Assembly: GCA_017432445.1 (NCBI GenBank)
Contig: JAFRJC010000137.1
Span: 186,001-250,000, forward strand
Direction: 5' to 3'
Source: Eggerthellaceae bacterium
GTDB taxonomy: Bacteria; Actinomycetota; Coriobacteriia; Coriobacteriales; Eggerthellaceae
Length of the DNA stretch: 64,000 bases
Shown here: positions 1 to 64,000 of the stretch, piece by piece
Layout: each line of letters starts with the position of its first letter
Numbering within the stretch: the first letter of the stretch is position 1
The notes under the pieces: model-generated
Databases searched by the model: none
The model's input: the letters and a program-made list of their open reading frames with translations, nothing else
What the model was told of the DNA's origin: nothing
Translations under genes and position numbers: made by a program

Positions 1-1077
1 GGCGACCTGATCGCGCATCGTTGCGTGTCCGCCTTGCCGTTGGCAGGCCGTTTCCGCACCATCGACGTGTTGCTCTCCAACATCTCGCACAGCGGGATAC
101 GCAACGTCGGGGTCATCATGCAGCGCAACTTCCAATCACTTGTCGAGCATATCGGCTCGGGGGATGCATGGGATTTGAACAACAAGAGTGGCGGTGTGGC
201 TCTCCTGACGCCGTACGATCAGGGCTTGGCAACTGGCTTGTACCGCGGCTTCGGTGACGCGCTGTTCGCCAAACGCTATTACATAAATAGGCAGAAAGCC
301 AAGTACTGCTTGGTGCTTGCTTCCGATATGGTCTACCGCCAAAACTACGAGAAAATGCTCGAGTACCACAAGCAAGCGGGCGCCGACATCACGCTCCTGT
401 ATTCGCGTGAGCTCCGTCTGGAGCAGGGCGACCCGACGCATCTGGCCAACTTGCACATCAACGACGAGGGATGGGTCCTTGGCGCTGATTTCGAGCCCGT
501 GGGACCTCGGGGCGGTTGCTACAACTTGGGCGCCTGCGTCATGGACAAGGATTTGCTGCTACGTTTGGTGGAAGACACCGGCGCAGAGGGCAAGTACAAT
601 TTCGTATCCGATATCATCGGGGCTGCTCTGGAGAAACGGTACAAGGTCGCTGGATACGAGCATACCGGTTATTCGGCACGCCTCACGACGGTCAAATCGT
701 ACTTTGACACGACGCGCGATTGCATCGACCCCCAGATTAGAAGCGAGTTGTTCGAAGAAAACGGATCTGTTTACACGCGCATCATGGATGCGCCGCCTGT
801 GCGTTACAACATCGGCTGTCAGGTGGAGAACAGCATCTTCGGCAACGGCTGCACGGTAAGCGGCCGCGTGGCGGGAAGCGTTATCTTCCGTGGAGTAGAT
901 ATAGAAGCTGGCGCAGATGTCGAAAACTGCATTATCATGGAAGACTCGCACATCGCAGCTGGGGCGTATCTCCGCAATGCCATTATCGACAAGGACGTCG
1001 AGGTATGCGCGGGAGCGCGCCTGGTAGGTACACCTACCCAAGTTGCTGTAGTACGGAAGGGCTCGGTCGTCGAATGA
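1..1077 (+). CDS. glgD: GlgD-type glucose-1-phosphate adenylyltransferase subunit (5' truncated)
   Basis: The protein belongs to the ADP-glucose pyrophosphorylase family, which supplies ADP-glucose for glycogen synthesis. The reading frame is open from base 1, and residues before the first GTG (25) already read as family sequence (L-x-x-H-R before SALPLAGRFRTIDV), so the true start lies left of the window and roughly 15-20 residues are missing. An N-terminal nucleotidyltransferase domain carries LSN and ASDMVYRQNY. The last ~100 residues are hexapeptide-like left-handed beta-helix repeats (IGCQVENSIFG, GSVIFRGVDI, CIIMEDSHI). In the GlgC/GlgD pair GlgD is usually the regulatory partner, and I assign GlgD rather than GlgC from the short length and divergent catalytic loop. 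glgA and glgP follow on the same strand. The paralogue call is less certain than the family. Confidence 0.85.
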   Translation, partial: GDLIAHRCVSALPLAGRFRTIDVLLSNISHSGIRNVGVIMQRNFQSLVEHIGSGDAWDLNNKSGGVALLTPYDQGLATGLYRGFGDALFAKRYYINRQKAKYCLVLASDMVYRQNYEKMLEYHKQAGADITLLYSRELRLEQGDPTHLANLHINDEGWVLGADFEPVGPRGGCYNLGACVMDKDLLLRLVEDTGAEGKYNFVSDIIGAALEKRYKVAGYEHTGYSARLTTVKSYFDTTRDCIDPQIRSELFEENGSVYTRIMDAPPVRYNIGCQVENSIFGNGCTVSGRVAGSVIFRGVDIEAGADVENCIIMEDSHIAAGAYLRNAIIDKDVEVCAGARLVGTPTQVAVVRKGSVVE

Positions 1078-1107
1078 CGCTAATCGGCCCCTCATACCGA
1101 TGATGCA

Positions 1108-1140
1108 GGATAATCACCGGCCTCGAGCCGGTGATTATCC
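1108..1140 (+). terminator. Hairpin terminator between glgD and glgA
   Basis: A perfect 14-bp inverted repeat (1108-1121 with 1127-1140) closes a 5-nt loop, CTCGA. It begins 30 nt after the glgD stop. The T tract behind it is weak (GTTATTAG), so it may act as an attenuator or RNA-stabilising hairpin within the glycogen operon rather than a full stop. The glgA Shine-Dalgarno sequence (AGAAAGGA) follows closely. Confidence 0.6.
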
Positions 1141-1161
1141 GTTATTAGAAAGGAAAAACGA

Positions 1162-3303
1162 GTGGTAGCAAAGAAGACAACCAGCACTGCGAAGACAACG
1201 AAAACGGCCCAGGCCGCCGAAACTCAGGCGTCCGAGACCGTGCTCGATGCAAAGACCGAAGCGAAAGCAGTAACCGAGGAGGCTCCTGTTTCGCCCGAGC
1301 CTGCTGCGAAGAAGACTGCCCCCAAGACTGCTGCAAAGAAGGTAGCCGAGCCCGAGGTGGCCCCCGAGCCTGCTGCCGAGGTTGCTGTGCCCGTCGAGAA
1401 GGCGGAGGAGAAAACGGAAGCTGAGAAGGTGGAGGAATCGCCCAAGGCCACCGCAAAGAAGGCTGCTCCCAAGACTGCCGCAAAGAAAACTGCGACTAAG
1501 GCCACCGCTAAGAAAGCAGCGTCCAAGACCAGGGCAAAGAAGACGCCGGAGCCCGAAGTGGCACCCGAGCCCGTTGTCGAGGACGTCGCACCCGTCGAGA
1601 AGGCAGAAGAGAAACTCGAAGCTGAGCAGGTACAGGCATCGCCCAAGCCCGCTGCCGAGGTCGTTGCGGCTGATGAAAAGGCGGAGGAGAAGGCGCCTGA
1701 AGAGGTCGAAGCATCTCCCGAGGCAGTTGTTGAGGATGCCGCTCCTGTAGAGGAGCCGAAAGACGAGCCAGCACCCGCATCGCCTGAACCCGAGCCCGCA
1801 TCATCTGAAGCTGCTGAGAAGGACGCCGCTCCCGGAGCGCAGGATGTTGCCGTCGCTCCCGAGTTCGCCGATGTGCCCGGCGTGCTCATTGCGGCTGCCG
1901 AATGCGCTCCGCTCGTGAAGATCGGCGGCTTGGCAGACGTCGTGGGCGCTCTGCCGAAGTATCTCAAGAAGCTTGGCGTGGATGCGCGCATCATCATGCC
2001 GTTCCACCGCCAGATCAAGGAGCGCTACGCCGCACAGGCCGAGCACATGTGCGATTTCCAGGCCAGCTTGGGTTGGCGTTCGCAGTATGTGGGCCTCGAG
2101 AGGCTCGAGCTCGATGGGACCATCTACTACTTCATCGACAACGAGTTCTATTTCGGCGGGCCGGTTTACTGCGGCGGCGAGTTCGAGGGCGAACAGTACG
2201 CGTTCTTCACCCGCGCGGTCATGGACAGCATCCCCCTGCTCGATTTTGACGTGCGCATCCTGCACTGCAACGATTGGCATACGGCCATGATGCCGCTTCT
2301 GGCCAAGACGCAGTACCAAGGCGGAATGCAAGCCGGCCTGCGGACGATCCAGACGATTCACAACCTGCATTTCCAGGGACAGTTCAGCCACGAGTTCGAT
2401 CGCGATCTGCTGCGCATCGACGATTCGCTGGCCACGCCGCAGTTCATCGAACATTACGGCTGCGACAACATGCTGAAGGCTGGCATTGTCTTCGCGGACA
2501 AGGTCAACACGGTCTCTCCCACCTATGCGCGTGAGATTTGCACTCCCGAACAGGGCGAGCGCTTGGACGGCGTGCTGCGCACGCGTGGCGGTGACCTTTG
2601 GGGCATCCTGAACGGCATCGACACCGATGTGTGGAACCCGTCCGCCGACCACAACCTGCCTATGAGCTATTCAGTGAAGAGCCTCTGGCGCAAGGCGCGC
2701 GTGCGCCAAGATTTGCTCGAGGAGCTCGGCTTGGCGCCGGCGGGCGACGAGACGCCGGTGATGTCCATGGTGGGCCGTCTGACTTCGCAGAAGGGCCTCG
2801 ACCTGGTGAGGTGGACGCTCGACGAGATCATGCGCGAAGACATTCGCGTGATCGTCTTGGGCACGGGCGATCCGGAGCTCGAGGCTTTCTTCCGTGACGC
2901 CGAGTATCGCTATAAGGGCAGGTTGTGCTCCTACATCGGCTACAACGGGGAGCTCTCGCACCGCATTTACGCGGGAAGCGACTTGTTCCTGATGCCGTCG
3001 CTGTTCGAGCCCTGCGGCATCTCCCAGATGATCGCCTTGCGCTACGGCACTCTTCCGATCGTTCGTGAGACCGGCGGCCTGAAGGATACGGTTATCCCGT
3101 ACAACCAGTACACGGGCGAGGGCAACGGTTTCTCGTTCGCCAACTACGACGCATACGAGATGCTGCAGTGCATACGCTATGCGATGGCCACCTGGCGCAA
3201 TCCCGATGCGCGCAAGCAGCTGATTTCCCAGGCTATGGCGACCGATTACGGTTTCGATCGCTGCGCCCGCTCCTATGCCGAGCTGTACCGCAGCGTACTG
3301 TAG
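1162..3303 (+). CDS. glgA: Glycogen synthase (GT5) with long Lys/Ala/Pro/Glu N-terminal extension
   Basis: This enzyme transfers glucose from ADP-glucose to the non-reducing end of growing alpha-1,4-glucan. The GT5 catalytic part starts near residue 241 (VLIAAAECAPLVKIGGL) and runs to residue 713, about the normal length of a whole bacterial GlgA. It holds the ADP-glucose-binding K-x-G-G motif (K253) and the C-terminal E-x7-E retaining-glycosyltransferase region (FEPCGISQMIALRYG). Residues 1-240 are low-complexity, rich in K, A, P, E and V, with repeated AAKK/APKTAAKK blocks resembling histone H1 or AlgP tails and a duplicated PVEKAEEK segment. The start is GTG at 1162 behind AGAAAGGA. The frame stays open with no stop across the extension. 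The enzyme call is firm; the tail's role is unknown. Confidence 0.95.
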   Translation: MVAKKTTSTAKTTKTAQAAETQASETVLDAKTEAKAVTEEAPVSPEPAAKKTAPKTAAKKVAEPEVAPEPAAEVAVPVEKAEEKTEAEKVEESPKATAKKAAPKTAAKKTATKATAKKAASKTRAKKTPEPEVAPEPVVEDVAPVEKAEEKLEAEQVQASPKPAAEVVAADEKAEEKAPEEVEASPEAVVEDAAPVEEPKDEPAPASPEPEPASSEAAEKDAAPGAQDVAVAPEFADVPGVLIAAAECAPLVKIGGLADVVGALPKYLKKLGVDARIIMPFHRQIKERYAAQAEHMCDFQASLGWRSQYVGLERLELDGTIYYFIDNEFYFGGPVYCGGEFEGEQYAFFTRAVMDSIPLLDFDVRILHCNDWHTAMMPLLAKTQYQGGMQAGLRTIQTIHNLHFQGQFSHEFDRDLLRIDDSLATPQFIEHYGCDNMLKAGIVFADKVNTVSPTYAREICTPEQGERLDGVLRTRGGDLWGILNGIDTDVWNPSADHNLPMSYSVKSLWRKARVRQDLLEELGLAPAGDETPVMSMVGRLTSQKGLDLVRWTLDEIMREDIRVIVLGTGDPELEAFFRDAEYRYKGRLCSYIGYNGELSHRIYAGSDLFLMPSLFEPCGISQMIALRYGTLPIVRETGGLKDTVIPYNQYTGEGNGFSFANYDAYEMLQCIRYAMATWRNPDARKQLISQAMATDYGFDRCARSYAELYRSVL

Positions 3304-3309
3304 CAAATA

Positions 3310-3342
3310 AGCCGCAGCGGTCGCTTGTCGCCCGCTGCGGCT
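3310..3342 (+). terminator. Hairpin after glgA
   Basis: An 11-bp perfect GC-rich stem (3310-3320 with 3332-3342) and an 11-nt loop are followed by CTCTATTATT. It lies 6 nt after the glgA stop and 33 nt before glgP, so it probably gives partial termination inside the glycogen cluster. Confidence 0.6.
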
Positions 3343-3374
3343 CTCTATTATTCGAAGAAAGATTTAGGTGAACT

Positions 3375-5834
3375 ATGGTTAGCAAGAAGCAGTCCGATAT
3401 CGAACAGGAACGGCGCGTCGCGAAGGCGCGGGAGCATATTGAAAAGCGCATTCGGCGAGAATTCGCCGTCACGCCGGATGAGGCCGTCATGTCGCAGGTG
3501 TTTCAGGCGGCCGCCCTGTGCGTTCGCGACGAGGTGATGGATGTCTGGGCTGACGAGCGGGCTCGTTCGTCGACGTCGGGCAACAAATGCCTCATTTACC
3601 TTTGTGCTGAGTACCTCATCGGCCGTGCGTTCTCGAACAACCTCGTGAATCTGGGGCTATACGAAGTCTATGCCGCTGCGCTTGCCGAGATGGGCTACGA
3701 CCTAGGCGCCGTGGAGGAGCAGGAAGCCGATGCGGGCTTGGGCAATGGCGGCTTGGGCCGTCTGGCCGCATGTTTCCTGGATAGCCTCTCCACCCTGGAG
3801 TTGCCGGCCATGGGATACGGCATCCGTTACGAGTACGGCTTCTTCCGTCAAGAGATTCAGGACGGCAAGCAGGTCGAGGTTCCCGACACGTGGTCGCTCG
3901 CCGGCGACGTATGGGAGGCCGAACGTGCTGACCGCGTGTTCGAGGTAAAGTACGGTGGCTACATTGATGAGCAGTGGAGCGAAGATGGCAAGCTGACCGT
4001 CAACTACGTTGGAGCGCAGTCGGTGATGGCCGAGGCGTACGATATGCCAATTGTGGGTTATGGGAGCAAGCTTCCCGCTACGTTGCGCCTTTGGCGCGCC
4101 CGCGCTCCCCAACGCTTTGACCTCGATCGCTTCAACCGAGGCGACTACGCCCAGGCTACAGCCGACCGCGAGTTGGCGGAGTCCATCAGCAAGGTGCTCT
4201 ACCCCGAAGACAGCCACGAACGCGGCCAGGAACTGCGGTTGCGCCAGTTCTACTTCCTGGTTTCGGCCACGATGCAGTCGATCGTCGATGCGCACAAGCG
4301 CCACTACGGCGACTTGCACACGTTGCCTGACAAGGTGGCGATTCAGATTAACGATACGCATCCGGCTCTGGCGATCCCCGAGCTCATTCGCATCCTCATC
4401 GACGAAGAGGGATTTGACTGGGAAGAAGCTGTCGACATCGTCCAGCGCACCTTCAACTACACCAACCACACCATCATGCCCGAGGCTCTGGAAAAATGGC
4501 CCGTTTCGCTCATGCAACGTCTGCTACCGCGCAGCTTCCGCATCATCGAGACCATCGACGCACGTTTCCGCGATCGCATCTGGCAGCAGTACCCGGGTGA
4601 TACCGATCGCGTCAACCGCATGGCCATCATCCATGGTGGACAGGTTCGCATGGCCAACCTCTGCGCGCTCGCGAGCAATCGCGTAAACGGCGTATCCCAA
4701 CTACACGGGCAGATTCTGCGCACGTCCCTGTTCCGCGACTTCTACACCGCCTATCCCGATCGCTTCCTCGGCATCACGAACGGCGTGACGCAGCGCCGTT
4801 GGCTGGGCGTGGCCAATCCGGGCTTGCGCAAGCTTGTGGATGATACGATCGGCGAAGGTTTCATGTCCGATTGGCGCAAGATTGCCGAGCTGGAGCCCTA
4901 TGCGCAAGATGCGGCATTCCGCAAGGCGTTCGGCGAGGTGAAGGCGCGCAACAAGGAGTCGTTCGCCGCTTGGATGAAGGCGAGCCGCGGTGTCGACCTT
5001 AATCCTAACACCATCATAGATGCGCAAGCCAAGCGCCTGCACGAGTACAAACGCCAGCTCATGAAGGCGTTGCACATCCTCTCCCTGTACGACCGCATCA
5101 TCGATGGCGAATTGGAGGACTTGCCGCCTATCACGTTCGTGTTCGCCGCAAAGGCAGCTCCGGGCTATCGGCGTGCGAAGGACATCATCCAGCTCATCAA
5201 CTCCATTTCGTCCCTCATCGCCTCTGACGAGCGCACACGAGACCGCATTCCGGTCGTGTTCCTGGAGAACTACGATGTCACGGCTGCTCAGCATCTGGTC
5301 GCTGCGGCCGACATCTCAGAGCAGATCTCGATGGCAGGTATGGAGGCTTCGGGTACGGGCTGCATGAAGTTCATGCTGATCGGCGCCCTGACGCTTGGCA
5401 CTATGGACGGTGCGAACGTCGAGATCGCCGAGCAGGTTGGTCCCGAGAACATCTTCATCTTCGGCGCCACGGTTGACGAGATTGCTCGCGTCAACGCCGA
5501 AAGAAGCTACAGTCCACGCGCTACGGTGGAGGCCAACCCGCGTCTCGCACGCGTGTTGCGTCATTTGGTTGATGGCAGCCTTCCCACATCGGACGGAAGG
5601 CGTTTCGAGGATCTGTACTATGCGCTGTCACCGGATGGCGGCATGGGCGACCAGTACTTCGTCTTGTATGATTTCGCATCTTACGACGAGCGCTTCTTCG
5701 ACGTTATCGATGCCTACAAGGATCGCGACCGCTGGCTTGCCAGCGCGATTGTGAATACCGCCAAGGCTGGTTTCTTCAGCTCGGATCGAGCTATAGAAGA
5801 TTACGACGCTCAGGTTTGGCACCTCAACCATTAG
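3375..5834 (+). CDS. glgP: Glycogen/starch phosphorylase
   Basis: The protein is a GT35 alpha-glucan phosphorylase that releases glucose-1-phosphate from the non-reducing ends of glycogen using phosphate and pyridoxal phosphate. At 819 residues it has normal family length. The early phosphorylase signature GNGGLGRLAACFLDSL, the ITNGVTQRRWL block and the AKRLHEYKRQLMKALHI segment are all present. The PLP-binding lysine is K665 in EASGTGCMKFMLIGALTLGT. Here C and I replace the N residues most often seen (TGNMKFMLNGA), a mild deviation close to the cofactor. The ATG start follows AGGTGA. It is the third gene of the glycogen cluster and gives the cell both storage and mobilisation at one locus. 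Confidence 0.96.
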   Translation: MVSKKQSDIEQERRVAKAREHIEKRIRREFAVTPDEAVMSQVFQAAALCVRDEVMDVWADERARSSTSGNKCLIYLCAEYLIGRAFSNNLVNLGLYEVYAAALAEMGYDLGAVEEQEADAGLGNGGLGRLAACFLDSLSTLELPAMGYGIRYEYGFFRQEIQDGKQVEVPDTWSLAGDVWEAERADRVFEVKYGGYIDEQWSEDGKLTVNYVGAQSVMAEAYDMPIVGYGSKLPATLRLWRARAPQRFDLDRFNRGDYAQATADRELAESISKVLYPEDSHERGQELRLRQFYFLVSATMQSIVDAHKRHYGDLHTLPDKVAIQINDTHPALAIPELIRILIDEEGFDWEEAVDIVQRTFNYTNHTIMPEALEKWPVSLMQRLLPRSFRIIETIDARFRDRIWQQYPGDTDRVNRMAIIHGGQVRMANLCALASNRVNGVSQLHGQILRTSLFRDFYTAYPDRFLGITNGVTQRRWLGVANPGLRKLVDDTIGEGFMSDWRKIAELEPYAQDAAFRKAFGEVKARNKESFAAWMKASRGVDLNPNTIIDAQAKRLHEYKRQLMKALHILSLYDRIIDGELEDLPPITFVFAAKAAPGYRRAKDIIQLINSISSLIASDERTRDRIPVVFLENYDVTAAQHLVAAADISEQISMAGMEASGTGCMKFMLIGALTLGTMDGANVEIAEQVGPENIFIFGATVDEIARVNAERSYSPRATVEANPRLARVLRHLVDGSLPTSDGRRFEDLYYALSPDGGMGDQYFVLYDFASYDERFFDVIDAYKDRDRWLASAIVNTAKAGFFSSDRAIEDYDAQVWHLNH

Positions 5835-5835
5835 T

Positions 5836-5866
5836 GATGCAGGAACCCTTGGGGTTTCGCATCATC
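5836..5866 (+). terminator. Imperfect hairpin after glgP
   Basis: TGATGC and AACCC pair with GGGTT and GCATCA across a 2-nt loop, with small internal mismatches, directly after the glgP stop. It has no real T tract and ends 11 nt before the next start, so it could be a weak terminator or a translation-modulating hairpin. Confidence 0.3.
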
Positions 5867-5876
5867 GAAATAGGTT

Positions 5877-6551
5877 ATGGCCGCATTTGGTTTTGCGTAT
5901 ATCGACGAGAACACGCCCGTGCATCGCTGCGATGCACGGGCGAAGCTATTGCTGTTGCTGGCATGCTCGATAGGCGTGTTCTTCGTTCGAACGGGCGGAG
6001 GATTGGCGGCTATTGCCACCGCGGTCGTTTTGCTCATCGTTTTGGCGCGTATTCCGTTCGGCATTATGAACAAAATGCTTGTCCCGGTATATGCCCTCGC
6101 CGCCTTCTCGCTGTTGTTCAACGTGTTGGCGCAGCCTGATGTGGACGGCGTGCTCCGTGGGCTGTTCTTCGCTGTGCGCATGGTGGTGTTGGTTGCTGCA
6201 AGCTTCATCGTATGCTTGACGACCAGGTCAAATGAATTGCTCGATGCTTTTGCGGACCTCATATCGCCCCTAAGGGCGCTGAAGGCGCCAGTCGACGACA
6301 TTGCGCTCATGCTTGCGCTGTCGGTGCGGTTCATCCCGCTCGTCGAGCGGGAGTTCCTATCCATCCGAGCTGCGCAGAAAGCACGTGGGGCCGAGTCCGC
6401 GGGCTCGCTTGGCCGGAGGCTTGGCATTGTGGGAAGCGCTTTTGCGTCCCTGTTCGTTGGCCTGTTCCGTCACGCCGACGCCCTCGCGCTTTCCATGGAT
6501 GCCCGCTGCTACGGCGCAGCTGACCGCCGCACCCGCCTGCCACGCGAGTGA
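5877..6551 (+). CDS. Energy-coupling factor transporter transmembrane protein EcfT/CbiQ-like
   Basis: This is a T component of an ECF-type vitamin or metal importer, the membrane scaffold that couples ATPases to a substrate-binding S component. The 224-residue protein has about five hydrophobic segments (for example residues 25-55 and 60-85) and the two diagnostic cytoplasmic Ala-Arg motifs near the C-terminus: QKARGAES, and SMDARCYG, where the second usually reads ARG. No ATPase or S-component gene is adjacent, so it would have to work with components encoded elsewhere. The Shine-Dalgarno sequence is poor (AGGTT immediately before ATG). Codons 13-22 contain a perfect 12-bp inverted repeat (5914-5925 with 5931-5942), described in the findings. 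Substrate cannot be inferred. Confidence 0.85.
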   Translation: MAAFGFAYIDENTPVHRCDARAKLLLLLACSIGVFFVRTGGGLAAIATAVVLLIVLARIPFGIMNKMLVPVYALAAFSLLFNVLAQPDVDGVLRGLFFAVRMVVLVAASFIVCLTTRSNELLDAFADLISPLRALKAPVDDIALMLALSVRFIPLVEREFLSIRAAQKARGAESAGSLGRRLGIVGSAFASLFVGLFRHADALALSMDARCYGAADRRTRLPRE

Positions 6552-6642
6552 TTAATCTAGTTATAACCATCCATTCCCTTCGAACAACTACCGATGCCCG
6601 ATACGGCGCCCGTGAGACGCTGATGAGTGTTATTATCGTTAA

Positions 6643-7968
<1,326 letters not shown>

Positions 7969-8040
7969 AGCGTTGAGCGGCCTTCGGCCGGCGCAACCAC
8001 AGCACGCAGTGCGGTCTTGATGCACGTCATCTAGTCATTC

Positions 8041-8082
8041 AGAGCGCACCGACGCATACGAGAGTTCGCGTCGGTGCGCTCT
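8041..8082 (+). terminator. Rho-independent terminator downstream of eno
   Basis: A perfect 15-bp GC-rich stem (8041-8055 with 8068-8082) and a 12-nt loop are followed by a T-rich tail (TCTCGTATTT). It lies about 70 nt after the eno stop. Confidence 0.85.
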
Positions 8083-8274
8083 TCTCGTATTTCGAGCTCC
8101 AAGCCTGGCTTGTGCGGTTTGTGTGCAGTTGTCCCATTCCTTGAACCCGAAACGGTAGATGTAAGGAAGGATAATGTCCGTGGTTCAAATGGCGAGGCGA
8201 AGGTCGCGAATCGCTTCCCACTAGCAGCCATACCAGCGAATACGTAGTTGGGGTATGAGAGGAAGTGGGATGTC

Positions 8275-8808
8275 ATGAAAAGGATCGTCGCGCTTATAGC
8301 TGCAATTGCTCTGGCTTTCGTCTTTACGGGTACTGCATTTGCGGACACTCTTGCAGGTGGCTCTGTTGCTCAGGGGATCAATGGGGCAAAAGCTTGTGAA
8401 ATCGCGCTGAAAAACGCGGGGCTTACCAAGAAGAAGGTTTCGAATCTCCAAGTCAAAAGCAAAAAGCAGTATTTCGAAGTTGGATTCACGAAAAAGTGCG
8501 GCGGTACCAAGTACGAGTACGATGTGGCGAAAAACGGCGGCAAAATTCTCGAAAAGGAAGTCAAGTACGCTTACAAGCGTTGTTGCTCGAAGGCAAAAGT
8601 TGGAAAGACGGCCGTTTTGAAGCAGGTCGCGAAGCATTCGAAGAAGAAATTATGCGTCGTTAAAAAAGGCAGCTGCACGTACAAATACAGCAATCACGAA
8701 GGAAGATATAAGGTGAAGTTCAGCTACAAGGGATACCGTTACGAGTACGAATTGCTGGCTCCTACTGGAAAGATAGCGGAATGGGAAAAGGAGCGCATTA
8801 AGAGGTAA
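8275..8808 (+). CDS. Secreted basic protein with PepSY-like repeats
   Basis: This small exported protein of 177 residues starts at ATG 8275 behind GAGAGGAAG; an upstream in-frame TTG at 8248 is less likely because it would put a charged stretch before the signal peptide. The signal peptide is MKRIVALIAAIALAFVFTG with probable cleavage after AFA. The mature part has two similar ~65-residue units. Each begins with a helix (AKACEIALKNAGL; GKTAVLKQVAKH) and continues into aromatic beta-strands (YFEVGF...KYEYDV; YKVKFSYKGYRYEYELL) ending in GGKI/TGKI. This is the layout of PepSY domains, which often inhibit or modulate extracytoplasmic peptidases. It is very rich in Lys and includes a CC pair. It is flanked by hairpins on both sides and uses more AT-rich codons than eno. 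Confidence 0.7.
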   Translation: MKRIVALIAAIALAFVFTGTAFADTLAGGSVAQGINGAKACEIALKNAGLTKKKVSNLQVKSKKQYFEVGFTKKCGGTKYEYDVAKNGGKILEKEVKYAYKRCCSKAKVGKTAVLKQVAKHSKKKLCVVKKGSCTYKYSNHEGRYKVKFSYKGYRYEYELLAPTGKIAEWEKERIKR

Positions 8809-8877
8809 CGGCAACTCCAAACAGCATCATCAGGGATAGCGCAGTCCTGATTTATGAGAATGCGCGAATTCTCGTCG

Positions 8878-8912
8878 GAATGCGGTCAGGGGACTCGCCC
8901 CGGACCGCATTC
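8878..8912 (+). terminator. Strong hairpin between the PepSY-like gene and moeA
   Basis: A 10-bp perfect outer stem (8878-8887 with 8903-8912) continues past one A-G mismatch into GGGG/CCCC around the loop ACTCG. The tail TTACG is only weakly T-rich. It sits 70 nt past the upstream stop and 140 nt before moeA. I see no molybdenum-cofactor riboswitch consensus in this 243-nt gap. The remainder up to 9051 is AT-rich and probably holds the moeA promoter. Confidence 0.55.
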
Positions 8913-9051
8913 TTACGCTACGGCGATGCATCGGATGGTTTCTGTTTCGTCATGCCCAGCCTTGGCAGCCGAACTTCTCGACATTTATTCCAAATGAGGT
9001 ATGATATCCCAATAAAGATAATATTCATTCAAATATATCCTAGGGGGAGTT

Positions 9052-10317
9052 ATGACGGTTGTGCCTGAGATGATTTCGTTGGAGGACGCGCGTGCGCTGG
9101 TGCTCTCGCATGTTGAGCTGCTTGATGCAGAGGAGGTTGGCGTTCTCGAAGTCATTGGCCGAGTGGCAGCCGAGAATCTGAAAAGCGATATCGACATTGC
9201 GCCGTTTGCCCATTCGGCTATGGACGGGTTTGCCGTGAGAGCCGCTCAACTTGCGAACGCTGCTCCCGACGCGTCGGTTGAGCTCGACGTGATTGAGGAG
9301 ATTCCTGCGGGAAGCTTCTACGAGGGAGAAATCGGTGACACGGAGTGCGTGCGCATCATGACTGGCGCGCCACTTCCCGATGCTGCTGACTCCATTGTGA
9401 AATACGAGATTGTAAGCGTCGTTGCGGGTGACGGTCGCAAGGGTAGCCGCGTGGCTTTCTCGAAACCGGCCAGCGCGGGTGACAACATTCGCTCTGCCGG
9501 GGAAGAGGCGAAGGCCGGCGAGGTCATCGTGCATGCGGGCGAGGTCATCCATTCCGCGGGCGTCGGTTTCCTGACCAGCTGCGGTGTCACGCGCTGCAAA
9601 ACCTATCGTCGTCCGAAAGTGGCAATCATCGCGACGGGTTCGGAGCTCGTTGACCCGACGAAGGTGCCTGGAAAAGGGCAGATCCGCAATTCCAACAGCT
9701 ATGCGTTAGCCGCTTGCGCCATTGATGCCGGCGCGTTGCCAACCGTGCTTCCCATCTCCGCCGATGACTTCGATACGCTCAAGGCTGCAGTTATGGCTGC
9801 CACGAGTGATTACGATTTCGTCATCACGAGCGGCGGTGCTGCAAATGGCGATTACGACTTCATCAAGAAGGTCGTCGACGATGCGGGCGAGCTGCTCATG
9901 ACCACTGTGAACATGCGCCCAGGCAAGGCGCAGACCTTCGGCATCGTCAATGGCACGCCTGTGTTCGGCCTGCCGGGAAACCCGGCGGCTGCCTATTTGG
10001 GCTTTGAGATGATTATCCGCCCAGCGTTGAGGAAGATGCAGGGGTACTCGCATTTCGAGCGTCCGCACATCAGCGCAAAGCTGGCCTCCGACACCAAGAA
10101 GAAGGACCCGCGTCGCATCTTCGATCGCGGAACGCTGACGAAAGAAGCGGATGGCAGCTATGTCGTCACGCCTGCCAAGAACCAGAGCTCGGGTCTGTTC
10201 GGGCCCATCCAGCGCTCGAACTGCTTTATCGTACTCCCCGAAGGACCTGGCCAGTATCCCGCCGGAACGGTGCTTGATTGCGTGCTGCTCGATATCCCCG
10301 AAGAGGTCGTGTTGTAA
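9052..10317 (+). CDS. moeA: Molybdopterin molybdenumtransferase MoeA
   Basis: MoeA inserts molybdate into adenylylated molybdopterin to finish the molybdenum cofactor. The 421 residues cover the four usual domains. The N-terminal signature appears as PFAHSAMDGFAVRA (commonly PPFDNSAMDGYAVR). The MoCF-biosynthesis core carries ATGSELVDP, VITSGGAANGDYDFIKKV and PGKAQTFGIVNGTPVFGLPGNPAAA. The C-terminal beta domain ends in EEVVL. ATG is preceded by AGGGGGAG. mogA follows 49 nt downstream, so the two probably form one unit. This implies that the organism makes molybdenum (or tungsten) enzymes. Confidence 0.96.
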   Translation: MTVVPEMISLEDARALVLSHVELLDAEEVGVLEVIGRVAAENLKSDIDIAPFAHSAMDGFAVRAAQLANAAPDASVELDVIEEIPAGSFYEGEIGDTECVRIMTGAPLPDAADSIVKYEIVSVVAGDGRKGSRVAFSKPASAGDNIRSAGEEAKAGEVIVHAGEVIHSAGVGFLTSCGVTRCKTYRRPKVAIIATGSELVDPTKVPGKGQIRNSNSYALAACAIDAGALPTVLPISADDFDTLKAAVMAATSDYDFVITSGGAANGDYDFIKKVVDDAGELLMTTVNMRPGKAQTFGIVNGTPVFGLPGNPAAAYLGFEMIIRPALRKMQGYSHFERPHISAKLASDTKKKDPRRIFDRGTLTKEADGSYVVTPAKNQSSGLFGPIQRSNCFIVLPEGPGQYPAGTVLDCVLLDIPEEVVL

Positions 10318-10366
10318 AATCATTTCAGAAATAGTCTCTGTAATGACAAGGCGAATGCGAGGAGCC

Positions 10367-10843
10367 ATGGCTGAACTGAAGTTTGCAATCGTGACGTGTT
10401 CGGATACGCGTTCTATCGAGCAGGACACCGCGGGAGCGGCACTCGAGGCGCTCATAGCCGAAAACGGTTGGGAGTGCGCCAGCCGCGTCATCGTGAAGGA
10501 CGAGCGAGCCGACATAGCCGCAGCTATCGTAGAGGCTTGCGATAACATCGATGCCGATATCGTTCTGACCTGCGGTGGGAGCGGCCTTTCGTTGCGCGAT
10601 GTGACACCGGAGGCCACACAGGACGTCTGCGAACGCAATGTCCCAGGTATCGCAGAGGCTATGCGTGCGCATAGCCTGGCCATCACGCCCTACGCCATGC
10701 TCTCGCGTGCCCTGTGCATGCAGCGCGGCCGCCATATTGTCATCAACCTGCCCGGAAGCGAAAAGGCTGCCCGCGAGAACTGGGACGGCATCGTGGCCGC
10801 TCTTCCTCATGCAGCCAAGATGATGGCCGGCGGCGGGCACTGA
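10367..10843 (+). CDS. mogA: Molybdopterin adenylyltransferase MogA/MoaB-type
   Basis: This enzyme adenylylates molybdopterin ahead of metal insertion by MoeA. About 158 residues form one MoCF-biosynthesis domain: FAIVTCSDTRS at the N-terminus, the active-site loop VLTCGGSGLSLRDVTPEAT and the C-terminal INLPGSEKAARENWDGI. The start is uncertain: in-frame ATGs lie at 10343, 10355 and 10367. I use 10367 because it directly precedes the conserved first strand, although the GAGGAG there sits unusually close (2 nt). It is coupled in position to moeA. Confidence 0.9.
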   Translation: MAELKFAIVTCSDTRSIEQDTAGAALEALIAENGWECASRVIVKDERADIAAAIVEACDNIDADIVLTCGGSGLSLRDVTPEATQDVCERNVPGIAEAMRAHSLAITPYAMLSRALCMQRGRHIVINLPGSEKAARENWDGIVAALPHAAKMMAGGGH

Positions 10844-10870
10844 TAGGCTGTTCAGATAGACGGATATCAG

Positions 10871-10897
10871 TGGGCCGGAAAACAAACCTCCGGCCCA
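10871..10897 (+). terminator. Terminator after mogA
   Basis: A perfect 9-bp stem (TGGGCCGGA at 10871-10879 with 10889-10897) and a 9-nt loop are followed by TCTTCGC. It lies 27 nt after the mogA stop and closes the moeA-mogA unit. Confidence 0.65.
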
Positions 10898-10923
10898 TCT
10901 TCGCTATACGGGATTTGCGTCTA

Positions 10924-10935
10924 AAACAGCTGTTT
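10924..10935. promoter_or_regulatory. Perfect 12-bp palindrome upstream of the XRE-cupin gene
   Basis: AAACAGCTGTTT is a perfect palindrome about 100 nt before the XRE-cupin start. A -10-like TACAAT lies at 10999-11004, but no convincing -35 hexamer was found at the usual spacing. It may be an operator, possibly for the downstream regulator itself. The evidence is positional only. Confidence 0.3.
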
Positions 10936-11036
10936 CTAAAATGAGTCGAAGATACGTTCTCCGACCTATTTACGTATGCCATAGCGGGTGTTTCGCACTA
11001 CAATAGGACAATTACGTTTTAGAGAAGGAGCGTCTC

Positions 11037-11597
11037 ATGGTGCAAGAGGTTGAGGAACTGAAGCAAATCGGCGAGCGCATGAAGGGCCTGCGCGAAGCGT
11101 GTGACGTCACGGTCGAGGAAATGGCAGAAGACCTCGAGGTCGACGTCGAGCGTTACAAGCGGTGGGAGGCCACTGGCGCAGGTGTTCCGATTTCGGCCGT
11201 GTACCATATGGCCCGTAAATTCGGCGTGGAGTTCACCGAGATCTTGACCGGCACGGCTGCCAAGCTCGATACATACCAGGTCGTGCGCGCAGGCGAGGGC
11301 AAGGAAGTCGACCGTTATCCAGGTTACCATTACGACGATCTGGCCTGGCGCATGCGCGACAAGATCATGCAGCCGCTTGAGGTCGTGCTCGACCCGTCAG
11401 ACGAGCCCGCGAAGCTCGTGAACCATGGAGGCCAGGAGTTCAACCTGGTGCTCGAGGGCACGGTCATCGTCACAATCGAAGACGAGGAGTTTGCGCTCAA
11501 CGCGGGCGATAGCATCTACTTCAATCCGCGCTTGATGCATGGTCAGCGTTGTGGCAGCTCGGTACCCGCGCGGTTTGTGACCGTCATTGCCGAGTAG
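11037..11597 (+). CDS. XRE-type helix-turn-helix protein with cupin sensor domain
   Basis: This 186-residue transcription regulator has an N-terminal HTH of the XRE class (residues ~7-60, GERMKGLREACDVTVEEMAE) and a C-terminal cupin_2 beta-barrel (residues ~110-186) with FNLVLEGTVIVTIEDEE and the histidine-bearing FNPRLMHGQRC. Proteins of this layout usually sense a small metabolite and control the neighbouring catabolic gene. ATG follows AAGGAG. The AMP-forming acyl-CoA synthetase starts only 33 nt downstream, so the two are probably co-transcribed and the regulator likely answers to the synthetase's acid substrate. That last link is inference. Confidence 0.88.
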   Translation: MVQEVEELKQIGERMKGLREACDVTVEEMAEDLEVDVERYKRWEATGAGVPISAVYHMARKFGVEFTEILTGTAAKLDTYQVVRAGEGKEVDRYPGYHYDDLAWRMRDKIMQPLEVVLDPSDEPAKLVNHGGQEFNLVLEGTVIVTIEDEEFALNAGDSIYFNPRLMHGQRCGSSVPARFVTVIAE

Positions 11598-11630
11598 GAT
11601 CAAGCTGCAAGCTGAATGAGGTTTTAGAAA

Positions 11631-13310
11631 ATGGACTACATACTTAAAAAATACTGTCCACGGGTCGATTTCGACTCGTACGAGGATTTCTTTGAGAACT
11701 TCCAGATAAACGTGCCCGAAGATTTCAACTTCGGTTACGACGTCGTGGACGAGTGGGCGCGCGTCGAGCCCGAGAAGAATGCGCTCATGTGGTGCAACGA
11801 TGCGGGTGAAGAGCGCCTGCTGACGTTCACGGACATCAGTTTGCTGTCGAACAAGACGGCCAACGCGTTCAAGAAGCTCGGCATCGGCAAGGGCGACGTC
11901 GTCATGTGCATCATGCGCCGCCGTTGGGAATACTGGGTGATCGCAAGCGCGCTGTGCAAGCTGGGAGCCATCGTGATTCCAGCATCGCTGCAGCTGACGA
12001 CGCACGATATCGAGTACCGTGCGAACAAATGCGGCGTAAAGATGATGGTATGCGTAACCGATGACTACGTATGCACGCAGGTCGAAGGCGCGCTGCCTAC
12101 TTCGCCTTCCATCCAGAACCTCGTGTGCGCAGCGGGCCACCGCGAAGGCTGGCTGAACTTCGACGAGCTCATCGCAGGCGAGCCCGATACGTGGGAGCGT
12201 CCGGCGGCGGGGTCGCCAGAAGCTGTGACCAGCAAGGACATAATGCTCATTTACTTCACCAGCGGCACAACCGGCCACCCCAAGCCCGTCATGCACAATT
12301 TTGCCCACCCGCTGGGACACATCCTGACGGCTAAGTACTGGCAGCAGGTGCGCGAGAACTGCCTGCACATGTCCGTGACCGACAGCGGTTGGGCCAAGTT
12401 CGGCTGGGGCAAAATCTACGGCCAATGGGTCGCAGGCGCCACCATCTTCGCCTACGACATGGACAAGTTCGTGCCCACGAAGCTCCTGCAGCACATGCAG
12501 GACTACAAGCTCACGACGTTCTGCGCGCCGCCGACGATGTATCGCTTCATGCTGCAGGAAGACGTGGCGGCTTACGACCTCTCAAGTATCAAGAACTTCG
12601 CGACAGCGGGCGAACCGCTGAACGCCGAAGTCAGCATCAAGTGGGAGAAGCTCACCGGCAAGAAGATCCGCGAGGGTTTTGGCCAGACGGAAGGGCCGGT
12701 GCTCATTGCCACCTTCCCGTGGGTCGAGCCGCATCCCGGTTCCCTGGGTAAGCCATCGCCGCTTCTCAACATCAAGCTGCTCAACGAGGAAGGTGACGAG
12801 GTGCCCGATGGCGAAGAGGGCGCCGTGTGCATCACACGCTTGAAGGACGCGTACCCGCCCGGACTGTTCGTCGGCTATTACGGCATGCCCGACGAAACCG
12901 CCGAGACCGTCGGCGGCGAGTACTACAACCTGCACGACATGGCATGGCGCGACGGCGCCGGCTACATCAGCTTCGTCGGCCGCAACGACGATGTCATCAA
13001 ATGCTCGGGTTACCGCATCAGCCCCTTCGAGGTCGAAAGTGCGCTCGTGAAGCACGACGCCGTCATCGAATGCGCTGTCACGGCGGCGCCCGACCCCATC
13101 CGCGGTCTCGTGGTGAAGGCCACCGTCGTGCTCGCAGCTGGCTATGAGCCCTCCGATGAGCTTACGAAGGAGCTGCAAACTTGGGTGAAGAAAGAGACGG
13201 CGCCGTACAAGTACCCGCGTATCGTCGAATACACCGATGAATTGCCCAAGACCATCGGCGGCAAGATTAAGCGCAAGCTCATTCGCACGCAGGACGGCGT
13301 CCAGGACTAA
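11631..13310 (+). CDS. AMP-forming acyl-CoA synthetase (acetyl/medium-chain type)
   Basis: The enzyme activates a carboxylic acid to its CoA thioester through an acyl-adenylate. Its 559 residues match the family. The P-loop-like A3 motif is YFTSGTTGHPKPVMHNF. The A5 region is GFGQTEGPVLIATFP, and the hinge/A8 region is FVGRNDDVIKCSGYRISPFEVE. The catalytic lysine lies in LPKTIGGKIKRKLIR near the C-terminus. The N-terminal portion (FNFGYDVVDEWA) resembles the medium-chain (ACSM/acetyl-CoA synthetase-like) branch. It follows the XRE-cupin gene closely and ends before a strong terminator. Actual substrate, for example a short-chain or aromatic acid, is not determinable. Confidence 0.9.
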   Translation: MDYILKKYCPRVDFDSYEDFFENFQINVPEDFNFGYDVVDEWARVEPEKNALMWCNDAGEERLLTFTDISLLSNKTANAFKKLGIGKGDVVMCIMRRRWEYWVIASALCKLGAIVIPASLQLTTHDIEYRANKCGVKMMVCVTDDYVCTQVEGALPTSPSIQNLVCAAGHREGWLNFDELIAGEPDTWERPAAGSPEAVTSKDIMLIYFTSGTTGHPKPVMHNFAHPLGHILTAKYWQQVRENCLHMSVTDSGWAKFGWGKIYGQWVAGATIFAYDMDKFVPTKLLQHMQDYKLTTFCAPPTMYRFMLQEDVAAYDLSSIKNFATAGEPLNAEVSIKWEKLTGKKIREGFGQTEGPVLIATFPWVEPHPGSLGKPSPLLNIKLLNEEGDEVPDGEEGAVCITRLKDAYPPGLFVGYYGMPDETAETVGGEYYNLHDMAWRDGAGYISFVGRNDDVIKCSGYRISPFEVESALVKHDAVIECAVTAAPDPIRGLVVKATVVLAAGYEPSDELTKELQTWVKKETAPYKYPRIVEYTDELPKTIGGKIKRKLIRTQDGVQD

Positions 13311-13378
13311 GGCGGCAAGCGCGGCGATCGTCACGGGGATAGTCGCCGCATTCTGCGAGCATTCTATTTCCCAGATAA

Positions 13379-13404
13379 AAAGGAGCCTCATTCGAGGCTC
13401 CTTT
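13379..13404. terminator. Bidirectional terminator between the acyl-CoA synthetase and rubredoxin genes
   Basis: A perfect 11-bp stem (13379-13389 with 13394-13404) with the 4-nt loop ATTC is flanked by A residues on the left and T residues on the right. It lies between two convergent genes, so it can serve both strands. Confidence 0.8.
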
Positions 13405-13435
13405 GGCGTTCAATCCTGATTGCAGGTTCGCGGCC

Positions 13436-13591
13436 TTATTCTTCCGGCGTGAAATCGGCCTTGCTCAGGCCACACCAGGGGCATACCCAATCATCGGGGA
13501 TGTCCTCGAAGGCGGTTCCGGGGGCGATGCCGGAATCCGGGTCACCTTCCTCGGGATCGTAAACGTAACCGCAGGGGCAGACGTACTTCAT
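13436..13591 (-). CDS. Rubredoxin
   Basis: This small iron protein of 51 residues carries single electrons between redox enzymes, often in oxygen or peroxide defence in anaerobes. The sequence has the rubredoxin hallmarks [26 protein letters not shown] and the second metal knuckle CPWCG (C37, C40). The first knuckle reads C5-P-C7-G rather than the usual C-x-x-C-G, so one spacer residue is missing (see findings). The start ATG (13589-13591 on the plus strand) follows AGAGGTG with good spacing. It is encoded opposite to its neighbours, between the synthetase terminator and the MFS gene. Confidence 0.92.
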
Positions 13592-13704
13592 GGTGCACCT
13601 CTTTCTTCGTCGGGTTGCGAAAGCGCGTTGCGCTTTCTCCCGTATTGTACAGAATGAGTCAAAACCTTGGGTCCGCGTAGTCCGATTATCAGAAGAGTTC
13701 TACC

Positions 13705-14958
13705 ATGGAGACCATGTTTGTCCGTCATTATGAAAAAGTCATCGTCGGCTGCTGCTTCCTGTCGATTTTCGCAAACGTCGGCCTCGCCTCCACCGCTTTA
13801 TCGGTGCATCAACCCTTCATCGTTGCGCTGCCGGGTATTGGAGATACGGGAGGTTCGCTTATCTTGTCGACGCGTACGCTCACGTCGCTGATCGCCATGG
13901 TGTTTCTCGACCGCTACTACCGCTTGCTCGACGTGCGCCTCGGCGTGCTGGTGGCAAGCCTCTTCACCATGGCGGGCTTTTTCGTGTACAGCATCGCATC
14001 GAGCCTGCCCACGTTTTTGGGCGGCGCGATGCTGCTGGGACTTGGATACGGCCTGGGCGGCATGGTTTCGGTGACGTATTTGGTGAATCGCTGGTTCTCG
14101 AGCGGTATTGGCACGATGTTGGGGTTCGTTTCGATGGGCAGCGGTCTGGCGTCGATCATCATGCCGCCGATCGTCGTCAACATCATCCAGGCCACCTCGC
14201 TTTCCGGGGCTTTCTGGGTCGAAGGCATCATTGCCCTTGCTTTGGGGCTGCTCGTGTTCTTCCTGATAAAGAACAGGCCATCGGATTTGGGGCTTAAGCC
14301 CTACGAACGCCCAACGTCATCGAAGCGGGCGAAAGGATCTAAGCGCCGTATCGCATCGAATGCGCAACCGCCGTCCGAAGGCGAACGAATAGCGGTTCTC
14401 GCTGCCATTGTCGGCGTGGGCACGTTTAGCTGCTGTGGTATGACGTACATGTCGGTGCTTGCCACTTCTTCTGGCTTCGATATCGCATTCGCAGCCCTTC
14501 TCGTGTCGATCGCCGGAGCGGCGCTGACGGCGGCGAAGTTCATCACCGGGGAGCTGTTCGATCATTTGGGAACTCCTGCCGGTTCGGCGATAATGTTCTC
14601 ATGTGCGTTCGTGGGCTTTGTCCTATGCTGTTTTGTCGGGTTGGGAAATGCCCCACTCATGGTATGCGCAGCTGTGCTGATCGGCTCGGGCCTTTCGTTG
14701 GGTACTGTCGGCGTCTCGGTGTGGTCGCTGGACATGTCCGATGCTTCCAACCGAGTACGCGAGATAAAGAATTTCCAGGTGGCTTACGCGCTGGGTGGTT
14801 TCATAGCTAACACGTTGCCGGGAATTGTGAAAGATCTTGTCGATACCTACGTCGTGTCCTACATGGCAGCCGCCGTCATCACGGCGCTTTCCGCCTTCAT
14901 CATCCTGCGTCGCTACCGAGGGCGTAACGATGCGAATTCCTCGGAAACTGATGTGTAG
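13705..14958 (+). CDS. MFS transporter, OFA-like
   Basis: This is an integral membrane transporter of 417 residues with about twelve hydrophobic segments in two bundles separated by a basic loop (SSKRAKGSKRR, ~residue 210). The first half has the glycine-rich GYGLGGMVSVTYLVNRWF stretch and the post-helix-6 IKNRPSDLGLKPYERP typical of the oxalate/formate antiporter-like subfamily that is expanded in Eggerthellaceae. ATG is preceded by an AGAAGAG-like site. It runs divergent from rubredoxin, with about 110 nt shared for promoters. The substrate is unknown, probably an organic acid by family. Confidence 0.85.
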   Translation: METMFVRHYEKVIVGCCFLSIFANVGLASTALSVHQPFIVALPGIGDTGGSLILSTRTLTSLIAMVFLDRYYRLLDVRLGVLVASLFTMAGFFVYSIASSLPTFLGGAMLLGLGYGLGGMVSVTYLVNRWFSSGIGTMLGFVSMGSGLASIIMPPIVVNIIQATSLSGAFWVEGIIALALGLLVFFLIKNRPSDLGLKPYERPTSSKRAKGSKRRIASNAQPPSEGERIAVLAAIVGVGTFSCCGMTYMSVLATSSGFDIAFAALLVSIAGAALTAAKFITGELFDHLGTPAGSAIMFSCAFVGFVLCCFVGLGNAPLMVCAAVLIGSGLSLGTVGVSVWSLDMSDASNRVREIKNFQVAYALGGFIANTLPGIVKDLVDTYVVSYMAAAVITALSAFIILRRYRGRNDANSSETDV

Positions 14959-15048
14959 TCGAGGTTTCTTCGTTATCCAGCTGAGTCTCGCCGCATAGCG
15001 GCATCGGCGTTTGTTTGCTAACATGACTCTGAATGTTTAGGGGGTTTC

Positions 15049-17220
15049 ATGGGCGATTTCGATAGAGTGAAATGGGCGATAAGCCATGACCCATGCCGCT
15101 CGGGTGACCGCACGCCTTCTGGGGCGGTTCCCTTTGGGACGGTTGTGCGCTTGAGGCTCCATATCAACGAGAGCGTCCGTTCGGCAGTGTCGTCGGTGTC
15201 AGTTCTTGTGGGCGAACATGCGCAAGAGCAGGGCGGACTCGTATGGACTGGTTCTCCGTTGACGGCATACGAGGATGGGTTCGAAGGTTATTTGGCGACC
15301 GGCAACGTCCCCCGCGTCATGTTCTACGTGTTCCGCCTTCATCTGGAAGACGGAGCCGTTGCCTATTACGTGCCACGAGCCGACGGGCGCGCCACAGCTG
15401 GCGAGCTCGTCCTCAATGAGGCTGATAGCAACTGGGACGATCGAGATTGGATGTTCGACGAGCAGCGCTTGGCGCAACGTCCAACCGGCGAGTTCGGTTT
15501 AGCCGAGTTGCTCCCAGGCTTTCAAGTGACCGTGTACGAACCGGCCTTCTCGACTCCAAAATGGGTCTCCGGCGCCATCATGTACCAGATCTTCCCCGAT
15601 CGATTTGCGCGCGGTCCAAAGGGCGTGCGCAAGGAGGGGCTCGCTTATCATCGGGATATGGGTCGCGTCGTTCGCTTGCACGAGGATTGGAACGAACCAG
15701 TTGCATGGCAGCCCCTCGACGAGACCTCACCCGATCCGAGGCTGGCCTTTTACGATCCTGTCGACTTCTACGGGGGAACGCTGGAGGGCATCCGCTGCAA
15801 CCTCGACTACCTAGCCTCGTTGGGGGTAGAGATCCTTTATCTGAATCCCGTGTTCGAAGCCCGTTCAAACCATCGCTACGACACGGCAGACTATGAGCGC
15901 ATCGATGCTCTCCTCGGCACTGGAGAGGATCTCGCGCGTTTGGCGGAGAGCGCCAAAAAGCACGGCATTTCGGTGATTTTGGATGCCGTGCTCTCGCATA
16001 CCGGCAACGACAGCCGATACTTCAATGCACAGGGCAACTATGATGGGCCGGGTGCTGCGCAAGGCGCCCAGTCGCCCTACTTCGATTGGTACGATTTCGA
16101 TCGGGTCAGCGGAGATGTTCCCTATCGCTGCTGGTGGGGTGACCCGACACTTCCCGAAGTCAACGAGCACGATCCAGCATGGCAGAACTACATCTTGGGT
16201 GCGGGCGGCGTGCTCGAGCGTTGGCTTGCGGCTGGAGTTAGGGGATACCGTCTTGACGTAGCCGATGAGATTCCCGATGACGTGCTCGAGCGGATACGGT
16301 CGTGCGTTAAAGGAGCCAATCCCGAGGCCATCATTATCGGCGAGGTTTGGGAAGACGCTACGACAAAGGAGAGCTATGGCTTCCCGCGCACATACGCCTT
16401 CGGTCGTGCGCTGGATTCGGTTATGAACTATCCGCTTCGCTCGACGCTTCTCGGGTTTGCGCTGGGAGTGCTTGACGCATATCAGTCGGTTTCCTTCTTC
16501 AGGCTTCAGCAGTCGAATTATCCTCCGCAGTTCTATTCTTGCCTCATGAACCTGCTCTCGTCGCATGACGTAGAGCGGTTGCGCAGTGCGCTGGCGCTCG
16601 GCAAAGCGTTGCGTCATGTGCCTCGCGATGAGCAGTTTGCCCTCATGTCCTCGATAAGCGCCGAGCAAGATATTCGAGCTGCTCAGCTCCAGCGAATGAT
16701 CGTTGCATTGCTGTATGCGCTGCCCGGTATGCCGTGCGTGTACTACGGAGACGAATGCGGCTTGCAGGGCGGTGGCGATCCCTTCGATCGCGCGACGATG
16801 CCCTGGGGCGATGGGAAGATCGGAAAGCGCTCAGATCGCGGCGTCGATCTCACGGCGTTTTACCAAGAGATTGGCATATTGCGCAGGGGAGATTCGGCTT
16901 TGCGCAATGGTTCGTTTGCCTGCGCGGCACCTGATTCCGAAGTCATCTGCCTTGGTCGCGTGAATGGAGACGAAGGTGTCGTGGTCGTTGCGGCTGCGAA
17001 CCGTTCGGATGAACCACGCACTGTCGCTTTCGATGCGGGCGCTCCTGAATTCGGGCTGTCTGGTGATGATTGCCGGATAGTGCGCGGCATTTCCGGGGAT
17101 ATGTCCGTGTCGTTTGCGAGCGCGCAGGCCCAAGGAAGCGATTTGCATTGCGAAGACGGCATTATGCGCGCGGTTGTTCCACCATGCTCAACCGTATTCT
17201 GGCGTACTGCCATCGGGTAA
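15049..17220 (+). CDS. GH13 alpha-glucan hydrolase (neopullulanase/cyclomaltodextrinase-like)
   Basis: This 723-residue glycosidase acts on alpha-1,4/1,6 glucans. An N-terminal beta-sandwich resembling CBM34 occupies roughly residues 1-160. The (beta/alpha)8 barrel follows from MYQIFPDRFARG, with region I as ILDAVLSHTGND. The nucleophile is D403 (GYRLDVADEI), the acid/base is E432 (IIGEVWED) and the third acid is D507 (SSHDVERL). The C-terminal sandwich ends the protein. No signal peptide is visible, so it is probably cytoplasmic and trims imported maltodextrins or glycogen. A strong AGGGGG precedes ATG. The GH2 gene follows after 43 nt. Confidence 0.92.
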   Translation: MGDFDRVKWAISHDPCRSGDRTPSGAVPFGTVVRLRLHINESVRSAVSSVSVLVGEHAQEQGGLVWTGSPLTAYEDGFEGYLATGNVPRVMFYVFRLHLEDGAVAYYVPRADGRATAGELVLNEADSNWDDRDWMFDEQRLAQRPTGEFGLAELLPGFQVTVYEPAFSTPKWVSGAIMYQIFPDRFARGPKGVRKEGLAYHRDMGRVVRLHEDWNEPVAWQPLDETSPDPRLAFYDPVDFYGGTLEGIRCNLDYLASLGVEILYLNPVFEARSNHRYDTADYERIDALLGTGEDLARLAESAKKHGISVILDAVLSHTGNDSRYFNAQGNYDGPGAAQGAQSPYFDWYDFDRVSGDVPYRCWWGDPTLPEVNEHDPAWQNYILGAGGVLERWLAAGVRGYRLDVADEIPDDVLERIRSCVKGANPEAIIIGEVWEDATTKESYGFPRTYAFGRALDSVMNYPLRSTLLGFALGVLDAYQSVSFFRLQQSNYPPQFYSCLMNLLSSHDVERLRSALALGKALRHVPRDEQFALMSSISAEQDIRAAQLQRMIVALLYALPGMPCVYYGDECGLQGGGDPFDRATMPWGDGKIGKRSDRGVDLTAFYQEIGILRRGDSALRNGSFACAAPDSEVICLGRVNGDEGVVVVAAANRSDEPRTVAFDAGAPEFGLSGDDCRIVRGISGDMSVSFASAQAQGSDLHCEDGIMRAVVPPCSTVFWRTAIG

Positions 17221-17263
17221 AGAGCATAAAAAAGATTTGCCCATCGTATAGCCGAGGAGAACC

Positions 17264-19111
17264 ATGCTACATCTGAAGAAGGTTCTGGGCGCCAAGCCCA
17301 AAGAACACGTCGAGGCGACCTTGGAGCAGTTGCTCACGCCTTGGGGTGAAGCGCTGGATGTGCAACAAGTGCTCCAGGAGCATCCCGAGCCAATGTTTGC
17401 CCGTGAATCCTTCCAGATGCTCAACGGGCCCTGGAAATGCGCTTTCGTCGAAAGCGCGCATCGTCCCGATGAAGATCTGGCATCGGTGGTGGAACAAGCA
17501 CGTCAACCCGAAGATGACGCTTTCGAACAGGAGATCATCGTTCCCTTCTCGCCCGAGGCGTTGCTTTCCGGCGTAAGCAGGCAGCTGCAGCCAACTGAGC
17601 TTTTGTGGTATCGCCGTAGTTTCGAGGCGCCTAATCTGGGCGGGGGAGAGCGGGTCATCCTCCATTTCCAGGCCGTCGACTACGCCTGTTCCGTGTATGT
17701 GAACAGGCAACATGCAGGGGTGCATGCGGGCGGTTATACGCCGTTTTCGCTTGACATCACCGACTTGCTTGGCGAAGGGGGCAACGAGCTATCCGTCTGC
17801 GTTGCGGATTCGAGCGAGATGGGCGGGCGTTTGCGCGGCAAGCAGCGTTTCGATCGTGGCGACATCTGGTATACGGCCCAAAGCGGCATCTGGCAAAGCG
17901 TATGGTACGAGGTGGTTCCCGCGGCTCATCTGAGCTCGATCGTGATCGAGCCCGATGCAGCAACAGGTATCCTCTCGGTAGGTGCGCACGTGCAATTGGG
18001 AGAACCAGAGCTTGCGCTTCGCCTGGAGGTGTTGGATGGGGAAGGGCGGCTTGTGGCGTCGGCGTGCGAGTCGCCACGCGAGACAACCTGTGCGATAGCC
18101 GTGCACATTCCCGACGTGCGCCCCTGGTCTCCAGACGATCCGTATCTGTATTCGATACGTCTGGTGTACGGCGAAGACGTCGTGAACAGCTATTGCGGTT
18201 TCCGTAGCGTGGAGGTGCGCGATGATGAGCATGGCGTGAAGCGCCTGTTCTTGAACGGAGAGCCGTTATTCATAAAGGGCGTGCTCGACCAGGCTTATTG
18301 GTCAGATGGCCTTATGACGGCGCCTTCCGACGAGGCGCTCGTGTTCGATATCGAGGCTATGCGCGCCGCTGGTTTCAACCTGATGCGCAAGCATATCAAG
18401 GTCGAGTCCTCTCGTTGGTATTACCACTGCGATAGGTTGGGCATGCTCGTCTTGCAGGATATGGTCTGCGGCGGCGACCCGGAAATCAAGACGTGGCATT
18501 GGAGTTACAAGCCCACTCTGTTCAAGATCAGTTGGAATCATTACCGCGACGACACAGATGCCCACCGCGACAATCTCGGTTCGGGTGACGAGCGCTATCG
18601 GGAAGAATGGCGCTCGACATGCCGTGAGGTCATGCGCATCCTTGGCAACCATCCCTGCATCATCTGCTGGTCGCTGTTCAACGAAGGCTGGGGCCAATTT
18701 AACGCAAAAGATGCCTGCGCCATGGCGCGCGCCCAGGATCCGACGCGCCCAATCGATGCCACCAGCGGTTGGTATGACCAGGGTTGCGGTGATTTCAACA
18801 GCGTGCACAATTACTTCCGCGACATGAAGGTCTGGCGCGACTGGCGCGGGCATCGGGCGTTCTTCGTCTCGGAATTCGGAGGATATACGCATAGGGTGGA
18901 AGGCCATAGCGCGCTTGAAGAGGCGTATGGCTACGAACTCTACGACGATCTCGGCGAATGGAGGTCAGCTGTGCGCTCGTTGCTCGCACAGATGGATGCG
19001 CTCGAGCCCAAGGGGCTGGCCGGATACATTTACACGCAAGTCAGCGATATCGAAGAAGAAACGAACGGCATTCTGACTTACGACCGTCGCGTGAACAAGC
19101 TCATGCCATAA
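17264..19111 (+). CDS. Glycoside hydrolase family 2 (beta-galactosidase/beta-glucuronidase-like)
   Basis: This 615-residue GH2 enzyme has a jelly-roll sugar-binding domain (FQAVDYACSVYVNRQHAGVHAGGYTPF), an immunoglobulin-like domain (WSPDDPYLYSIRLVYG) and a TIM barrel. The acid/base is E474 in SLFNEGWGQF and the nucleophile is E537 in VSEFGGYTH. The length is short compared with LacZ (~1000) and close to beta-glucuronidases or small beta-galactosidases. No signal peptide is seen, so it is likely intracellular. Start ATG follows GAGGAGA. It probably forms one transcript with the GH13 gene, and together they suggest use of imported oligosaccharides. Exact substrate specificity cannot be set from sequence. 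Confidence 0.88.
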   Translation: MLHLKKVLGAKPKEHVEATLEQLLTPWGEALDVQQVLQEHPEPMFARESFQMLNGPWKCAFVESAHRPDEDLASVVEQARQPEDDAFEQEIIVPFSPEALLSGVSRQLQPTELLWYRRSFEAPNLGGGERVILHFQAVDYACSVYVNRQHAGVHAGGYTPFSLDITDLLGEGGNELSVCVADSSEMGGRLRGKQRFDRGDIWYTAQSGIWQSVWYEVVPAAHLSSIVIEPDAATGILSVGAHVQLGEPELALRLEVLDGEGRLVASACESPRETTCAIAVHIPDVRPWSPDDPYLYSIRLVYGEDVVNSYCGFRSVEVRDDEHGVKRLFLNGEPLFIKGVLDQAYWSDGLMTAPSDEALVFDIEAMRAAGFNLMRKHIKVESSRWYYHCDRLGMLVLQDMVCGGDPEIKTWHWSYKPTLFKISWNHYRDDTDAHRDNLGSGDERYREEWRSTCREVMRILGNHPCIICWSLFNEGWGQFNAKDACAMARAQDPTRPIDATSGWYDQGCGDFNSVHNYFRDMKVWRDWRGHRAFFVSEFGGYTHRVEGHSALEEAYGYELYDDLGEWRSAVRSLLAQMDALEPKGLAGYIYTQVSDIEEETNGILTYDRRVNKLMP

Positions 19112-19157
19112 GAGAAGCGGATTGACGAGTTGAGCCTGCGCTTTTCGCCTCGTTGCA

Positions 19158-20066
19158 TCAGGCGTTTTTCTGAAGCGCGCTCTTCGAAACGGGATGTAGT
19201 TCGGGAATATTCTTCCAAAGCCGGACGGGCATGAAATGACGGCGAAGTTCGGGATTGTAACGGGACGAGATGGAAAGCGAATCGTAGAACTGCTGCCAGA
19301 GCGCCTCGACGAAGGCGTCTTCGGCGCTGCGTGCGGGCACGTTAACCACGTCATCGGCCACGAGGTACCATGTATTGCCGTCGTATACGCCGGATATGTG
19401 GTGCACCTCATCGAAGATGATGAACGGCTGAATGTTGAAGCGGGATGCGAAATGATTCATGACCAGCGGAACGACGTTTGCATTGGGGTTGCAGCGTGCA
19501 AACCAAACGCCGTTTTCGAGCTGTGAGAACCGAACGAACTGGCGCATCCTCTCAGACTCTTTTACAACATGTTTTTCGAGCGCGACGAGGTCGGCCACGA
19601 CGGGGTTTGACAGATCGTTGAGCGCGCTACGGCGTTTGTTTCGCTTTGGGCCGTCCATGACGTAGCGAATGAAACGGTACACGGCGATGCCAGTTTTCGG
19701 GTTGTCATTTGCTGCAGCGTACGCAATCGCACTGAATGCCTTTTTGCCGGCTTCGCGCTCCACGCCCCTGCGAACACGCAGGGCGCGTTCGTAGTCGGCA
19801 GAGACGAAAAACGAGGATTGCTCGAAGCGGGGTTGATAAGCCGCTTCGGGAACGATGTCTTCGGGGTCCTCATGACGGGAGTAGGCTTCGAACACGCAGC
19901 AGAGCAGGCCTTCTAGCGAGCCGTCGTAAAGGTAGGCCACCTGTTGCAGCGGTTCTCCGCGCAAATCCGAATAGGCGGAGGAGTTGGCTTGCGAGCAGCC
20001 TGTGCTGAGTCCAGAAGCGTGTGCGGTGTCGAGCCGAACAGCTTCGCCTGCTTTGGCCGCGTTCAT
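19158..20066 (-). CDS. TIGR03915-type protein linked to radical-SAM DNA repair
   Basis: This 302-residue protein matches the family found next to the TIGR03916 radical-SAM proteins and annotated as probable DNA-metabolism proteins. The characteristic start is LYDGSLEGLLCCVFEAY. The middle has RSALNDLSNPVVADLVALEKHV and an aromatic, histidine-rich C-terminal part (HFASRFNIQPFIIFDEVH, RHFMPVRLWKNIPEL). Some family members are fused to uracil-DNA-glycosylase domains; none is fused here. Its start overlaps the upstream radical-SAM stop as ATGA, which indicates translational coupling and a functional pair. The biochemical activity of this component is unproven. Confidence 0.8.
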   Translation of the reverse strand: MNAAKAGEAVRLDTAHASGLSTGCSQANSSAYSDLRGEPLQQVAYLYDGSLEGLLCCVFEAYSRHEDPEDIVPEAAYQPRFEQSSFFVSADYERALRVRRGVEREAGKKAFSAIAYAAANDNPKTGIAVYRFIRYVMDGPKRNKRRSALNDLSNPVVADLVALEKHVVKESERMRQFVRFSQLENGVWFARCNPNANVVPLVMNHFASRFNIQPFIIFDEVHHISGVYDGNTWYLVADDVVNVPARSAEDAFVEALWQQFYDSLSISSRYNPELRRHFMPVRLWKNIPELHPVSKSALQKNA

Positions 20067-21406
20067 GCCGACGGCCTTTCGGGAATCTGTTGCAAATCGC
20101 TGAAGAGCGAGAGCTGGCCTGGAAGGACGCGATCGGCTCTGCGGCCATGGCGCCCTCCTTCGATGGGTGCTGCGAGCAACGGGCGCAATGCTTCGCGCGT
20201 GAAAGAAACGCCCGCCCCGCCGTATACCCCGTTGCAGGTGAGAAAGTAGCGTGCCCGTTTGTACGCGATGCCGAGCTTACGCAGCTCGGACTCGCGCAAG
20301 GTGGTGGTGCGGCGCGCCTTGATGATGTTGCGCGCGCCGACCGGGCCTATTCCCGGAACTCTGAGAAGGACTTCCAGAGGGGCTTCGTTGACTTCGACGG
20401 GGAACAAGTCCAGATGGTTGAGTGCCCAATTGGCTTTCGGGTCCACGTCGGTTTCGAGGAAGGGGTGGGTTTCGTCGATGAGCTCGTCGGCACGGTATTG
20501 GTAAAACCTCATGAGCCAATCGGCTTGGTAGAGCCGATGCTCGCGGTTAAGTTGGACGGCATCGCCGGAGGGGAGTCGCGGGTCTTGGTTGACGGGCAGG
20601 TAAGCGCTGAAGAATACGCGTTTAAGCTGGTATGACTGATACAGAGCTGCTGAGAGGGTGAGTATTTGGTAGTCGCTTTCGGGGGTTGCGCCGACGATCA
20701 TCTGCGTGGATTGCCCGGCTGGCGAGAAAGCCTCCTGTTTGCGCGCCACGCGCACTTGCCGCTGGTAAAACGTGGGTTTGCGGCGTGCCAGCGCGCGGGT
20801 TTCGGCGTCTTCGGCGATGGAATCGCGTATCTGGCGCATGGGCGCCAAGATGTTCGCCTGTGACTTCTGCGGGGCGAGCAAAGCGAGGCTTTTCTGCGAG
20901 GGGAGTTCCAAATTGACGCTGAGGCGGTCAGCCAGGTGTCCCAGTTCATCGATGAGCTGGGGCGCCGTGCCTGGAACGGCTTTAGCGTGGATGTAGCCCC
21001 GAAAACCGTACTCGTGTCGCAATATGCTAAGCGTGCGCACCATGAGCTCGGTCGTGTAATCGGGGGACTTGATCACTCCCGAGCTCAAGAACAGGCCTTC
21101 GATGTAGTTTCGCCGATAGAACTCGATGGTGAGGTCGGCCAGCTCGCGGGGCGTGAAGGCTGCGCGCGGCACGTCGTTGCTTCGGCGGCTGGCGCAATAG
21201 GCGCAATCGTAAATGCAGACGTTGGTGTAGAGGACTTTGAGCAGGCTTATGCAGCGTCCGTCGGGCGTGAAGCTGTGGCAAATGCCGCCTGAGCATGCGG
21301 AGCCGAGCTTCCCCTTCTGTGCGGAGCGCGAAGAGCCCGATGACGTGCAAGCCACGTCGTACTTTGCGGCATCGGCCAGGATATCCAGTTTCGTCATCAA
21401 GTCCAT
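20063..21406 (-). CDS. Radical SAM protein, putative DNA modification/repair (TIGR03916-type)
   Basis: This protein has a 4Fe-4S radical-SAM cluster motif C-x3-C-x2-C (CIYDCAYC) and a C-terminal helix-hairpin-helix (LLRVPGIGPVGARNIIKA), a non-specific DNA-binding element that supports a role on DNA. Conserved early cysteines (GSACSGGICHSF) precede the motif. I place the start at ATG 21406 (447 residues). An upstream in-frame ATG at 21481 lies before the visible promoter and has no Shine-Dalgarno sequence. It is the first gene of a coupled pair with the TIGR03915 protein. The promoter spacer holds a LexA-like box, so DNA-damage induction is likely (inference). Substrate unknown. Confidence 0.85.
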   Translation of the reverse strand: MDLMTKLDILADAAKYDVACTSSGSSRSAQKGKLGSACSGGICHSFTPDGRCISLLKVLYTNVCIYDCAYCASRRSNDVPRAAFTPRELADLTIEFYRRNYIEGLFLSSGVIKSPDYTTELMVRTLSILRHEYGFRGYIHAKAVPGTAPQLIDELGHLADRLSVNLELPSQKSLALLAPQKSQANILAPMRQIRDSIAEDAETRALARRKPTFYQRQVRVARKQEAFSPAGQSTQMIVGATPESDYQILTLSAALYQSYQLKRVFFSAYLPVNQDPRLPSGDAVQLNREHRLYQADWLMRFYQYRADELIDETHPFLETDVDPKANWALNHLDLFPVEVNEAPLEVLLRVPGIGPVGARNIIKARRTTTLRESELRKLGIAYKRARYFLTCNGVYGGAGVSFTREALRPLLAAPIEGGRHGRRADRVLPGQLSLFSDLQQIPERPSA

Positions 21407-21407
21407 G

Positions 21408-21463
21408 CGTACGTCCGTTCGCTCAGATAAATCAATAGTAAACAAACACCCGTTCGCTGTCAA
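21408..21463 (-). promoter_or_regulatory. Sigma70-type promoter with embedded LexA-like boxes for the radical-SAM pair
   Basis: On the minus strand a perfect -35 TTGACA (plus 21458-21463) is followed after exactly 17 nt by TACTAT (plus 21435-21440). The spacer contains CGAACGGGTGTTTG (plus 21443-21456), which agrees at 13 of 14 positions with the Gram-positive LexA consensus CGAACRNRYGTTYC. A second, weaker copy, CGAACGGACGTACG (plus 21408-21421), overlaps the leader just before the start codon. A repressor bound there would block RNA polymerase. Confidence 0.7.
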
Positions 21464-21508
21464 TGACGGCTGTGCTATCATGTCGATTTATACGAAGACG
21501 CTGATTTG

Positions 21509-21691
21509 TTTCCTGCATGCGAGCCCAAGCGGTCGCGCAGACCCGCACGAGTTAACCGCTCGTCGCTCCTGGTGCGGCAGCTGCGGAACTCGCCGCCTTC
21601 GGCGGCTCAGACAGTCCTCGCTCCCGCCGCACCAGAGCTCCTCACAACTCGTGAGGGTTTGCGCGACCGCTTGGGCCCCGTATGCAGGAAA
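21509..21691. other. 183-nt nested inverted-repeat element (structured RNA or palindromic repeat)
   Basis: The 312-nt gap 21407-21718 is largely filled by one nested hairpin. The outer arms 21509-21544 and 21655-21691 pair almost throughout (TTTCCTGCAT/ATGCAGGAAA, then a 16-bp block 21524-21539 with 21660-21675, then ACCC/GGGT). Next come CACGAGTT/AACTCGTG (21546-21553 with 21646-21653), TGGTGCGGC/GCCGCACCA and an innermost GCCGCC-TTC-GGCGGC. It ends 27 nt before the HAD phosphatase start, so it could lie in its leader. Total length resembles 6S RNA, but no homology can be claimed. Confidence 0.6.
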
Positions 21692-21718
21692 CGCCTGTGT
21701 TGAGTAGGGGAGTTTCAT

Positions 21719-22366
21719 ATGGCAATACGGGCCATTCTGTTTGACAACGACGGCACCTTGGTCGACACGCACGACCTCATACTCTCGAGCATGCGCCACA
21801 CCGTCAACGATGTGTTCGGGCTCAATTTGCCCGACTCGCGGCTCATGGCAAAGGTTGGCATCCCCCTTGCCGATCAGATGATGGATTTCGCAACCGACAT
21901 CTCGCAGCGCGATGAGATGCTGCGCGTGTACCGCGAGCACAACCATGCGCACCATGATGCTGCCATAACGGCTTTCCCCGGCGTGGTGGAAGGATTGCGC
22001 ACGCTGTCAGAAGCGGGTTTCGCCATGGGCGTAGTCACTTCGAAGCGTGCTCCTCTCGCGACACGCGGGCTTCAGATTACCGGTGCCTGGCCTTATCTCG
22101 ACTGCCTTGTAGGCCCCGATGAATGTCCAAAGGCAAAACCCGATCCCGATCCCATCCTAGTGGGCGCAAACCTGCTGGGCGTTCCTGCTGGGGATTGCGC
22201 TTATGTGGGGGACAGCCCGTTCGACATCCATGCGGGCAACGCGGCTGGCTGCATGACCGTCGCCGCCCTGTGGGGCATGTTCTCGCGTGAGGAACTCCTG
22301 GCAGAAGAGCCGGATTACAGCTGCAATACGTTTGCGGAGTTCGTCGATCTGATGATGGGACTGTAA
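21719..22366 (+). CDS. HAD-superfamily phosphatase (phosphoglycolate phosphatase/PpaX-like)
   Basis: This 215-residue hydrolase has HAD motif I FDNDGTLVDTHDL with the Asp nucleophile, a helical cap (residues ~15-80), motif II VVTSKR, motif III lysine in PKAKPDPDP and motif IV YVGDSPFDIHAGNAAG. The spacing is that of the Gph/PpaX/pyrophosphatase group, so it probably removes phosphate from phosphoglycolate, pyrophosphate or a nucleotide-type metabolite. ATG follows AGGGGAG. It stands alone between a structured intergenic element and a terminator region. Specific substrate is not assignable. Confidence 0.88.
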   Translation: MAIRAILFDNDGTLVDTHDLILSSMRHTVNDVFGLNLPDSRLMAKVGIPLADQMMDFATDISQRDEMLRVYREHNHAHHDAAITAFPGVVEGLRTLSEAGFAMGVVTSKRAPLATRGLQITGAWPYLDCLVGPDECPKAKPDPDPILVGANLLGVPAGDCAYVGDSPFDIHAGNAAGCMTVAALWGMFSREELLAEEPDYSCNTFAEFVDLMMGL

Positions 22367-22402
22367 AAGGAAACGTCGGCGCGGAGCTGGCATGATGCAA
22401 AA

Positions 22403-22480
22403 CAGAGCCCCCGAGCTTATCCCATCTGCGTGGTGCGATTTGCCTGCGTTCGGGCAAATGGGACAAGCTCGGAGGCTCTG
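22403..22480 (-). terminator. Long terminator hairpin for the minus-strand regulator operon
   Basis: The arms 22403-22425 and 22458-22480 pair over 23 positions, broken only by a C-A and an A-C on the plus strand. On the minus strand both become G-U pairs, giving one continuous stem followed by TTTTGC. That is the geometry of a rho-independent terminator for the minus-strand genes that end at 22508. Read from the plus side it may also insulate the HAD gene. Confidence 0.65.
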
Positions 22481-22507
22481 GGTGGGGATGAAGCGGCGGG
22501 TTCCCCG

Positions 22508-22690
22508 TTAGATATGCGATTGTCCGCCGCGTAATCTTGGCCGAGCTTGTCGCGGCTGGCTCGGCCTCGTGAGTGTGTCAAATTTCTTGCGCAGGCTCGA
22601 ATACCCGCTTTCGTTTGAGATGAAGGGACAGAACGGTTCGGGCTGCAGCCTGGGCTTCCCGGCGAAAATGCGCTTGTTCGACATCGCCAT
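22508..22690 (-). CDS. Small basic protein of unknown function
   Basis: This is a possible 60-residue protein beginning MAMSNKRIFAGKPRLQPE. It is rich in Arg, Pro and Ser and ends RLRGGQSHI. It lies 13 nt after the winged-helix gene stop, in the same direction and ahead of a shared terminator, with an AGGAAA about ten bases before ATG. No domain is recognised. The low-complexity C-terminus and weak start signals mean it could be non-coding. Confidence 0.4.
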   Translation of the reverse strand: MAMSNKRIFAGKPRLQPEPFCPFISNESGYSSLRKKFDTLTRPSQPRQARPRLRGGQSHI

Positions 22691-22703
22691 GTCCGTACGT
22701 TTC

Positions 22704-23030
22704 CTACATCTCGTCGTGCTCTTCGGCCTGTGAATCTGCCAAGCCCTCGAGCATTCCAATATGCCGTACCACTTCTGCACCGAGCGGTGTGACGGTGTAT
22801 CCGCTGCGCGCCCGGTACTTTTGAATGCACCCCGATGCGACGAGCGATTGCATCAGGGGATTGAGCTTTCCCTTGCTGACATGGAAAAGCTCCGCAATCT
22901 CCTCCTGGCTTTCGCGCACCCGCTTCCCGCCCAGCGTGTCGGCTTGCAACTCCGAGAGCAAGCACAACAGCCGAAACGAGTCCGAGGTGAACAGGTTCAC
23001 CAGACCCCGTTGTCCGTTTAAGTAGTCCAT
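22704..23030 (-). CDS. Winged-helix transcriptional regulator (MarR-like or Crp-tail-like)
   Basis: This 108-residue protein is mostly a winged helix: SDSFRLLCLLSELQAD, then helix-turn-helix SQEEIAELFHVSKGKLNPLMQSLVASGCI and a wing with QKYRARSGYTVTPLGAEVV. The N-terminus DYLNGQRGLVNLF is an extra helix. It probably represses its own promoter: the upstream 70 nt are extremely AT-rich and carry ATTAGACTAAT-type repeats. There is no Shine-Dalgarno sequence and a TATAGT -10 sits only ten bases before ATG, suggesting a leaderless or near-leaderless mRNA. The regulated genes are unknown. Confidence 0.75.
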   Translation of the reverse strand: MDYLNGQRGLVNLFTSDSFRLLCLLSELQADTLGGKRVRESQEEIAELFHVSKGKLNPLMQSLVASGCIQKYRARSGYTVTPLGAEVVRHIGMLEGLADSQAEEHDEM

Positions 23031-23040
23031 TTATCAAAAT

Positions 23041-23097
23041 ACTATACTCTAATAAATCGAAAAATAAAGAAATTAGATTAAAAAAAATTAGACTAAT
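23041..23097 (-). promoter_or_regulatory. AT-rich promoter/operator of the winged-helix regulator
   Basis: The segment is nearly free of G and C. On the minus strand TATAGT lies ten bases before the start codon. Further upstream is a perfect 5+1+5 palindrome ATTAGACTAAT (plus 23087-23097) and a related AATTAGATTAA (23071-23081), spaced like a tandem operator. The rest of the 398-nt gap 23031-23428 holds nothing I recognise from 23098 to about 23300, then the structured leader listed separately. Confidence 0.45.
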
Positions 23098-23316
23098 TTG
23101 AAAAAGAGGGGACTTCGGCACAAAAAGCCTGGTCACGAATTATGGCTGCCTTGTGGGTATTGAAGACCTTATGAATTAGATATCAAGTATGTGAAGACGC
23201 CTTGAGCTGGTGATTTGCGAATCCTATGGCGATTCGTTGTACAGCTCGTCGAGCGTATTTGTGCAAAGTGTCCCCATTCGAGGGTATGTGATATTCGGCC
23301 CGTATCCTTGGAATCA

Positions 23317-23416
23317 CCGATTGGGCGGTTGCGCTGCCTGAGCGCGCAACCCAAACGCACGGCAAACTCGGATCACGGGATGCCGGACCAAAACGGCCGG
23401 CATCCCACCCAATCGG
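23317..23416 (+). other. Three-way-junction leader upstream of the C39-like secreted protein gene
   Basis: A 9-bp closing stem (CCGATTGGG 23317-23325 with CCCAATCGG 23408-23416) encloses two perfect hairpins: GGTTGCGC/GCGCAACC (23327-23334 with 23344-23351) and GGGATGCCGG/CCGGCATCCC (23377-23386 with 23397-23406). Between them is a 25-nt unpaired strand. The closing stem ends two bases before the AAAGGA ribosome-binding site, so folding could control translation. It does not match a riboswitch class I can recognise. Confidence 0.55.
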
Positions 23417-23428
23417 CGAAAGGATTTT

Positions 23429-24295
23429 ATGCATAGTACAAAAAGAGCCATGCTCTGGATTACCGTTGCGCTGTGTTTGGCGCTTTCCCCGATAAGCGCT
23501 TTCGCCGCAGATGCATCGGTTCATGCCGGCGGTATCGAAACCAATCCGGTTTCAGCCGATTCAGGCGAAGACGTTTCCAAGGATTCCTCTGCTAGCTCTG
23601 AGGAAGGTTCTTCCGAGGACGAATCGGCAGAAACTGACGATTCAGCGGCCGATGAAGAGAAGCGACTCGAGGATGAGAAACAGCTCCAAGCCGAAAAGGA
23701 GCAACGCGAAGAAGTTCAGGCAAGCCTGAAGGAAGAGCTCGAGGAGATCGAGGCCGAGAAGCAGGAGAAGGCCGAAAAGCAAGCCAAGCAGGGTAATAAG
23801 CAAAAGAAGGCGGTCAAGCTCCTCACGGTTCAGGAGACCGACAAGGTGCTCGGATACGAGCGCTCGGCAATCAAGCAGATCGGCACCCAGGAACAGACCG
23901 GCCACACCATTTGCTGCCCGTCGTTTTCCTGCGCCTATGGTGACGCTGTGATCGATGGCACCATCCATGACCATTCGTATTACACCTGCAGCTGTTGCAC
24001 ATGGAACGATTGGGGCACAGGCTCCTCGGTTGGCCGTAGCTTGGGTTCCAGCGAAGAACTGCTGCGCGAGGCATATGACCAGATTTCGGACGGCAAGCCG
24101 ACGGTCATTCACGTGGCTGGTTATGGTTCAGGTGAGCATTGGATCTGCCTCATCGGCTACAAGAATGCCGAAAACCCCGACAGCCTCTCGCTTGACAACT
24201 TCGTCGCGCTTGATCCTTGGGATGGCGCTGAAATCACTGCGAGCGAACGCTATTCGCTTTACGGCGACGGCTGCGAGCATATTTCGAGCCGATAA
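23429..24295 (+). CDS. Secreted papain-like C39-family protein with acidic coiled-coil linker
   Basis: This 288-residue exported protein has a signal peptide (residues 1-27, cleavage after AFA). A Ser/Glu/Asp-rich segment and a charged coiled coil (EEKRLEDEKQLQAEKEQRE) reach to about residue 130. The C-terminal domain looks like peptidase C39_2: CCPSFSCAYGDAVIDG with the Cys at 162/163, GKPTVIHVAGYGSGEHWICLIGY with the His, and VALDPWDG with the Asp. It also has a CSCC cluster. Such domains cleave peptides or act as bacteriocin-type proteases; here it probably works at the cell surface. Its leader contains a three-way-junction structure. AAAGGA precedes the ATG. Confidence 0.75.
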   Translation: MHSTKRAMLWITVALCLALSPISAFAADASVHAGGIETNPVSADSGEDVSKDSSASSEEGSSEDESAETDDSAADEEKRLEDEKQLQAEKEQREEVQASLKEELEEIEAEKQEKAEKQAKQGNKQKKAVKLLTVQETDKVLGYERSAIKQIGTQEQTGHTICCPSFSCAYGDAVIDGTIHDHSYYTCSCCTWNDWGTGSSVGRSLGSSEELLREAYDQISDGKPTVIHVAGYGSGEHWICLIGYKNAENPDSLSLDNFVALDPWDGAEITASERYSLYGDGCEHISSR

Positions 24296-24305
24296 GAACG
24301 GTGGA

Positions 24306-25730
24306 CTATTCCTTGCCGTTCCAGCAGTAAGTACAAATCTTTTCGCGGTCGATACCGATGGCTTCCAGCATGCCGTCGAGCGTCTGGTAGCTCAAGCTGT
24401 CGAAACCCATATCCTCGCAAATGGTCTTGACAAGGCACTTGCCGCGTTCGGTCGACGGGTTGCTGTATTCATCGAGGTGCATCGCGCCCTCGTCACCCTC
24501 AAGTTTGTGCACCACGCGTCGTGCGAGCAGATCCATGACGGACCTGTTGCGCGAGAACGTGAGGTATTTGCAGCCGAACATGATGGGCGGGCAGGCGCTA
24601 CGCATATGAACTTCGGTGGCACCTGATTCGTACAAGAATTCGACAGTGTTCTGGAGCTGCGTGCCGCGCACGATCGAATCGTCGACGAAAAGCAGCTTCT
24701 TGCCTTGGATGAGCTCCGGCACGGGAACTTGCTTCATCGTTGCCACGCGATTGCGCATCTCCTGGTTGGCGGGCATGAACGAGCGCGGCCAGGTGGGCGT
24801 GTACTTGATGAAAGGCCGGCCGAAAGGCATGCCAGACTCGTGCGCATAACCGATTGCGTGGGGTGTGCCCGAATCGGGTACGCCGGCTACATAGTCAACT
24901 TCGGGAAGCTCGCCGCGCAGACGTTCGTCCCTGGCCATGATGGCGCCGTTCCGATAACGCATGACCTCGACGTTTTCGCCCTCGTAGTTGGAGTTGGGGT
25001 ATCCGTAGTATACCCACAGGAAAGCGCAGATCTTCATGTTGTCGCCTGCGGGCGCCAGTGTCTCGAACCCTTCGGCGGTCAAGCGCACGATTTCTCCGGG
25101 GCCGAGCTCGTAGGTGTCCTCGTAACCCAGCTTATGGTAGGCAAACGATTCGAACGAAACGCAGTAGCCTTCGGCGTCGCGGCCGATAAGCACTGGAAGA
25201 CGGCCCATCTTGTCGCGTGCGGCATAGATGGAGCCTGTGGCGTCCATGACGAGCAAAGTCAAGGAACCATCGATTTCCTCTTGGGCGAATTGGATGCCCG
25301 AAACGAAATCCTTTTGGCGGTTGATGAGCGCTGCCACGAGCTCAGTCGTGTTAACCCCGCCCGAAGACATGGCGGTAAACTGATGCTTGCCGTCGCTAAG
25401 ATAACGCTCGACCAGCTCGTCGGCATTGTTGATGCAGCCGACTGTCGTGATGGCGAACACGCCCAGATGCGAGCGCATGAGCAGGGGCTGCGGGTCGGTG
25501 TCCGAAATGCAGCCTATTCCGCAATTGCCATGGAAACCGGGCAGGTCATCCTCAAAGCGCGTGCGGAACGGTGTGTTCTCAATAGAGTGGATTTCGCGCT
25601 GGAACGCCCCATTGCCGTCGTAAAAGATAAGGCCCGCACGACGAGTCCCCAGGTGCGAGTGGTAGTCGACCCCAAAGAACACGTCATAGACCACATCGCG
25701 TTTCGATGCGGCGCCAAAAAAACCGCCCAT
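24306..25730 (-). CDS. Amidophosphoribosyltransferase-like protein lacking the glutaminase cysteine
   Basis: The fold is PurF, the enzyme of the first purine step: an N-terminal Ntn glutaminase-like domain and a C-terminal phosphoribosyltransferase. The phosphoribosyl motif LLFVDDSIVRGTQ is intact. However, the N-terminus reads MGGFFG where active PurF has MCG, so the nucleophilic Cys is absent and glutamine hydrolysis is not expected. YHSHLGTRRAG and SGGVNTTELVAAL are retained. C-terminal cysteines (CTYCWNGKE) resemble Fe-S or zinc ligands. PurF paralogues of this MGGFFG type occur in several anaerobes. It may use free ammonia or have a different role. A -10-like TATACT lies upstream at 25767-25772. 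Confidence 0.85.
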   Translation of the reverse strand: MGGFFGAASKRDVVYDVFFGVDYHSHLGTRRAGLIFYDGNGAFQREIHSIENTPFRTRFEDDLPGFHGNCGIGCISDTDPQPLLMRSHLGVFAITTVGCINNADELVERYLSDGKHQFTAMSSGGVNTTELVAALINRQKDFVSGIQFAQEEIDGSLTLLVMDATGSIYAARDKMGRLPVLIGRDAEGYCVSFESFAYHKLGYEDTYELGPGEIVRLTAEGFETLAPAGDNMKICAFLWVYYGYPNSNYEGENVEVMRYRNGAIMARDERLRGELPEVDYVAGVPDSGTPHAIGYAHESGMPFGRPFIKYTPTWPRSFMPANQEMRNRVATMKQVPVPELIQGKKLLFVDDSIVRGTQLQNTVEFLYESGATEVHMRSACPPIMFGCKYLTFSRNRSVMDLLARRVVHKLEGDEGAMHLDEYSNPSTERGKCLVKTICEDMGFDSLSYQTLDGMLEAIGIDREKICTYCWNGKE

Positions 25731-25935
25731 AATTCCTCTTCCGATTCAAGCCTAGCCATTTACCTCAGTATATAACGACGCCAATAGCCTGCTTGGAAAG
25801 AATACGGAAATACCGTCGGGCCTTTGTGACGAAATTCGATAATCAGGCGTTTATGTGGTGAAATATAGCCACCTCCCGTTGGGGTATCATGTTTCGACTG
25901 TGTTTCTGTGGACAACAGATTGGAAAGGAGCCCAG

Positions 25936-28248
25936 GTGCGGCTAAGGGCGTCAATAGACAAGGTGCTCGCAGCTCTCGTCGCTGCGATGTGTCTCGTTTT
26001 GGGCGTCGTTGTGCTCCAGTCGGGATCCGAGCTCACCGAGGAACAGGGAAAGCCTGTTCAGACGATTATTGAGACATCGGAGCAAGTAGATGGAGACCAA
26101 GAGCTCCCCCGTTCTGATGATGCCGTCGTAACGGACGTCGGAGAGCAGGTGGCCGATTCCGCGGAAAACGGTGCGGATTCGGAGCGGCTCGAAGACGAGG
26201 CCATGGTCTTGCTCGCCGATGACTGCTCGGTGGAAGAGCTTAACGAATCGCTTGCCCAGCTTGATTTCGTGGCGACCGAAGGAGTCTCGGAACAAGATGT
26301 GGCTTTGGGTTGGGTTAGGTTGCACTTGAAGCCGGGATGTGACTTGGATTGGGCGTTGGATGAGCTAGATGAGTGCGATGCCATCGCCGAAACCCAGCCA
26401 AATTACGTGTACCATCTCCTTGGCGACGAGGAAGCCAACGGGTCTTCCGTTCAAGCGCTTGCTGCGACTGGCCAGGATTCTCTGATTGCGGGCGGAGCGG
26501 ATTTGCTTACTCAAACAGCCATCAACGATGCTGTGGCGCTTGCAGCGTACGACAATCGCTGGTGGCTCGAATCCGTCGGTGCTTACGAAGCGTGGGATAA
26601 GGTCGAGACATCTGGCGCCGTGACCGTGGCAGTCGTCGATTCCGGTTGCGCAACGTCTCATCAAGAGCTGGCTCAGGCCGTTTCTCCTGCGAACTGCTAC
26701 AACGCGCTTACTGGTACAACGGGCTTTTCGGCGGTCAACGACACCGATGGCCACGGCACCCACGTTTGCGGAATCATTGCAGCCACCCCAAACAATGGCA
26801 TAGGCATAGCAGGCATCTCGTATGGCGCGAGACTCATGCCCGTGAAGGTGGTCAATGCTAGCACCACGAGCACCGCTTATCTCGTCAAAGCGTACCAGTT
26901 CATCATGAAGCGCCGCAGTGCGGGCGTGAATGTCCGCATCATCAATGTGAGCATGGGCGGAAAGAGAGGGTACGATCCGGCCCTGATGCGCGCAATAGAC
27001 CAAGCTTATAGCGAATATGGCATCCTCTCGGTGTTTGCAGCGGGCAACGAGGGCAGCAGCGCCCCGTACTATTGCTTCCCCTGCGATTACTCCGAAGTGG
27101 GGCTAGGGGTTATCAGCGTCGGGCAGGAGACTGCTAACTCGTTGCGCGGCGAGCAGGACTACACTTCGAATTACAACAAGGGGTCCGAGAAGACCAAGGA
27201 GATATCGGCGCCCGGCATCGGAATCGTAAGCACCTATCCTGTTGATCGGTCTTCCAAGAGCTCATATGGCAAGGGGTATTGGTCGCTTTCAGGCACTTCG
27301 ATGGCGGCGTCGGTCGTCTCGGGGATTGCCGCTTTAGTGTGGACATCCAACCCTTCGCTTTCTCCGGGCGAGGTTAAAAGCGTCTTGTGCTCGACGGCTG
27401 ACGACATCCGTGCTGCGGATGGCGGAGGCGTCGGCTTCGATGCCCATACCGGATATGGCTTGGTCAATGCGTCGAAGGCTGTTGCAGGATCGAAATCCTG
27501 CTATATAAAGGGCAGAGAGGCGATGGTGGTTGGCTCGTCGATCCAGCTGTCCACAGCACAATCTGGCTCGTGGAAATGGTCTTCGGGCGATAGGAACATC
27601 GCTACGGTTTCCGCAGACGGAAAAGTGACGGGCAAAATAGCCGGGGAAGCTGTCATCAGCGCCTTGAACACTGCTACGGGAACGAAGGTCAGCCGCACAA
27701 TAGTCGTGTATTCGCCGAGCATAACGGGGAAAACGCAAGTTGCAGCAGGGAAGAAAGCGACCTTGGTCCTGGACTGCAACCCCGTAGCAATGTGCACATG
27801 GACATCGTCTAACACCGACATCGCTACGGTGGGTTCCACAACTGGCAGGGTGACGGGCAAGAAGATTGGCGTGGCCACCATCAGTGCTCGGCTGACCGGT
27901 GCGCCCCATATCAAGATTTCCAAGAAGGTCAGAGTCGTTCGGGGTCCCAACCCCATGGCATTGAAAGCTGTAACGAAGGAGGTTGCTTACAGCGGTCTCA
28001 GGGGTAAATCGAAGCGGGTTTCAGGCGCCATTACGTTTACCAAGGCGGCCAAGGGCAAGGTCACTTACAAGAAAGTGTCAAGCGGCTCGTCTTCAAAGCT
28101 TTCAATCAACGAGAAAACGGGCAAGATAACCGTAAAGAAAGGCACTCCCCGCGGTACGTATAGGATCAAGGTGACGGTGCGTGCTGCCGGAAACGCCTCC
28201 TACAAGCCTCGCATGCGAACAATTACGGTAAAGATCAAAGTTGTCTAG
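25936..28248 (+). CDS. Secreted subtilisin-like serine protease (S8) with Ig-like domains
   Basis: This 770-residue exported protease starts at GTG 25936 behind AAGGAG; a longer in-frame start at 25855 would bury the signal segment. The signal or anchor is LAALVAAMCLVLGVVVL, followed by an acidic propeptide-like region. The catalytic triad is D235 (VAVVDSGC), H273 (DGHGTHVCG) and S455 (LSGTSMAASV). After ~residue 530 come two bacterial Ig-like group 2 domains (IATVSADGKVTGKIAG; IATVGSTTGRVTGKKIG) and a basic C-terminal beta domain. It lacks an LPXTG motif. The likely role is surface or extracellular protein degradation. Confidence 0.9.
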   Translation: MRLRASIDKVLAALVAAMCLVLGVVVLQSGSELTEEQGKPVQTIIETSEQVDGDQELPRSDDAVVTDVGEQVADSAENGADSERLEDEAMVLLADDCSVEELNESLAQLDFVATEGVSEQDVALGWVRLHLKPGCDLDWALDELDECDAIAETQPNYVYHLLGDEEANGSSVQALAATGQDSLIAGGADLLTQTAINDAVALAAYDNRWWLESVGAYEAWDKVETSGAVTVAVVDSGCATSHQELAQAVSPANCYNALTGTTGFSAVNDTDGHGTHVCGIIAATPNNGIGIAGISYGARLMPVKVVNASTTSTAYLVKAYQFIMKRRSAGVNVRIINVSMGGKRGYDPALMRAIDQAYSEYGILSVFAAGNEGSSAPYYCFPCDYSEVGLGVISVGQETANSLRGEQDYTSNYNKGSEKTKEISAPGIGIVSTYPVDRSSKSSYGKGYWSLSGTSMAASVVSGIAALVWTSNPSLSPGEVKSVLCSTADDIRAADGGGVGFDAHTGYGLVNASKAVAGSKSCYIKGREAMVVGSSIQLSTAQSGSWKWSSGDRNIATVSADGKVTGKIAGEAVISALNTATGTKVSRTIVVYSPSITGKTQVAAGKKATLVLDCNPVAMCTWTSSNTDIATVGSTTGRVTGKKIGVATISARLTGAPHIKISKKVRVVRGPNPMALKAVTKEVAYSGLRGKSKRVSGAITFTKAAKGKVTYKKVSSGSSSKLSINEKTGKITVKKGTPRGTYRIKVTVRAAGNASYKPRMRTITVKIKVV

Positions 28249-28532
28249 CAGATAATCCTGCAGTGCCGCAAGGATGCCAAGGTGAGTTGGGGTGCGCACC
28301 CGTGCTCGTTGCTCGAAGGCGAACGAAAACGGCCTTTTCAGAAGCATTCCCGTCAAACCGCAAGCTTTTAAGGTTTATGCTTCCTCTGTGAGCATCCAAT
28401 TGAATTACCGTGTGAATCGGAGGATGTTCGCGTTTACATAGCGATTTAGCGGGAGGACGGGGGGTATACTCTCCCCTAATCGCGTTAACGATGAAGTCTT
28501 TGAGCGTAGGCTCGGGGCGAACGGAGGTTTTA

Positions 28533-29348
28533 ATGAAACGCATTTTCCTGGCGATTGTAGCGGTGTGCTGCGCATTTGCATGTGTTCTGGTCGGCTGCTC
28601 AGGCGGCGGTGCGCACAAGGCTGATGCCGAGAGCCTCAAAGGTTTCTGGGTTTTGGAAGACGGGTCGCTGGGCTTTACCGGCATGCTGAACCTCGAGGAC
28701 GAGGACTTCGCGGAGATACTTATTGCCGATACGTATCTTGAGGGCGCTTGGACTACAGACGGCTCGAATGCGTCGATCACCTTCTCGGATGTGGCCGACA
28801 GCAAGCCGGTCAACATCTACGTGGAGGGCGATAAACTCATCTATGGCTCCGAGAGCGGCTCGCATTTCGTGTTTATCAAGTCCAATGAGGACGATTTCTA
28901 CAAAGACCAGGAGATCTCAGGTGACGGTCTCGATGAGCTGACCGAAGGGGAGCTTTCCTCGCTCGGCGAAGAGGTCGAGGTAGTTGACGAGGTCATTGAG
29001 GATATCAAGCCGGTAACGATTGCCGACGACTCCACCGTAAAGATCGAAGTCACTGGCAAAGGTACTGATTTCACGTCAGATCCGGGTTATCGCCTTTCCA
29101 TCACGAACAAGACGAAAAAGGCCTTCTTCCTGGGTGCCGAAGATACGTTCAAGGTTGATGGTCACGAGATCGAAGTCGGTCTGGGCGATGTGCTCGATGC
29201 AGGAGATACGGTTGAATCTTTCATGTACTTCAGCAAAGATGACCTCGGTGGAGGGGTTGAGAAGCTGAAGAACGTCGAAGGCACGATCGTGGTGTACGAC
29301 GACGAATCAGAAGAAAAGATCGGTACGTACACCTTCAAGATGGAATAA
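28533..29348 (+). CDS. Lipoprotein with lipocalin-like and DUF-type beta domains
   Basis: The protein has 271 residues starting at ATG 28533 behind GGAGG. The signal peptide ends in a lipobox LVGC (C22), so it is probably lipid-anchored on the outer face of the membrane. Residues ~45-125 (GFWVLEDGSLGFTGMLNL, YVEGDKLIYGS) form a beta-rich, lipocalin-like module similar in layout to the membrane protein encoded at 34828. An acidic linker follows, then a second beta domain (YRLSITNKTKKAFFLGAEDTF), like DUF-type domains that follow Ig folds. The function is unknown. The 284-nt gap before it contains a 12-bp palindrome (28290-28301) and a small hairpin (28341-28383). Confidence 0.75.
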   Translation: MKRIFLAIVAVCCAFACVLVGCSGGGAHKADAESLKGFWVLEDGSLGFTGMLNLEDEDFAEILIADTYLEGAWTTDGSNASITFSDVADSKPVNIYVEGDKLIYGSESGSHFVFIKSNEDDFYKDQEISGDGLDELTEGELSSLGEEVEVVDEVIEDIKPVTIADDSTVKIEVTGKGTDFTSDPGYRLSITNKTKKAFFLGAEDTFKVDGHEIEVGLGDVLDAGDTVESFMYFSKDDLGGGVEKLKNVEGTIVVYDDESEEKIGTYTFKME

Positions 29349-29388
29349 GTGCAGCGATACGTTGCGAAAAGCCATCTGATGGAAATTA

Positions 29389-29418
29389 GCCGGGGCGCAA
29401 ACAGCGCCCCGGTTTTTT
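29389..29418 (+). terminator. Rho-independent terminator after the lipoprotein gene
   Basis: A 9-bp all-GC stem (29390-29398 with 29404-29412) with loop AAACA is followed by six T residues. This is the most canonical terminator in the window. Confidence 0.93.
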
Positions 29419-29460
29419 GGTTTTATACCGTAGCAAGGTCGTTGTGGGTTATGACTTAGC

Positions 29461-29572
29461 CAGGGCGATTGGACTGGAGGAGGGGTTCGGGCTTGTCCTC
29501 GACTAGCATTTGAGCATTTGAGGTATGTGTCTGCGGAATCGCCCTCACCCTCCTCCAGTACAATCGCCCTTG
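29461..29572. other. 112-nt long-armed inverted repeat upstream of the kinase gene
   Basis: The arms 29461-29484 and 29548-29572 pair over 23 positions (GGGCGATTG, one G-A mismatch, ACTGGAGGAGGG) with one bulged T. They enclose a 63-nt loop. It lies between the preceding terminator and the kinase start in a 374-nt gap that has no open gene; the remaining ~150 nt to 29722 show nothing else I recognise. It is too long-looped to be a terminator, and could be a structured RNA or an inserted palindromic repeat. Confidence 0.5.
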
Positions 29573-29722
29573 CCGAACCAAAACCTGCGGCGTTAGGCTG
29601 GGTTTGTTCCCATCTCAAGAACGCCGAGAGCTGGCAAAGCTGCTGTAATACGCTATGATGTGCGTAAACACAGAAAACACGCTTTCGAAACATCAATCTG
29701 AAACGCAGCAGGGAAGGCGCAC

Positions 29723-31906
29723 GTGGCACGGGACGACCTAATACTTGACCGATACGAGCCGATTGGTACCGCCGGTGAAGGCGGGTTCGGCACCGTGCAG
29801 GTAGCATGGGATCCGCGCATCCAGCGAAAAGTTGCCGTCAAGACCATCCGCTTGACCGCGCTTGATGCAGCACGTGCATCTCTGCCGGGAGCCCAGGCGG
29901 TCTCTGCGGGAGCGGATGCGGAGGCGGTGCGCGACGCGCTGCCATGGGAAGGCTACACAGACGAGTCTTTCCCGGAAATCCCCGAGCTAGCCTATCCCTT
30001 CGATCCCGTTGACGATGATTACGAGGATGCAGGCGCGCAAGATCAGGTGACGTCGCTGTCACACGTGCCGGGTTTGGATGAGGCACGTACGGCCGCTATG
30101 CTCTCCGATCCACGCATCGTGACCGTATACGACTTCGAGATACGCGGTAGAGAAGCGTTTCTGATCATGGAATACGTCGAGGGCATCACGTTGACCTCGC
30201 TGCTTTCCGACTACTCCAACTACCTAACCCTTGACATGGTGGCCGCCGTATTCGATTCGGTGGCGGCAGCGCTCGTGACCGCGCATGGGGCCGGTGTGCT
30301 GCATCTGGATATAAAACCGGACAACATCCTCATCAACACCCAGGGACAGGTCAAGGTAACCGATTTCGGCCTCGCCACACTTGCCGATGCGAGCGGTGCG
30401 GGAAAGACGGGCGGAGGCACCATCGGCTATATGCCTCCCGAGCAGATCAGGCGCGAGAAGCTCGATGCGCGCAGCGACGAATGGTCGCTCGCCTCGGTTA
30501 CCTACGAAATGTTGACGGGATCTAATCCGTTTCGCGTAAAAGGGCTCGACGCTGCCTTGCAGGCCATCGAGGAGGCGGAGCTCGTTTTGCCCTCGCTCTG
30601 CTGGAAAGACATCGACGAGCAGATTGACGACGTTGTCTTCTATGCGCTCGACCCCGATCGCGATGAACGGTATGCGAGCGTGTTGGACTTTGCCGAGGAA
30701 GCGGAGAAATTCCTCGGCGACCCCGAAAAGGGTACTGCGCAACTCGAGCTAGTTGTGGAAGACGCTTTAGGATTGGGCGAGTGGTCTGACGACGAGCATA
30801 TGCCTGTCGTTCCCGATATCGAAGCCTCTGAGGCAGATGCGTACACTGCTCGCGGAAGGAAGACTGGGAGATCCTCTGCGTCTGGCGGTGTTGCCCAGGG
30901 CCTTATGGCGACCATTGGTGAAAAGCTGGGGCTTGGCAGCGCTTCGCAAGCGACGCTTTCGTCGGCAGACTCCTTCCATCAGGATCGCACGTCCCAGCGC
31001 AGCTTCACCGAGAGATTCTTGGACCTTGTCGTCGACCAAGACGATACTGCGGCGACGGGCAATCTTGATGGTTACCTCGATGAGGGGAGGTCTCGTTCCG
31101 ATGCGCGCGAGGCGCGCACGCACGTGCCGATTGCAGAACGCGCTTCAAGCCGTACGGTTCAGCTGGCGAGCCATGCGCTCGGCGCATTGGGAAGCGGTTT
31201 TTTAGCAGCTTTGGCGACGAGCAACATGCAGCCGATAACATCGGCTTTCGGTTCCGGGGCCATGTACGTCATCGGGTTTTTCACGATTGTGGCGGCAGTT
31301 TTGGGCGCTATACGCTCCCATATCGGTGCGTTGGTATCGCTTTGTATGGTGGGAGTCGCATTTGTGATGTGCGGCCATCCCATCGTGGGTGCTTTTGTGC
31401 TCATCGTGACCGTGGCCTGGTGGTACACCATCGGCCATGAAGGGTCCGCAAGCGCAAACGTCGTGTTGCTCTTGCCGATGCTGGGGTCCATAGGCGCCTC
31501 GACCATGGTGCCTTTCTTCTCGGGTGCGAGCTTGCCGCCCCTGCGCGCATGCGCCACGACGTTTGTCGCATTCGTATTCGCTGTCATCTTGAGCGGGCTC
31601 GGGTCGGCTTCAATCCTTGACTGGGGTGCGCTTGCTCACTGGGATTTCGTGCGCCCTGATGTCTCGGGAATCATCTTGCGCGTTCTATCCCGCCCGGATA
31701 CCTGGGCAATCGCCCTGGGTTGGATGGTCGCTACGGCTTCGCTCTCCCTTCTTCGCCTGAGGGGCTCCAAAGCACTTGATGTAATTGCCGTCGCATGCGC
31801 TCTCGTCGCCGTCCTCGTCGGGACGCTCGTGTTCTGCCCGCCTTCCCCCCAGCTCCTCGTCTCGGCCATCATTGCTTGCGTGGCTCTTCTGGCCGTGGAA
31901 CTCTAA
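29723..31906 (+). CDS. Membrane-anchored Ser/Thr protein kinase (PknB-like) with multi-span C-terminus
   Basis: This 727-residue Hanks-type kinase has the glycine loop GTAGEGGFGTVQ, the ATP lysine K40 (VAVK) and probable helix-C glutamate E120. The catalytic loop is H194-L-D196 (HLDIKPDNIL) and DFG is at D214. Two things are unusual: about 80 residues separate K40 from E120, an acidic insert of ~60, and the catalytic loop is HLD instead of HRD, so it is a non-RD kinase. After a linker (~330-480), the C-terminal ~240 residues are strongly hydrophobic with about seven or eight membrane spans. No PASTA repeats follow. The GTG start follows GGGAAGG. Targets unknown. Confidence 0.88.
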   Translation: MARDDLILDRYEPIGTAGEGGFGTVQVAWDPRIQRKVAVKTIRLTALDAARASLPGAQAVSAGADAEAVRDALPWEGYTDESFPEIPELAYPFDPVDDDYEDAGAQDQVTSLSHVPGLDEARTAAMLSDPRIVTVYDFEIRGREAFLIMEYVEGITLTSLLSDYSNYLTLDMVAAVFDSVAAALVTAHGAGVLHLDIKPDNILINTQGQVKVTDFGLATLADASGAGKTGGGTIGYMPPEQIRREKLDARSDEWSLASVTYEMLTGSNPFRVKGLDAALQAIEEAELVLPSLCWKDIDEQIDDVVFYALDPDRDERYASVLDFAEEAEKFLGDPEKGTAQLELVVEDALGLGEWSDDEHMPVVPDIEASEADAYTARGRKTGRSSASGGVAQGLMATIGEKLGLGSASQATLSSADSFHQDRTSQRSFTERFLDLVVDQDDTAATGNLDGYLDEGRSRSDAREARTHVPIAERASSRTVQLASHALGALGSGFLAALATSNMQPITSAFGSGAMYVIGFFTIVAAVLGAIRSHIGALVSLCMVGVAFVMCGHPIVGAFVLIVTVAWWYTIGHEGSASANVVLLLPMLGSIGASTMVPFFSGASLPPLRACATTFVAFVFAVILSGLGSASILDWGALAHWDFVRPDVSGIILRVLSRPDTWAIALGWMVATASLSLLRLRGSKALDVIAVACALVAVLVGTLVFCPPSPQLLVSAIIACVALLAVEL

Positions 31907-31955
31907 GCCGTTGGTCTAACTGGCATGGAGATGCGCTCTTTTATTCAAAGATAGA

Positions 31956-31970
31956 TGCCTGGTGAAGGCA
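31956..31970 (-). terminator. Short hairpin downstream of the pyridoxal kinase gene
   Basis: On the minus strand TGCCT-TCACC-AGGCA is followed by TCTATCTTTG, eight bases after the kinase stop. The stem is only five base pairs, so termination here is tentative. Confidence 0.35.
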
Positions 31971-31977
31971 CGTTTCC

Positions 31978-32865
31978 TTAAGCTTTGAGCAGCGCTGCAA
32001 CTTTTCCGAGCAAGAGCTCGAAGCTTACGCCGCGCTCTTGGAAATGCGGTTGTTTGGTGGATACCTCGATTGCGTCGCGTGTCAGGTTGCCAGCGAACCA
32101 TGCAGCCTCGAAGAGCGATTTGCCTGCCATGACGCCCGCAAGCAGGCACGAGCAGTACAGGTCGCCTGTGCCGTGCAGCATGTAGGGGATGAACTCGTTG
32201 TGGACCTCGAACACGTCGCAATCGACGCCTCCGACGAAATTGCGAATCTGGGTCTCGCCATCGCGTTGGATACCCTTGAGTACCACGTTCTTCGCCCCTT
32301 TTGCGATGAGGGCGTCGATGAGCTCCTTGGCCTCGTCATTGGTGATATCGGTGCCCTTCCACTCACGATCGAGGATGATGGCGGCTTCGGTAAGGTTGGG
32401 AGTCAGGATGTCGGCATCACCTGCAAGCTCGGCCATGGCCTGGCAGAGCTCGGGAGTGTAGGTGGGGTAGACTTTGCCATGATCGGCCATGACGGGGTCG
32501 ACGACTCTGAGTGCTTTGGGATAGGTGGCATAGATATCTCGGATGATGTCGACCTGTTCGGGTGCTCCCAAGAAGCCCGAATACACGGCATCTATTTCTA
32601 CGCCGATTCCTTTCCAAGCAGCAAGGTAATCTTGCAGAATAGCGGTTGTGTCGTGCATATACCATCCCGGAAAAGCCGTATGCGAGCTGAAAAGGCCCGT
32701 GGGGACAGGGCAGACGTCCGCTCCGGCGGCGGAGAGTACGGGGATGGCAATTCCAAGCGAGCACTTACCGTAGCCGCAGAGATCATGAACTGCGGCGATG
32801 CGGGGGATGTATTCCAGATCACGCTTGTAGAGCGTGGGAGTATGCGGGGATTGGACAACTGGCAT
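31978..32865 (-). CDS. pdxY: Pyridoxal (pyridoxamine) kinase, PfkB-fold
   Basis: This salvage enzyme phosphorylates pyridoxal or related B6 vitamers to PLP. The 295-residue ribokinase-like protein has IAAVHDLCGYGKCSL at the start, GFLGAPEQVDIIRD, the DPVMADHGKVYPTYT block and LTPNLTEAAIIL, plus the anion-hole and catalytic-base motif MLHGTGDLYCSCLLAGV. The motif normally reads GTGD, as here. On the minus strand TATACT lies about 40 bases before the start (plus 32901-32906). PLP is needed by glycogen phosphorylase and the aminotransferase in this window. PdxK versus PdxY naming is not settled by sequence. Confidence 0.88.
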   Translation of the reverse strand: MPVVQSPHTPTLYKRDLEYIPRIAAVHDLCGYGKCSLGIAIPVLSAAGADVCPVPTGLFSSHTAFPGWYMHDTTAILQDYLAAWKGIGVEIDAVYSGFLGAPEQVDIIRDIYATYPKALRVVDPVMADHGKVYPTYTPELCQAMAELAGDADILTPNLTEAAIILDREWKGTDITNDEAKELIDALIAKGAKNVVLKGIQRDGETQIRNFVGGVDCDVFEVHNEFIPYMLHGTGDLYCSCLLAGVMAGKSLFEAAWFAGNLTRDAIEVSTKQPHFQERGVSFELLLGKVAALLKA

Positions 32866-33019
32866 GTTCGCGCCTTTCTGTAGGTAATCGGTGTTCTTGC
32901 ATAGTATAGCTTTTGCCGAAGAACGTGGCTGTATCTAATATTGGTGTTTATAATTATCGATTTTCTCAATAATCACCGCTTGCTTCATTCTATAGTCGGC
33001 TATTTTGCTCGAATTGTTA

Positions 33020-33054
33020 AGGTGGGACGGGTATCTTGGATACCCGTCCCACCT
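33020..33054 (-). terminator. Perfect 16-bp hairpin after the small membrane protein gene
   Basis: 33020-33035 pairs perfectly with 33039-33054 across a 3-nt loop. It begins 33 nt beyond the stop of the minus-strand gene at 33088. The sequence after it is AT-rich, but the T run is short (TTAAC). Confidence 0.6.
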
Positions 33055-33087
33055 GGTAGCACCTGAAGGGTAGAGGATGAGGCTAGG

Positions 33088-33294
33088 TTATTCGGCCTTT
33101 TCGTCCTCCTCGTCGTCGAAAAAGGACCATTCGTCGTCATCGTCGTTGCGTGGACCGCGGTCGACGAAGGTCTTTCGGGTGCGTAGCTCGAGCACGGCAG
33201 CGATGATTACGCAGAGAACAAGCGATATGCCCACGAGGACGCCGATGCCCACATAGGTTTCGAACAGGAAATGATATATCTCGCCGAAGTCCAT
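33088..33294 (-). CDS. Small single-span membrane protein with acidic tail
   Basis: This 68-residue protein has a short N-terminus, one hydrophobic helix (GIGVLVGISLVLCVIIAAVL, residues ~16-36), a basic stop (RTRK) and a highly acidic C-terminus (DDDDEWSFFDDEEDEKAE). The basic residues after the helix suggest N-out/C-in topology, with the acidic tail in the cytoplasm. GGAG precedes the ATG. It is divergent from serS with about 150 nt between starts and has its own hairpin terminator. No family recognised. Confidence 0.7.
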   Translation of the reverse strand: MDFGEIYHFLFETYVGIGVLVGISLVLCVIIAAVLELRTRKTFVDRGPRNDDDDEWSFFDDEEDEKAE

Positions 33295-33445
33295 CGCAGC
33301 GCTCCGTCTCGTTGTCCGTGTTTAACGTTAAGGGCAGATTGCATGGAAGCCGTCCTGCCCGTTGGTTTCTTGTAGCGACCATACTATCACGTGTTTTTCA
33401 CCTATACTGATTCCCATCCAAAAATGAAAGGGAGTGCAATAACCG

Positions 33446-34765
33446 ATGCTCGATATCAAATTTGTACGTGAAAACCAAGAGGCTGTCGCCCAGGCCATGA
33501 AGAACCGCCATGCCGCATGGGACGCTGACGCATTTGCCGAGCTGGACGAGGTTCGCCGGGCTTCCATCATGAAAGAAGAGTCGCTCCAGGCTGAGCGTAA
33601 TGCGCTTTCCAAGCAGATCGGCCAGTTGATGAAGGAGGGCAAGCGCGACGAGGCCGACGCCGCGAAGGCTCGCGTAGCCGAAATCAAGGACGAGCTTGCT
33701 GGCGCGACCGCCGAGCGCGACGGTATCGACGCCAAGTTGCGCGACTTGCTTTTGCACACGCCCAACATGCCTTCCGACACCACTCCCGTCGGCGATGACG
33801 AAAACGACAATCCCGAGGTGCGCCGTTGGGGCACGCCGACGCAGTTCGATTTCGAGCCCAAAGCGCATTGGGATTTGGGTCCTGAGCTCGGTATTATTGA
33901 CTTCGAGCGCGGCGTGAAGCTGGCGGCGAGCCGCTTCATCGTCCTCGGTGGTCTAGGTGCTCGCCTCGAGCGCTCCATCATCAACTTCATGGCCGATACG
34001 CACACGAGTCGCGGCTACAAGGAGTGGTGGTTGCCGGTAATGGCCAATGCGCGCACGATGACGGGCACTGGTCAGCTGCCGAAATTCGAGAACGACATGT
34101 TCAAGACCTTCGCAACCGATATGGAAGGCCAGTCCACCCGCGAAGGCGACAACCTCTACCTCATCCCGACAGCCGAGGTGCAGCTGACCAATCTGCATGC
34201 CGACGAGACGCTCGATGTCGAGGAGCTGCCCAAGCATTACTGCGCCTTCACCCCTTGCTTCCGCGAGGAAGCGGGCAGCGCCGGGCGTGACACGCGCGGG
34301 CTTATCCGCGTGCACCAGTTCGACAAGGTCGAGATGGTGAAGATTTGCGAGCCCGAAAAATCCTTCGATGAGCTCGAGGCCATGGTTGCCGACGCCGAGA
34401 ACATACTGCAACTGTTGGGTCTGCCGTACCGAGTCATCACCTTGTGCACGGGCGATTTGGGCTTCTCGGCCACCAAGACCTATGACCTCGAGGTCTGGCT
34501 GCCTTGCTACAACGATTACAAGGAGATTTCGAGCTGCTCGAACTGTACCGATTTCCAGGCGCGTCGCATGGGCATGCGCTATAGGGATCCGGCGAACTTC
34601 AAGGGCACGCGCTATGTGCACACCCTGAATGGCTCGGGCCTTGCGGTGGGACGTACCATGGCCGCCATCATCGAGAACTACCAGCAGGCCGACGGCTCCA
34701 TCAAGGTGCCCGACGTGCTCGTGCCCTACATGGGTGGCGTCGAGGTCATTCGAGCTGAACAGTAA
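33446..34765 (+). CDS. serS: Seryl-tRNA synthetase
   Basis: This class II aminoacyl-tRNA synthetase charges tRNA-Ser and provides the substrate for selenocysteine synthesis. The 439 residues comprise an N-terminal tRNA-binding coiled coil (residues ~1-105, starting MLDIKFVRENQEAV) and the catalytic core. The core has motif 2 (FREEAGSAGRDTRGLIRVHQ) and motif 3 (TLNGSGLAVGRTMAAIIENY). AGGGAG lies 13 bases before ATG, a little distant. There is no T-box leader in the 150-nt upstream region. A putative membrane protein follows within 62 nt. Confidence 0.97.
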   Translation: MLDIKFVRENQEAVAQAMKNRHAAWDADAFAELDEVRRASIMKEESLQAERNALSKQIGQLMKEGKRDEADAAKARVAEIKDELAGATAERDGIDAKLRDLLLHTPNMPSDTTPVGDDENDNPEVRRWGTPTQFDFEPKAHWDLGPELGIIDFERGVKLAASRFIVLGGLGARLERSIINFMADTHTSRGYKEWWLPVMANARTMTGTGQLPKFENDMFKTFATDMEGQSTREGDNLYLIPTAEVQLTNLHADETLDVEELPKHYCAFTPCFREEAGSAGRDTRGLIRVHQFDKVEMVKICEPEKSFDELEAMVADAENILQLLGLPYRVITLCTGDLGFSATKTYDLEVWLPCYNDYKEISSCSNCTDFQARRMGMRYRDPANFKGTRYVHTLNGSGLAVGRTMAAIIENYQQADGSIKVPDVLVPYMGGVEVIRAEQ

Positions 34766-34827
34766 GGCGATTACCGGAGGGCTTGCCAGCGCCAGCGGCA
34801 TGCCGCTCCTTGACGCAACTACTGCAC

Positions 34828-36066
34828 ATGGCAAAAGACGATAGGCAAAACAGCGCGTCTCAAGCGCGCGTGTACAAGGCAAACGCGGTTCACAAGCGCC
34901 GTGCAGGTAAGCCTTTGCAAGCGCGCGACGAAAATCCCGACGTCCGCTCCGATTCCGTCGAGGCCGAGGTCGAGCTTGATGCCGTGCAAGGGGCTGAAAC
35001 CAAAGAGACGACGGAGTCCGTCGATCGCTTCGGAACCGCAGCCGATTCTCGATCAGGTTCCGGATCTGAAGACGCAGCCAAGGTGACTGCCGATGCTGTT
35101 GAGCCTGCGAAGCCAGATGCCAGCACCGCTTCTCCTTCCGATACGATCAGCGATGGCGAAGGCGTCGAAGATGGAGACGACGGTTTAGCGTATTCCCAAG
35201 AAGACGGCGAAGCCGACGGAGAAAGCGCATCCGCAAAGCGAACGCGCCCTAAAGCCGATCCGAAAACCCGTGCAAAGCGCATAGCGATCGCGATTGTGGC
35301 CATTTTGGTGATCTCGGCAGTGGCTTTAGCCAGTTACCTTGCATGGGATCGGTGGGGCAGGTACGACGATGCATCTGATATCCAAGGTCAATGGTATGTC
35401 GAAGGCACCGCCACGTCCATCGTCATTGACGGGCAGACCATGCAGCTTGCCGACGATGTGGCCTATAACTACGAGATCGACCCGCAGGAGAAGACCATCC
35501 GTTTCTGGTTCGGCAGCTGGGAGGGTGAAGGTCGTTACCGCTTTAGCGATGACAGACAGCGTCTGCTGATCATCGATGGGCAGTATAGCGGCGTGGGCAA
35601 CTTGTTCGATGACCTATTCGTATCGTTCGATGCTATGGCAACCGTCGGTTCCCAACGGCCTGCAGCGGCATCTCAAAGCGAATCTGCGGCTGCAGTTGAT
35701 TCTGGCTCTTCTGTCGAGGCGAGCAGTTCTGGGGAAAGCCAGCAAGCGACCGACCAGGCGGTTTCGTCCGCACAAAATGCTGACCAATCATCGGAAGGTA
35801 CGTCGGGGCTTGGGAAGGATGTCAGCTTGTTCAACCGCCAAGCCGATCCGGAAGCGCTCAAGGCCAAGGAGGCTGCTGAAGAGGCGGCAAGGGTCAAGGC
35901 CGAGCGCGAAGCCAAGGCTGCGGCCGAAGCGGAAGCGGCGGAAGCTGCCGAATATGGCTACTATGACGGCGGCGAGGAGTACGACGAGTCATCGGAGTAC
36001 GCCTACGACGAAGGCGCAGACGAGGGCGATCAGTCTGACTCGGATGATGAGGAAGACCAGGCTTAG
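34828..36066 (+). CDS. Single-span membrane protein with acidic low-complexity tails
   Basis: This 412-residue protein is of unknown function. The N-terminal cytoplasmic ~145 residues are charged and low-complexity, then comes one transmembrane helix (IAIAIVAILVISAVALASYL). An extracellular beta-rich module (IQGQWYVEGTATSIVIDGQT, FWFGSWEGEGRYRF, LLIIDGQYSGVGN) resembles lipocalin-like domains. The end is Ser/Ala/Glu-rich and very acidic, with tyrosines (EYGYYDGGEEYDESSEYAYD). I chose ATG 34828; TTG 34783 follows GGAGGG but at only two bases and would add 15 residues. It sits between serS and the cyanophycin-N-like gene, four bases apart from the latter. Confidence 0.7.
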   Translation: MAKDDRQNSASQARVYKANAVHKRRAGKPLQARDENPDVRSDSVEAEVELDAVQGAETKETTESVDRFGTAADSRSGSGSEDAAKVTADAVEPAKPDASTASPSDTISDGEGVEDGDDGLAYSQEDGEADGESASAKRTRPKADPKTRAKRIAIAIVAILVISAVALASYLAWDRWGRYDDASDIQGQWYVEGTATSIVIDGQTMQLADDVAYNYEIDPQEKTIRFWFGSWEGEGRYRFSDDRQRLLIIDGQYSGVGNLFDDLFVSFDAMATVGSQRPAAASQSESAAAVDSGSSVEASSSGESQQATDQAVSSAQNADQSSEGTSGLGKDVSLFNRQADPEALKAKEAAEEAARVKAEREAKAAAEAEAAEAAEYGYYDGGEEYDESSEYAYDEGADEGDQSDSDDEEDQA

Positions 36067-36070
36067 GCCA

Positions 36071-36502
36071 ATGGAAAGTCCTCCGATTGCCATTTCCTCC
36101 ATCGTCGTGAGGCGCGGTCGCCTCACGTGCGAGATAGAAGTGCCCGATGCGCGATTCAGGTACACGAATCCCCAGATTGCCCAGCGCGCACTCGAAGCTT
36201 ATCCGTCGCTTTCACGCCACGCATGCGTGAACGCCGAGGGGCGCACGTTCGATTGCGTGATCGAGCACACTTCGATTGCGCATCTGCTGGAGCATCTTGC
36301 GGTGGAATTGCAGACTCGAGCTGTCGATAACCCGCAGGCTGTGTTCGTGGGCACGAGCGAGTGGTTGGATGAAGCTTCGGGCAAAGCATGCGTGCAGCTT
36401 AGTTTCTGCGACGACCTCGAAGCTCTGCGCGCCCTCAAGGAAGCGGCACAAATCATTAACGGCTTGTTGGTATCCCCGTCGACGCCCATCTTTGAGGACT
36501 GA
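36071..36502 (+). CDS. Stand-alone protein resembling the cyanophycin synthetase N-terminal domain
   Basis: This 143-residue protein starts ATG 36071, four bases after the upstream stop. Its most telling segment is CVIEHTSIAHLLEHLAVELQ, close to the H-x2-E-H-x3-E-L-Q signature of the N-terminal region of CphA-type cyanophycin synthetases. It is followed by a strand GTSEWLDEASGKACVQLSF, as in that domain. The ATP-grasp and Mur-ligase parts are absent, so it cannot make polymer alone. The function is unknown; it may bind a peptide or amino-acid ligand. Translation is probably coupled to the preceding membrane protein gene. Confidence 0.6.
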   Translation: MESPPIAISSIVVRRGRLTCEIEVPDARFRYTNPQIAQRALEAYPSLSRHACVNAEGRTFDCVIEHTSIAHLLEHLAVELQTRAVDNPQAVFVGTSEWLDEASGKACVQLSFCDDLEALRALKEAAQIINGLLVSPSTPIFED

Positions 36503-36560
36503 GTACATTTAACGTAGCAACACGCTTTCTTAACAGAGCTGTGCTAACCTGAGGCACATT

Positions 36561-37832
36561 ATGGATGCACACATTAAATTTGAAACAGCCCCCGATAAGG
36601 TGGCGAGGCGCATAACCAAGATGCGCCCTTCGGCGGTCCGTCTGCTCTTTGCGGCTGCCAACCGTCCCGATATCATCTCTCTCGCAGGCGGCATGCCCGA
36701 CGTGTCGCTTTTGCCCAAAAGCGCAGTACGCAAAGCAGCCAAGGCAGCCCTGGACGATCAGGCGGTCACACTGCAGTACGGCAGCACGAACGGGCTGCCC
36801 GAAACTGCGAAGGCGTTCTGCGATATCGTGCGCGACATAGGCATTCGCCATAAGCCAGAAAACGTCATCATAACCACGGGAGCGCAAGAAGCGCTCGATC
36901 TCATCGGCAAGACGTTTCTGGATCCTGGCGATATCTGCCTGACGGAAGGCCCCACATACCTGGGTGCGCTGCAAGCGTTTTCTGCCTACGAGCCCGATAT
37001 CAGGACCATTCCGTTCGATGACCAAGGCATGCGCATGGATTTGCTCGAAGAGGAGCTCGAGCGAATCGGCAAGGACAACCCGCGTTTGAAGTTCCTCTAC
37101 ACTATCCCGAACTTCCAAAACCCGGGTGGCGTCACCATGTCCCCGGACCGCCGCAAGCGTTTGATCGAGCTTTCGCACGAGTACGGCTTCATCGTGGTCG
37201 AAGATGATCCGTATGGACGTCTGCGCTATGAGGGGGGCCATTGCCTACCCCTGCGGGCGCTCGACGAGAGCGTTATCTATCTGGGCACCATTTCGAAGAT
37301 GTTCGCCGCTGGCCTGCGCGTCGGCTGGATCATGGCCACTCCGGGCGTCATCGGCAAGATCAACCTGGCCAAACAGGGTACTGACCTCAGCGGTTCGGTA
37401 TTCGACCAGAAGATGGCGGCGGCCTATTTCACCGAAACGCCCTGGCAGCATACGTTGCAGAAGTTCGTGAAGACTTACGACAGGCGTAGGCGGGCTATGC
37501 TGGCCGCGCTCGAGGAGTATTTCCCTCCCGAGGTCACATGGACCCATCCCGAGGGTGGCTTCTTCGTATGGGTCACGTTGCCTCCTTATGTAGACACGGG
37601 GTCAATGCTTGCCGAGGCGCTGGACCATGGTGTCATCTACACGCCAGGTGATGGTTTTTACCCTGATGGCAAGCAAGGCCACAATTGCATGCGCATCGCG
37701 TTCTGCTACGAGTCGCCCGAGAACATCAACGAAGCGATTCGCCGTCTGGCCGAGGTGATTGAAGACAGGCTTGAGCTGTATCGCGCCTTCATCGCCGCCG
37801 GCGCCCTGCCGAACGCCGGGGTGGCTGAATAA
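36561..37832 (+). CDS. PLP-dependent aminotransferase, class I/II (2-aminoadipate/MocR-type)
   Basis: This 423-residue fold-type I enzyme carries out amino-group transfer, probably on aromatic or 2-aminoadipate-like substrates. It shows ISLAGGMPDVSLLP at the start, VIITTGAQEALDLIGKTF, the cofactor-aspartate region VVEDDPYGRLRYEG and the Schiff-base lysine in YLGTISKMFAAGLRVGW. The C-terminus carries the substrate-carboxylate arginine in NCMRIAFCYES. No GntR DNA-binding domain is fused, so it is not a MocR regulator. GAGG precedes ATG. Ddl follows after 60 nt. Confidence 0.9.
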   Translation: MDAHIKFETAPDKVARRITKMRPSAVRLLFAAANRPDIISLAGGMPDVSLLPKSAVRKAAKAALDDQAVTLQYGSTNGLPETAKAFCDIVRDIGIRHKPENVIITTGAQEALDLIGKTFLDPGDICLTEGPTYLGALQAFSAYEPDIRTIPFDDQGMRMDLLEEELERIGKDNPRLKFLYTIPNFQNPGGVTMSPDRRKRLIELSHEYGFIVVEDDPYGRLRYEGGHCLPLRALDESVIYLGTISKMFAAGLRVGWIMATPGVIGKINLAKQGTDLSGSVFDQKMAAAYFTETPWQHTLQKFVKTYDRRRRAMLAALEEYFPPEVTWTHPEGGFFVWVTLPPYVDTGSMLAEALDHGVIYTPGDGFYPDGKQGHNCMRIAFCYESPENINEAIRRLAEVIEDRLELYRAFIAAGALPNAGVAE

Positions 37833-37846
37833 TAAAGAACACCGAA

Positions 37847-37859
37847 GGGGGACAGCCCC
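37847..37859 (+). repeat. Short GGGGAC-type hairpin repeat, copy 1
   Basis: GGGG-GACAG-CCCC followed by ATTCGACGAC lies in the gap between the aminotransferase and ddl. It is one of three related short palindromes in the window (others at 46472-46488 and 60114-60130), so it may be a dispersed REP-like unit. Confidence 0.4.
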
Positions 37860-37892
37860 ATTCGACGACTCTTCCGAGGAATGGAGTAGGTA

Positions 37893-38882
37893 ATGGCTAA
37901 AGTCGCAGTACTGATGGGCGGCAAATCGTTTGAACGTGAGTTTTCGCTGATAAGCGGCAGGAATATCTGTGCAGCGCTGGAAGAGGCGGGACATCGCACC
38001 GTGCCTTTGGACACGAATGCCCAATTGGTGCCCACCCTGCGCAGCGAGCGGCCGGATGTCGTGTACAACGCGCTGCACGGCAAGCACGGCGAGGACGGAA
38101 CGATTCAGAGCCTGCTCGAGTTTTTGGAGATACCCTTTGTCGGTTCGCCCGCAAGCGTATGCCATCGCTCTTGGAACAAGGACGCGCTGCATTCCTCGAT
38201 TAACAAATACCGTCAGATTTCCGGTGAAGTCGACGGCGTGGCCTCATGGCCTCCGGGTGTTTACATCGCCGCCGATGCGTTCAAGCAAATGGGCGCGGCA
38301 ACTGCCCTCGACCTCATCGAAAAGCGCATCCCCGGAGGTTACCCCGTGTGCGTGAAGCCTGCACATGGCGGGTCGGCATTGGGCGTTCATCGCGTTGATT
38401 GCCAGGACGACCTGGGCGAGGCGATTCTCGACGCGCTTTCTTACGATGATGCGGTGAACATCGAGCAATGGGTCGAAGGAGTCGAGCTTGCCGTGTCGAT
38501 CATCGGCACTGGATGGGATGCTCGAGCGCTGCCTCCCGTGGAGATCGTGCCGCGCCGTGGTTTCTTCGATGCAGAGGCGCGCTTGAACCATGAGCTCGTC
38601 GACTTCTATTGCCCGGTGCGCTTGGGATCGCTGTGGAGCAACGAGGAGGAAGCTCAAGCAATCCGCGCCGAAATCGAGCGCGCTGCGCTGGAGGTCTACC
38701 GTGCATACAGCGTCGTCGACTTGGGCCGCATCGACATGATTTGGGATGGCGGAGCCGCCCGTTGCTTCGAGGTGGACGTATCGCCCGGCATGACCGACCA
38801 CTCGCTGTTCCCCGCCGCCGTACAGGCAGCTGGCCTCACGCTTGCCGAGGTGCTCGACGAATTGGTGTCGCAGTACGCTTAA
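37893..38882 (+). CDS. ddl: D-alanine--D-alanine ligase family ATP-grasp protein
   Basis: By family this enzyme makes D-Ala-D-Ala for peptidoglycan. The 329-residue protein shows MGGKSFEREFSLISG, NALHGKHGEDGTIQSLLEFL, the ATP-grasp lysine regions and DMIWDGGAARCFEVDVSPGM. The metal-binding motif E-x-N of classical Ddl reads E293-V-D295, and the usual G-S-S loop reads GGSALG. These changes suggest a divergent ligase, perhaps with altered second-substrate use such as D-Ala-D-Lac or D-Ala-D-Ser, but that is speculation. GGAGTAGG precedes ATG. A hairpin with a GCAA tetraloop follows the stop. Confidence 0.82.
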   Translation: MAKVAVLMGGKSFEREFSLISGRNICAALEEAGHRTVPLDTNAQLVPTLRSERPDVVYNALHGKHGEDGTIQSLLEFLEIPFVGSPASVCHRSWNKDALHSSINKYRQISGEVDGVASWPPGVYIAADAFKQMGAATALDLIEKRIPGGYPVCVKPAHGGSALGVHRVDCQDDLGEAILDALSYDDAVNIEQWVEGVELAVSIIGTGWDARALPPVEIVPRRGFFDAEARLNHELVDFYCPVRLGSLWSNEEEAQAIRAEIERAALEVYRAYSVVDLGRIDMIWDGGAARCFEVDVSPGMTDHSLFPAAVQAAGLTLAEVLDELVSQYA

Positions 38883-39026
38883 GGCTGGGCGCAAGCGCAG
38901 CCATTGATGAGACAGGCATGTCGGGTACCTCCTGCCACATCCTGCCAGGCTTCAGAACGATATAGTCAAGTGGAAATTGGCCATCAGACGGCTCTGCATG
39001 CGATGCGGATGCGTTATAAACCGACG

Positions 39027-39093
39027 GTTACGTAACAAATTGGATGTATCTTCGCCCCCGATGGGTTTGCATACCGTCGGGGGCGCGTATAAT
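39027..39093 (+). promoter_or_regulatory. Promoter with palindromes for the YtxH-like gene
   Basis: A perfect -10 box TATAAT lies at 39088-39093, with TTTGCA 16 bases upstream as a weak -35. The spacer is overlapped by the right arm of a 9-bp inverted repeat (39053-39061 with 39077-39085), and a 10-bp palindrome GTTACGTAAC sits at 39027-39036. Both are candidate operators. The gap 38883-39135 holds nothing else of note except the ddl hairpin. Confidence 0.55.
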
Positions 39094-39135
39094 CTGCTTT
39101 ATCGCAATTCGAACATCCATTGCAAGGAGGATCGC

Positions 39136-39483
39136 ATGGGCAAGATTAGTAGCTTTTTCACGGGCGCAGCCATAGGCATTGCAGCTGCTCTGCTGTTCGC
39201 ACCTAAGACCGGCGAGGAAACGCGCGCGCTCGTCACCGAGAAGGCTAACGCCGTGGTAGGCGAGGCCAAGGACTTCGCCGACGGCATCCCGGGCTCTGCT
39301 CAGGACGCTTTCAAGGCCGTTCAAAGCAAGGGTCAGGAGTTCGCCTCCAACGTTCAGGCTCCCGCTCCCGCCCAGCCCGATGACGAGCTGCGTGAGAAGA
39401 TCGAAGCAGCCCGCAAGCGCATCGCCGCCCAGGTGGCCGAGAACGCCGAGGAAAGCAAGTCCGTCGAGGTTGCAGCCGAATAG
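39136..39483 (+). CDS. YtxH-like small membrane-associated protein
   Basis: This 115-residue protein has a short hydrophobic segment (SSFFTGAAIGIAAALLFAPK) with the YtxH-type GxxxGxxxALLFAPKTGEETR signature and an amphipathic Ala/Lys/Glu-rich tail. Family members are general-stress or envelope-associated proteins of unclear function. A very strong AAGGAGG precedes ATG. It has its own TATAAT promoter and terminator, so it is probably monocistronic and highly expressed. Confidence 0.82.
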   Translation: MGKISSFFTGAAIGIAAALLFAPKTGEETRALVTEKANAVVGEAKDFADGIPGSAQDAFKAVQSKGQEFASNVQAPAPAQPDDELREKIEAARKRIAAQVAENAEESKSVEVAAE

Positions 39484-39552
39484 GCGGGTCAATCTGCCGA
39501 TACGGCGTTAACAAGCCCGCTGTTAAACGGGCGTAAGACACCCGGCAATGAC

Positions 39553-39581
39553 GTGCGCCCAAGAGCATCGCTTGGGCGCAC
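39553..39581 (+). terminator. Terminator between the YtxH-like and PRC-barrel genes
   Basis: A perfect 11-bp stem (39553-39563 with 39571-39581) with a 7-nt loop is followed by GCTCTTATTTG. A smaller hairpin GCCCG/CGGGC lies just before it near 39517-39533. Confidence 0.75.
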
Positions 39582-39602
39582 GCTCTTATTTGAGGATTGT
39601 TC

Positions 39603-40445
39603 ATGTCAGGTCAGCTCATAACTACGAAATCGCTCATGGGAATGCGTGCCGTTACGCAAGCCAAGGCCAAGAAGATCGGCAAGGTCCGCCATGTCGTCTT
39701 CCATCCCTCCGAGAAACGCGTCATCGGCCTCATGGTCAAGCGCCCAGATGCGGCGCTCATGTTCCACCGTAAAGACCTGTTTGTGACTCTCGATGGATTC
39801 CATGTCGAAGAGGGTCAGCTGGTCGTTCACGACGATGCAAACGCAACCGACCGAGGAGCCATAAAGGCGCTTGGCGTGAATTGGGACGATTGCGTCATAT
39901 GGGCTGGAATGCCGGTGCTTACACAATCTGGGGAGCTGTTGGGATACGTCGACGTCATCACGTTCGATCGCGAGACGGGCGCCGTGGACAGCTTTACCAT
40001 CGAGAGCGGCGCGGCAAACGATGCAATCGTTGGCAAACGGGTCGTGCCGGCGCGCCTGGTGAAGGGCTTTAAACGCGGCGTGGGCATGGCGTTGGCTCCG
40101 ATGGGGCAGTATGGCGGCGAAAACTCCGATGAAGCTACAGAGATCGGGGCAATACTGGTATCGGATGACGTCCTTGACCTCTCCATCGAAGGCGGCGCAG
40201 CAGCTGCCGCCGGCAAGGCTACGGCCATCGTTGCCGACAAAGCGAAGAAGGGCGCCGAAAAGGCCAAGGCGGCAGCTTCCGGGCAAGCGAAGCGCGCTAA
40301 GCCAACTGTGCAGAAAGTAGCCAAAGCAACGGGCGATGCGGTAGATGCCGGCACATTCGCCGTGGGCAAGCAGCTAGGCAAGGCCAGCGGTATGTTTGCA
40401 GCGTTCAAAGAGGAGTTCGACAAGGCCTCGAGGGGCGAGGAATAG
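39603..40445 (+). CDS. Double PRC-barrel domain protein
   Basis: This 280-residue protein has two PRC-barrel-like domains: residues ~5-75 (ITTKSLMGMRAVTQAKAKKI) and ~95-170 (VIWAGMPVLTQSGELLGYVD, TGAVDSFTIES). These beta-barrels usually bind RNA, ribosomal proteins or photosynthetic/electron-transfer partners. The last ~80 residues are Ala/Lys-rich (GAEKAKAAASGQAKRAKP) and helical, suited to nucleic-acid or membrane contact. ATG 39603 follows GAGGA. The gene is followed after 5 nt by a TVP38-family membrane protein and then TM2, suggesting one envelope-related unit. Confidence 0.8.
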   Translation: MSGQLITTKSLMGMRAVTQAKAKKIGKVRHVVFHPSEKRVIGLMVKRPDAALMFHRKDLFVTLDGFHVEEGQLVVHDDANATDRGAIKALGVNWDDCVIWAGMPVLTQSGELLGYVDVITFDRETGAVDSFTIESGAANDAIVGKRVVPARLVKGFKRGVGMALAPMGQYGGENSDEATEIGAILVSDDVLDLSIEGGAAAAAGKATAIVADKAKKGAEKAKAAASGQAKRAKPTVQKVAKATGDAVDAGTFAVGKQLGKASGMFAAFKEEFDKASRGEE

Positions 40446-40450
40446 CACGC

Positions 40451-41233
40451 ATGGCCAGCAGCGACAAAAAAGACTCGAAAAGCGAGGAATCCCTCCGCCA
40501 ACGGTTGGTTGAGAAGTCGCACGAGCGGACCACGGTGCGCGGCCGCGAGATGGATCGCGCCACCCTGTTCAAGTTCATTGGCTTGATCGCTTTTCTAGTG
40601 ATTATGGTCGTCATCGTCATCGCGGTGTGGCCTTATGTCGCCGACGTGTTTTCCGAAGGCGGGGTAAGGCGCTTAGTCGAGCGCATGCGCGACGCGGGTC
40701 CTTTGGGCGTGCTGATCCTGCTGGGCATGCAGTTTCTGCAAGTGGTCGTCGCGTTTATTCCCGGCGAGGTCGTGCAGCTGGCAGCGGGCCTGATGTATGG
40801 GCCACTACTTGGTTCGGCGGTCATACTCTTGGGCTGCGTCATTTCCAGCAGCATCATCTTCCAGCTCGTTCATAAGCTGGGCGCGCCGTTCGTCCAGGGT
40901 ATGGTGCCCACCGAGTACCTGGAGAAGTTCCGTCGTTTCGAGGAGACGGGCAAGCTCGACGTCATAGTGTTCATCCTGTTCCTCATCCCAGGGCTTCCCA
41001 AAGACGTGTTCACCTATATCGTGCCCCTGACCGATATGGAGTACAAGAAGTTCATCGGGCTTACGACCGTGGGCCGCATACCCGGCGTTTTGGCCTCCAC
41101 CTATACCGCTTCCGGTTTGGCAAATGGCCAGATTGTCGGCCCTATCGTGATCGTGTCCATCGTAGCCGTCGCGGCCGTCATCGGCGTCTTGTTCCGTGAC
41201 AGGATTATGGACGCACTCGGCGGGAAGAGGTAA
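40451..41233 (+). CDS. TVP38/TMEM64 (DedA-related) membrane protein
   Basis: This 260-residue integral membrane protein of the VTT/SNARE-associated superfamily has an N-terminal charged cytoplasmic tail and a first helix FIGLIAFLVIMVVIVIAVW. The conserved core is FIPGEVVQLAAGLMYGPLLG with GCVISSSIIFQLVHKLGAPF. The signature F-x3-PGLP motif appears as FLIPGLPKDVFTYI. Relatives are thought to move or flip lipids such as polyprenyl phosphate or phospholipids. GAGGAA lies before the start. It overlaps no neighbour and is 3 nt from TM2. Confidence 0.88.
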   Translation: MASSDKKDSKSEESLRQRLVEKSHERTTVRGREMDRATLFKFIGLIAFLVIMVVIVIAVWPYVADVFSEGGVRRLVERMRDAGPLGVLILLGMQFLQVVVAFIPGEVVQLAAGLMYGPLLGSAVILLGCVISSSIIFQLVHKLGAPFVQGMVPTEYLEKFRRFEETGKLDVIVFILFLIPGLPKDVFTYIVPLTDMEYKKFIGLTTVGRIPGVLASTYTASGLANGQIVGPIVIVSIVAVAAVIGVLFRDRIMDALGGKR

Positions 41234-41236
41234 CCG

Positions 41237-41521
41237 GTGGCTCAAGACTACTTACTGCATTCCCAGAAGAGCAAAAGCCACGTGGTCGCGGGGTTGCTGG
41301 CCATATTCCTCGGCGTATTCGGCGTGCACAAGTTTTACCTCGGCTGCAATCAGTCGGGATTCGTCATGCTGGCCGTAACGGTGTTGGGCAGCTTGTTCAC
41401 CTTGGGTTTGGCGGCGGCCGTCATGCAGGTCATCGGCCTCATCGAAGGCGTCATTTACCTCTCGAAATCGCAAGACGAATTCGATGCGACTTATGTCAAC
41501 GGCAAGCGCGACTGGTTCTAA
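41237..41521 (+). CDS. TM2 domain protein
   Basis: This 94-residue membrane protein has the TM2 layout: KSHVVAGLLAIFLGVFGVHKFYLG, a short loop, then a second helix (VLGSLFTLGLAAAVMQVIGLIEGVIYL). G-x-H-x-F-Y-L-G is the family hallmark. The function is unknown in bacteria. GTG start behind GAAGAGGTAA, three bases after the TVP38 stop, which indicates coupling. Confidence 0.88.
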   Translation: MAQDYLLHSQKSKSHVVAGLLAIFLGVFGVHKFYLGCNQSGFVMLAVTVLGSLFTLGLAAAVMQVIGLIEGVIYLSKSQDEFDATYVNGKRDWF

Positions 41522-41641
41522 ATACTGTAAGAGCTCAGGATTATCGAGCCATCGAGATGAGGGCATAAACGAATCTGGCGCGCGTCATATTCGTCCATTA
41601 GTTACAATGGGTAGAACGTAAACGTTTAACGAGGAGGAACA

Positions 41642-42592
41642 ATGCCTACCATTACCCGTGATCAGGTGAAGGTGCCCGCCGACGTTTCGCCGGAGTTGCG
41701 TGAGACGTACATCGACAACTTTATGAAAGCGACGCGCGGCAGCGGTCACCTGATGCTGTTCGCCTGCGATCAGAAAATCGAGCATCTGAACAAGGACTTC
41801 TACGATGGCGGCGATGAAATCGATTTGGCCGACTGCGAGCCCGAGCACCTGTTCAAGATCGCCGATCAGGGAGTGTGTGGCGTGATGGCGGGTCAGCGTG
41901 GCCTCATTGCGCATTATGCTGCCGATTATCCCGAGATCAACTACCTGGTGAAGATGAATTCCAAAACCAACTTGATCAGGACCTCGCAAGAAGACCCGTA
42001 TTCTCCTTTGCTGCACGGTTTCGATGCGGTTTTGTCCGTGCGCGATTCTGGCGTAAACATCGTTGGCGTGGGTTACACCATCTATCTGGGCAGTGAGTAC
42101 GAGGCAACTATGATGGCCGAAGCCGGCGAGCTCATTGCCGAAGCCCACGCCGAGGGCCTGCTCGTCGTGTTATGGATTTATCCGCGTGGCAAGGCCGTCA
42201 CAGCCGAGAAAGACCCCGATCTCATCGCTGGCGCTGCGGGCGTAGCCTTGTGCTTGGGAGCCGATTTCGTGAAAGTCAACCCACCCAAGCCCATCGGCGA
42301 AGATACCCGCACTCCGGCAGAAGCTCTTGCTGTTGCCACGAAAGCTTCCGGTCGTACCGGCTTGGTGTGCGCTGGCGGATCCACCGTCGAAGCCGAGACC
42401 TTCCTCACACAGCTTTACGACCAGATTCATGTGGGTGGTGCCGTGGGCAATGCCACTGGCCGCAACATCCACCAGCGCTCGTTGGATGAGGCTGTGCGCC
42501 TGACCAAGGCCATCAGCTCCATCACGTTGGCTGACTACAGCGTGGCCGACGCGTTGGCCGTCTTCAATGGCGAAAGGGATTTCACTCTCTAA
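41642..42592 (+). CDS. Class I fructose-bisphosphate aldolase, DhnA/DeoC-type
   Basis: This 316-residue TIM-barrel enzyme is of the archaeal-type class I aldolase family (FbaB/DhnA), which splits fructose-1,6-bisphosphate through a Schiff base without metal. Key segments are MLFACDQKIEHLN, VLWIYPRGKAV, the Schiff-base lysine strand GADFVKVNPPKP and the phosphate-binding CAGGSTVE and HVGGAVGNATGRN. The strong GAGGAGG precedes ATG, and a -10-like TACAAT lies about 40 bases upstream. It probably acts in glycolysis or gluconeogenesis with enolase. It ends directly against the convergent YdcF gene, with no gap. Confidence 0.9.
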   Translation: MPTITRDQVKVPADVSPELRETYIDNFMKATRGSGHLMLFACDQKIEHLNKDFYDGGDEIDLADCEPEHLFKIADQGVCGVMAGQRGLIAHYAADYPEINYLVKMNSKTNLIRTSQEDPYSPLLHGFDAVLSVRDSGVNIVGVGYTIYLGSEYEATMMAEAGELIAEAHAEGLLVVLWIYPRGKAVTAEKDPDLIAGAAGVALCLGADFVKVNPPKPIGEDTRTPAEALAVATKASGRTGLVCAGGSTVEAETFLTQLYDQIHVGGAVGNATGRNIHQRSLDEAVRLTKAISSITLADYSVADALAVFNGERDFTL

Positions 42593-43357
42593 TTAGAGAT
42601 TTCCCTTGAGGAAGTCCTTCGAGATGCCAAAGGTCTCATAGAGCAAGTTGTTGGGCAGATACCACCAATTTGAGGGTGCAGCGATGCCATACGCATGGGC
42701 GATTCCCTGCTTGCGGGCGATTGCCGTGCCGCGAAACACGTGAAAGTTGTTGGTCACGATGCCAACCTGGTCTGTGTCGGGGTCGATGAAGGCCATGCTG
42801 TTCTGGATGTTTTCCACCGTGTTGGTCGATTTGTCCTCGATCGTTATGCGGGCGGAATCAATTCCCCGCTCGATGAGATAACGAGCCATGACTTGCGCTT
42901 CGGGTTCTGGGTCGTTGAACACTTTTCCACCCGATACGATGCATTTCGTCTGCGGGTTAGCTTGTAAGTAGTTCGCAGCTGTGTCGAGCCGGTATTGGAG
43001 GACGACGCTCGGGCCGTCATTGCGGACTTGAGCGCCGAGTACGACGACATAATCCAGGTCGTCAGGGCCTTGTGATCCGAAGCAGCTGATGGCCAGTCCT
43101 TGCGTTATCACACATATTGCCAGTGCGGCACAAGCGATGCCGGCTGCTGCACGCCGTAGCACAAGAGGAGCCATTTCCCACCAGCCGGCATGGAAGGCCC
43201 ACGCATTGCCGAGCAGCAAGACGCCCAGCGCCAGCCAAACGGCGAAGAAGCTGGTACCCGACCACAGCATCATGATCGAGATTCCGTACGCCAGGCAGGC
43301 GATGCCCGCAATTGCCAGTACCAAAACCACCGAAGGTCCTCCGTTCATCCAGCTCAT
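42593..43357 (-). CDS. YdcF/SanA-family (DUF218, ElyC-like) membrane protein
   Basis: This protein has 254 residues. The first ~95 hold three to four hydrophobic helices. The DUF218 domain then begins DLDYVVVLGAQVRNDGPS and continues with CIVSGGKVFNDPEPEAQVM, IEDKSTNTVENIQNS and VTNNFHVFRGTAIARKQGI. Relatives (ElyC, SanA) act in envelope polysaccharide or lipid-carrier metabolism and vancomycin tolerance. The start is ATG 43357 behind AAAGGTG; the frame is open further upstream, but that part has no signals. Divergent from the flavoprotein operon. Confidence 0.85.
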   Translation of the reverse strand: MSWMNGGPSVVLVLAIAGIACLAYGISIMMLWSGTSFFAVWLALGVLLLGNAWAFHAGWWEMAPLVLRRAAAGIACAALAICVITQGLAISCFGSQGPDDLDYVVVLGAQVRNDGPSVVLQYRLDTAANYLQANPQTKCIVSGGKVFNDPEPEAQVMARYLIERGIDSARITIEDKSTNTVENIQNSMAFIDPDTDQVGIVTNNFHVFRGTAIARKQGIAHAYGIAAPSNWWYLPNNLLYETFGISKDFLKGNL

Positions 43358-43390
43358 TAAAACACCTTTCCTTATACGTATAATGGAGCC

Positions 43391-44710
43391 ATGGAAAAAC
43401 AGATGAAAACAGTGGCAATCGTCGGTGGAGGCGCATCGGGGCTCGTCGCGGCAATCGCGGCGGCAGAGCGTGTCCGCGATCTGGGCATTCGGGCAGAAGT
43501 CGTCATATACGAGGGCGACGAACGCGTCGGGCGGCCGATTCTTGCGACGGGAAACGGGCGCTGCAACTTCTCGAACTCCCAGTTGGCAGTTGAAAAGTAC
43601 CGCAATGCGGAGTTCGTTCGCAAAGCCTATGATTGCCTTGAAGACCCGGAATGTGACGAGCCTGCCCATCAGGTGATGGGTTTTCTGGAAAGCTGCGGGC
43701 TTGAGTGGCGCGAGGAGTCCGACGGAAGACGATATCCGCTGGCCAACAAGGCGAGCGTGGTTGTGGACGTGCTCCGCGCGGCAGCGGCTCGGCTCGACGT
43801 GCACATGCAATGCGGTAAAGCGGTCAAGGCCGTTGAACCCCCGCGTGGCGAGGGCAAGCGGTTTACCTTGCGCATGGAGGACGGCGTTTTCGAGCGCGCT
43901 GATGTAGTGGTGGTTTCCTGCGGTGGCAGGGCATTGAAATCGCTTGACGTCGAGGGATTGCGCAGGACTGTCCAACGTCCGGTTCTGGGGCCGTTGCGAG
44001 TCGTCGACGCCGACATCCCCTTCGTCCGCGAACTCGATAACATACGCGTACGCTGCGACGTCATGCTGTTAAGAGGAAAACCGGGTGTGCAGGAATGCCT
44101 CGCTTCGGAATCGGGCGAGTTGATGTTCCGCAAGTACGGCGTGTCTGGCATATGCGTGTTTGACCTGTCCCGCATTGCCGAGGTGGGCGACGTTTTGCGC
44201 ATCGATTTGCTGAAAGCCGACGAACTCGATCGCGCAGAAAACTATCTACTCGCGCGTCGCGCCGAGCTCGTCACACGATTTGGAGAGCGCCTGACGTGCG
44301 CTGATATGTTGCGCGGTCTCGTTTTGCCGCGCGTTTCCGAAGCGTTGCTGAAGCGAGCGGGCATGAAGGAAGAGGACGTGTGCGACAAGGCTCGCGCCAA
44401 GAAGCTTGCCGAGCTGCTGACGCGCTTGAACTTGGAAGTTGCGGGCATAGGAGACGCAGATATCTGCCAGGTCCAGCGCGGCGGCTTCTCAGTCGAGCAA
44501 TTCGATCCCGCAACTCTACAGGCAACTGCAGTTCCAGGCTTGTTCGCAACGGGGGAAGCGCTTGACGTGGACGGTCCCTGCGGAGGTTACAACCTGCATT
44601 GGGCCTGGGCGAGCGGCTTGCTCGCGGGCCATGCCGCCGCCGAACATGCCAACCTGCACTCCAAAGGCGAAACACGCCATATTGCCACTGGCGAGGGAGA
44701 TAGTCGATGA
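43391..44710 (+). CDS. BaiN/HI0933-family flavoprotein
   Basis: This 439-residue NAD(P)/FAD-dependent oxidoreductase-like protein has a Rossmann dinucleotide site (VAIVGGGASGLVAAIAAAE), the family-specific GRPILATGNGRCNFSN loop and a C-terminal FAD-closing motif (LFATGEALDVDGPCGGYNL). BaiN-type proteins have been linked to bile-acid 7-dehydroxylation intermediates, but most homologues have no proven substrate, so no such role is claimed here. The start could also be ATG 43403. The last four bases overlap the next flavoprotein gene, so translation is coupled. Confidence 0.85.
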   Translation: MEKQMKTVAIVGGGASGLVAAIAAAERVRDLGIRAEVVIYEGDERVGRPILATGNGRCNFSNSQLAVEKYRNAEFVRKAYDCLEDPECDEPAHQVMGFLESCGLEWREESDGRRYPLANKASVVVDVLRAAAARLDVHMQCGKAVKAVEPPRGEGKRFTLRMEDGVFERADVVVVSCGGRALKSLDVEGLRRTVQRPVLGPLRVVDADIPFVRELDNIRVRCDVMLLRGKPGVQECLASESGELMFRKYGVSGICVFDLSRIAEVGDVLRIDLLKADELDRAENYLLARRAELVTRFGERLTCADMLRGLVLPRVSEALLKRAGMKEEDVCDKARAKKLAELLTRLNLEVAGIGDADICQVQRGGFSVEQFDPATLQATAVPGLFATGEALDVDGPCGGYNLHWAWASGLLAGHAAAEHANLHSKGETRHIATGEGDSR

Positions 44711-46494
44711 TAGAGGTCTCTAACGTGCGGTTGCCGCTTGACGCGGGCCTTCCCGACAGCGAAGGTATCGTTCGGTCAGCTGTGGCCAACGTGCTCGGCG
44801 TCAAAACGTCTGACGTGAAGAATCTGCAACTGCTTAAACGCAGCGTGGATGCACGCAAGAAAGGCGATGTCGGTTTTGTCGCCACCTTTGCGGTCGAACT
44901 CGATTCCGATTCCGAAAAGGCGATCCTTTCCGGAGGGCATCGCGTCTCGAAGCGCGTGGAAGTGAAGGGCCATGAGCCATACGAACCGCTCGAAGTACCG
45001 CGTCTTACCTTCGCCAAAGATGCGCTGCGCCCCGTGGTCGTAGGTACTGGCCCAGCGGGTTTGTTTGCTGCGCTCTACCTGGCCCGCGCCGGCCTGCGCC
45101 CGCTCGTGCTCGAGCGCGGCGGCGACGTGGAGGAGCGCACGCATGCCGTGGAGGCGTTCAATGCCGGCGCGGATCTCGATTTAGCGACGAACGTTCAGTT
45201 CGGCGAAGGGGGAGCGGGCACGTTTTCTGACGGCAAGCTGACGACCGGGACGAAAAGCCCGCTGGCACGCCATGTGCTGCAGTGGTTCGTCGACGCCGGC
45301 GCGCCGTCCGAGATCCTATGGCAGGCCAAGCCCCACATCGGCACCGACAACCTGGTAAACGTCGTGCGCCACATGCGCGAGCAAATCCAGCAGGCGGGGG
45401 GCCAGGTGGCGTTCCACGCGAAGCTCGAGGACGTTGCCTTTGACGAATCGGGCAAGCTGTGCGAGATAACCGTGCGCACTGCCGACCCATCGTTTGCCGA
45501 AAGTCTCCCAGGCGAGCAATTGCAGCCTCAGATTGTTCGCATCCCTTGCGCTTCGCTTGTCCTCGCGTGTGGACACTCGGCGCGCGACACCTTCCGCATG
45601 CTTCAACGTGCCGGCTTGGTCATGGAACCGAAAGCGTTCTCGGTGGGGGTGCGCATCGAGCATCTCCAGGCCGATATTGATCGGGCGCAGTATGGCGATG
45701 CGGCGGGGCATCCTGCCTTGGGCGCTGCCGATTACAAGATGGTCGCCCACCTGCCGAGCGGGCGTAGCGTGTACACGTTCTGCATGTGCCCCGGCGGGGA
45801 AGTGGTGGCGGCTGCCAGCGAGGAATACGGTGTGGTCGTGAACGGCATGAGCCGTTTTGCCCGCGATGCGCCCAATTCCAACGCAGCCCTCCTCGTTGGC
45901 GTTGTGCCCGACGATTTCAAGGGCAACGACCCGCTTGCGGGGACGGTGTTCCAACGGCGCATCGAGCAGGCCGCATTCGGCGAAGCCCACGAGCTGGGCG
46001 GTTCTCCTTGGCAGGCGCCGGCGCAGACGGTGGGGGATTTCCTTGCCGATACGGCGGGCAGTCAGTCCAAGACGGTACGCCCAAGTTATGCGCGCGGCGT
46101 GGTGTGGTGCGACCTCCGCGAGATATTCCCCGAATTCGTCACCGACTCGCTGGCCGAGGCACTGCCTATCCTGGACCGCAAGCTCCGCGGTTTCGCAGAT
46201 CCTGAGGCGGTCATGACGGGCGTCGAGACGCGCAGCTCAAGTCCTGTTCGCATCCTGCGCGACGACGAGACGATGCAGGCATGGCGGAAAAAGCCGGGCA
46301 AACGCGTGCGGCCTCGTGATATCGCGCGTGGGCATGGCAAGCCAACTGAGGCGAACCAGACATCCTGCGGTATCTATCCTGCAGGAGAAGGTCCGGGTTA
46401 TGCGGGTGGGATCATGAGCGCGGCAGTCGATGGCCTGCGGGTGGCGCAGAAGCTGGCCGAAGACATCACCAAAGGGGACAGTCCCCTTCGATGA
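44707..46494 (+). CDS. FAD-dependent oxidoreductase (YhfW/HI0933-distant family)
   Basis: This 595-residue protein has an N-terminal ~95-residue ferredoxin-like extension (IVRSAVANVLGVKTSDVKNL), then a dinucleotide-binding fold (PVVVGTGPAGLFAALYLARA) and the conserved GGAGTFSDGKLTTGTKSP loop. RSSSPVRILRDDE and GIYPAGEGPGYAGGIMSAA close the FAD site. This family is widespread in anaerobes, with unknown substrate. It overlaps the BaiN-like gene by ATGA, and the pair probably acts in the same redox reaction. A GGGGACAGTCCCC palindrome lies inside its last codons. Confidence 0.85.
   Translation: MIEVSNVRLPLDAGLPDSEGIVRSAVANVLGVKTSDVKNLQLLKRSVDARKKGDVGFVATFAVELDSDSEKAILSGGHRVSKRVEVKGHEPYEPLEVPRLTFAKDALRPVVVGTGPAGLFAALYLARAGLRPLVLERGGDVEERTHAVEAFNAGADLDLATNVQFGEGGAGTFSDGKLTTGTKSPLARHVLQWFVDAGAPSEILWQAKPHIGTDNLVNVVRHMREQIQQAGGQVAFHAKLEDVAFDESGKLCEITVRTADPSFAESLPGEQLQPQIVRIPCASLVLACGHSARDTFRMLQRAGLVMEPKAFSVGVRIEHLQADIDRAQYGDAAGHPALGAADYKMVAHLPSGRSVYTFCMCPGGEVVAAASEEYGVVVNGMSRFARDAPNSNAALLVGVVPDDFKGNDPLAGTVFQRRIEQAAFGEAHELGGSPWQAPAQTVGDFLADTAGSQSKTVRPSYARGVVWCDLREIFPEFVTDSLAEALPILDRKLRGFADPEAVMTGVETRSSSPVRILRDDETMQAWRKKPGKRVRPRDIARGHGKPTEANQTSCGIYPAGEGPGYAGGIMSAAVDGLRVAQKLAEDITKGDSPLR
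46472..46488 (+). repeat. Short GGGGAC-type hairpin repeat, copy 2
   Basis: AAGGGGACAGTCCCCTT is a near-perfect palindrome within the final codons of the flavoprotein gene, followed by CGATGACGAGG. It relates to the copies at 37847 and 60114. It may act as a small processing or attenuation hairpin before the YrdC gene. Confidence 0.45.
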
Positions 46495-46537
46495 CGAGGT
46501 GTGCTTGTCGAGGGGAGAGGGAAAGAAGGAGAAGCGC

Positions 46538-47134
46538 GTGCAAGACGGGAGTTATGCCAAAGCGGTAGCTTGCCTGAAAAAGGGGCTTCCCGTCGTTTTT
46601 CCTACCGATACCGTGTACGGCATCGGCGTGTCGGTGCGTCATGCGAATAGCCCCCAAGCGCTTTACGATGTGAAACGTCGGGATGCGGGAAAGCCCGTTG
46701 CCTGGCTTGTCGGCGGTCCCGAAGCGCTCGACGAGTTCGGCGTTAACGTGCCGGAGAGCGCGCGGAAGCTCGTGCGCACTCATTGGCCCGGGGCGCTGAC
46801 CGTCATCGTGAAAGCCTCCGAAGCGGTACCCGTCGCTTTCCAATCCCAAGAGCGGACCATTGGGCTCCGGATGCCTGACAGCCCCGTTGCCCTTTCGCTC
46901 ATCGAAGCCGTAGGAGGCCCGCTCGCGACGTCGTCCGCGAACTTGTCGGGAGGGCTCGACCCCACGTCATTTGACGAAGTCGATGCCGAGCTCCTACAAG
47001 CTGTGCCTGTGGCGATCGACGATGCCTGCCCTGCAAGCGGCATTGCCTCCACCGTGGTCAATTGCTCGCAAGGAACCATCGAAGTCTTGCGGCAAGGTGC
47101 GGTAGAAGTCATCGAGGAAGACGGACTCCTCTAG
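46538..47134 (+). CDS. YrdC/Sua5-family threonylcarbamoyl-AMP synthase
   Basis: This 198-residue protein is of the family that makes threonylcarbamoyl-AMP for the t6A37 modification of ANN-decoding tRNAs. Motifs: GLPVVFPTDTVYGIGV, KRRDAGKP, the nucleotide-binding GLRMPDSP and the TSSANLSGG loop. The start is GTG 46538 behind AAGGAG at good spacing. The C-terminal Sua5 domain is absent, so it is of the short YrdC type. The final four bases overlap the convergent glpK stop. Confidence 0.9.
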   Translation: MQDGSYAKAVACLKKGLPVVFPTDTVYGIGVSVRHANSPQALYDVKRRDAGKPVAWLVGGPEALDEFGVNVPESARKLVRTHWPGALTVIVKASEAVPVAFQSQERTIGLRMPDSPVALSLIEAVGGPLATSSANLSGGLDPTSFDEVDAELLQAVPVAIDDACPASGIASTVVNCSQGTIEVLRQGAVEVIEEDGLL

Positions 47135-48609
47135 TAGCTTTTCGTGCGGCGCACGGCTTCCTTCCAACCGGCAAGGCGGGCGGCGAGACGCTCGTCGTTC
47201 TTGTCGGGTAGGTAGGTGGTGTCGCTGGCGCGAAGGGCGCGCAGGTCCTCGAGCGATTTCCAGAAACCCGTGCACAGGCCGGCGAGGTAGGCGGCACCCA
47301 AAGCGGTGGTCTCGACGTTTTCGGGGCGGCGGAGCGGCGTGCCCAGGATGTCGCATTGGAACTGCATCAGGAATTCGTTCGCCGAGGCGCCTCCGTCGAC
47401 GTTGAGAACCTTGATGGGCATGCCGGCGTCGGCTTCCATGGCGCTGGCTAGGTCGTACACCTGGTAGGCGAGCGCCTCGAGCGCGGCGCGGATGATGTGC
47501 GCGCTCGTCGTTCCGCGCGTTAGGCCATAGATGGCGCCGCGCGCGTCCGAGTCCCAGTAGGGGGCGCCGAGGCCGGTGAACGCAGGCACGATGTACACTC
47601 CGTCGGTGCTGGGCACCGAGCGTGCGATGGCTTCGGAGTCGGCGGCGTTCTGCAAAAGCCCCAAGCCGTCGCGGACCCATTGGATCAGCGCGCCGCCCAT
47701 GAAGACGCTGCCTTCAAGCGCATACGCGACACCTGCGCCGGGAGCGCTGGCGGCAACGGTCGTCACGAGGCCGTTTCTCGACGTGGGCGCTTCGCTCCCC
47801 GTGTTCATCAGCAGGAAGCAGCCGGTGCCGTAAGTGTTCTTCGCCTGGCCTGCTTCGAAACAGCATTGGCCGAACAGGGCGCTTTGCTGGTCACCTGCCA
47901 CGCCGCGGATGGGAATGCCATCGCGTGCCGTGATGCCAAAATCGCCAGAAGAGGGGCGAACCTCGGGAAGCATGTTCATGGGCACGTCGAAGAGTTCGCA
48001 CAGCCAGGGATCCCAGGTCATCGTGTGGATGTCGAACAACATCGTGCGGCTGGCGTTCGTGGGGTCGGTCGCGTGCACTGCGCCGTCCGTGAGCGCCCAG
48101 ATAAGCCAGGTGTCAACAGTGCCGAAAGCAAGCTTTCCCTGGTCTGCGAGCGCACGTGCCCCTTCGACGTTGTCGAGGATCCATTTGATCTTGCTGGCCG
48201 AGAAGTACGCGTCTGGAATGAGGCCCGTCTTGGCCGTGATGGTCTGACGAACTTCGGGATCGGAGCAGAGCGCATCCACGATGGGGGCGGTTCGGCGGCA
48301 TTGCCATACGATGGCATTGAATATCGGATCGCCTGTTTCGCGGTTCCACACGATGGTGGTTTCGCGCTGGTTCGTAATACCGATGGAGTCGACGTCTTTG
48401 ACGTCCAGGTGATGCGAGACGATGAGCTCCGTCATGGTGGAGAGCTGTGCCGAGAGGATATCGAGCGGGTTGTGCTCGACCCAACCTGGTTTGGGGTAGT
48501 GCTGGGCGAACTCGTGCTGCACTTGCCCGACGATAGCACCCTTAGAATCAATGAGGACGCTGCGAGCAGATGTCGTTCCCTCGTCGAGCGCGATGATGTA
48601 CTTGCCCAT
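47131..48609 (-). CDS. glpK: Glycerol kinase
   Basis: The enzyme phosphorylates glycerol to sn-glycerol-3-phosphate with ATP. Its 492 residues are near the normal ~500. The FGGY-kinase N-domain starts YIIALDEGTTSARSVLID. VKDVDSIGITNQRETTIVWN, the SGDFGITARDGIPIRGVAGDQ block and the C-domain signature VDGGASANEFLMQFQCDILG are intact. ATG 48609 follows AAGGAGC. It is downstream of a monoacylglycerol-lipase-like gene on the same strand, with a 9-bp inverted repeat between them. Together they suggest that glycerol released from glycerides is trapped as G3P. Confidence 0.96.
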   Translation of the reverse strand: MGKYIIALDEGTTSARSVLIDSKGAIVGQVQHEFAQHYPKPGWVEHNPLDILSAQLSTMTELIVSHHLDVKDVDSIGITNQRETTIVWNRETGDPIFNAIVWQCRRTAPIVDALCSDPEVRQTITAKTGLIPDAYFSASKIKWILDNVEGARALADQGKLAFGTVDTWLIWALTDGAVHATDPTNASRTMLFDIHTMTWDPWLCELFDVPMNMLPEVRPSSGDFGITARDGIPIRGVAGDQQSALFGQCCFEAGQAKNTYGTGCFLLMNTGSEAPTSRNGLVTTVAASAPGAGVAYALEGSVFMGGALIQWVRDGLGLLQNAADSEAIARSVPSTDGVYIVPAFTGLGAPYWDSDARGAIYGLTRGTTSAHIIRAALEALAYQVYDLASAMEADAGMPIKVLNVDGGASANEFLMQFQCDILGTPLRRPENVETTALGAAYLAGLCTGFWKSLEDLRALRASDTTYLPDKNDERLAARLAGWKEAVRRTKSY

Positions 48610-48625
48610 AGGGTGCTCCTTTCTT

Positions 48626-48660
48626 ATATATGGAGAAAGGCTCGGCTCTATTCCATATAT
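48626..48660 (-). promoter_or_regulatory. 9-bp inverted repeat in the lipase-glpK gap
   Basis: ATATATGGA (48626-48634) and TCCATATAT (48652-48660) form a perfect inverted repeat with a 17-nt spacer, right after the lipase stop and 16 bases ahead of the glpK start. It may be an operator controlling glpK or a transcript hairpin. No protein is assigned. Confidence 0.4.
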
Positions 48661-48662
48661 GT

Positions 48663-49637
48663 CTACATTTCGATAGCGTTTTCGACCCACGATGCTATGT
48701 CGTCGTATACGCCCTCGCGGCCGATTTCGTTGTGAATCTCATGGCGCATGCCCTCGTAGAGCTTCACGTCGACGGTCTTCACGCCGGCGTCGCGCAACAG
48801 CTGCGCTGCTGCCTGTACTCCCTTGCCCATGTCGCCGACAGGATCGCCGTCGCCCGAGGTCAGGAGGATAGGCAGCTCCTTGGGCACTTCCGCGGCGCAT
48901 TCGGGAGTTACGCATTCGGCCGTCAGGTCCAGCAAAGCTGAATAGCCTCCCACCGTGAACATGAAACCGCATTGCGGGTCGGCGATGTAGGCGTCCACGA
49001 CGGCCGGGTCGGTCGAAAGCCAGTCCAGGTTGGTGCGCGCGCCTTCGATCTGCTTTCCGTAGGCGCCGGCGCCCATGTTGTCGATGAGCTTGCTGTGGTG
49101 CGTCTCGCCGCGTACGGCGGCTATCACGCGCGCGAGGGTTGCTCCGGCTTTCGAGAGTTCAGGAGGAACGTTTCCCGTGCCCGTCAACACGCAGGCTGCC
49201 AGCCCGTCGCCATGGCGCGCGATGTAGCAGCGGGTGATGAAGCTTCCCATGGAGTGCCCGTACATGATATAGGGTACGTCGGGGAAGCAGTCGGCTACCA
49301 TCAAGCGCAGCGTGTGCACGTCTGCAAGGAGGATGTCCTTTCCACCGTAGGCGGGCATGTGCCCGTACTCCTGGGGCGATGAAGCCGTGGTTCCGTGCCC
49401 GATGTGGTTCTCGCCGCAGACGGCGAATCCACGATTGACGAAGTAGCGCGCAAGGTCGTCGTAGCGCTCGATGTATTCGGCCATGCCGTGTACGATTTGG
49501 ATGACGCCTTTCGGTTTCAGGATGCCTGGTTCGTCGGGGCTTCCGAAAGAGCCGTTCGTCCATAGCGTGGCCTGTACGCGCGATTTGAGGTCTTTCGATT
49601 GGTACGAGAAGGGAACGGTCAACACCTGGTCTTGCAT
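48663..49637 (-). CDS. Alpha/beta hydrolase, monoacylglycerol-lipase-like
   Basis: This 324-residue serine hydrolase has the nucleophile elbow YGHSMGSF, the oxyanion region IVHGMAEYIERY, the acid in LTSGDGDPVGD and the histidine in YEGMRHEIHNE, the order found in monoacylglycerol lipases and lysophospholipases. No signal peptide, so it acts on intracellular or membrane lipids. AGGAGA precedes the ATG. Glycerol kinase lies directly downstream, which supports a glyceride-to-glycerol role (inference). It is divergent from rpiB. Confidence 0.88.
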   Translation of the reverse strand: MQDQVLTVPFSYQSKDLKSRVQATLWTNGSFGSPDEPGILKPKGVIQIVHGMAEYIERYDDLARYFVNRGFAVCGENHIGHGTTASSPQEYGHMPAYGGKDILLADVHTLRLMVADCFPDVPYIMYGHSMGSFITRCYIARHGDGLAACVLTGTGNVPPELSKAGATLARVIAAVRGETHHSKLIDNMGAGAYGKQIEGARTNLDWLSTDPAVVDAYIADPQCGFMFTVGGYSALLDLTAECVTPECAAEVPKELPILLTSGDGDPVGDMGKGVQAAAQLLRDAGVKTVDVKLYEGMRHEIHNEIGREGVYDDIASWVENAIEM

Positions 49638-49789
49638 GGCGGTCTCCTATCTGCCTGTTGCTCGTTCAGATGCGGTGAGTTTCACTTTCTTGGCAGTCTA
49701 GCACGGTTGGAATGTTTGGGTGCGAGACGCTGTGAGGATAGGTCTAATCGTATACTATGAAGATGCTGGCAAGTGAAAGGATGTTGAGC

Positions 49790-50224
49790 ATGAAAGTTAG
49801 CATCGCCGCCGACCATGCGGGATTCGAGGAGAAGCAACTGCTCGTCGAATACCTGCGCGATCAGGGCCACGAGGTCCTGGATCGCGGGCCCGTCAATGAC
49901 GACAGGGTTGACTACCCCGATTTCGCAGCACTCGTGGCAACCGATGTGGCTTCGGGCGAAGCTGAGCGCGGCGTGCTCGTGTGCGGGACTGGCATCGGCA
50001 TGGCCATCGCGGCCAACAAGGTGGACGGCATCCGCGCCGCTAACGTCACCACGCCCGAATTCGCACAGCTGTCGCGTGAACACAATGACGCGAATGTCGT
50101 GACGGTCTCGGGCCGCTTCGTCACCGACGAAGTCAACCGCGCCATCGTCAAGGCTTTTCTGGAAACAGATTTCGGCGGAGGGCGCCATGCCGGTCGCGTC
50201 GAGAAGATCATGGCACTCGAATAA
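49790..50224 (+). CDS. rpiB: Ribose-5-phosphate isomerase B
   Basis: This 144-residue sugar-phosphate isomerase of the RpiB/LacAB family interconverts ribulose-5-phosphate and ribose-5-phosphate in the pentose phosphate pathway. The start IAADHAGFEEKQLLVEYL and the active-site cysteine loop GVLVCGTGIGMAIAANKV are typical; SREHNDANVVTVSGRF follows. The C-terminal arm HAGRVEKI is present. ATG 49790 follows AAAGGA at nine bases, and a -10-like TATACT lies at 49751. The 3' side opens into a 363-nt hairpin-rich gap before dCMP deaminase. Confidence 0.93.
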   Translation: MKVSIAADHAGFEEKQLLVEYLRDQGHEVLDRGPVNDDRVDYPDFAALVATDVASGEAERGVLVCGTGIGMAIAANKVDGIRAANVTTPEFAQLSREHNDANVVTVSGRFVTDEVNRAIVKAFLETDFGGGRHAGRVEKIMALE

Positions 50225-50233
50225 CAATGATGC

Positions 50234-50365
50234 TGCTTAGCCAGGCGAAAGGGTTCGCTCGACGCTTCGTCGCCTCGAACTAACTTTTCTGCCAAGACCA
50301 GGCGGAAAAGTGGATTTCTCGGCTCCTCGAGCTTACCTCGCTCCACCCCTTCGCCTGGCCAAGCA
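50234..50365. other. 132-nt multi-branched inverted-repeat element
   Basis: The closing arms 50234-50254 and 50345-50365 pair over 19 positions with two A-C mismatches (TGCTT, GCCAGGCGAA and GGGT blocks). Inside lie a small hairpin CGACG-CTT-CGTCG (50260-50272) and an 11-bp hairpin (50283-50293 with 50301-50311, one T-G pair). The whole folds as a branched structure right after the rpiB stop. The rest of the 363-nt gap 50225-50587 holds the duplicated dCMP-deaminase start and triple hairpin. Confidence 0.55.
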
Positions 50366-50399
50366 TGGGACAAACGAACGTGAAGTTCGCATGAGCAGC

Positions 50400-50438
50400 G
50401 AGAGGAGCTCCAATGCAAGACAACAGGCCATCTTGGGA
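50400..50438 (+). repeat. 39-bp direct repeat, upstream copy of the dCMP deaminase start
   Basis: This 39-bp segment is identical to 50575-50613, which holds the ribosome-binding site (AGGAG) and first nine codons of the dCMP deaminase gene. The copies are separated by a 136-bp insert (50439-50574). Confidence 0.95.
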
Positions 50439-50547
50439 TGGTCCGAGCGCCCGGAAAACGAGCCAGTGGCTCGTTTTCAGCGAGGACGGGCGAAATTTAA
50501 TTTCGCCCCCGTACATACTTTCAGAACTTTTCCCCGAATGCGCGTAG
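50413..50547 (+). pseudogene. Truncated duplicate of the dCMP deaminase start
   Basis: The upstream repeat copy keeps an intact AGGAG and ATG and begins MQDNRPSWD, identical to the real enzyme, but then reads out of homology into the hairpin insert and stops at TAG 50545-50547. This gives a 44-residue peptide ([18 protein letters not shown]...). It has lost all zinc-binding residues and cannot be a deaminase. It might be translated as an upstream leader peptide, or be only a by-product of the duplication. Confidence 0.7.
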
Positions 50548-50559
50548 CGCAGTCGGGGA
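50454..50559. repeat. Array of three consecutive hairpins inside the insert
   Basis: Three back-to-back stems occupy 106 bp. Hairpin 1 is 50454-50464 with 50468-50478 (11 bp, loop AGT). Hairpin 2 is 50488-50496 with 50500-50508 (9 bp, loop TTA). Hairpin 3 is 50531-50537 with 50553-50559, enclosing TGCGC-GTA-GCGCA. The first two are perfect with 3-nt loops. This arrangement is typical of palindromic mobile or REP-type units and not of an ordinary leader. Confidence 0.7.
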
Positions 50560-50587
50560 CGTCCGCCGCAGGTTGAGAGGAGCTCCA

Positions 50588-51043
50588 ATGCAAGACAACA
50601 GGCCATCTTGGGACGAATACTTCGCCACGTTGGCGAAGCAGGTTTCTACCCGGACTACGTGCACGCGTCGCGCCGTGGGCGCAGTTATCGTCAAAGAGAA
50701 CCGCATACTGGCCACGGGCTACAACGGCGTTCCTCGCGGTATGAAGCATTGCTCTGAAGTGGGCTGCCTGCGCGAGAAGATGGGCGTGCCGTCTGGTCAG
50801 CGCCAGGAAATTTGTCGTGGACTGCATGCCGAGCAGAACGCCATCATCCAGGCGGCACGGTACGGCACCGATATCCGCGGCTCGAAGATCTACATCACAA
50901 CGCAGCCTTGCATCACCTGCGCAAAGATGTGTATCAACGCCGGAATCGAAGAGATAATCTATGCCAATCCATATCCCGACGAGTTGTCGTTGGGCATGCT
51001 CGATGAAGCGGGTATACCCTATCGAGTAATCGAATGCGGCTAA
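50588..51043 (+). CDS. dCMP deaminase (ComEB-like)
   Basis: This zinc enzyme of 151 residues deaminates dCMP to dUMP, feeding thymidylate synthesis. The zinc site is H-A-E (GLHAEQNAI, with the catalytic Glu) and P-C-x2-C ([16 protein letters not shown]). An extra metal or structural region [14 protein letters not shown] is as in the ComEB/DCTD group. ATG 50588 follows AGGAGCTCC. Its ribosome-binding site and first nine codons exist a second time 175 bp upstream, around a hairpin-rich insert. A -10-like TACAAT for the following atp genes lies about 150 bases beyond its stop. Confidence 0.93.
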
Positions 51044-51193
51044 TAGATGCACGGATAGCTATAGACGCTAAAAAATTTCAATGTCTAATTAATCTCAATA
51101 ATAAATGCATATCGCGTCGGGTTTTTTAACACACCGAAAACCGACTACCGTTTGTTGGCACTTCGACCTATGCCAATGACACCTTTAGTCTGG

Positions 51194-51199
51194 TACAAT
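51194..51199 (+). promoter_or_regulatory. Possible -10 box for the atp operon
   Basis: TACAAT lies 57 bases before the atpI-like start in the 212-nt gap after the dCMP deaminase gene. No good -35 hexamer is present at 16-18 bases. A T run (GGGTTTTTT, 51118-51126) earlier in the gap may end the upstream transcript. Confidence 0.3.
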
Positions 51200-51255
51200 T
51201 CCACATGCGTATACGATAGGGGTACGAGCATGTTAGCAAGGAGGTCTGGACGGGC

Positions 51256-51546
51256 ATGCACATTTTAGTCGGTGCCCTTGCAGGCTTTCTGGGTTTCCTC
51301 CCATTGGTGGGATCTGCAAATATGGCTCGCAGCCATCCGTCGACTGGTACGCTCTCGTTCGGGCTGTATGCGCTCGGGGGCGTGGCCATTTCGCTGGCAA
51401 TCCTAATCGTCAGTGTCGTGGCGTGCGCAATGGTCGCTCGCGACGGTTTGGTGGCATTCGTCGTGGCTGAGGGCATCGTGTTTCTCGGCGCTACGATAGT
51501 ATACGTTCTGCGCAGGAACTCGATTCTCAAGCGCGGGCAGAAGTAG
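51256..51546 (+). CDS. AtpI-like membrane protein at the head of the atp operon
   Basis: This 96-residue hydrophobic protein has three predicted helices (ILVGALAGFLGFLPLVG; YALGGVAISLAILIVSVVACAMVA; LVAFVVAEGIVFLGATIVYVL) and a basic tail. Position directly ahead of atpB is that of AtpI/Atp-operon protein 1, which aids c-ring assembly or divalent-ion uptake, but sequence identity to known AtpI is not evident by eye. AAGGAGG lies about eleven bases before ATG. atpB follows 26 nt later. Confidence 0.65.
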   Translation: MHILVGALAGFLGFLPLVGSANMARSHPSTGTLSFGLYALGGVAISLAILIVSVVACAMVARDGLVAFVVAEGIVFLGATIVYVLRRNSILKRGQK

Positions 51547-51572
51547 CTTTTTCGAAAGCAAGGAGGAAAACA

Positions 51573-52364
51573 GTGGATCCGTTAGCAGAGTTCGTAAGCG
51601 AGGCGCAAGGGCTTTCCGAGCATTTCGAACCGCACACGGTGTTCAGCATCGGACCGTGGGATGTAACCCAATACATCGTCTGGCTGTTCATCGCGCTCAT
51701 CGTGACGTTCATCGTGGTGCTCGTCTCCGCTAAGAAGCTGACGCTCGTGCCCGAGAACAAGTTCATCAACATGGTCGAGTTCGGGTACCAGTTCGTGAAG
51801 CGCAACGTGGCCGAGGACGTCATCGGGCATGGCTACAAGCCGCACCTGCCCTTCCTGGCGACGCTGTTCTTCTTCATCCTCATCTGCAACATCTTGGGTT
51901 TGGTGCCCGGCTTCAAGACCTCGACCGGCTCCATTTCCTGCACATGGGCGCTGTCGGTGGTCTCGTTCGTGTACTTCAACTACTACGGTCTGAAGACCTC
52001 TGGCCTGCTGGGCTACCTGAAGTCACTGTGTCCGAGCGGAGTTCCCGGTCCGATGAGGCCCATCATCTGGTTCCTCGAGTTCTTCTCGATGGTCATCCGC
52101 GTGCTCACCCTGGCAGTCCGACTTTATGGCAACATGCTCGCCGGTCACATGGTGCTCGCGGTGTTCGGCATCGCCACCACGTGCTTCATCCAGGCAGCCC
52201 TGTTCTCGGGGACTATGAACCTCATCGCTGGTCTGCCTTCCATCGCATGGTTCCTGCTGCTGGTGATCATGTACGCGATGGAGTGCCTGGTCGCTTTCAT
52301 CCAGGCGTTCGTGTTCGCAATCCTTTCGGCTTCGTACATCAACATGGCCATCCACGCGCACTAG
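51573..52364 (+). CDS. atpB: ATP synthase Fo subunit a
   Basis: This membrane stator subunit of 263 residues forms the proton half-channels against the c-ring. The essential arginine lies in LAVRLYGNMLAGH, followed by the conserved MVLAVFGIATTCF and a C-terminal LVAFIQAFVFAILSASYINMA helix. The start is GTG 51573 behind AAGGAGG. It is in the standard atp order. Confidence 0.95.
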   Translation: MDPLAEFVSEAQGLSEHFEPHTVFSIGPWDVTQYIVWLFIALIVTFIVVLVSAKKLTLVPENKFINMVEFGYQFVKRNVAEDVIGHGYKPHLPFLATLFFFILICNILGLVPGFKTSTGSISCTWALSVVSFVYFNYYGLKTSGLLGYLKSLCPSGVPGPMRPIIWFLEFFSMVIRVLTLAVRLYGNMLAGHMVLAVFGIATTCFIQAALFSGTMNLIAGLPSIAWFLLLVIMYAMECLVAFIQAFVFAILSASYINMAIHAH

Positions 52365-52514
52365 GTGCGATTTGAAGCACGACCTCGCTGCAGGCAAGCA
52401 GCCGCTCGTCGCAGCGCATGCGATACGGTTCGGTGTTACAGCTGAAGAGGATCAGCTGAGCATATTTGGCAATCCCCCTTCGACGGTACAAGGGGAAGGA
52501 CAAAGGAGGAAGTT

Positions 52515-52736
52515 GTGGGAGAACTTACTATTACGCTTGCCGCCCTTAAGGTAATCGGCTACGGCCTGGCGGCAATCGGCCCCGGCATCGGCATCGGCAT
52601 CGCCACGTACGGCCTGTGCGTCGCTGCTGCTCGCCAGCCTGAAATGAAGGGTCAGCTCATGGGCTACTTCTTCATCGGCGCCGCAATGTCCGAGGCGTTG
52701 GCGCTGCTTGGCTTGGTCCTGTTCTTCATCGGGTAA
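52515..52736 (+). CDS. atpE: ATP synthase Fo subunit c
   Basis: The ring subunit has 73 residues in two helices with the polar loop ARQPE. The ion-binding carboxylate is E60 in AAMSEALALLGLVLFF. Residues that make sodium-type c subunits (a Gln in the GxGxG stretch of helix 1 and Ser/Thr after the Glu) are replaced here by Ile (GIGIGIATYG) and Ala, so proton coupling is expected. GTG start behind AGGAGGAAG. The 150-nt gap before it contains CAGCTG and CCCCTT/AAGGGG hairpins, which may adjust c-subunit expression. Confidence 0.96.
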   Translation: MGELTITLAALKVIGYGLAAIGPGIGIGIATYGLCVAAARQPEMKGQLMGYFFIGAAMSEALALLGLVLFFIG

Positions 52737-52794
52737 ATCTCTTCGGTGCGTTTAATCAAGAGATTCCGAGGTACAAGAATAGGAGGCAAGCGAG

Positions 52795-53400
52795 TTGAAA
52801 TGCACGAATAAGGCAGCGAAGTTGAGCGCCGTTTTTGCGGCTGCTACTGCTCTCGCAATGGCTGTTCCTGCGTATGCATTCGCTGACGAAGGTGGCGGAA
52901 TCGAGGCCATCCTTCCAAAGATGAACGAATTCATACCGATGCTCGTCGCCTTCATCATCTTGTGGATCATCCTCGCGAAATTTGGCTGGCCCATCTTTGA
53001 TGGCATGCTGGTCAAGCGCGAGAACACGATCAACGAGGCTTTGAAGAAGTCCGAGGAGGCTAAGATTGAAGCTGAGCGCACGCTGGCGGAGTACCAGAAG
53101 CAGCTGGCCGACGCCAAGGCGCAAGCCGCCAAGGTGATTGCCGACGCCAAGGAAACCGGCGAAGCTGTGCGCGCTGATATCACGAAGCAGGCGCAGGACG
53201 AAGCGACTGCGATGATCGAGAAAGCCCGCATTGCCATCGAGGCAGAGAAGAAGGCTGCTATCAGCGACCTTCAGGGTTCGATTGCAGACATCTCCGTAGA
53301 TGTTGCATCGCGCCTGATCTCCACCGACCTGAGCGATGCCGAGCACCGCGCGATCATCGAGCGCTACATAAACGAGGCGGGCAGTTTCCATGCCAACTAA
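52795..53400 (+). CDS. atpF: ATP synthase Fo subunit b with signal-peptide-like N-terminus
   Basis: This stator subunit of 201 residues has its membrane helix at FIPMLVAFIILWIILAKFG and then a long charged coiled coil (RENTINEALKKSEEAKIEAE) that reaches F1 through delta. Unlike E. coli AtpF it begins with about 30 extra residues (KLSAVFAAATALAMAVPAYA, then FADEG) that look like a cleavable signal peptide. TTG start at 52795 follows AGGAGGCAAGCGAG. It overlaps atpH by 11 bases. Confidence 0.93.
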   Translation: MKCTNKAAKLSAVFAAATALAMAVPAYAFADEGGGIEAILPKMNEFIPMLVAFIILWIILAKFGWPIFDGMLVKRENTINEALKKSEEAKIEAERTLAEYQKQLADAKAQAAKVIADAKETGEAVRADITKQAQDEATAMIEKARIAIEAEKKAAISDLQGSIADISVDVASRLISTDLSDAEHRAIIERYINEAGSFHAN

Positions 53401-53947
53401 TCGCCTTGTTGTCAAAGAACAAATCGCCACGTACACGCAGCTTCTCTTCGAGGCCGCGCGTAACGACGGCGGTCAGGAAGGTGTTCTCCAAGTCGTTGTC
53501 CAAGCCGAGGAGATCGTCAAGGCAATGCGCGGGAACGCAGACCTGGATGGCGCGCTGAAAGATCCGGGCTATACCCCCGAACAAAAGGCGACGCTTGCCC
53601 GCAATGTTTTCGAAGGCGCCAACCCCGCTCTGGTAAGCGTCATCGCGCTCATGGCCGAGCGCGGCGAGCTCGATTACCTGCCGCGTGTGGTCGAGGGCCT
53701 CGTCGATAACATGGCGAGCAAGCTCAATCTCATGATCGTGGATGTGACCACGGCGGTTGAGCTCGACGATCATCTGCGCGATCTGATCAAAAAGAAGGCT
53801 GCCACCGAGCTGGGCAAGGACATCGTGCTTAACGAGCGCGTGGACAAGTCCATCCTGGGCGGCATAATCATGAGCACGAAGGACGAGCGTATCGACGCCA
53901 GCCTTCTGACGCAGGTCGAGAAGACCCGCGAAGCGCTCAAGAAGTAA
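53390..53947 (+). CDS. atpH: ATP synthase F1 subunit delta
   Basis: The 185-residue OSCP/delta subunit links the F1 head to subunit b. The N-terminal helical bundle carries YTQLLFEAARNDG, and the C-terminal domain ends VDKSILGGIIMSTKDERIDASLLTQVEKTREAL, where GG(I/F) is the usual family signature. Its start lies inside atpF, so translation is coupled. atpA follows after 15 nt. Confidence 0.94.
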   Translation: MPTNRLVVKEQIATYTQLLFEAARNDGGQEGVLQVVVQAEEIVKAMRGNADLDGALKDPGYTPEQKATLARNVFEGANPALVSVIALMAERGELDYLPRVVEGLVDNMASKLNLMIVDVTTAVELDDHLRDLIKKKAATELGKDIVLNERVDKSILGGIIMSTKDERIDASLLTQVEKTREALKK

Positions 53948-53962
53948 CGAAAAGGGAGGTGA

Positions 53963-55534
<1,572 letters not shown>

Positions 55535-55545
55535 GGTAGGGAACC

Positions 55546-56475
55546 ATGCCTAACCTACACGACCTAGAAAGACGCATCAACTCCGTCACTTCGACGAAGC
55601 AGATCACGCGCACCATGGAAATGGTCGCGGCGGCGAAGATTCGCCGTGCGTCGAACCGCATGGAGAGCTCGCTGCCGTGGACGTCGGCATTGTCCGACAT
55701 GCTCATCTCCACGGCCGCGTATGCCCACCTGCAGGAAGACCCTCTGCTGAAATCGCATGACGAAGTCAAGCACAGCGTCATCATCGTCGTGTCGTCCGAT
55801 CGTGGCTTGGCCGGCGGCTTCAACAGCAACACCTTGCGTGCTGCCGAGAAGCTCATGAAGGAGAAAGAAGCTCAGGGTATCAAGGTCAGCATCATCGCCT
55901 GCGGCAAGAAGGCGTGCGGGTACTTCGAGTATCGCAAGATTCACCCCGTGATCGAAGTACGCGACCGCTCCGCCGATCCGACGTATGGCGAGGCTTCCGA
56001 GATATCCGAGTACATCCGCAATGGCTATATCGCTGGCGAGATTGATGAGGTCATCATCGTCTTCAACCACATGGTGAACGCCGGCGAACAGCGCCTCGTG
56101 ACCAAGACCACGTTGCCCATCCCCTCGTCGAGCTTCGTCGACCAGATGCAGCTCAAGTACAAGACGGAAGACATCTACTTCGACTTCCGCGAGCACATCG
56201 ACGACAAGCACGAAGGCGACATCGAGTTTGAACCCGATGCCGATAGCTGCTTGCAGTACCTGGAGGAGGCCTACTTGCGCGGTGACGTCTACTTCGCGCT
56301 GGTCGACTCCGCTGCTGCCGAGCAGGGTGCGCGTCGAACGGCCATGAAGTCGGCGACGGACAACGCAACCGAGATGATTGCGACGCTTACCAGAATTTAC
56401 AACCGCGAACGCCAGGGCGCCATTACGACCGAGATTTCGGAAATCGTCGGCGGCGCGGCGGCTTTGGAGGAATAA
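55546..56475 (+). CDS. atpG: ATP synthase F1 subunit gamma
   Basis: The central rotor shaft has 309 residues: N-terminal helix LHDLERRINSVTSTKQITRT, a central Rossmann-like domain (VSSDRGLAGGFNSN) and C-terminal helix RRTAMKSATDNATEMIATLT with the final region QGAITTEISEIVGGAAAL. An insertion around residues 190-235 (YKTEDIYFDFREHIDDKHEG) is more acidic than in E. coli. It ends one base before atpD. Confidence 0.96.
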   Translation: MPNLHDLERRINSVTSTKQITRTMEMVAAAKIRRASNRMESSLPWTSALSDMLISTAAYAHLQEDPLLKSHDEVKHSVIIVVSSDRGLAGGFNSNTLRAAEKLMKEKEAQGIKVSIIACGKKACGYFEYRKIHPVIEVRDRSADPTYGEASEISEYIRNGYIAGEIDEVIIVFNHMVNAGEQRLVTKTTLPIPSSSFVDQMQLKYKTEDIYFDFREHIDDKHEGDIEFEPDADSCLQYLEEAYLRGDVYFALVDSAAAEQGARRTAMKSATDNATEMIATLTRIYNRERQGAITTEISEIVGGAAALEE

Positions 56476-57927
<1,452 letters not shown>

Positions 57928-57929
57928 AG

Positions 57930-58394
57930 ATGGCCGAAGGTTTTCGTTGCGTAGTTGCAACCCCGACCTGCGAGCTGTTCTCGGGCACGGTCTATTATGC
58001 CGACGTCCCCGGTCGCGACGGTCGTTTCGGTGTCCTGAACGGGCATCAGAGCCTAGTTGCACTCAATAACAAGGGCGGTGTGCTGACGCTGCACCTCGAT
58101 CCCGAAGGCAACGAGAAGAAAACTTTCCTGATCCATTATGGTTGCACCCAGGTGCTCCATAACCATCTGGCTGTTCTCGGTCGGTACGGCTGCGATCCCG
58201 ACGACATCAACGTCGAGGAGGTTAAGGTCAAGGCGGCAGCCTTGCGCGAAATCCTCGAGGAGCGCATAGCCAAGTACGAGGCTTCGCCCGACAAGGGTGA
58301 GTACACGGCAGCCGACAGGGCTGGCATCGATAACCAGAAGACTCACCTCAGCTGGTACGAAGACCAGATTGCCTACGTCGAGAACAGGAGATAG
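57930..58394 (+). CDS. atpC: ATP synthase F1 subunit epsilon
   Basis: The regulatory subunit has 154 residues: N-terminal beta-sandwich (FRCVVATPTCELFSG, DVPGRDGRFGVLNGHQSLVA) and a C-terminal helical hairpin. It is somewhat longer than usual (~135) because of an extended helical tail with KVKAAALREILEERIAKYE. It starts two bases after atpD and ends the operon before a terminator. Confidence 0.94.
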   Translation: MAEGFRCVVATPTCELFSGTVYYADVPGRDGRFGVLNGHQSLVALNNKGGVLTLHLDPEGNEKKTFLIHYGCTQVLHNHLAVLGRYGCDPDDINVEEVKVKAAALREILEERIAKYEASPDKGEYTAADRAGIDNQKTHLSWYEDQIAYVENRR

Positions 58395-58430
58395 CGCAGC
58401 GTTTGCTCTATACCTGCTGGTGAAAAGTTT

Positions 58431-58464
58431 AGGGGTCGCAATACTGTTGCGGCCCCTATTTTTG
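58431..58464 (+). terminator. Terminator of the atp operon
   Basis: TAGGGG and CGCAA pair with TTGCG and CCCCTA (58431-58442 with 58448-58459) around a 5-nt loop, with one T-G pair, followed by five T residues. Confidence 0.9.
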
Positions 58465-58469
58465 CGAGA

Positions 58470-58488
58470 AAAAGGGGTTGCCCCTTTG
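58470..58488 (-). terminator. Terminator of rnpB
   Basis: On the minus strand AAAGGGG-CAA-CCCCTTT is followed by further T residues, 15 bases beyond the RNase P RNA 3' end. It faces the atp terminator. Confidence 0.8.
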
Positions 58489-58502
58489 CCTCACTGTCTC
58501 AT

Positions 58503-58846
58503 GGGTGAGTGGGCCGGTAAGCCGGGTTCTGTCGAAGGACGGCCATTTATCTCGAACGTGCGTCGCCGCACGTCTCAAGCGCGCAACCCGGATGCGCGGC
58601 GGGCCACCGCATGGCATCCCTATTTGCGTTTGCTCCAGATGGGGTTTGCCAAGCCACGCCGTTGCCGACGTGCTGGTGCGCTCTTACCGCACCGTTTCAG
58701 CTTTTCTCCCGTCACGAGGACGGGGGAGTTTTCTTTTCTGTGGCACTTTCCGTCGGGTCGCCCCGCCCAGCTGTTAGCTGGCACCTTGCCCTATGGAGCC
58801 CGGACTTTCCTCATGCCTTGGCACGCGGCCGCCTGGCCCACTCAAG
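58503..58846 (-). ncRNA. rnpB: RNase P RNA
   Basis: The catalytic RNA of RNase P removes tRNA 5' leaders. On the minus strand the conserved P4-region sequence GAGGAAAGTCCGGGCTCC (from plus ~58815) and the 3' partner ACAGAACCCGGCTTA (plus ~58516-58530) are present, with the GGCAAGGTGCCAGCTAACAG block between. GAGTGGG near the 5' end pairs with CCCACTC near the 3' end (P1). A -10 box TACAAT lies at plus 58853-58858, placing the 5' end near 58846. The length of ~344 nt fits a type A RNA. It fills most of the 523-nt protein-free stretch 58395-58917. Confidence 0.95.
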
Positions 58847-58917
58847 TGTGCTATTGTAGCAAATCGTCAAGGTGCATCAAAGATGCGCCCAACTGAATGG
58901 CAAAGGGCGGAACTACC

Positions 58918-59547
58918 ATGGCGACATGCGCGCTCGTCGCGACGTGTGACTTCAACGGACAGCATTTTCAGGCGCTCGATGCGGCGGGCTCTTTCGAGTT
59001 CGTCATTGCCGTCGATGGCGGTTTCGCGCATCTGGAAGCTATCGACAGGACGCCGGACCTCGCGCTCGGGGACTTCGATTCGCTCGGCTACGTGCCCGAA
59101 ACCGTCGAGGTGATTCAGCATTCTTCCCATAAAGACAAGTCTGACTTGGAGATAGCCTTCGACCATGCCGAAGGCCAGGCGTTTGACCGAGTGTTCGTGT
59201 ATGGCGCCCTTGGCGGGCGCCTCGACCACACGATGGGAAGCTTGCAGATGGCGGCAGGCTTTGCGGAACGGGGGATGGAGATCACCTTCATCGCGCTCGA
59301 TTGCGCAGTTCGAATTCTCGTGGGGCCGGGTCGTTTCGAGCTGCCGTGCATCGACAGGGGGACGGTGTCGGTGTTCTCGGCGCGTGACAAGGCGTTTGGC
59401 GTTGTCGAGCAAGGCATGGAGTATCCGCTCGATGTATTTGAGCTGACAAACCGCACCACCTGGGGTTTGTCTAACGAGCTTACGGGCCAACCCGCATTTG
59501 TTTCCGTGGAAGAGGGCACGCTCTACGTCTTTTACCCAATTGAGTGA
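58918..59547 (+). CDS. thiN: Thiamine pyrophosphokinase
   Basis: The enzyme makes thiamine diphosphate from thiamine and ATP. The 209-residue protein shows VIAVDGGFAHLE, the catalytic-acid loop LALGDFDSLGYV, the metal/phosphate site DKSDLEIAFDHA and GALGGRLDHTMGSL, then a C-terminal beta domain. I prefer ATG 58918 over 58897 because a GGGCGG-like site precedes it. It is divergent from rnpB. The YfcE gene follows after 43 nt. Confidence 0.9.
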   Translation: MATCALVATCDFNGQHFQALDAAGSFEFVIAVDGGFAHLEAIDRTPDLALGDFDSLGYVPETVEVIQHSSHKDKSDLEIAFDHAEGQAFDRVFVYGALGGRLDHTMGSLQMAAGFAERGMEITFIALDCAVRILVGPGRFELPCIDRGTVSVFSARDKAFGVVEQGMEYPLDVFELTNRTTWGLSNELTGQPAFVSVEEGTLYVFYPIE

Positions 59548-59590
59548 ATGCCTTCATCCCGAGGGAAGGTGTCTGGAAGGGATAATCGTC

Positions 59591-60103
59591 ATGAAGCTTG
59601 TAATCGCATCTGATATACACGGTTCGGCTAAATGGTGCCGCGAGGTCATGCGCGTCGTGGAGCAGGAGATGCCCGACAAAGTCGTGCTTCTTGGAGACTT
59701 GCTTTACCATGGGCCGCGCAATCCTCTTCCCGACGAGTATGCGCCCAAGGAAGTTGCGGCAATGCTGAACGGCATAGCCGAGAAGGTGGTGTCGGTGCGT
59801 GGCAACTGCGAGGCCGAAGTCGACCAGATGATGCTCGATTTTCCCTGCATGGCTGATTACGCATGGATCCTCGACGGCGAGCATCAGCTGTACTGCACCC
59901 ATGGACATCTCTGGAATCCTGAGCATCTTCCGCCTCTGGCAAAGGGCACTGCATTCGTGTATGGCCATTTCCACGTGAGACGCAACGAGGCGGGGGAGTG
60001 GATTCGCCTGTTCAATCCAGGTAGCGCCGGCTTGCCGAAGGACGGGATTCATAGCGTGGGGCTCTTCCGGGATGGAGAGTTCTCGTTTGTCGAGCTTGGA
60101 TAG
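59591..60103 (+). CDS. YfcE-type metallophosphoesterase
   Basis: This 170-residue calcineurin-like phosphoesterase has the five metal blocks: SDIHGS, GDLLYHGPRN, RGNCE, THGH and GHFHVRR. The FNPGSAGLPKDG end is typical of YfcE phosphodiesterases, which cleave phosphodiester model substrates in vitro but have unclear natural targets. ATG 59591 follows AAGGGA. The third copy of the GGGAC palindrome lies after its stop. Confidence 0.92.
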   Translation: MKLVIASDIHGSAKWCREVMRVVEQEMPDKVVLLGDLLYHGPRNPLPDEYAPKEVAAMLNGIAEKVVSVRGNCEAEVDQMMLDFPCMADYAWILDGEHQLYCTHGHLWNPEHLPPLAKGTAFVYGHFHVRRNEAGEWIRLFNPGSAGLPKDGIHSVGLFRDGEFSFVELG

Positions 60104-60113
60104 CAAATAGCCG

Positions 60114-60130
60114 AAGAGGGACGGTCCCTT
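60114..60130 (+). repeat. Short GGGAC-type hairpin repeat, copy 3
   Basis: AAGAGGGACGGTCCCTT sits in the gap between the YfcE gene and the small gene at 60152, related to copies at 37847 and 46472. Confidence 0.4.
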
Positions 60131-60151
60131 TCCGGTTATGGGGAGAAGGCT

Positions 60152-60430
60152 ATGGCTGAAGTTACCATCGAGCAGCGGTTTCATGGAACGGTCGCATTGG
60201 CGATTCTCCATCTGCGGCGTCTTGCGAAATCGAACGACACCGAAGTTGGGCTGGCGGCTGCGCGCGAACTGCTAATGATCGACGAAGAGCAGGAGAGCTT
60301 CATACGCGAGTGTTTGGAGCTAGATGAAGCGATTCGAGAGAATCCCGAACAAGCTTCAGCTATCGATAGAGAACGAATCAAGCGCTTGCAGGCATGCATT
60401 CTCAGCGTGAATTCCGCTGACCCTGCGTAA
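60152..60430 (+). CDS. Small helical protein of unknown function
   Basis: This 92-residue, mostly alpha-helical protein begins MAEVTIEQRFHGTVALAILHLRR and has acidic helices (EEQESFIRECLELDEAIRENP). No domain is recognised and no membrane segment is seen. GGGGAG lies before ATG, and the gene sits 48 nt after the YfcE gene on the same strand, so it may be co-transcribed. The two tRNA genes follow. Confidence 0.6.
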   Translation: MAEVTIEQRFHGTVALAILHLRRLAKSNDTEVGLAAARELLMIDEEQESFIRECLELDEAIRENPEQASAIDRERIKRLQACILSVNSADPA

Positions 60431-60550
60431 TGTGCTGAATACGCAAGGAATCCCCATAAGTTCGCCCTTGACTTAGCGTCTGAACATGCGTAATATACAT
60501 TCTCGCGCTTGTGCATCGGGTCCGCTCGATGTGCGACATCGAGAAGTCGA

Positions 60551-60624
60551 TGGGGTGTCGTCTAATGGTAGGACAGCGGTTTCTGGTGCCGTATGTGGGG
60601 GTTCGACTCCTCCCACCCCAGCCA
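60551..60624 (+). tRNA. tRNA-Gln (anticodon CTG)
   Basis: A full cloverleaf: acceptor TGGGGTG pairs with CACCCCA, the D arm holds GTCTAATGGTAGGAC, the anticodon loop TTCTGGT gives CTG, the T loop is TTCGACT and a genome-encoded CCA ends it. The anticodon stem has G-U pairs at both ends. Confidence 0.95.
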
Positions 60625-60650
60625 TCTCGACACAGCGCCTAACATAACGT

Positions 60651-60727
60651 GGCTCCGTCGTCTAGCGGTTTAGGACGCCGCCCTCTCAAGGCGGAGGTCG
60701 CCGGTTCGAATCCGGTCGGAGCTACCA
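60651..60727 (+). tRNA. tRNA-Glu (anticodon CTC)
   Basis: Acceptor GGCTCCG pairs with CGGAGCT (first pair G-U), the D arm holds GTCTAGCGGTTTAGGAC, the anticodon stem CCGCC/GGCGG encloses loop CTCTCAA with anticodon CTC, the T loop is TTCGAAT and CCA is encoded. Its 3' end marks the left edge of the more GC-rich block that follows. Confidence 0.95.
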
Positions 60728-60733
60728 GAAACC

Positions 60734-60766
60734 CCAGGTCAGCGGCTCAAAGCCCTGGCCTTTTCT
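60734..60766 (+). terminator. Terminator of the tRNA pair
   Basis: CCAGG (60734-60738) pairs with CCTGG (60754-60758), with an inner GGC/GCC, followed by CCTTTTCTCTT. From here to 60887 I see only two tandem CGTTGGCTAA repeats (60793-60802 and 60804-60813) and no gene. Confidence 0.5.
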
Positions 60767-60887
60767 CTTGCAAACGGCACTATTTCGGCCTTCGTTGGCT
60801 AAACGTTGGCTAAGGATTTGGGTATCGGCGAACGGTTCGAAGGTTTTGGCAAATGGATCACAAGCGATTTAAGTGCCGAACTTATTA

Positions 60888-62423
60888 TCAGGCTTCCGCG
60901 AGCATGAATGAGATGGCGAGGTGCACGCGGTCGTCCCAGCTCTCCCAGGCGAAGCCAGAGATATCCCGGATGCGTTCCAGGCGGGCGAGCATGCTCGAGC
61001 GGTGTATGCAAAGCTCACTCGCGGCATGGCTCACGTTATAGCGTTGCTCCATGAAGCAGCGCGCCGTGGTCAGCAGCTCGGTGCCGTGCTGCGAGTCGTA
61101 GTCGGAGAGCGCCCTCCATGCGGGGTGAATCAGTTCCGAGCGGCTTACCTTCTGGGTTGCACTGTCGATTATGTAGTCCAGGGCGAAATCCCCGAAGCGG
61201 AAATGCCATTCCATGCTGCCGCTCGCGGCGCCCAGGCGCAAGGCACTGGTAGCCTCCCCGTAGCGTTCATGGAGCTCGTTCAGGTCGTGGAAGTCCCCGC
61301 TCGTTCCTGCCAGGCAGAGGTTCTCGCGCAGGAACAGCACCATCCGTTGCTGGGCTTGGTCAACTCTGGTGGTCTCGAGACTGAGATTGCGGACACAGCA
61401 AATCTGGTCGCCCTCGAGCAGGACGCAGCACCTCTCGAACAGGCGGGCGATGCGATCGGTGTAGTAGCGCCTCGTCACCGACTCGCTCTCAGCTTCCATG
61501 AATGAGAAGACGTGCACGCGGTAGGAGTGTTCCGGGCGCCACCCGGCCGTCGCAAGGCGCCTGCGAGCGTCGCTGGCTGCAGGCTGGCCTTTTATCAGGC
61601 TGGCAACGCATTCCTGCAGGTCCGATTTTGCCGAAGCCTCGGCCTCCGCGTCGGAGTACAGCGCGAACGTGTCCGCAATCGCCTGGCCGACGAGCTCGGC
61701 TAAGGCGAGCAGCCCCGGCCGCCTCTGGCTGTCGCGCGACTGCACGAGCAGGCGCGCCTCATACGAACCGTCCACCACGATGTTGAAGCAGGCAGAATAG
61801 CTCGCCTCCTTTGCGTAGTGGTAATAAAAGGCCCTGCGCTGGTTTATGGCGTCTACGAAATTCTCGTCTGCGACGAGCTCGTTTACCAGATCCGTGTCCA
61901 TGCTCACGTCGGATTCGCTGAACCAGGCATTCAGCCCCGAGAAGGAGGGGGACCGCGCGATGTAGCGGAGGTTCTTGTCGACGAGGAGGGAGACCAGTCC
62001 GGTCTCAAGCTCCAGCAGGCGCAGCATCTCGTTGAAATCGGTGCCCCCTCGGCACAGCCTGGCTATCGCGACCTCCAGCCGGTAATGCCTCTGCACGGCG
62101 TTGGCGACACGGTCGGCCAGGTCGGCCGACCGGGCAGAAGTGCTCCTACGCCGCATGCGCGGCGACAACTCGCAGGCCCAAAGGCTCGGCCGCCCCTCCG
62201 AGGAGACGCCTGGACCGGGCCCTAGGTTGACGAGGCAAAGGCCGCCATCGGGGCTTCCCGGCCCAGGGGGGACGTCTGCCAGGCAGAGCGCTGGCCGAAG
62301 CGCTCCATCGCCCTCGACCAGGCGGTAGCCCTCAATCACGAAATCCTCGTCTGTAGCCGCGCTCGATTCGACTTCGTAGTCAGAGGAAAGGAAGAAGGAG
62401 ACGATTCCCACCGTGAGCGCCAT
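60888..62423 (-). CDS. PucR/CdaR-family transcriptional regulator
   Basis: This 511-residue regulator has the PucR C-terminal helix-turn-helix (LLTTARCFMEQRYNVSHAAS, ELCIHRSSMLARLERIRDIS) at residues ~445-505. The central GGDEF-like/CdaR linker region runs before it and a degenerate N-terminal sensing region (~1-130) shows no known ligand domain. GGGAGGG precedes ATG. It is divergent from the methyltransferase and CobW genes, which it probably activates or represses, with a promoter and operator-like repeats in the shared 195-nt gap. The effector is likely the methylated substrate, by analogy (inference). Confidence 0.85.
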   Translation of the reverse strand: MALTVGIVSFFLSSDYEVESSAATDEDFVIEGYRLVEGDGALRPALCLADVPPGPGSPDGGLCLVNLGPGPGVSSEGRPSLWACELSPRMRRRSTSARSADLADRVANAVQRHYRLEVAIARLCRGGTDFNEMLRLLELETGLVSLLVDKNLRYIARSPSFSGLNAWFSESDVSMDTDLVNELVADENFVDAINQRRAFYYHYAKEASYSACFNIVVDGSYEARLLVQSRDSQRRPGLLALAELVGQAIADTFALYSDAEAEASAKSDLQECVASLIKGQPAASDARRRLATAGWRPEHSYRVHVFSFMEAESESVTRRYYTDRIARLFERCCVLLEGDQICCVRNLSLETTRVDQAQQRMVLFLRENLCLAGTSGDFHDLNELHERYGEATSALRLGAASGSMEWHFRFGDFALDYIIDSATQKVSRSELIHPAWRALSDYDSQHGTELLTTARCFMEQRYNVSHAASELCIHRSSMLARLERIRDISGFAWESWDDRVHLAISFMLAEA

Positions 62424-62442
62424 TTAACCCTCCCGAGCGACC

Positions 62443-62489
62443 TTGACCAGTTGAGTATCGACTGGTCAATCCAATACTACAAATTGTAG
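62443..62489 (-). promoter_or_regulatory. Promoter and operator-like repeats of the PucR-type regulator
   Basis: On the minus strand TTGTAG (plus 62477-62482) and GATACT (plus 62454-62459) are spaced by 17 bases. The -10 falls in the loop of a perfect 9-bp inverted repeat TTGACCAGT/ACTGGTCAA (62443-62451 with 62461-62469), and the -35 lies in the palindrome CTACAAATTGTAG (62477-62489). This suggests autoregulation. A TTCATCATGAA palindrome at 62533-62543 lies nearer the methyltransferase gene. Confidence 0.5.
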
Positions 62490-62618
62490 GATAAAACTGC
62501 TGCAATTCCTATTATATGCGGATTAACACCAGTTCATCATGAATATATAGTCACATCAGTTCGTTGGATATCCAAAATATAAAGAGCAATCGCAGACACC
62601 CGTCGTCAAGGAGGCGCC

Positions 62619-63602
62619 ATGCTGTCACCGAAAGAGAACTACCTCGCCGTACTCAACCACGAGAAGCCGGACTTCGTTCCCGACCTCGCGATGGACGCCA
62701 TCATGGTCGGCGGCGCGTTCGAGACGTTCGAGAACGGGCCCCTGGGAGGAGGCGTCGACGACTTCGGGCTGGAGTGGGTTTGCACCGCCTCCGCGAACGG
62801 CCAGGCCACGCCGGCGCCCGGATGCACCCCCGTCCCCGACGTGACAGAGTGGAAGAAGTACCTCAAAATTCCCGACCTTGCCAAGTACGATTGGGAGGGC
62901 ATGGCGCAGATGCAGTTCGCCGGCCAGGACCGCGACCGTAAGGTCGTCGTCTACGGGACGTGGAACTCCATCTTCCTGCGCTTCAGCCACCTGCTCGGCT
63001 TCGAGGAGGCGCTCATCGCCATGTACGAGGAGCCCGAGGCATGCATGGAGATGATGGAGGCCATAGCGGACTACAAGTGCGATCTCATCGGGCAGATAGC
63101 CAAGTACTTCAAGCCCGACGTAATCACGCACTACGACGACGTGTGCACCGAGCGCGGGCCGTTCATGCCGCCCGAGCTGTACCGCGAGATGATCAAGCCC
63201 ATGCACAAGAAGATGGACGACGCGATCAAAGCGGCGGGGATCCTGCCCGGGCAGCACTGCTGCGGATACTGCCAGGACCTGATTCCCGACTACATCGACG
63301 AGGGCGCCGTGGTGTGGGAGGCGGCGCAGCCTATCAACGACATCAAGTGGATCCAGAAGGAGTACGGCAACCGCATCACCGTCTGCGGCGGATACGACAC
63401 CAACGGGGCTCCCGGCCGCGAGGGCGTGAGCGACGAGGAGATAGAGGCCGAAGTCAAGCGCATGATGGACGAGTACGCCCCGGGCGGCAGCTTTATCAGC
63501 ATGGCGTTCCTGCTCTCGAACGACCCTGACCCCATGGCCTTCGTGAAAGGCATGATGCGGATCGCCTCGTTCACCGACAAGCTGAGGTACAACTACGTAT
63601 AA
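62619..63602 (+). CDS. Uroporphyrinogen-decarboxylase-family corrinoid methyltransferase
   Basis: This 327-residue protein is of the URO-D/MtaA superfamily. Methyltransferase members move a methyl group between a corrinoid protein and coenzyme M, tetrahydrofolate or an aromatic O-methyl donor. The start YLAVLNHEKPDFVPDL is typical of the non-heme branch, and the zinc-type motif HCCGYCQDLIPDYID with the later GGYDTNG supports it. VVYGTWNSIFLRFSHLLG lines the barrel. AAGGAGG precedes ATG. A CobW-type GTPase follows. No corrinoid protein gene is within the window. Confidence 0.82.
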   Translation: MLSPKENYLAVLNHEKPDFVPDLAMDAIMVGGAFETFENGPLGGGVDDFGLEWVCTASANGQATPAPGCTPVPDVTEWKKYLKIPDLAKYDWEGMAQMQFAGQDRDRKVVVYGTWNSIFLRFSHLLGFEEALIAMYEEPEACMEMMEAIADYKCDLIGQIAKYFKPDVITHYDDVCTERGPFMPPELYREMIKPMHKKMDDAIKAAGILPGQHCCGYCQDLIPDYIDEGAVVWEAAQPINDIKWIQKEYGNRITVCGGYDTNGAPGREGVSDEEIEAEVKRMMDEYAPGGSFISMAFLLSNDPDPMAFVKGMMRIASFTDKLRYNYV

Positions 63603-63627
63603 CGAAAACTGTGCATCTGGGGAAGCG

Positions 63628-63666
63628 GTTATGAAACAATGGGGATGTTCCCCATTGTTTCATAAC
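63628..63666. terminator. Perfect 18-bp hairpin between the methyltransferase and CobW genes
   Basis: 63628-63645 pairs perfectly with 63649-63666 around loop TGT, 25 bases after the methyltransferase stop and 25 before the CobW start. There is no T run after it, so it may be an attenuator, an operator or an RNA-processing hairpin instead of a terminator. Confidence 0.55.
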
Positions 63667-63690
63667 TGAGCAACCTGCAGGAGGTTTACG

Positions 63691-64000
63691 ATGGGAAAGC
63701 CGGACGTGCTCATACTGAGCGGGTTCCTCGGGTCGGGCAAGACAACGGTCCTCGTAAAGCTCGCGGAGCACCTGCGGGCGAAGCGGGGGCCCGGTTACCG
63801 CATCGCCATCATCGAGAACGAGATCGGATCGGCGTCGGTGGACTCGAGCGTCATCTCCGAAGCGGGGTACTCGGTGACCGAGATGCTGTCGGGGTGCGTG
63901 TGCTGCACGCTCGTTGGCCAGCTCGTGCCGGCCATCCAGAAGCTTTCCGAGGAGCTGGAACCGGACCTGGTCGTCCTCGAGGCGACCGGTGTCGCCACGC
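63691..64000 (+). CDS. CobW/COG0523-family GTPase (3' truncated by the window)
   Basis: This is the N-terminal ~103 residues of a G3E-family P-loop GTPase that delivers metals or services cobalamin-type enzymes. The Walker A is GFLGSGKTT, followed by IIENEIGSASVDSS and the metal-binding C-x-C-C motif GCVCCTL, then LEATGVA. CAGGAGG precedes ATG 63691. Co-direction with the corrinoid-type methyltransferase suggests that it helps assemble or reactivate the corrinoid system (inference). The gene continues beyond the right edge. Confidence 0.9.
   Translation, partial: MGKPDVLILSGFLGSGKTTVLVKLAEHLRAKRGPGYRIAIIENEIGSASVDSSVISEAGYSVTEMLSGCVCCTLVGQLVPAIQKLSEELEPDLVVLEATGVAT

Follow-up and report, generated by a model that had tools for sequence, protein, structure and literature searches.

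A hairpin element at a duplicated dcd start and the recurrence of its layout at other gene ends

The start of dcd in this Eggerthellaceae genome occurs twice, on either side of a short hairpin-rich insert, which raises the question of what the insert is and how the gene was left intact around it.

The duplicated dcd start and its insert

The gene lies at 50588..51043 on the forward strand of the window (the whole stretch of 64,000 nucleotides that was analysed; the duplicated start and the parts of its insert are also given on this strand). Its product is a dCMP deaminase, matching PF00383 (dCMP/cytidine deaminase) in Pfam with E 1.3e-25, and the gene upstream encodes RpiB (PF02502). By sequence comparison, positions 50400-50438 and 50575-50613 are identical at 39/39 positions, with 175 bp from start to start and 136 bp between, as the earlier note had described. 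The identity is limited to these 39 bp, the left neighbours being GCAGC and AGGTT, and the right neighbours TGGTCC and CGAATA, for the first and second copy, respectively. Each copy consists of GAGAGGAGCTCCA followed by 26 nt of the gene from the ATG, i.e. eight full codons plus 2 nt; the nine codons counted previously hold for the residues (MQDNRPSWD), which are common to both copies because GAT and GAC both encode Asp. A chance origin of such an exact repeat is far beyond expectation, and the repeat listing showed no further family of direct repeats there. The second copy, the restored start, runs into the intact gene. The first copy, a displaced start with the ribosome-binding site, the ATG and the eight codons plus 2 nt, runs into the 44-codon frame noted earlier (50413..50547), which passes through the hairpins, ends in hairpin 3 and has no Pfam match.

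The insert (50439..50574) has no protein-coding content and is divided into a conserved core, its first ~122 nt (about 50439-50560; the match to model R1 covers 50439-50560 with 138 bits), and a tail (50561-50574). A covarying foot stem, P1, pairs GTCC (50441..50444) with GGAC (50484..50487). Hairpin 1 (50454..50478), which folding and pattern searches identify as the most widely conserved module, has an 11-bp perfect stem and the loop AGT. It is followed by hairpin 2 (50488..50508), with a 9-bp perfect stem and the loop TTA, and by hairpin 3 (50531..50559), with a stem of 7+5 bp around a 1x1 mismatch and the loop GTA. Folding thus confirms the three consecutive hairpins, two of them with perfect stems and 3-nt loops, that had been read from the sequence. 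The insert folds with z = -4.25, and none of 200 shuffled sequences folds as well. No Rfam match was found in 50000-51000 up to E = 1.

The gap between rpiB and dcd also holds a second, different palindromic element (50234-50365), with 21-nt arms that are 90% complementary and separated by 90 nt; one more copy occurs at G000:C129:6985-7086. The corresponding gap in the sister species G001 (L151) and G006 (L157) contains other, unrelated palindromes.

A dispersed family with a conserved structure

The insert proves to be one copy of a dispersed element. A 214-bp query gives 19 matches in its own genome, corresponding to about a dozen separate copies with 77-84% identity, three of them in tandem on contig 23; tandem units are common among the copies in general. 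Nine of the 15 genus genomes contain matches, one of them as many as 34, and a covariance model derived from 22 copies detects the element in 20/138 genomes of the family. In the class, a hairpin pattern allowing one mismatch matches 12/396 genomes, with zero matches for the reversed-pattern control. The exact hairpin-1 pattern is found in rumen assemblies of Eggerthellaceae and Clostridia and in 12 IMG/VR stretches (viral contigs), where hairpin 1 stands without abutting repeats. Two of the viral contigs (L330, L335) contain three hairpin-1 copies each, within larger palindromes and in open reading frames. Plasmid and phage collections gave no match at the sensitivity used. The distribution is patchy and crosses phyla, as mobile DNA would give; nearly all of the genomes compared are metagenome assemblies. 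We found no earlier description of this hairpin family in the literature, in a search of open-licence papers.

The dcd site in the relatives, judged from the orthologues of other genus genomes, is empty. The deaminase query has matches in 14/15 genus genomes, that in G004 being weak and paralogue-like. Among the 12 other genus genomes with a dcd orthologue, those whose assembly includes the start show one start with no core nearby, and rpiB lies directly upstream of dcd in most of these genomes. Genome G009 is neutral, because the dcd start is absent from its main contig. The flanks of a tRNA-Arg copy provide no empty site, since all three sister species (3/3) carry the element there. The insertion of a palindromic element proposed in the earlier note is therefore supported, both by the multi-copy family and by the single, insert-free dcd start of the relatives; the pattern that the note had named as evidence against it, an identical arrangement in all relatives and no other copies, was not observed.

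The structure is conserved together with the family. Across 22 copies, 98.2% of the cells in the stem alignment pair, and 71 cells are changed on both sides, compared to a mean of 22.5 in shuffled alignments (0/500 reach 71) and to about a dozen one-sided changes. The P1 foot stem shows 4/4 pairing at 66/118 distinct sites with 14 sequence types, compared to a mean of 10.2 and a maximum of 22 in 1000 shuffles. The small number of G-T intermediates in the covarying stems hints that the structure may be maintained at the DNA level. The possibility that one P1 strand is taken from the target sequence was rejected, as there is no excess of such cases (8 observed, 7.1 expected). Hairpin 3 is an optional module, missing from some copies. 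In many cases the copy occupies the loop of a larger palindrome, whose arms differ from copy to copy; in L059, L041 and L039 these palindromes are long, with perfect arms of 36, 27 and 27 nt, respectively.

The layout at other gene ends and its neighbourhood

Among the first 35 copies inspected, only the copy at dcd has a long direct repeat abutting both sides. In a wider set to which other genera were added, with an abutting repeat counted at a score of 20 or more and ending next to the hairpin, 19/108 distinct sites have such a repeat at hairpin 1, compared to 2/216 mismatched flank pairs; the 19 include a few tandem copies or nested palindromes, which are not gene ends. The repeats mostly end exactly 4 nt before the GAGCG motif of hairpin 1, i.e. 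at the P1 foot. A second control, in which the boundary was shifted by 40 nt, gives 12/105, and is weak on position because long repeats reach that far. The repeats range from ~13 to 95 bp or more, the perfect ones having 29, 39, 50, 61, 63 and 85 bp. An abutting direct repeat is missing from about 80% of the copies, many of which are instead enclosed by the arms of a larger palindrome.

The sites that can be assigned are mostly gene ends. They include the start of hisF in G050 (genus g10; repeat 63/63) and in G127 (genus g45; copies differing synonymously), the 3′ end of pyrG (85/85), the 3′ end of one protein gene that is hit in both G127 and G128 (two species), and the 3′ ends of tRNA-Gly, three tRNA-Arg and tRNA-Leu, all broken in the T-loop at TTCGAAC(C/T) or TCGAACC. 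The 5′ end of a tRNA-Ala is broken in the D-loop, and a terminator hairpin and a tRNA acceptor end also carry an abutting repeat. hisF was identified by translation, and pyrG and tRNA-Ala by reading the sequence, without a profile search. The common layout is a displaced gene fragment, followed by the hairpins from P1/hairpin 1 onwards and by a restored, complete gene end.

Some of these sites tell more about the joining. hisF is broken at the same nucleotide in the two genera. In G127, the displaced and restored hisF starts differ at five codons, all synonymously, and three copies of the hisF start occur together with two hairpin units in tandem (L216, G127:C4:33900-35300), the outermost copy being the one that differs at the five synonymous positions. 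In G128, the displaced and restored copies of a second gene differ at two sites, both synonymous. In G050, the hisF leader known from the sister species separates the hairpins from the restored start, rather than lying to the left of the displaced one. At the tRNA-Gly array and at one tRNA-Arg array, the outermost unit lacks a displaced fragment. Two loci of G127 (L215, L218) consist of tandem arrays of the hairpin unit and a tRNA 3′ end, with N assembly gaps nearby.

The surroundings of the copies were searched for partner enzymes. No integrase or recurring protein was found near the copies, the recurring open reading frames within 3 kb being essentially frames made by the repeat itself, and a search of six genomes found no tyrosine recombinase (PF00589) adjacent to a core. 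A RAYT/Y1 transposase was rejected as the mover, with no Y1 match in the own genome and 12 Y1 loci of the genus that lack a core. The RAYT-like Y1 genes of the genus (L176, L184, L175, L185) are flanked by palindromes of their own, a different one in each genome. Two three-recombinase (RIT-like) clusters were inspected and have no core at their ends, and there is no reverse transcriptase (RVT_1) match in the copy-rich genomes G001, G003, G127 and G154, some of which are incomplete. IS110 elements were also set aside: they are found with or without the hairpin element, and some element-bearing genomes have only sub-cut-off matches. In G004 (L126, G004:C72:8500-14774), the core at 2817-4569 is interrupted inside hairpin 2 by an element with an IS110-family transposase, so that the hairpin is there a target and not a product.

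Candidate mechanisms and comparison with known systems

We tentatively favour, as a reading that falls a little short of an even likelihood, that the insert represents a mobile, non-autonomous hairpin element of 136 bp, which inserts beside or inside gene ends, leaves an islet-like layout and is served by an enzyme in trans. What is observed directly is the membership of a family, the structure, the orthologous sites without an insert and the repeated appearance of the layout at independent gene ends. A trans-acting enzyme would recognize the conserved hairpin 1 and would join the P1 side of this hairpin to a point within the gene end; the gene would be split, then restored from carried sequence, as tyrosine-integrase islands do. 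At dcd, such joining would yield the 39-bp repeat and keep the gene whole. The strongest sign comes from hisF of G127, whose synonymous-only differences suggest that restored gene ends may be imported, because a decaying dead fragment should not vary only at synonymous sites. In this stretch the two 39-bp copies are identical, and carried and duplicated ends are therefore not separable. Against island-like joining stand the lack of any protein accompanying the element, the occurrence of one core at many targets, and the large share of copies that have no abutting direct repeat. A more far-reaching form of the same idea, in which a DNA islet without proteins, defined by its structure, passes from species to species, its hairpin foot joined inside gene ends and a replacement end carried or created, would amount to a new hairpin-recognizing integration system; we regard this form as unlikely.

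The same mobile element could also have entered through staggered cuts whose gaps were then filled, so that a long target-site duplication arose whose length varies from site to site; insertions into essential genes would survive only where the duplication passes the gene end. This is possible, if rather unlikely. The perfect abutting repeats of the six lengths given above are what it would produce, it explains the constant intactness of the genes without a carried gene end, and it accounts for the identical copies at dcd, fitting this stretch equally well. The long target duplication of the earlier note is thus consistent with the layout, but stays unproven in view of repeats of ~13 to 95 bp or more, found mostly at gene ends, and of two cases with synonymous differences, all of which would also suit a unit that integrates with a replacement gene end of its own. 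Synonymous-only differences in both hisF and the second gene are unexpected from the decay of a dead fragment, a site preference would be required for two genera to share the exact break point and for T-loops to be broken repeatedly, and the position of the sister-species leader at hisF in g10 also speaks against a simple duplication.

Replication slippage or template switching at an intergenic hairpin element, by which part of the gene end was copied again from one breakpoint at hairpin 1 and another within the gene, seems to us distinctly unlikely. Such copying explains the tandem arrays with constant units, including the tRNA-Gly array and the one tRNA-Arg array whose outermost unit lacks a displaced fragment, and the scarcity of G-T intermediates (71 both-sided changes, about a dozen one-sided) hints at a correction of hairpins at the DNA level. 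Nevertheless, it leaves unexplained the dispersal, the equal junctions at unrelated genes and the synonymous divergence, and no second hairpin set is left of the displaced dcd copy.

It is very improbable that the arrangement is kept as a regulatory leader, in which the 44-codon frame and the hairpins control dcd translation. The frame is open and has the gene's own ribosome-binding site; moreover, the Shine-Dalgarno sequence GGAGCUCC is self-complementary, and folding predicts that its two copies pair together, with an unpaired probability of GGAG of ~0.01 in both copies versus 0.53 in a single-copy leader. This pairing may reduce dcd translation if both copies are on one transcript. However, the arrangement is species-specific, and the layout also occurs at the 3′ ends of tRNA and protein genes, where control of translation would make no sense. 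Finally, a common assembler uses 39 as a default k-mer length and the genome is an assembly of 188 contigs (96% complete), but an assembly artefact is hardly credible, with equivalent layouts of many other repeat lengths in other genomes and real element ends in both junctions.

Small hairpin repeats are commonly regarded as intergenic debris. The family described here appears to take conserved and essential gene ends repeatedly while leaving the genes intact, it crosses phyla among bacteria of the gut and rumen, and it appears to have imported a foreign gene end in two cases. Which enzyme moves the element, and whether a folded strand is recognized, become testable questions. If the more far-reaching form, that of an islet moving between species, is true, essential genes and tRNAs would be usable as harmless landing sites for an islet.

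Several known systems share some of these features. MITEs and small repeats of enterobacteria such as ERIC/RU-1 (PMC2229807, PMC2759123, PMC10969869) are likewise short, non-coding, dispersed, non-autonomous and hairpin-forming. By inspection, however, the two ends of the insert, TGGTCCGAGC... and ...GCCGCAGGTT, do not form terminal inverted repeats, and the repeat listing gives none there; the duplications have 39 bp at dcd and 13-95 bp or more elsewhere rather than a few bp, and no parent transposase with the same ends was found within 3 kb of the copies. REP/REPIN sequences with their RAYT Y1 transposases (PMC3733652 for REPs) resemble the family in their intergenic spread and in a conserved hairpin with unpaired internal bases, whereas the own genome has no Y1 match and the RAYT genes of the genus adjoin other hairpins. 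Mobile hairpins of mitochondria, namely the sponge RHE (PMC2800124) and the double-hairpin elements (e.g. PMC5910586), are GC-rich and spread without coding capacity, but are organelle elements.

Tyrosine-integrase islands in tRNA and protein genes produce a layout of displaced gene fragment, element and restored gene (Islander, PMC4383910), and crossovers in the T-loop are precedented by the attB of Ms6 in the T-loop of tRNA-Ala (PMC1762012). Such islands and phages share with the hairpin family a target gene that is split and then restored from the element, a displaced fragment marking the other end, the T-loop crossover and the tandem arrays. The displaced fragment and the restored gene end are both present at dcd and at the other gene ends, and the internal integrase gene of an island is absent from the 136-bp insert. 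Instead of an island with its genes, we find ~80-140 bp of hairpins without a gene, with the displaced fragment abutting the hairpin foot, and whereas an island integrase uses one site, here one core is joined to many unrelated targets.
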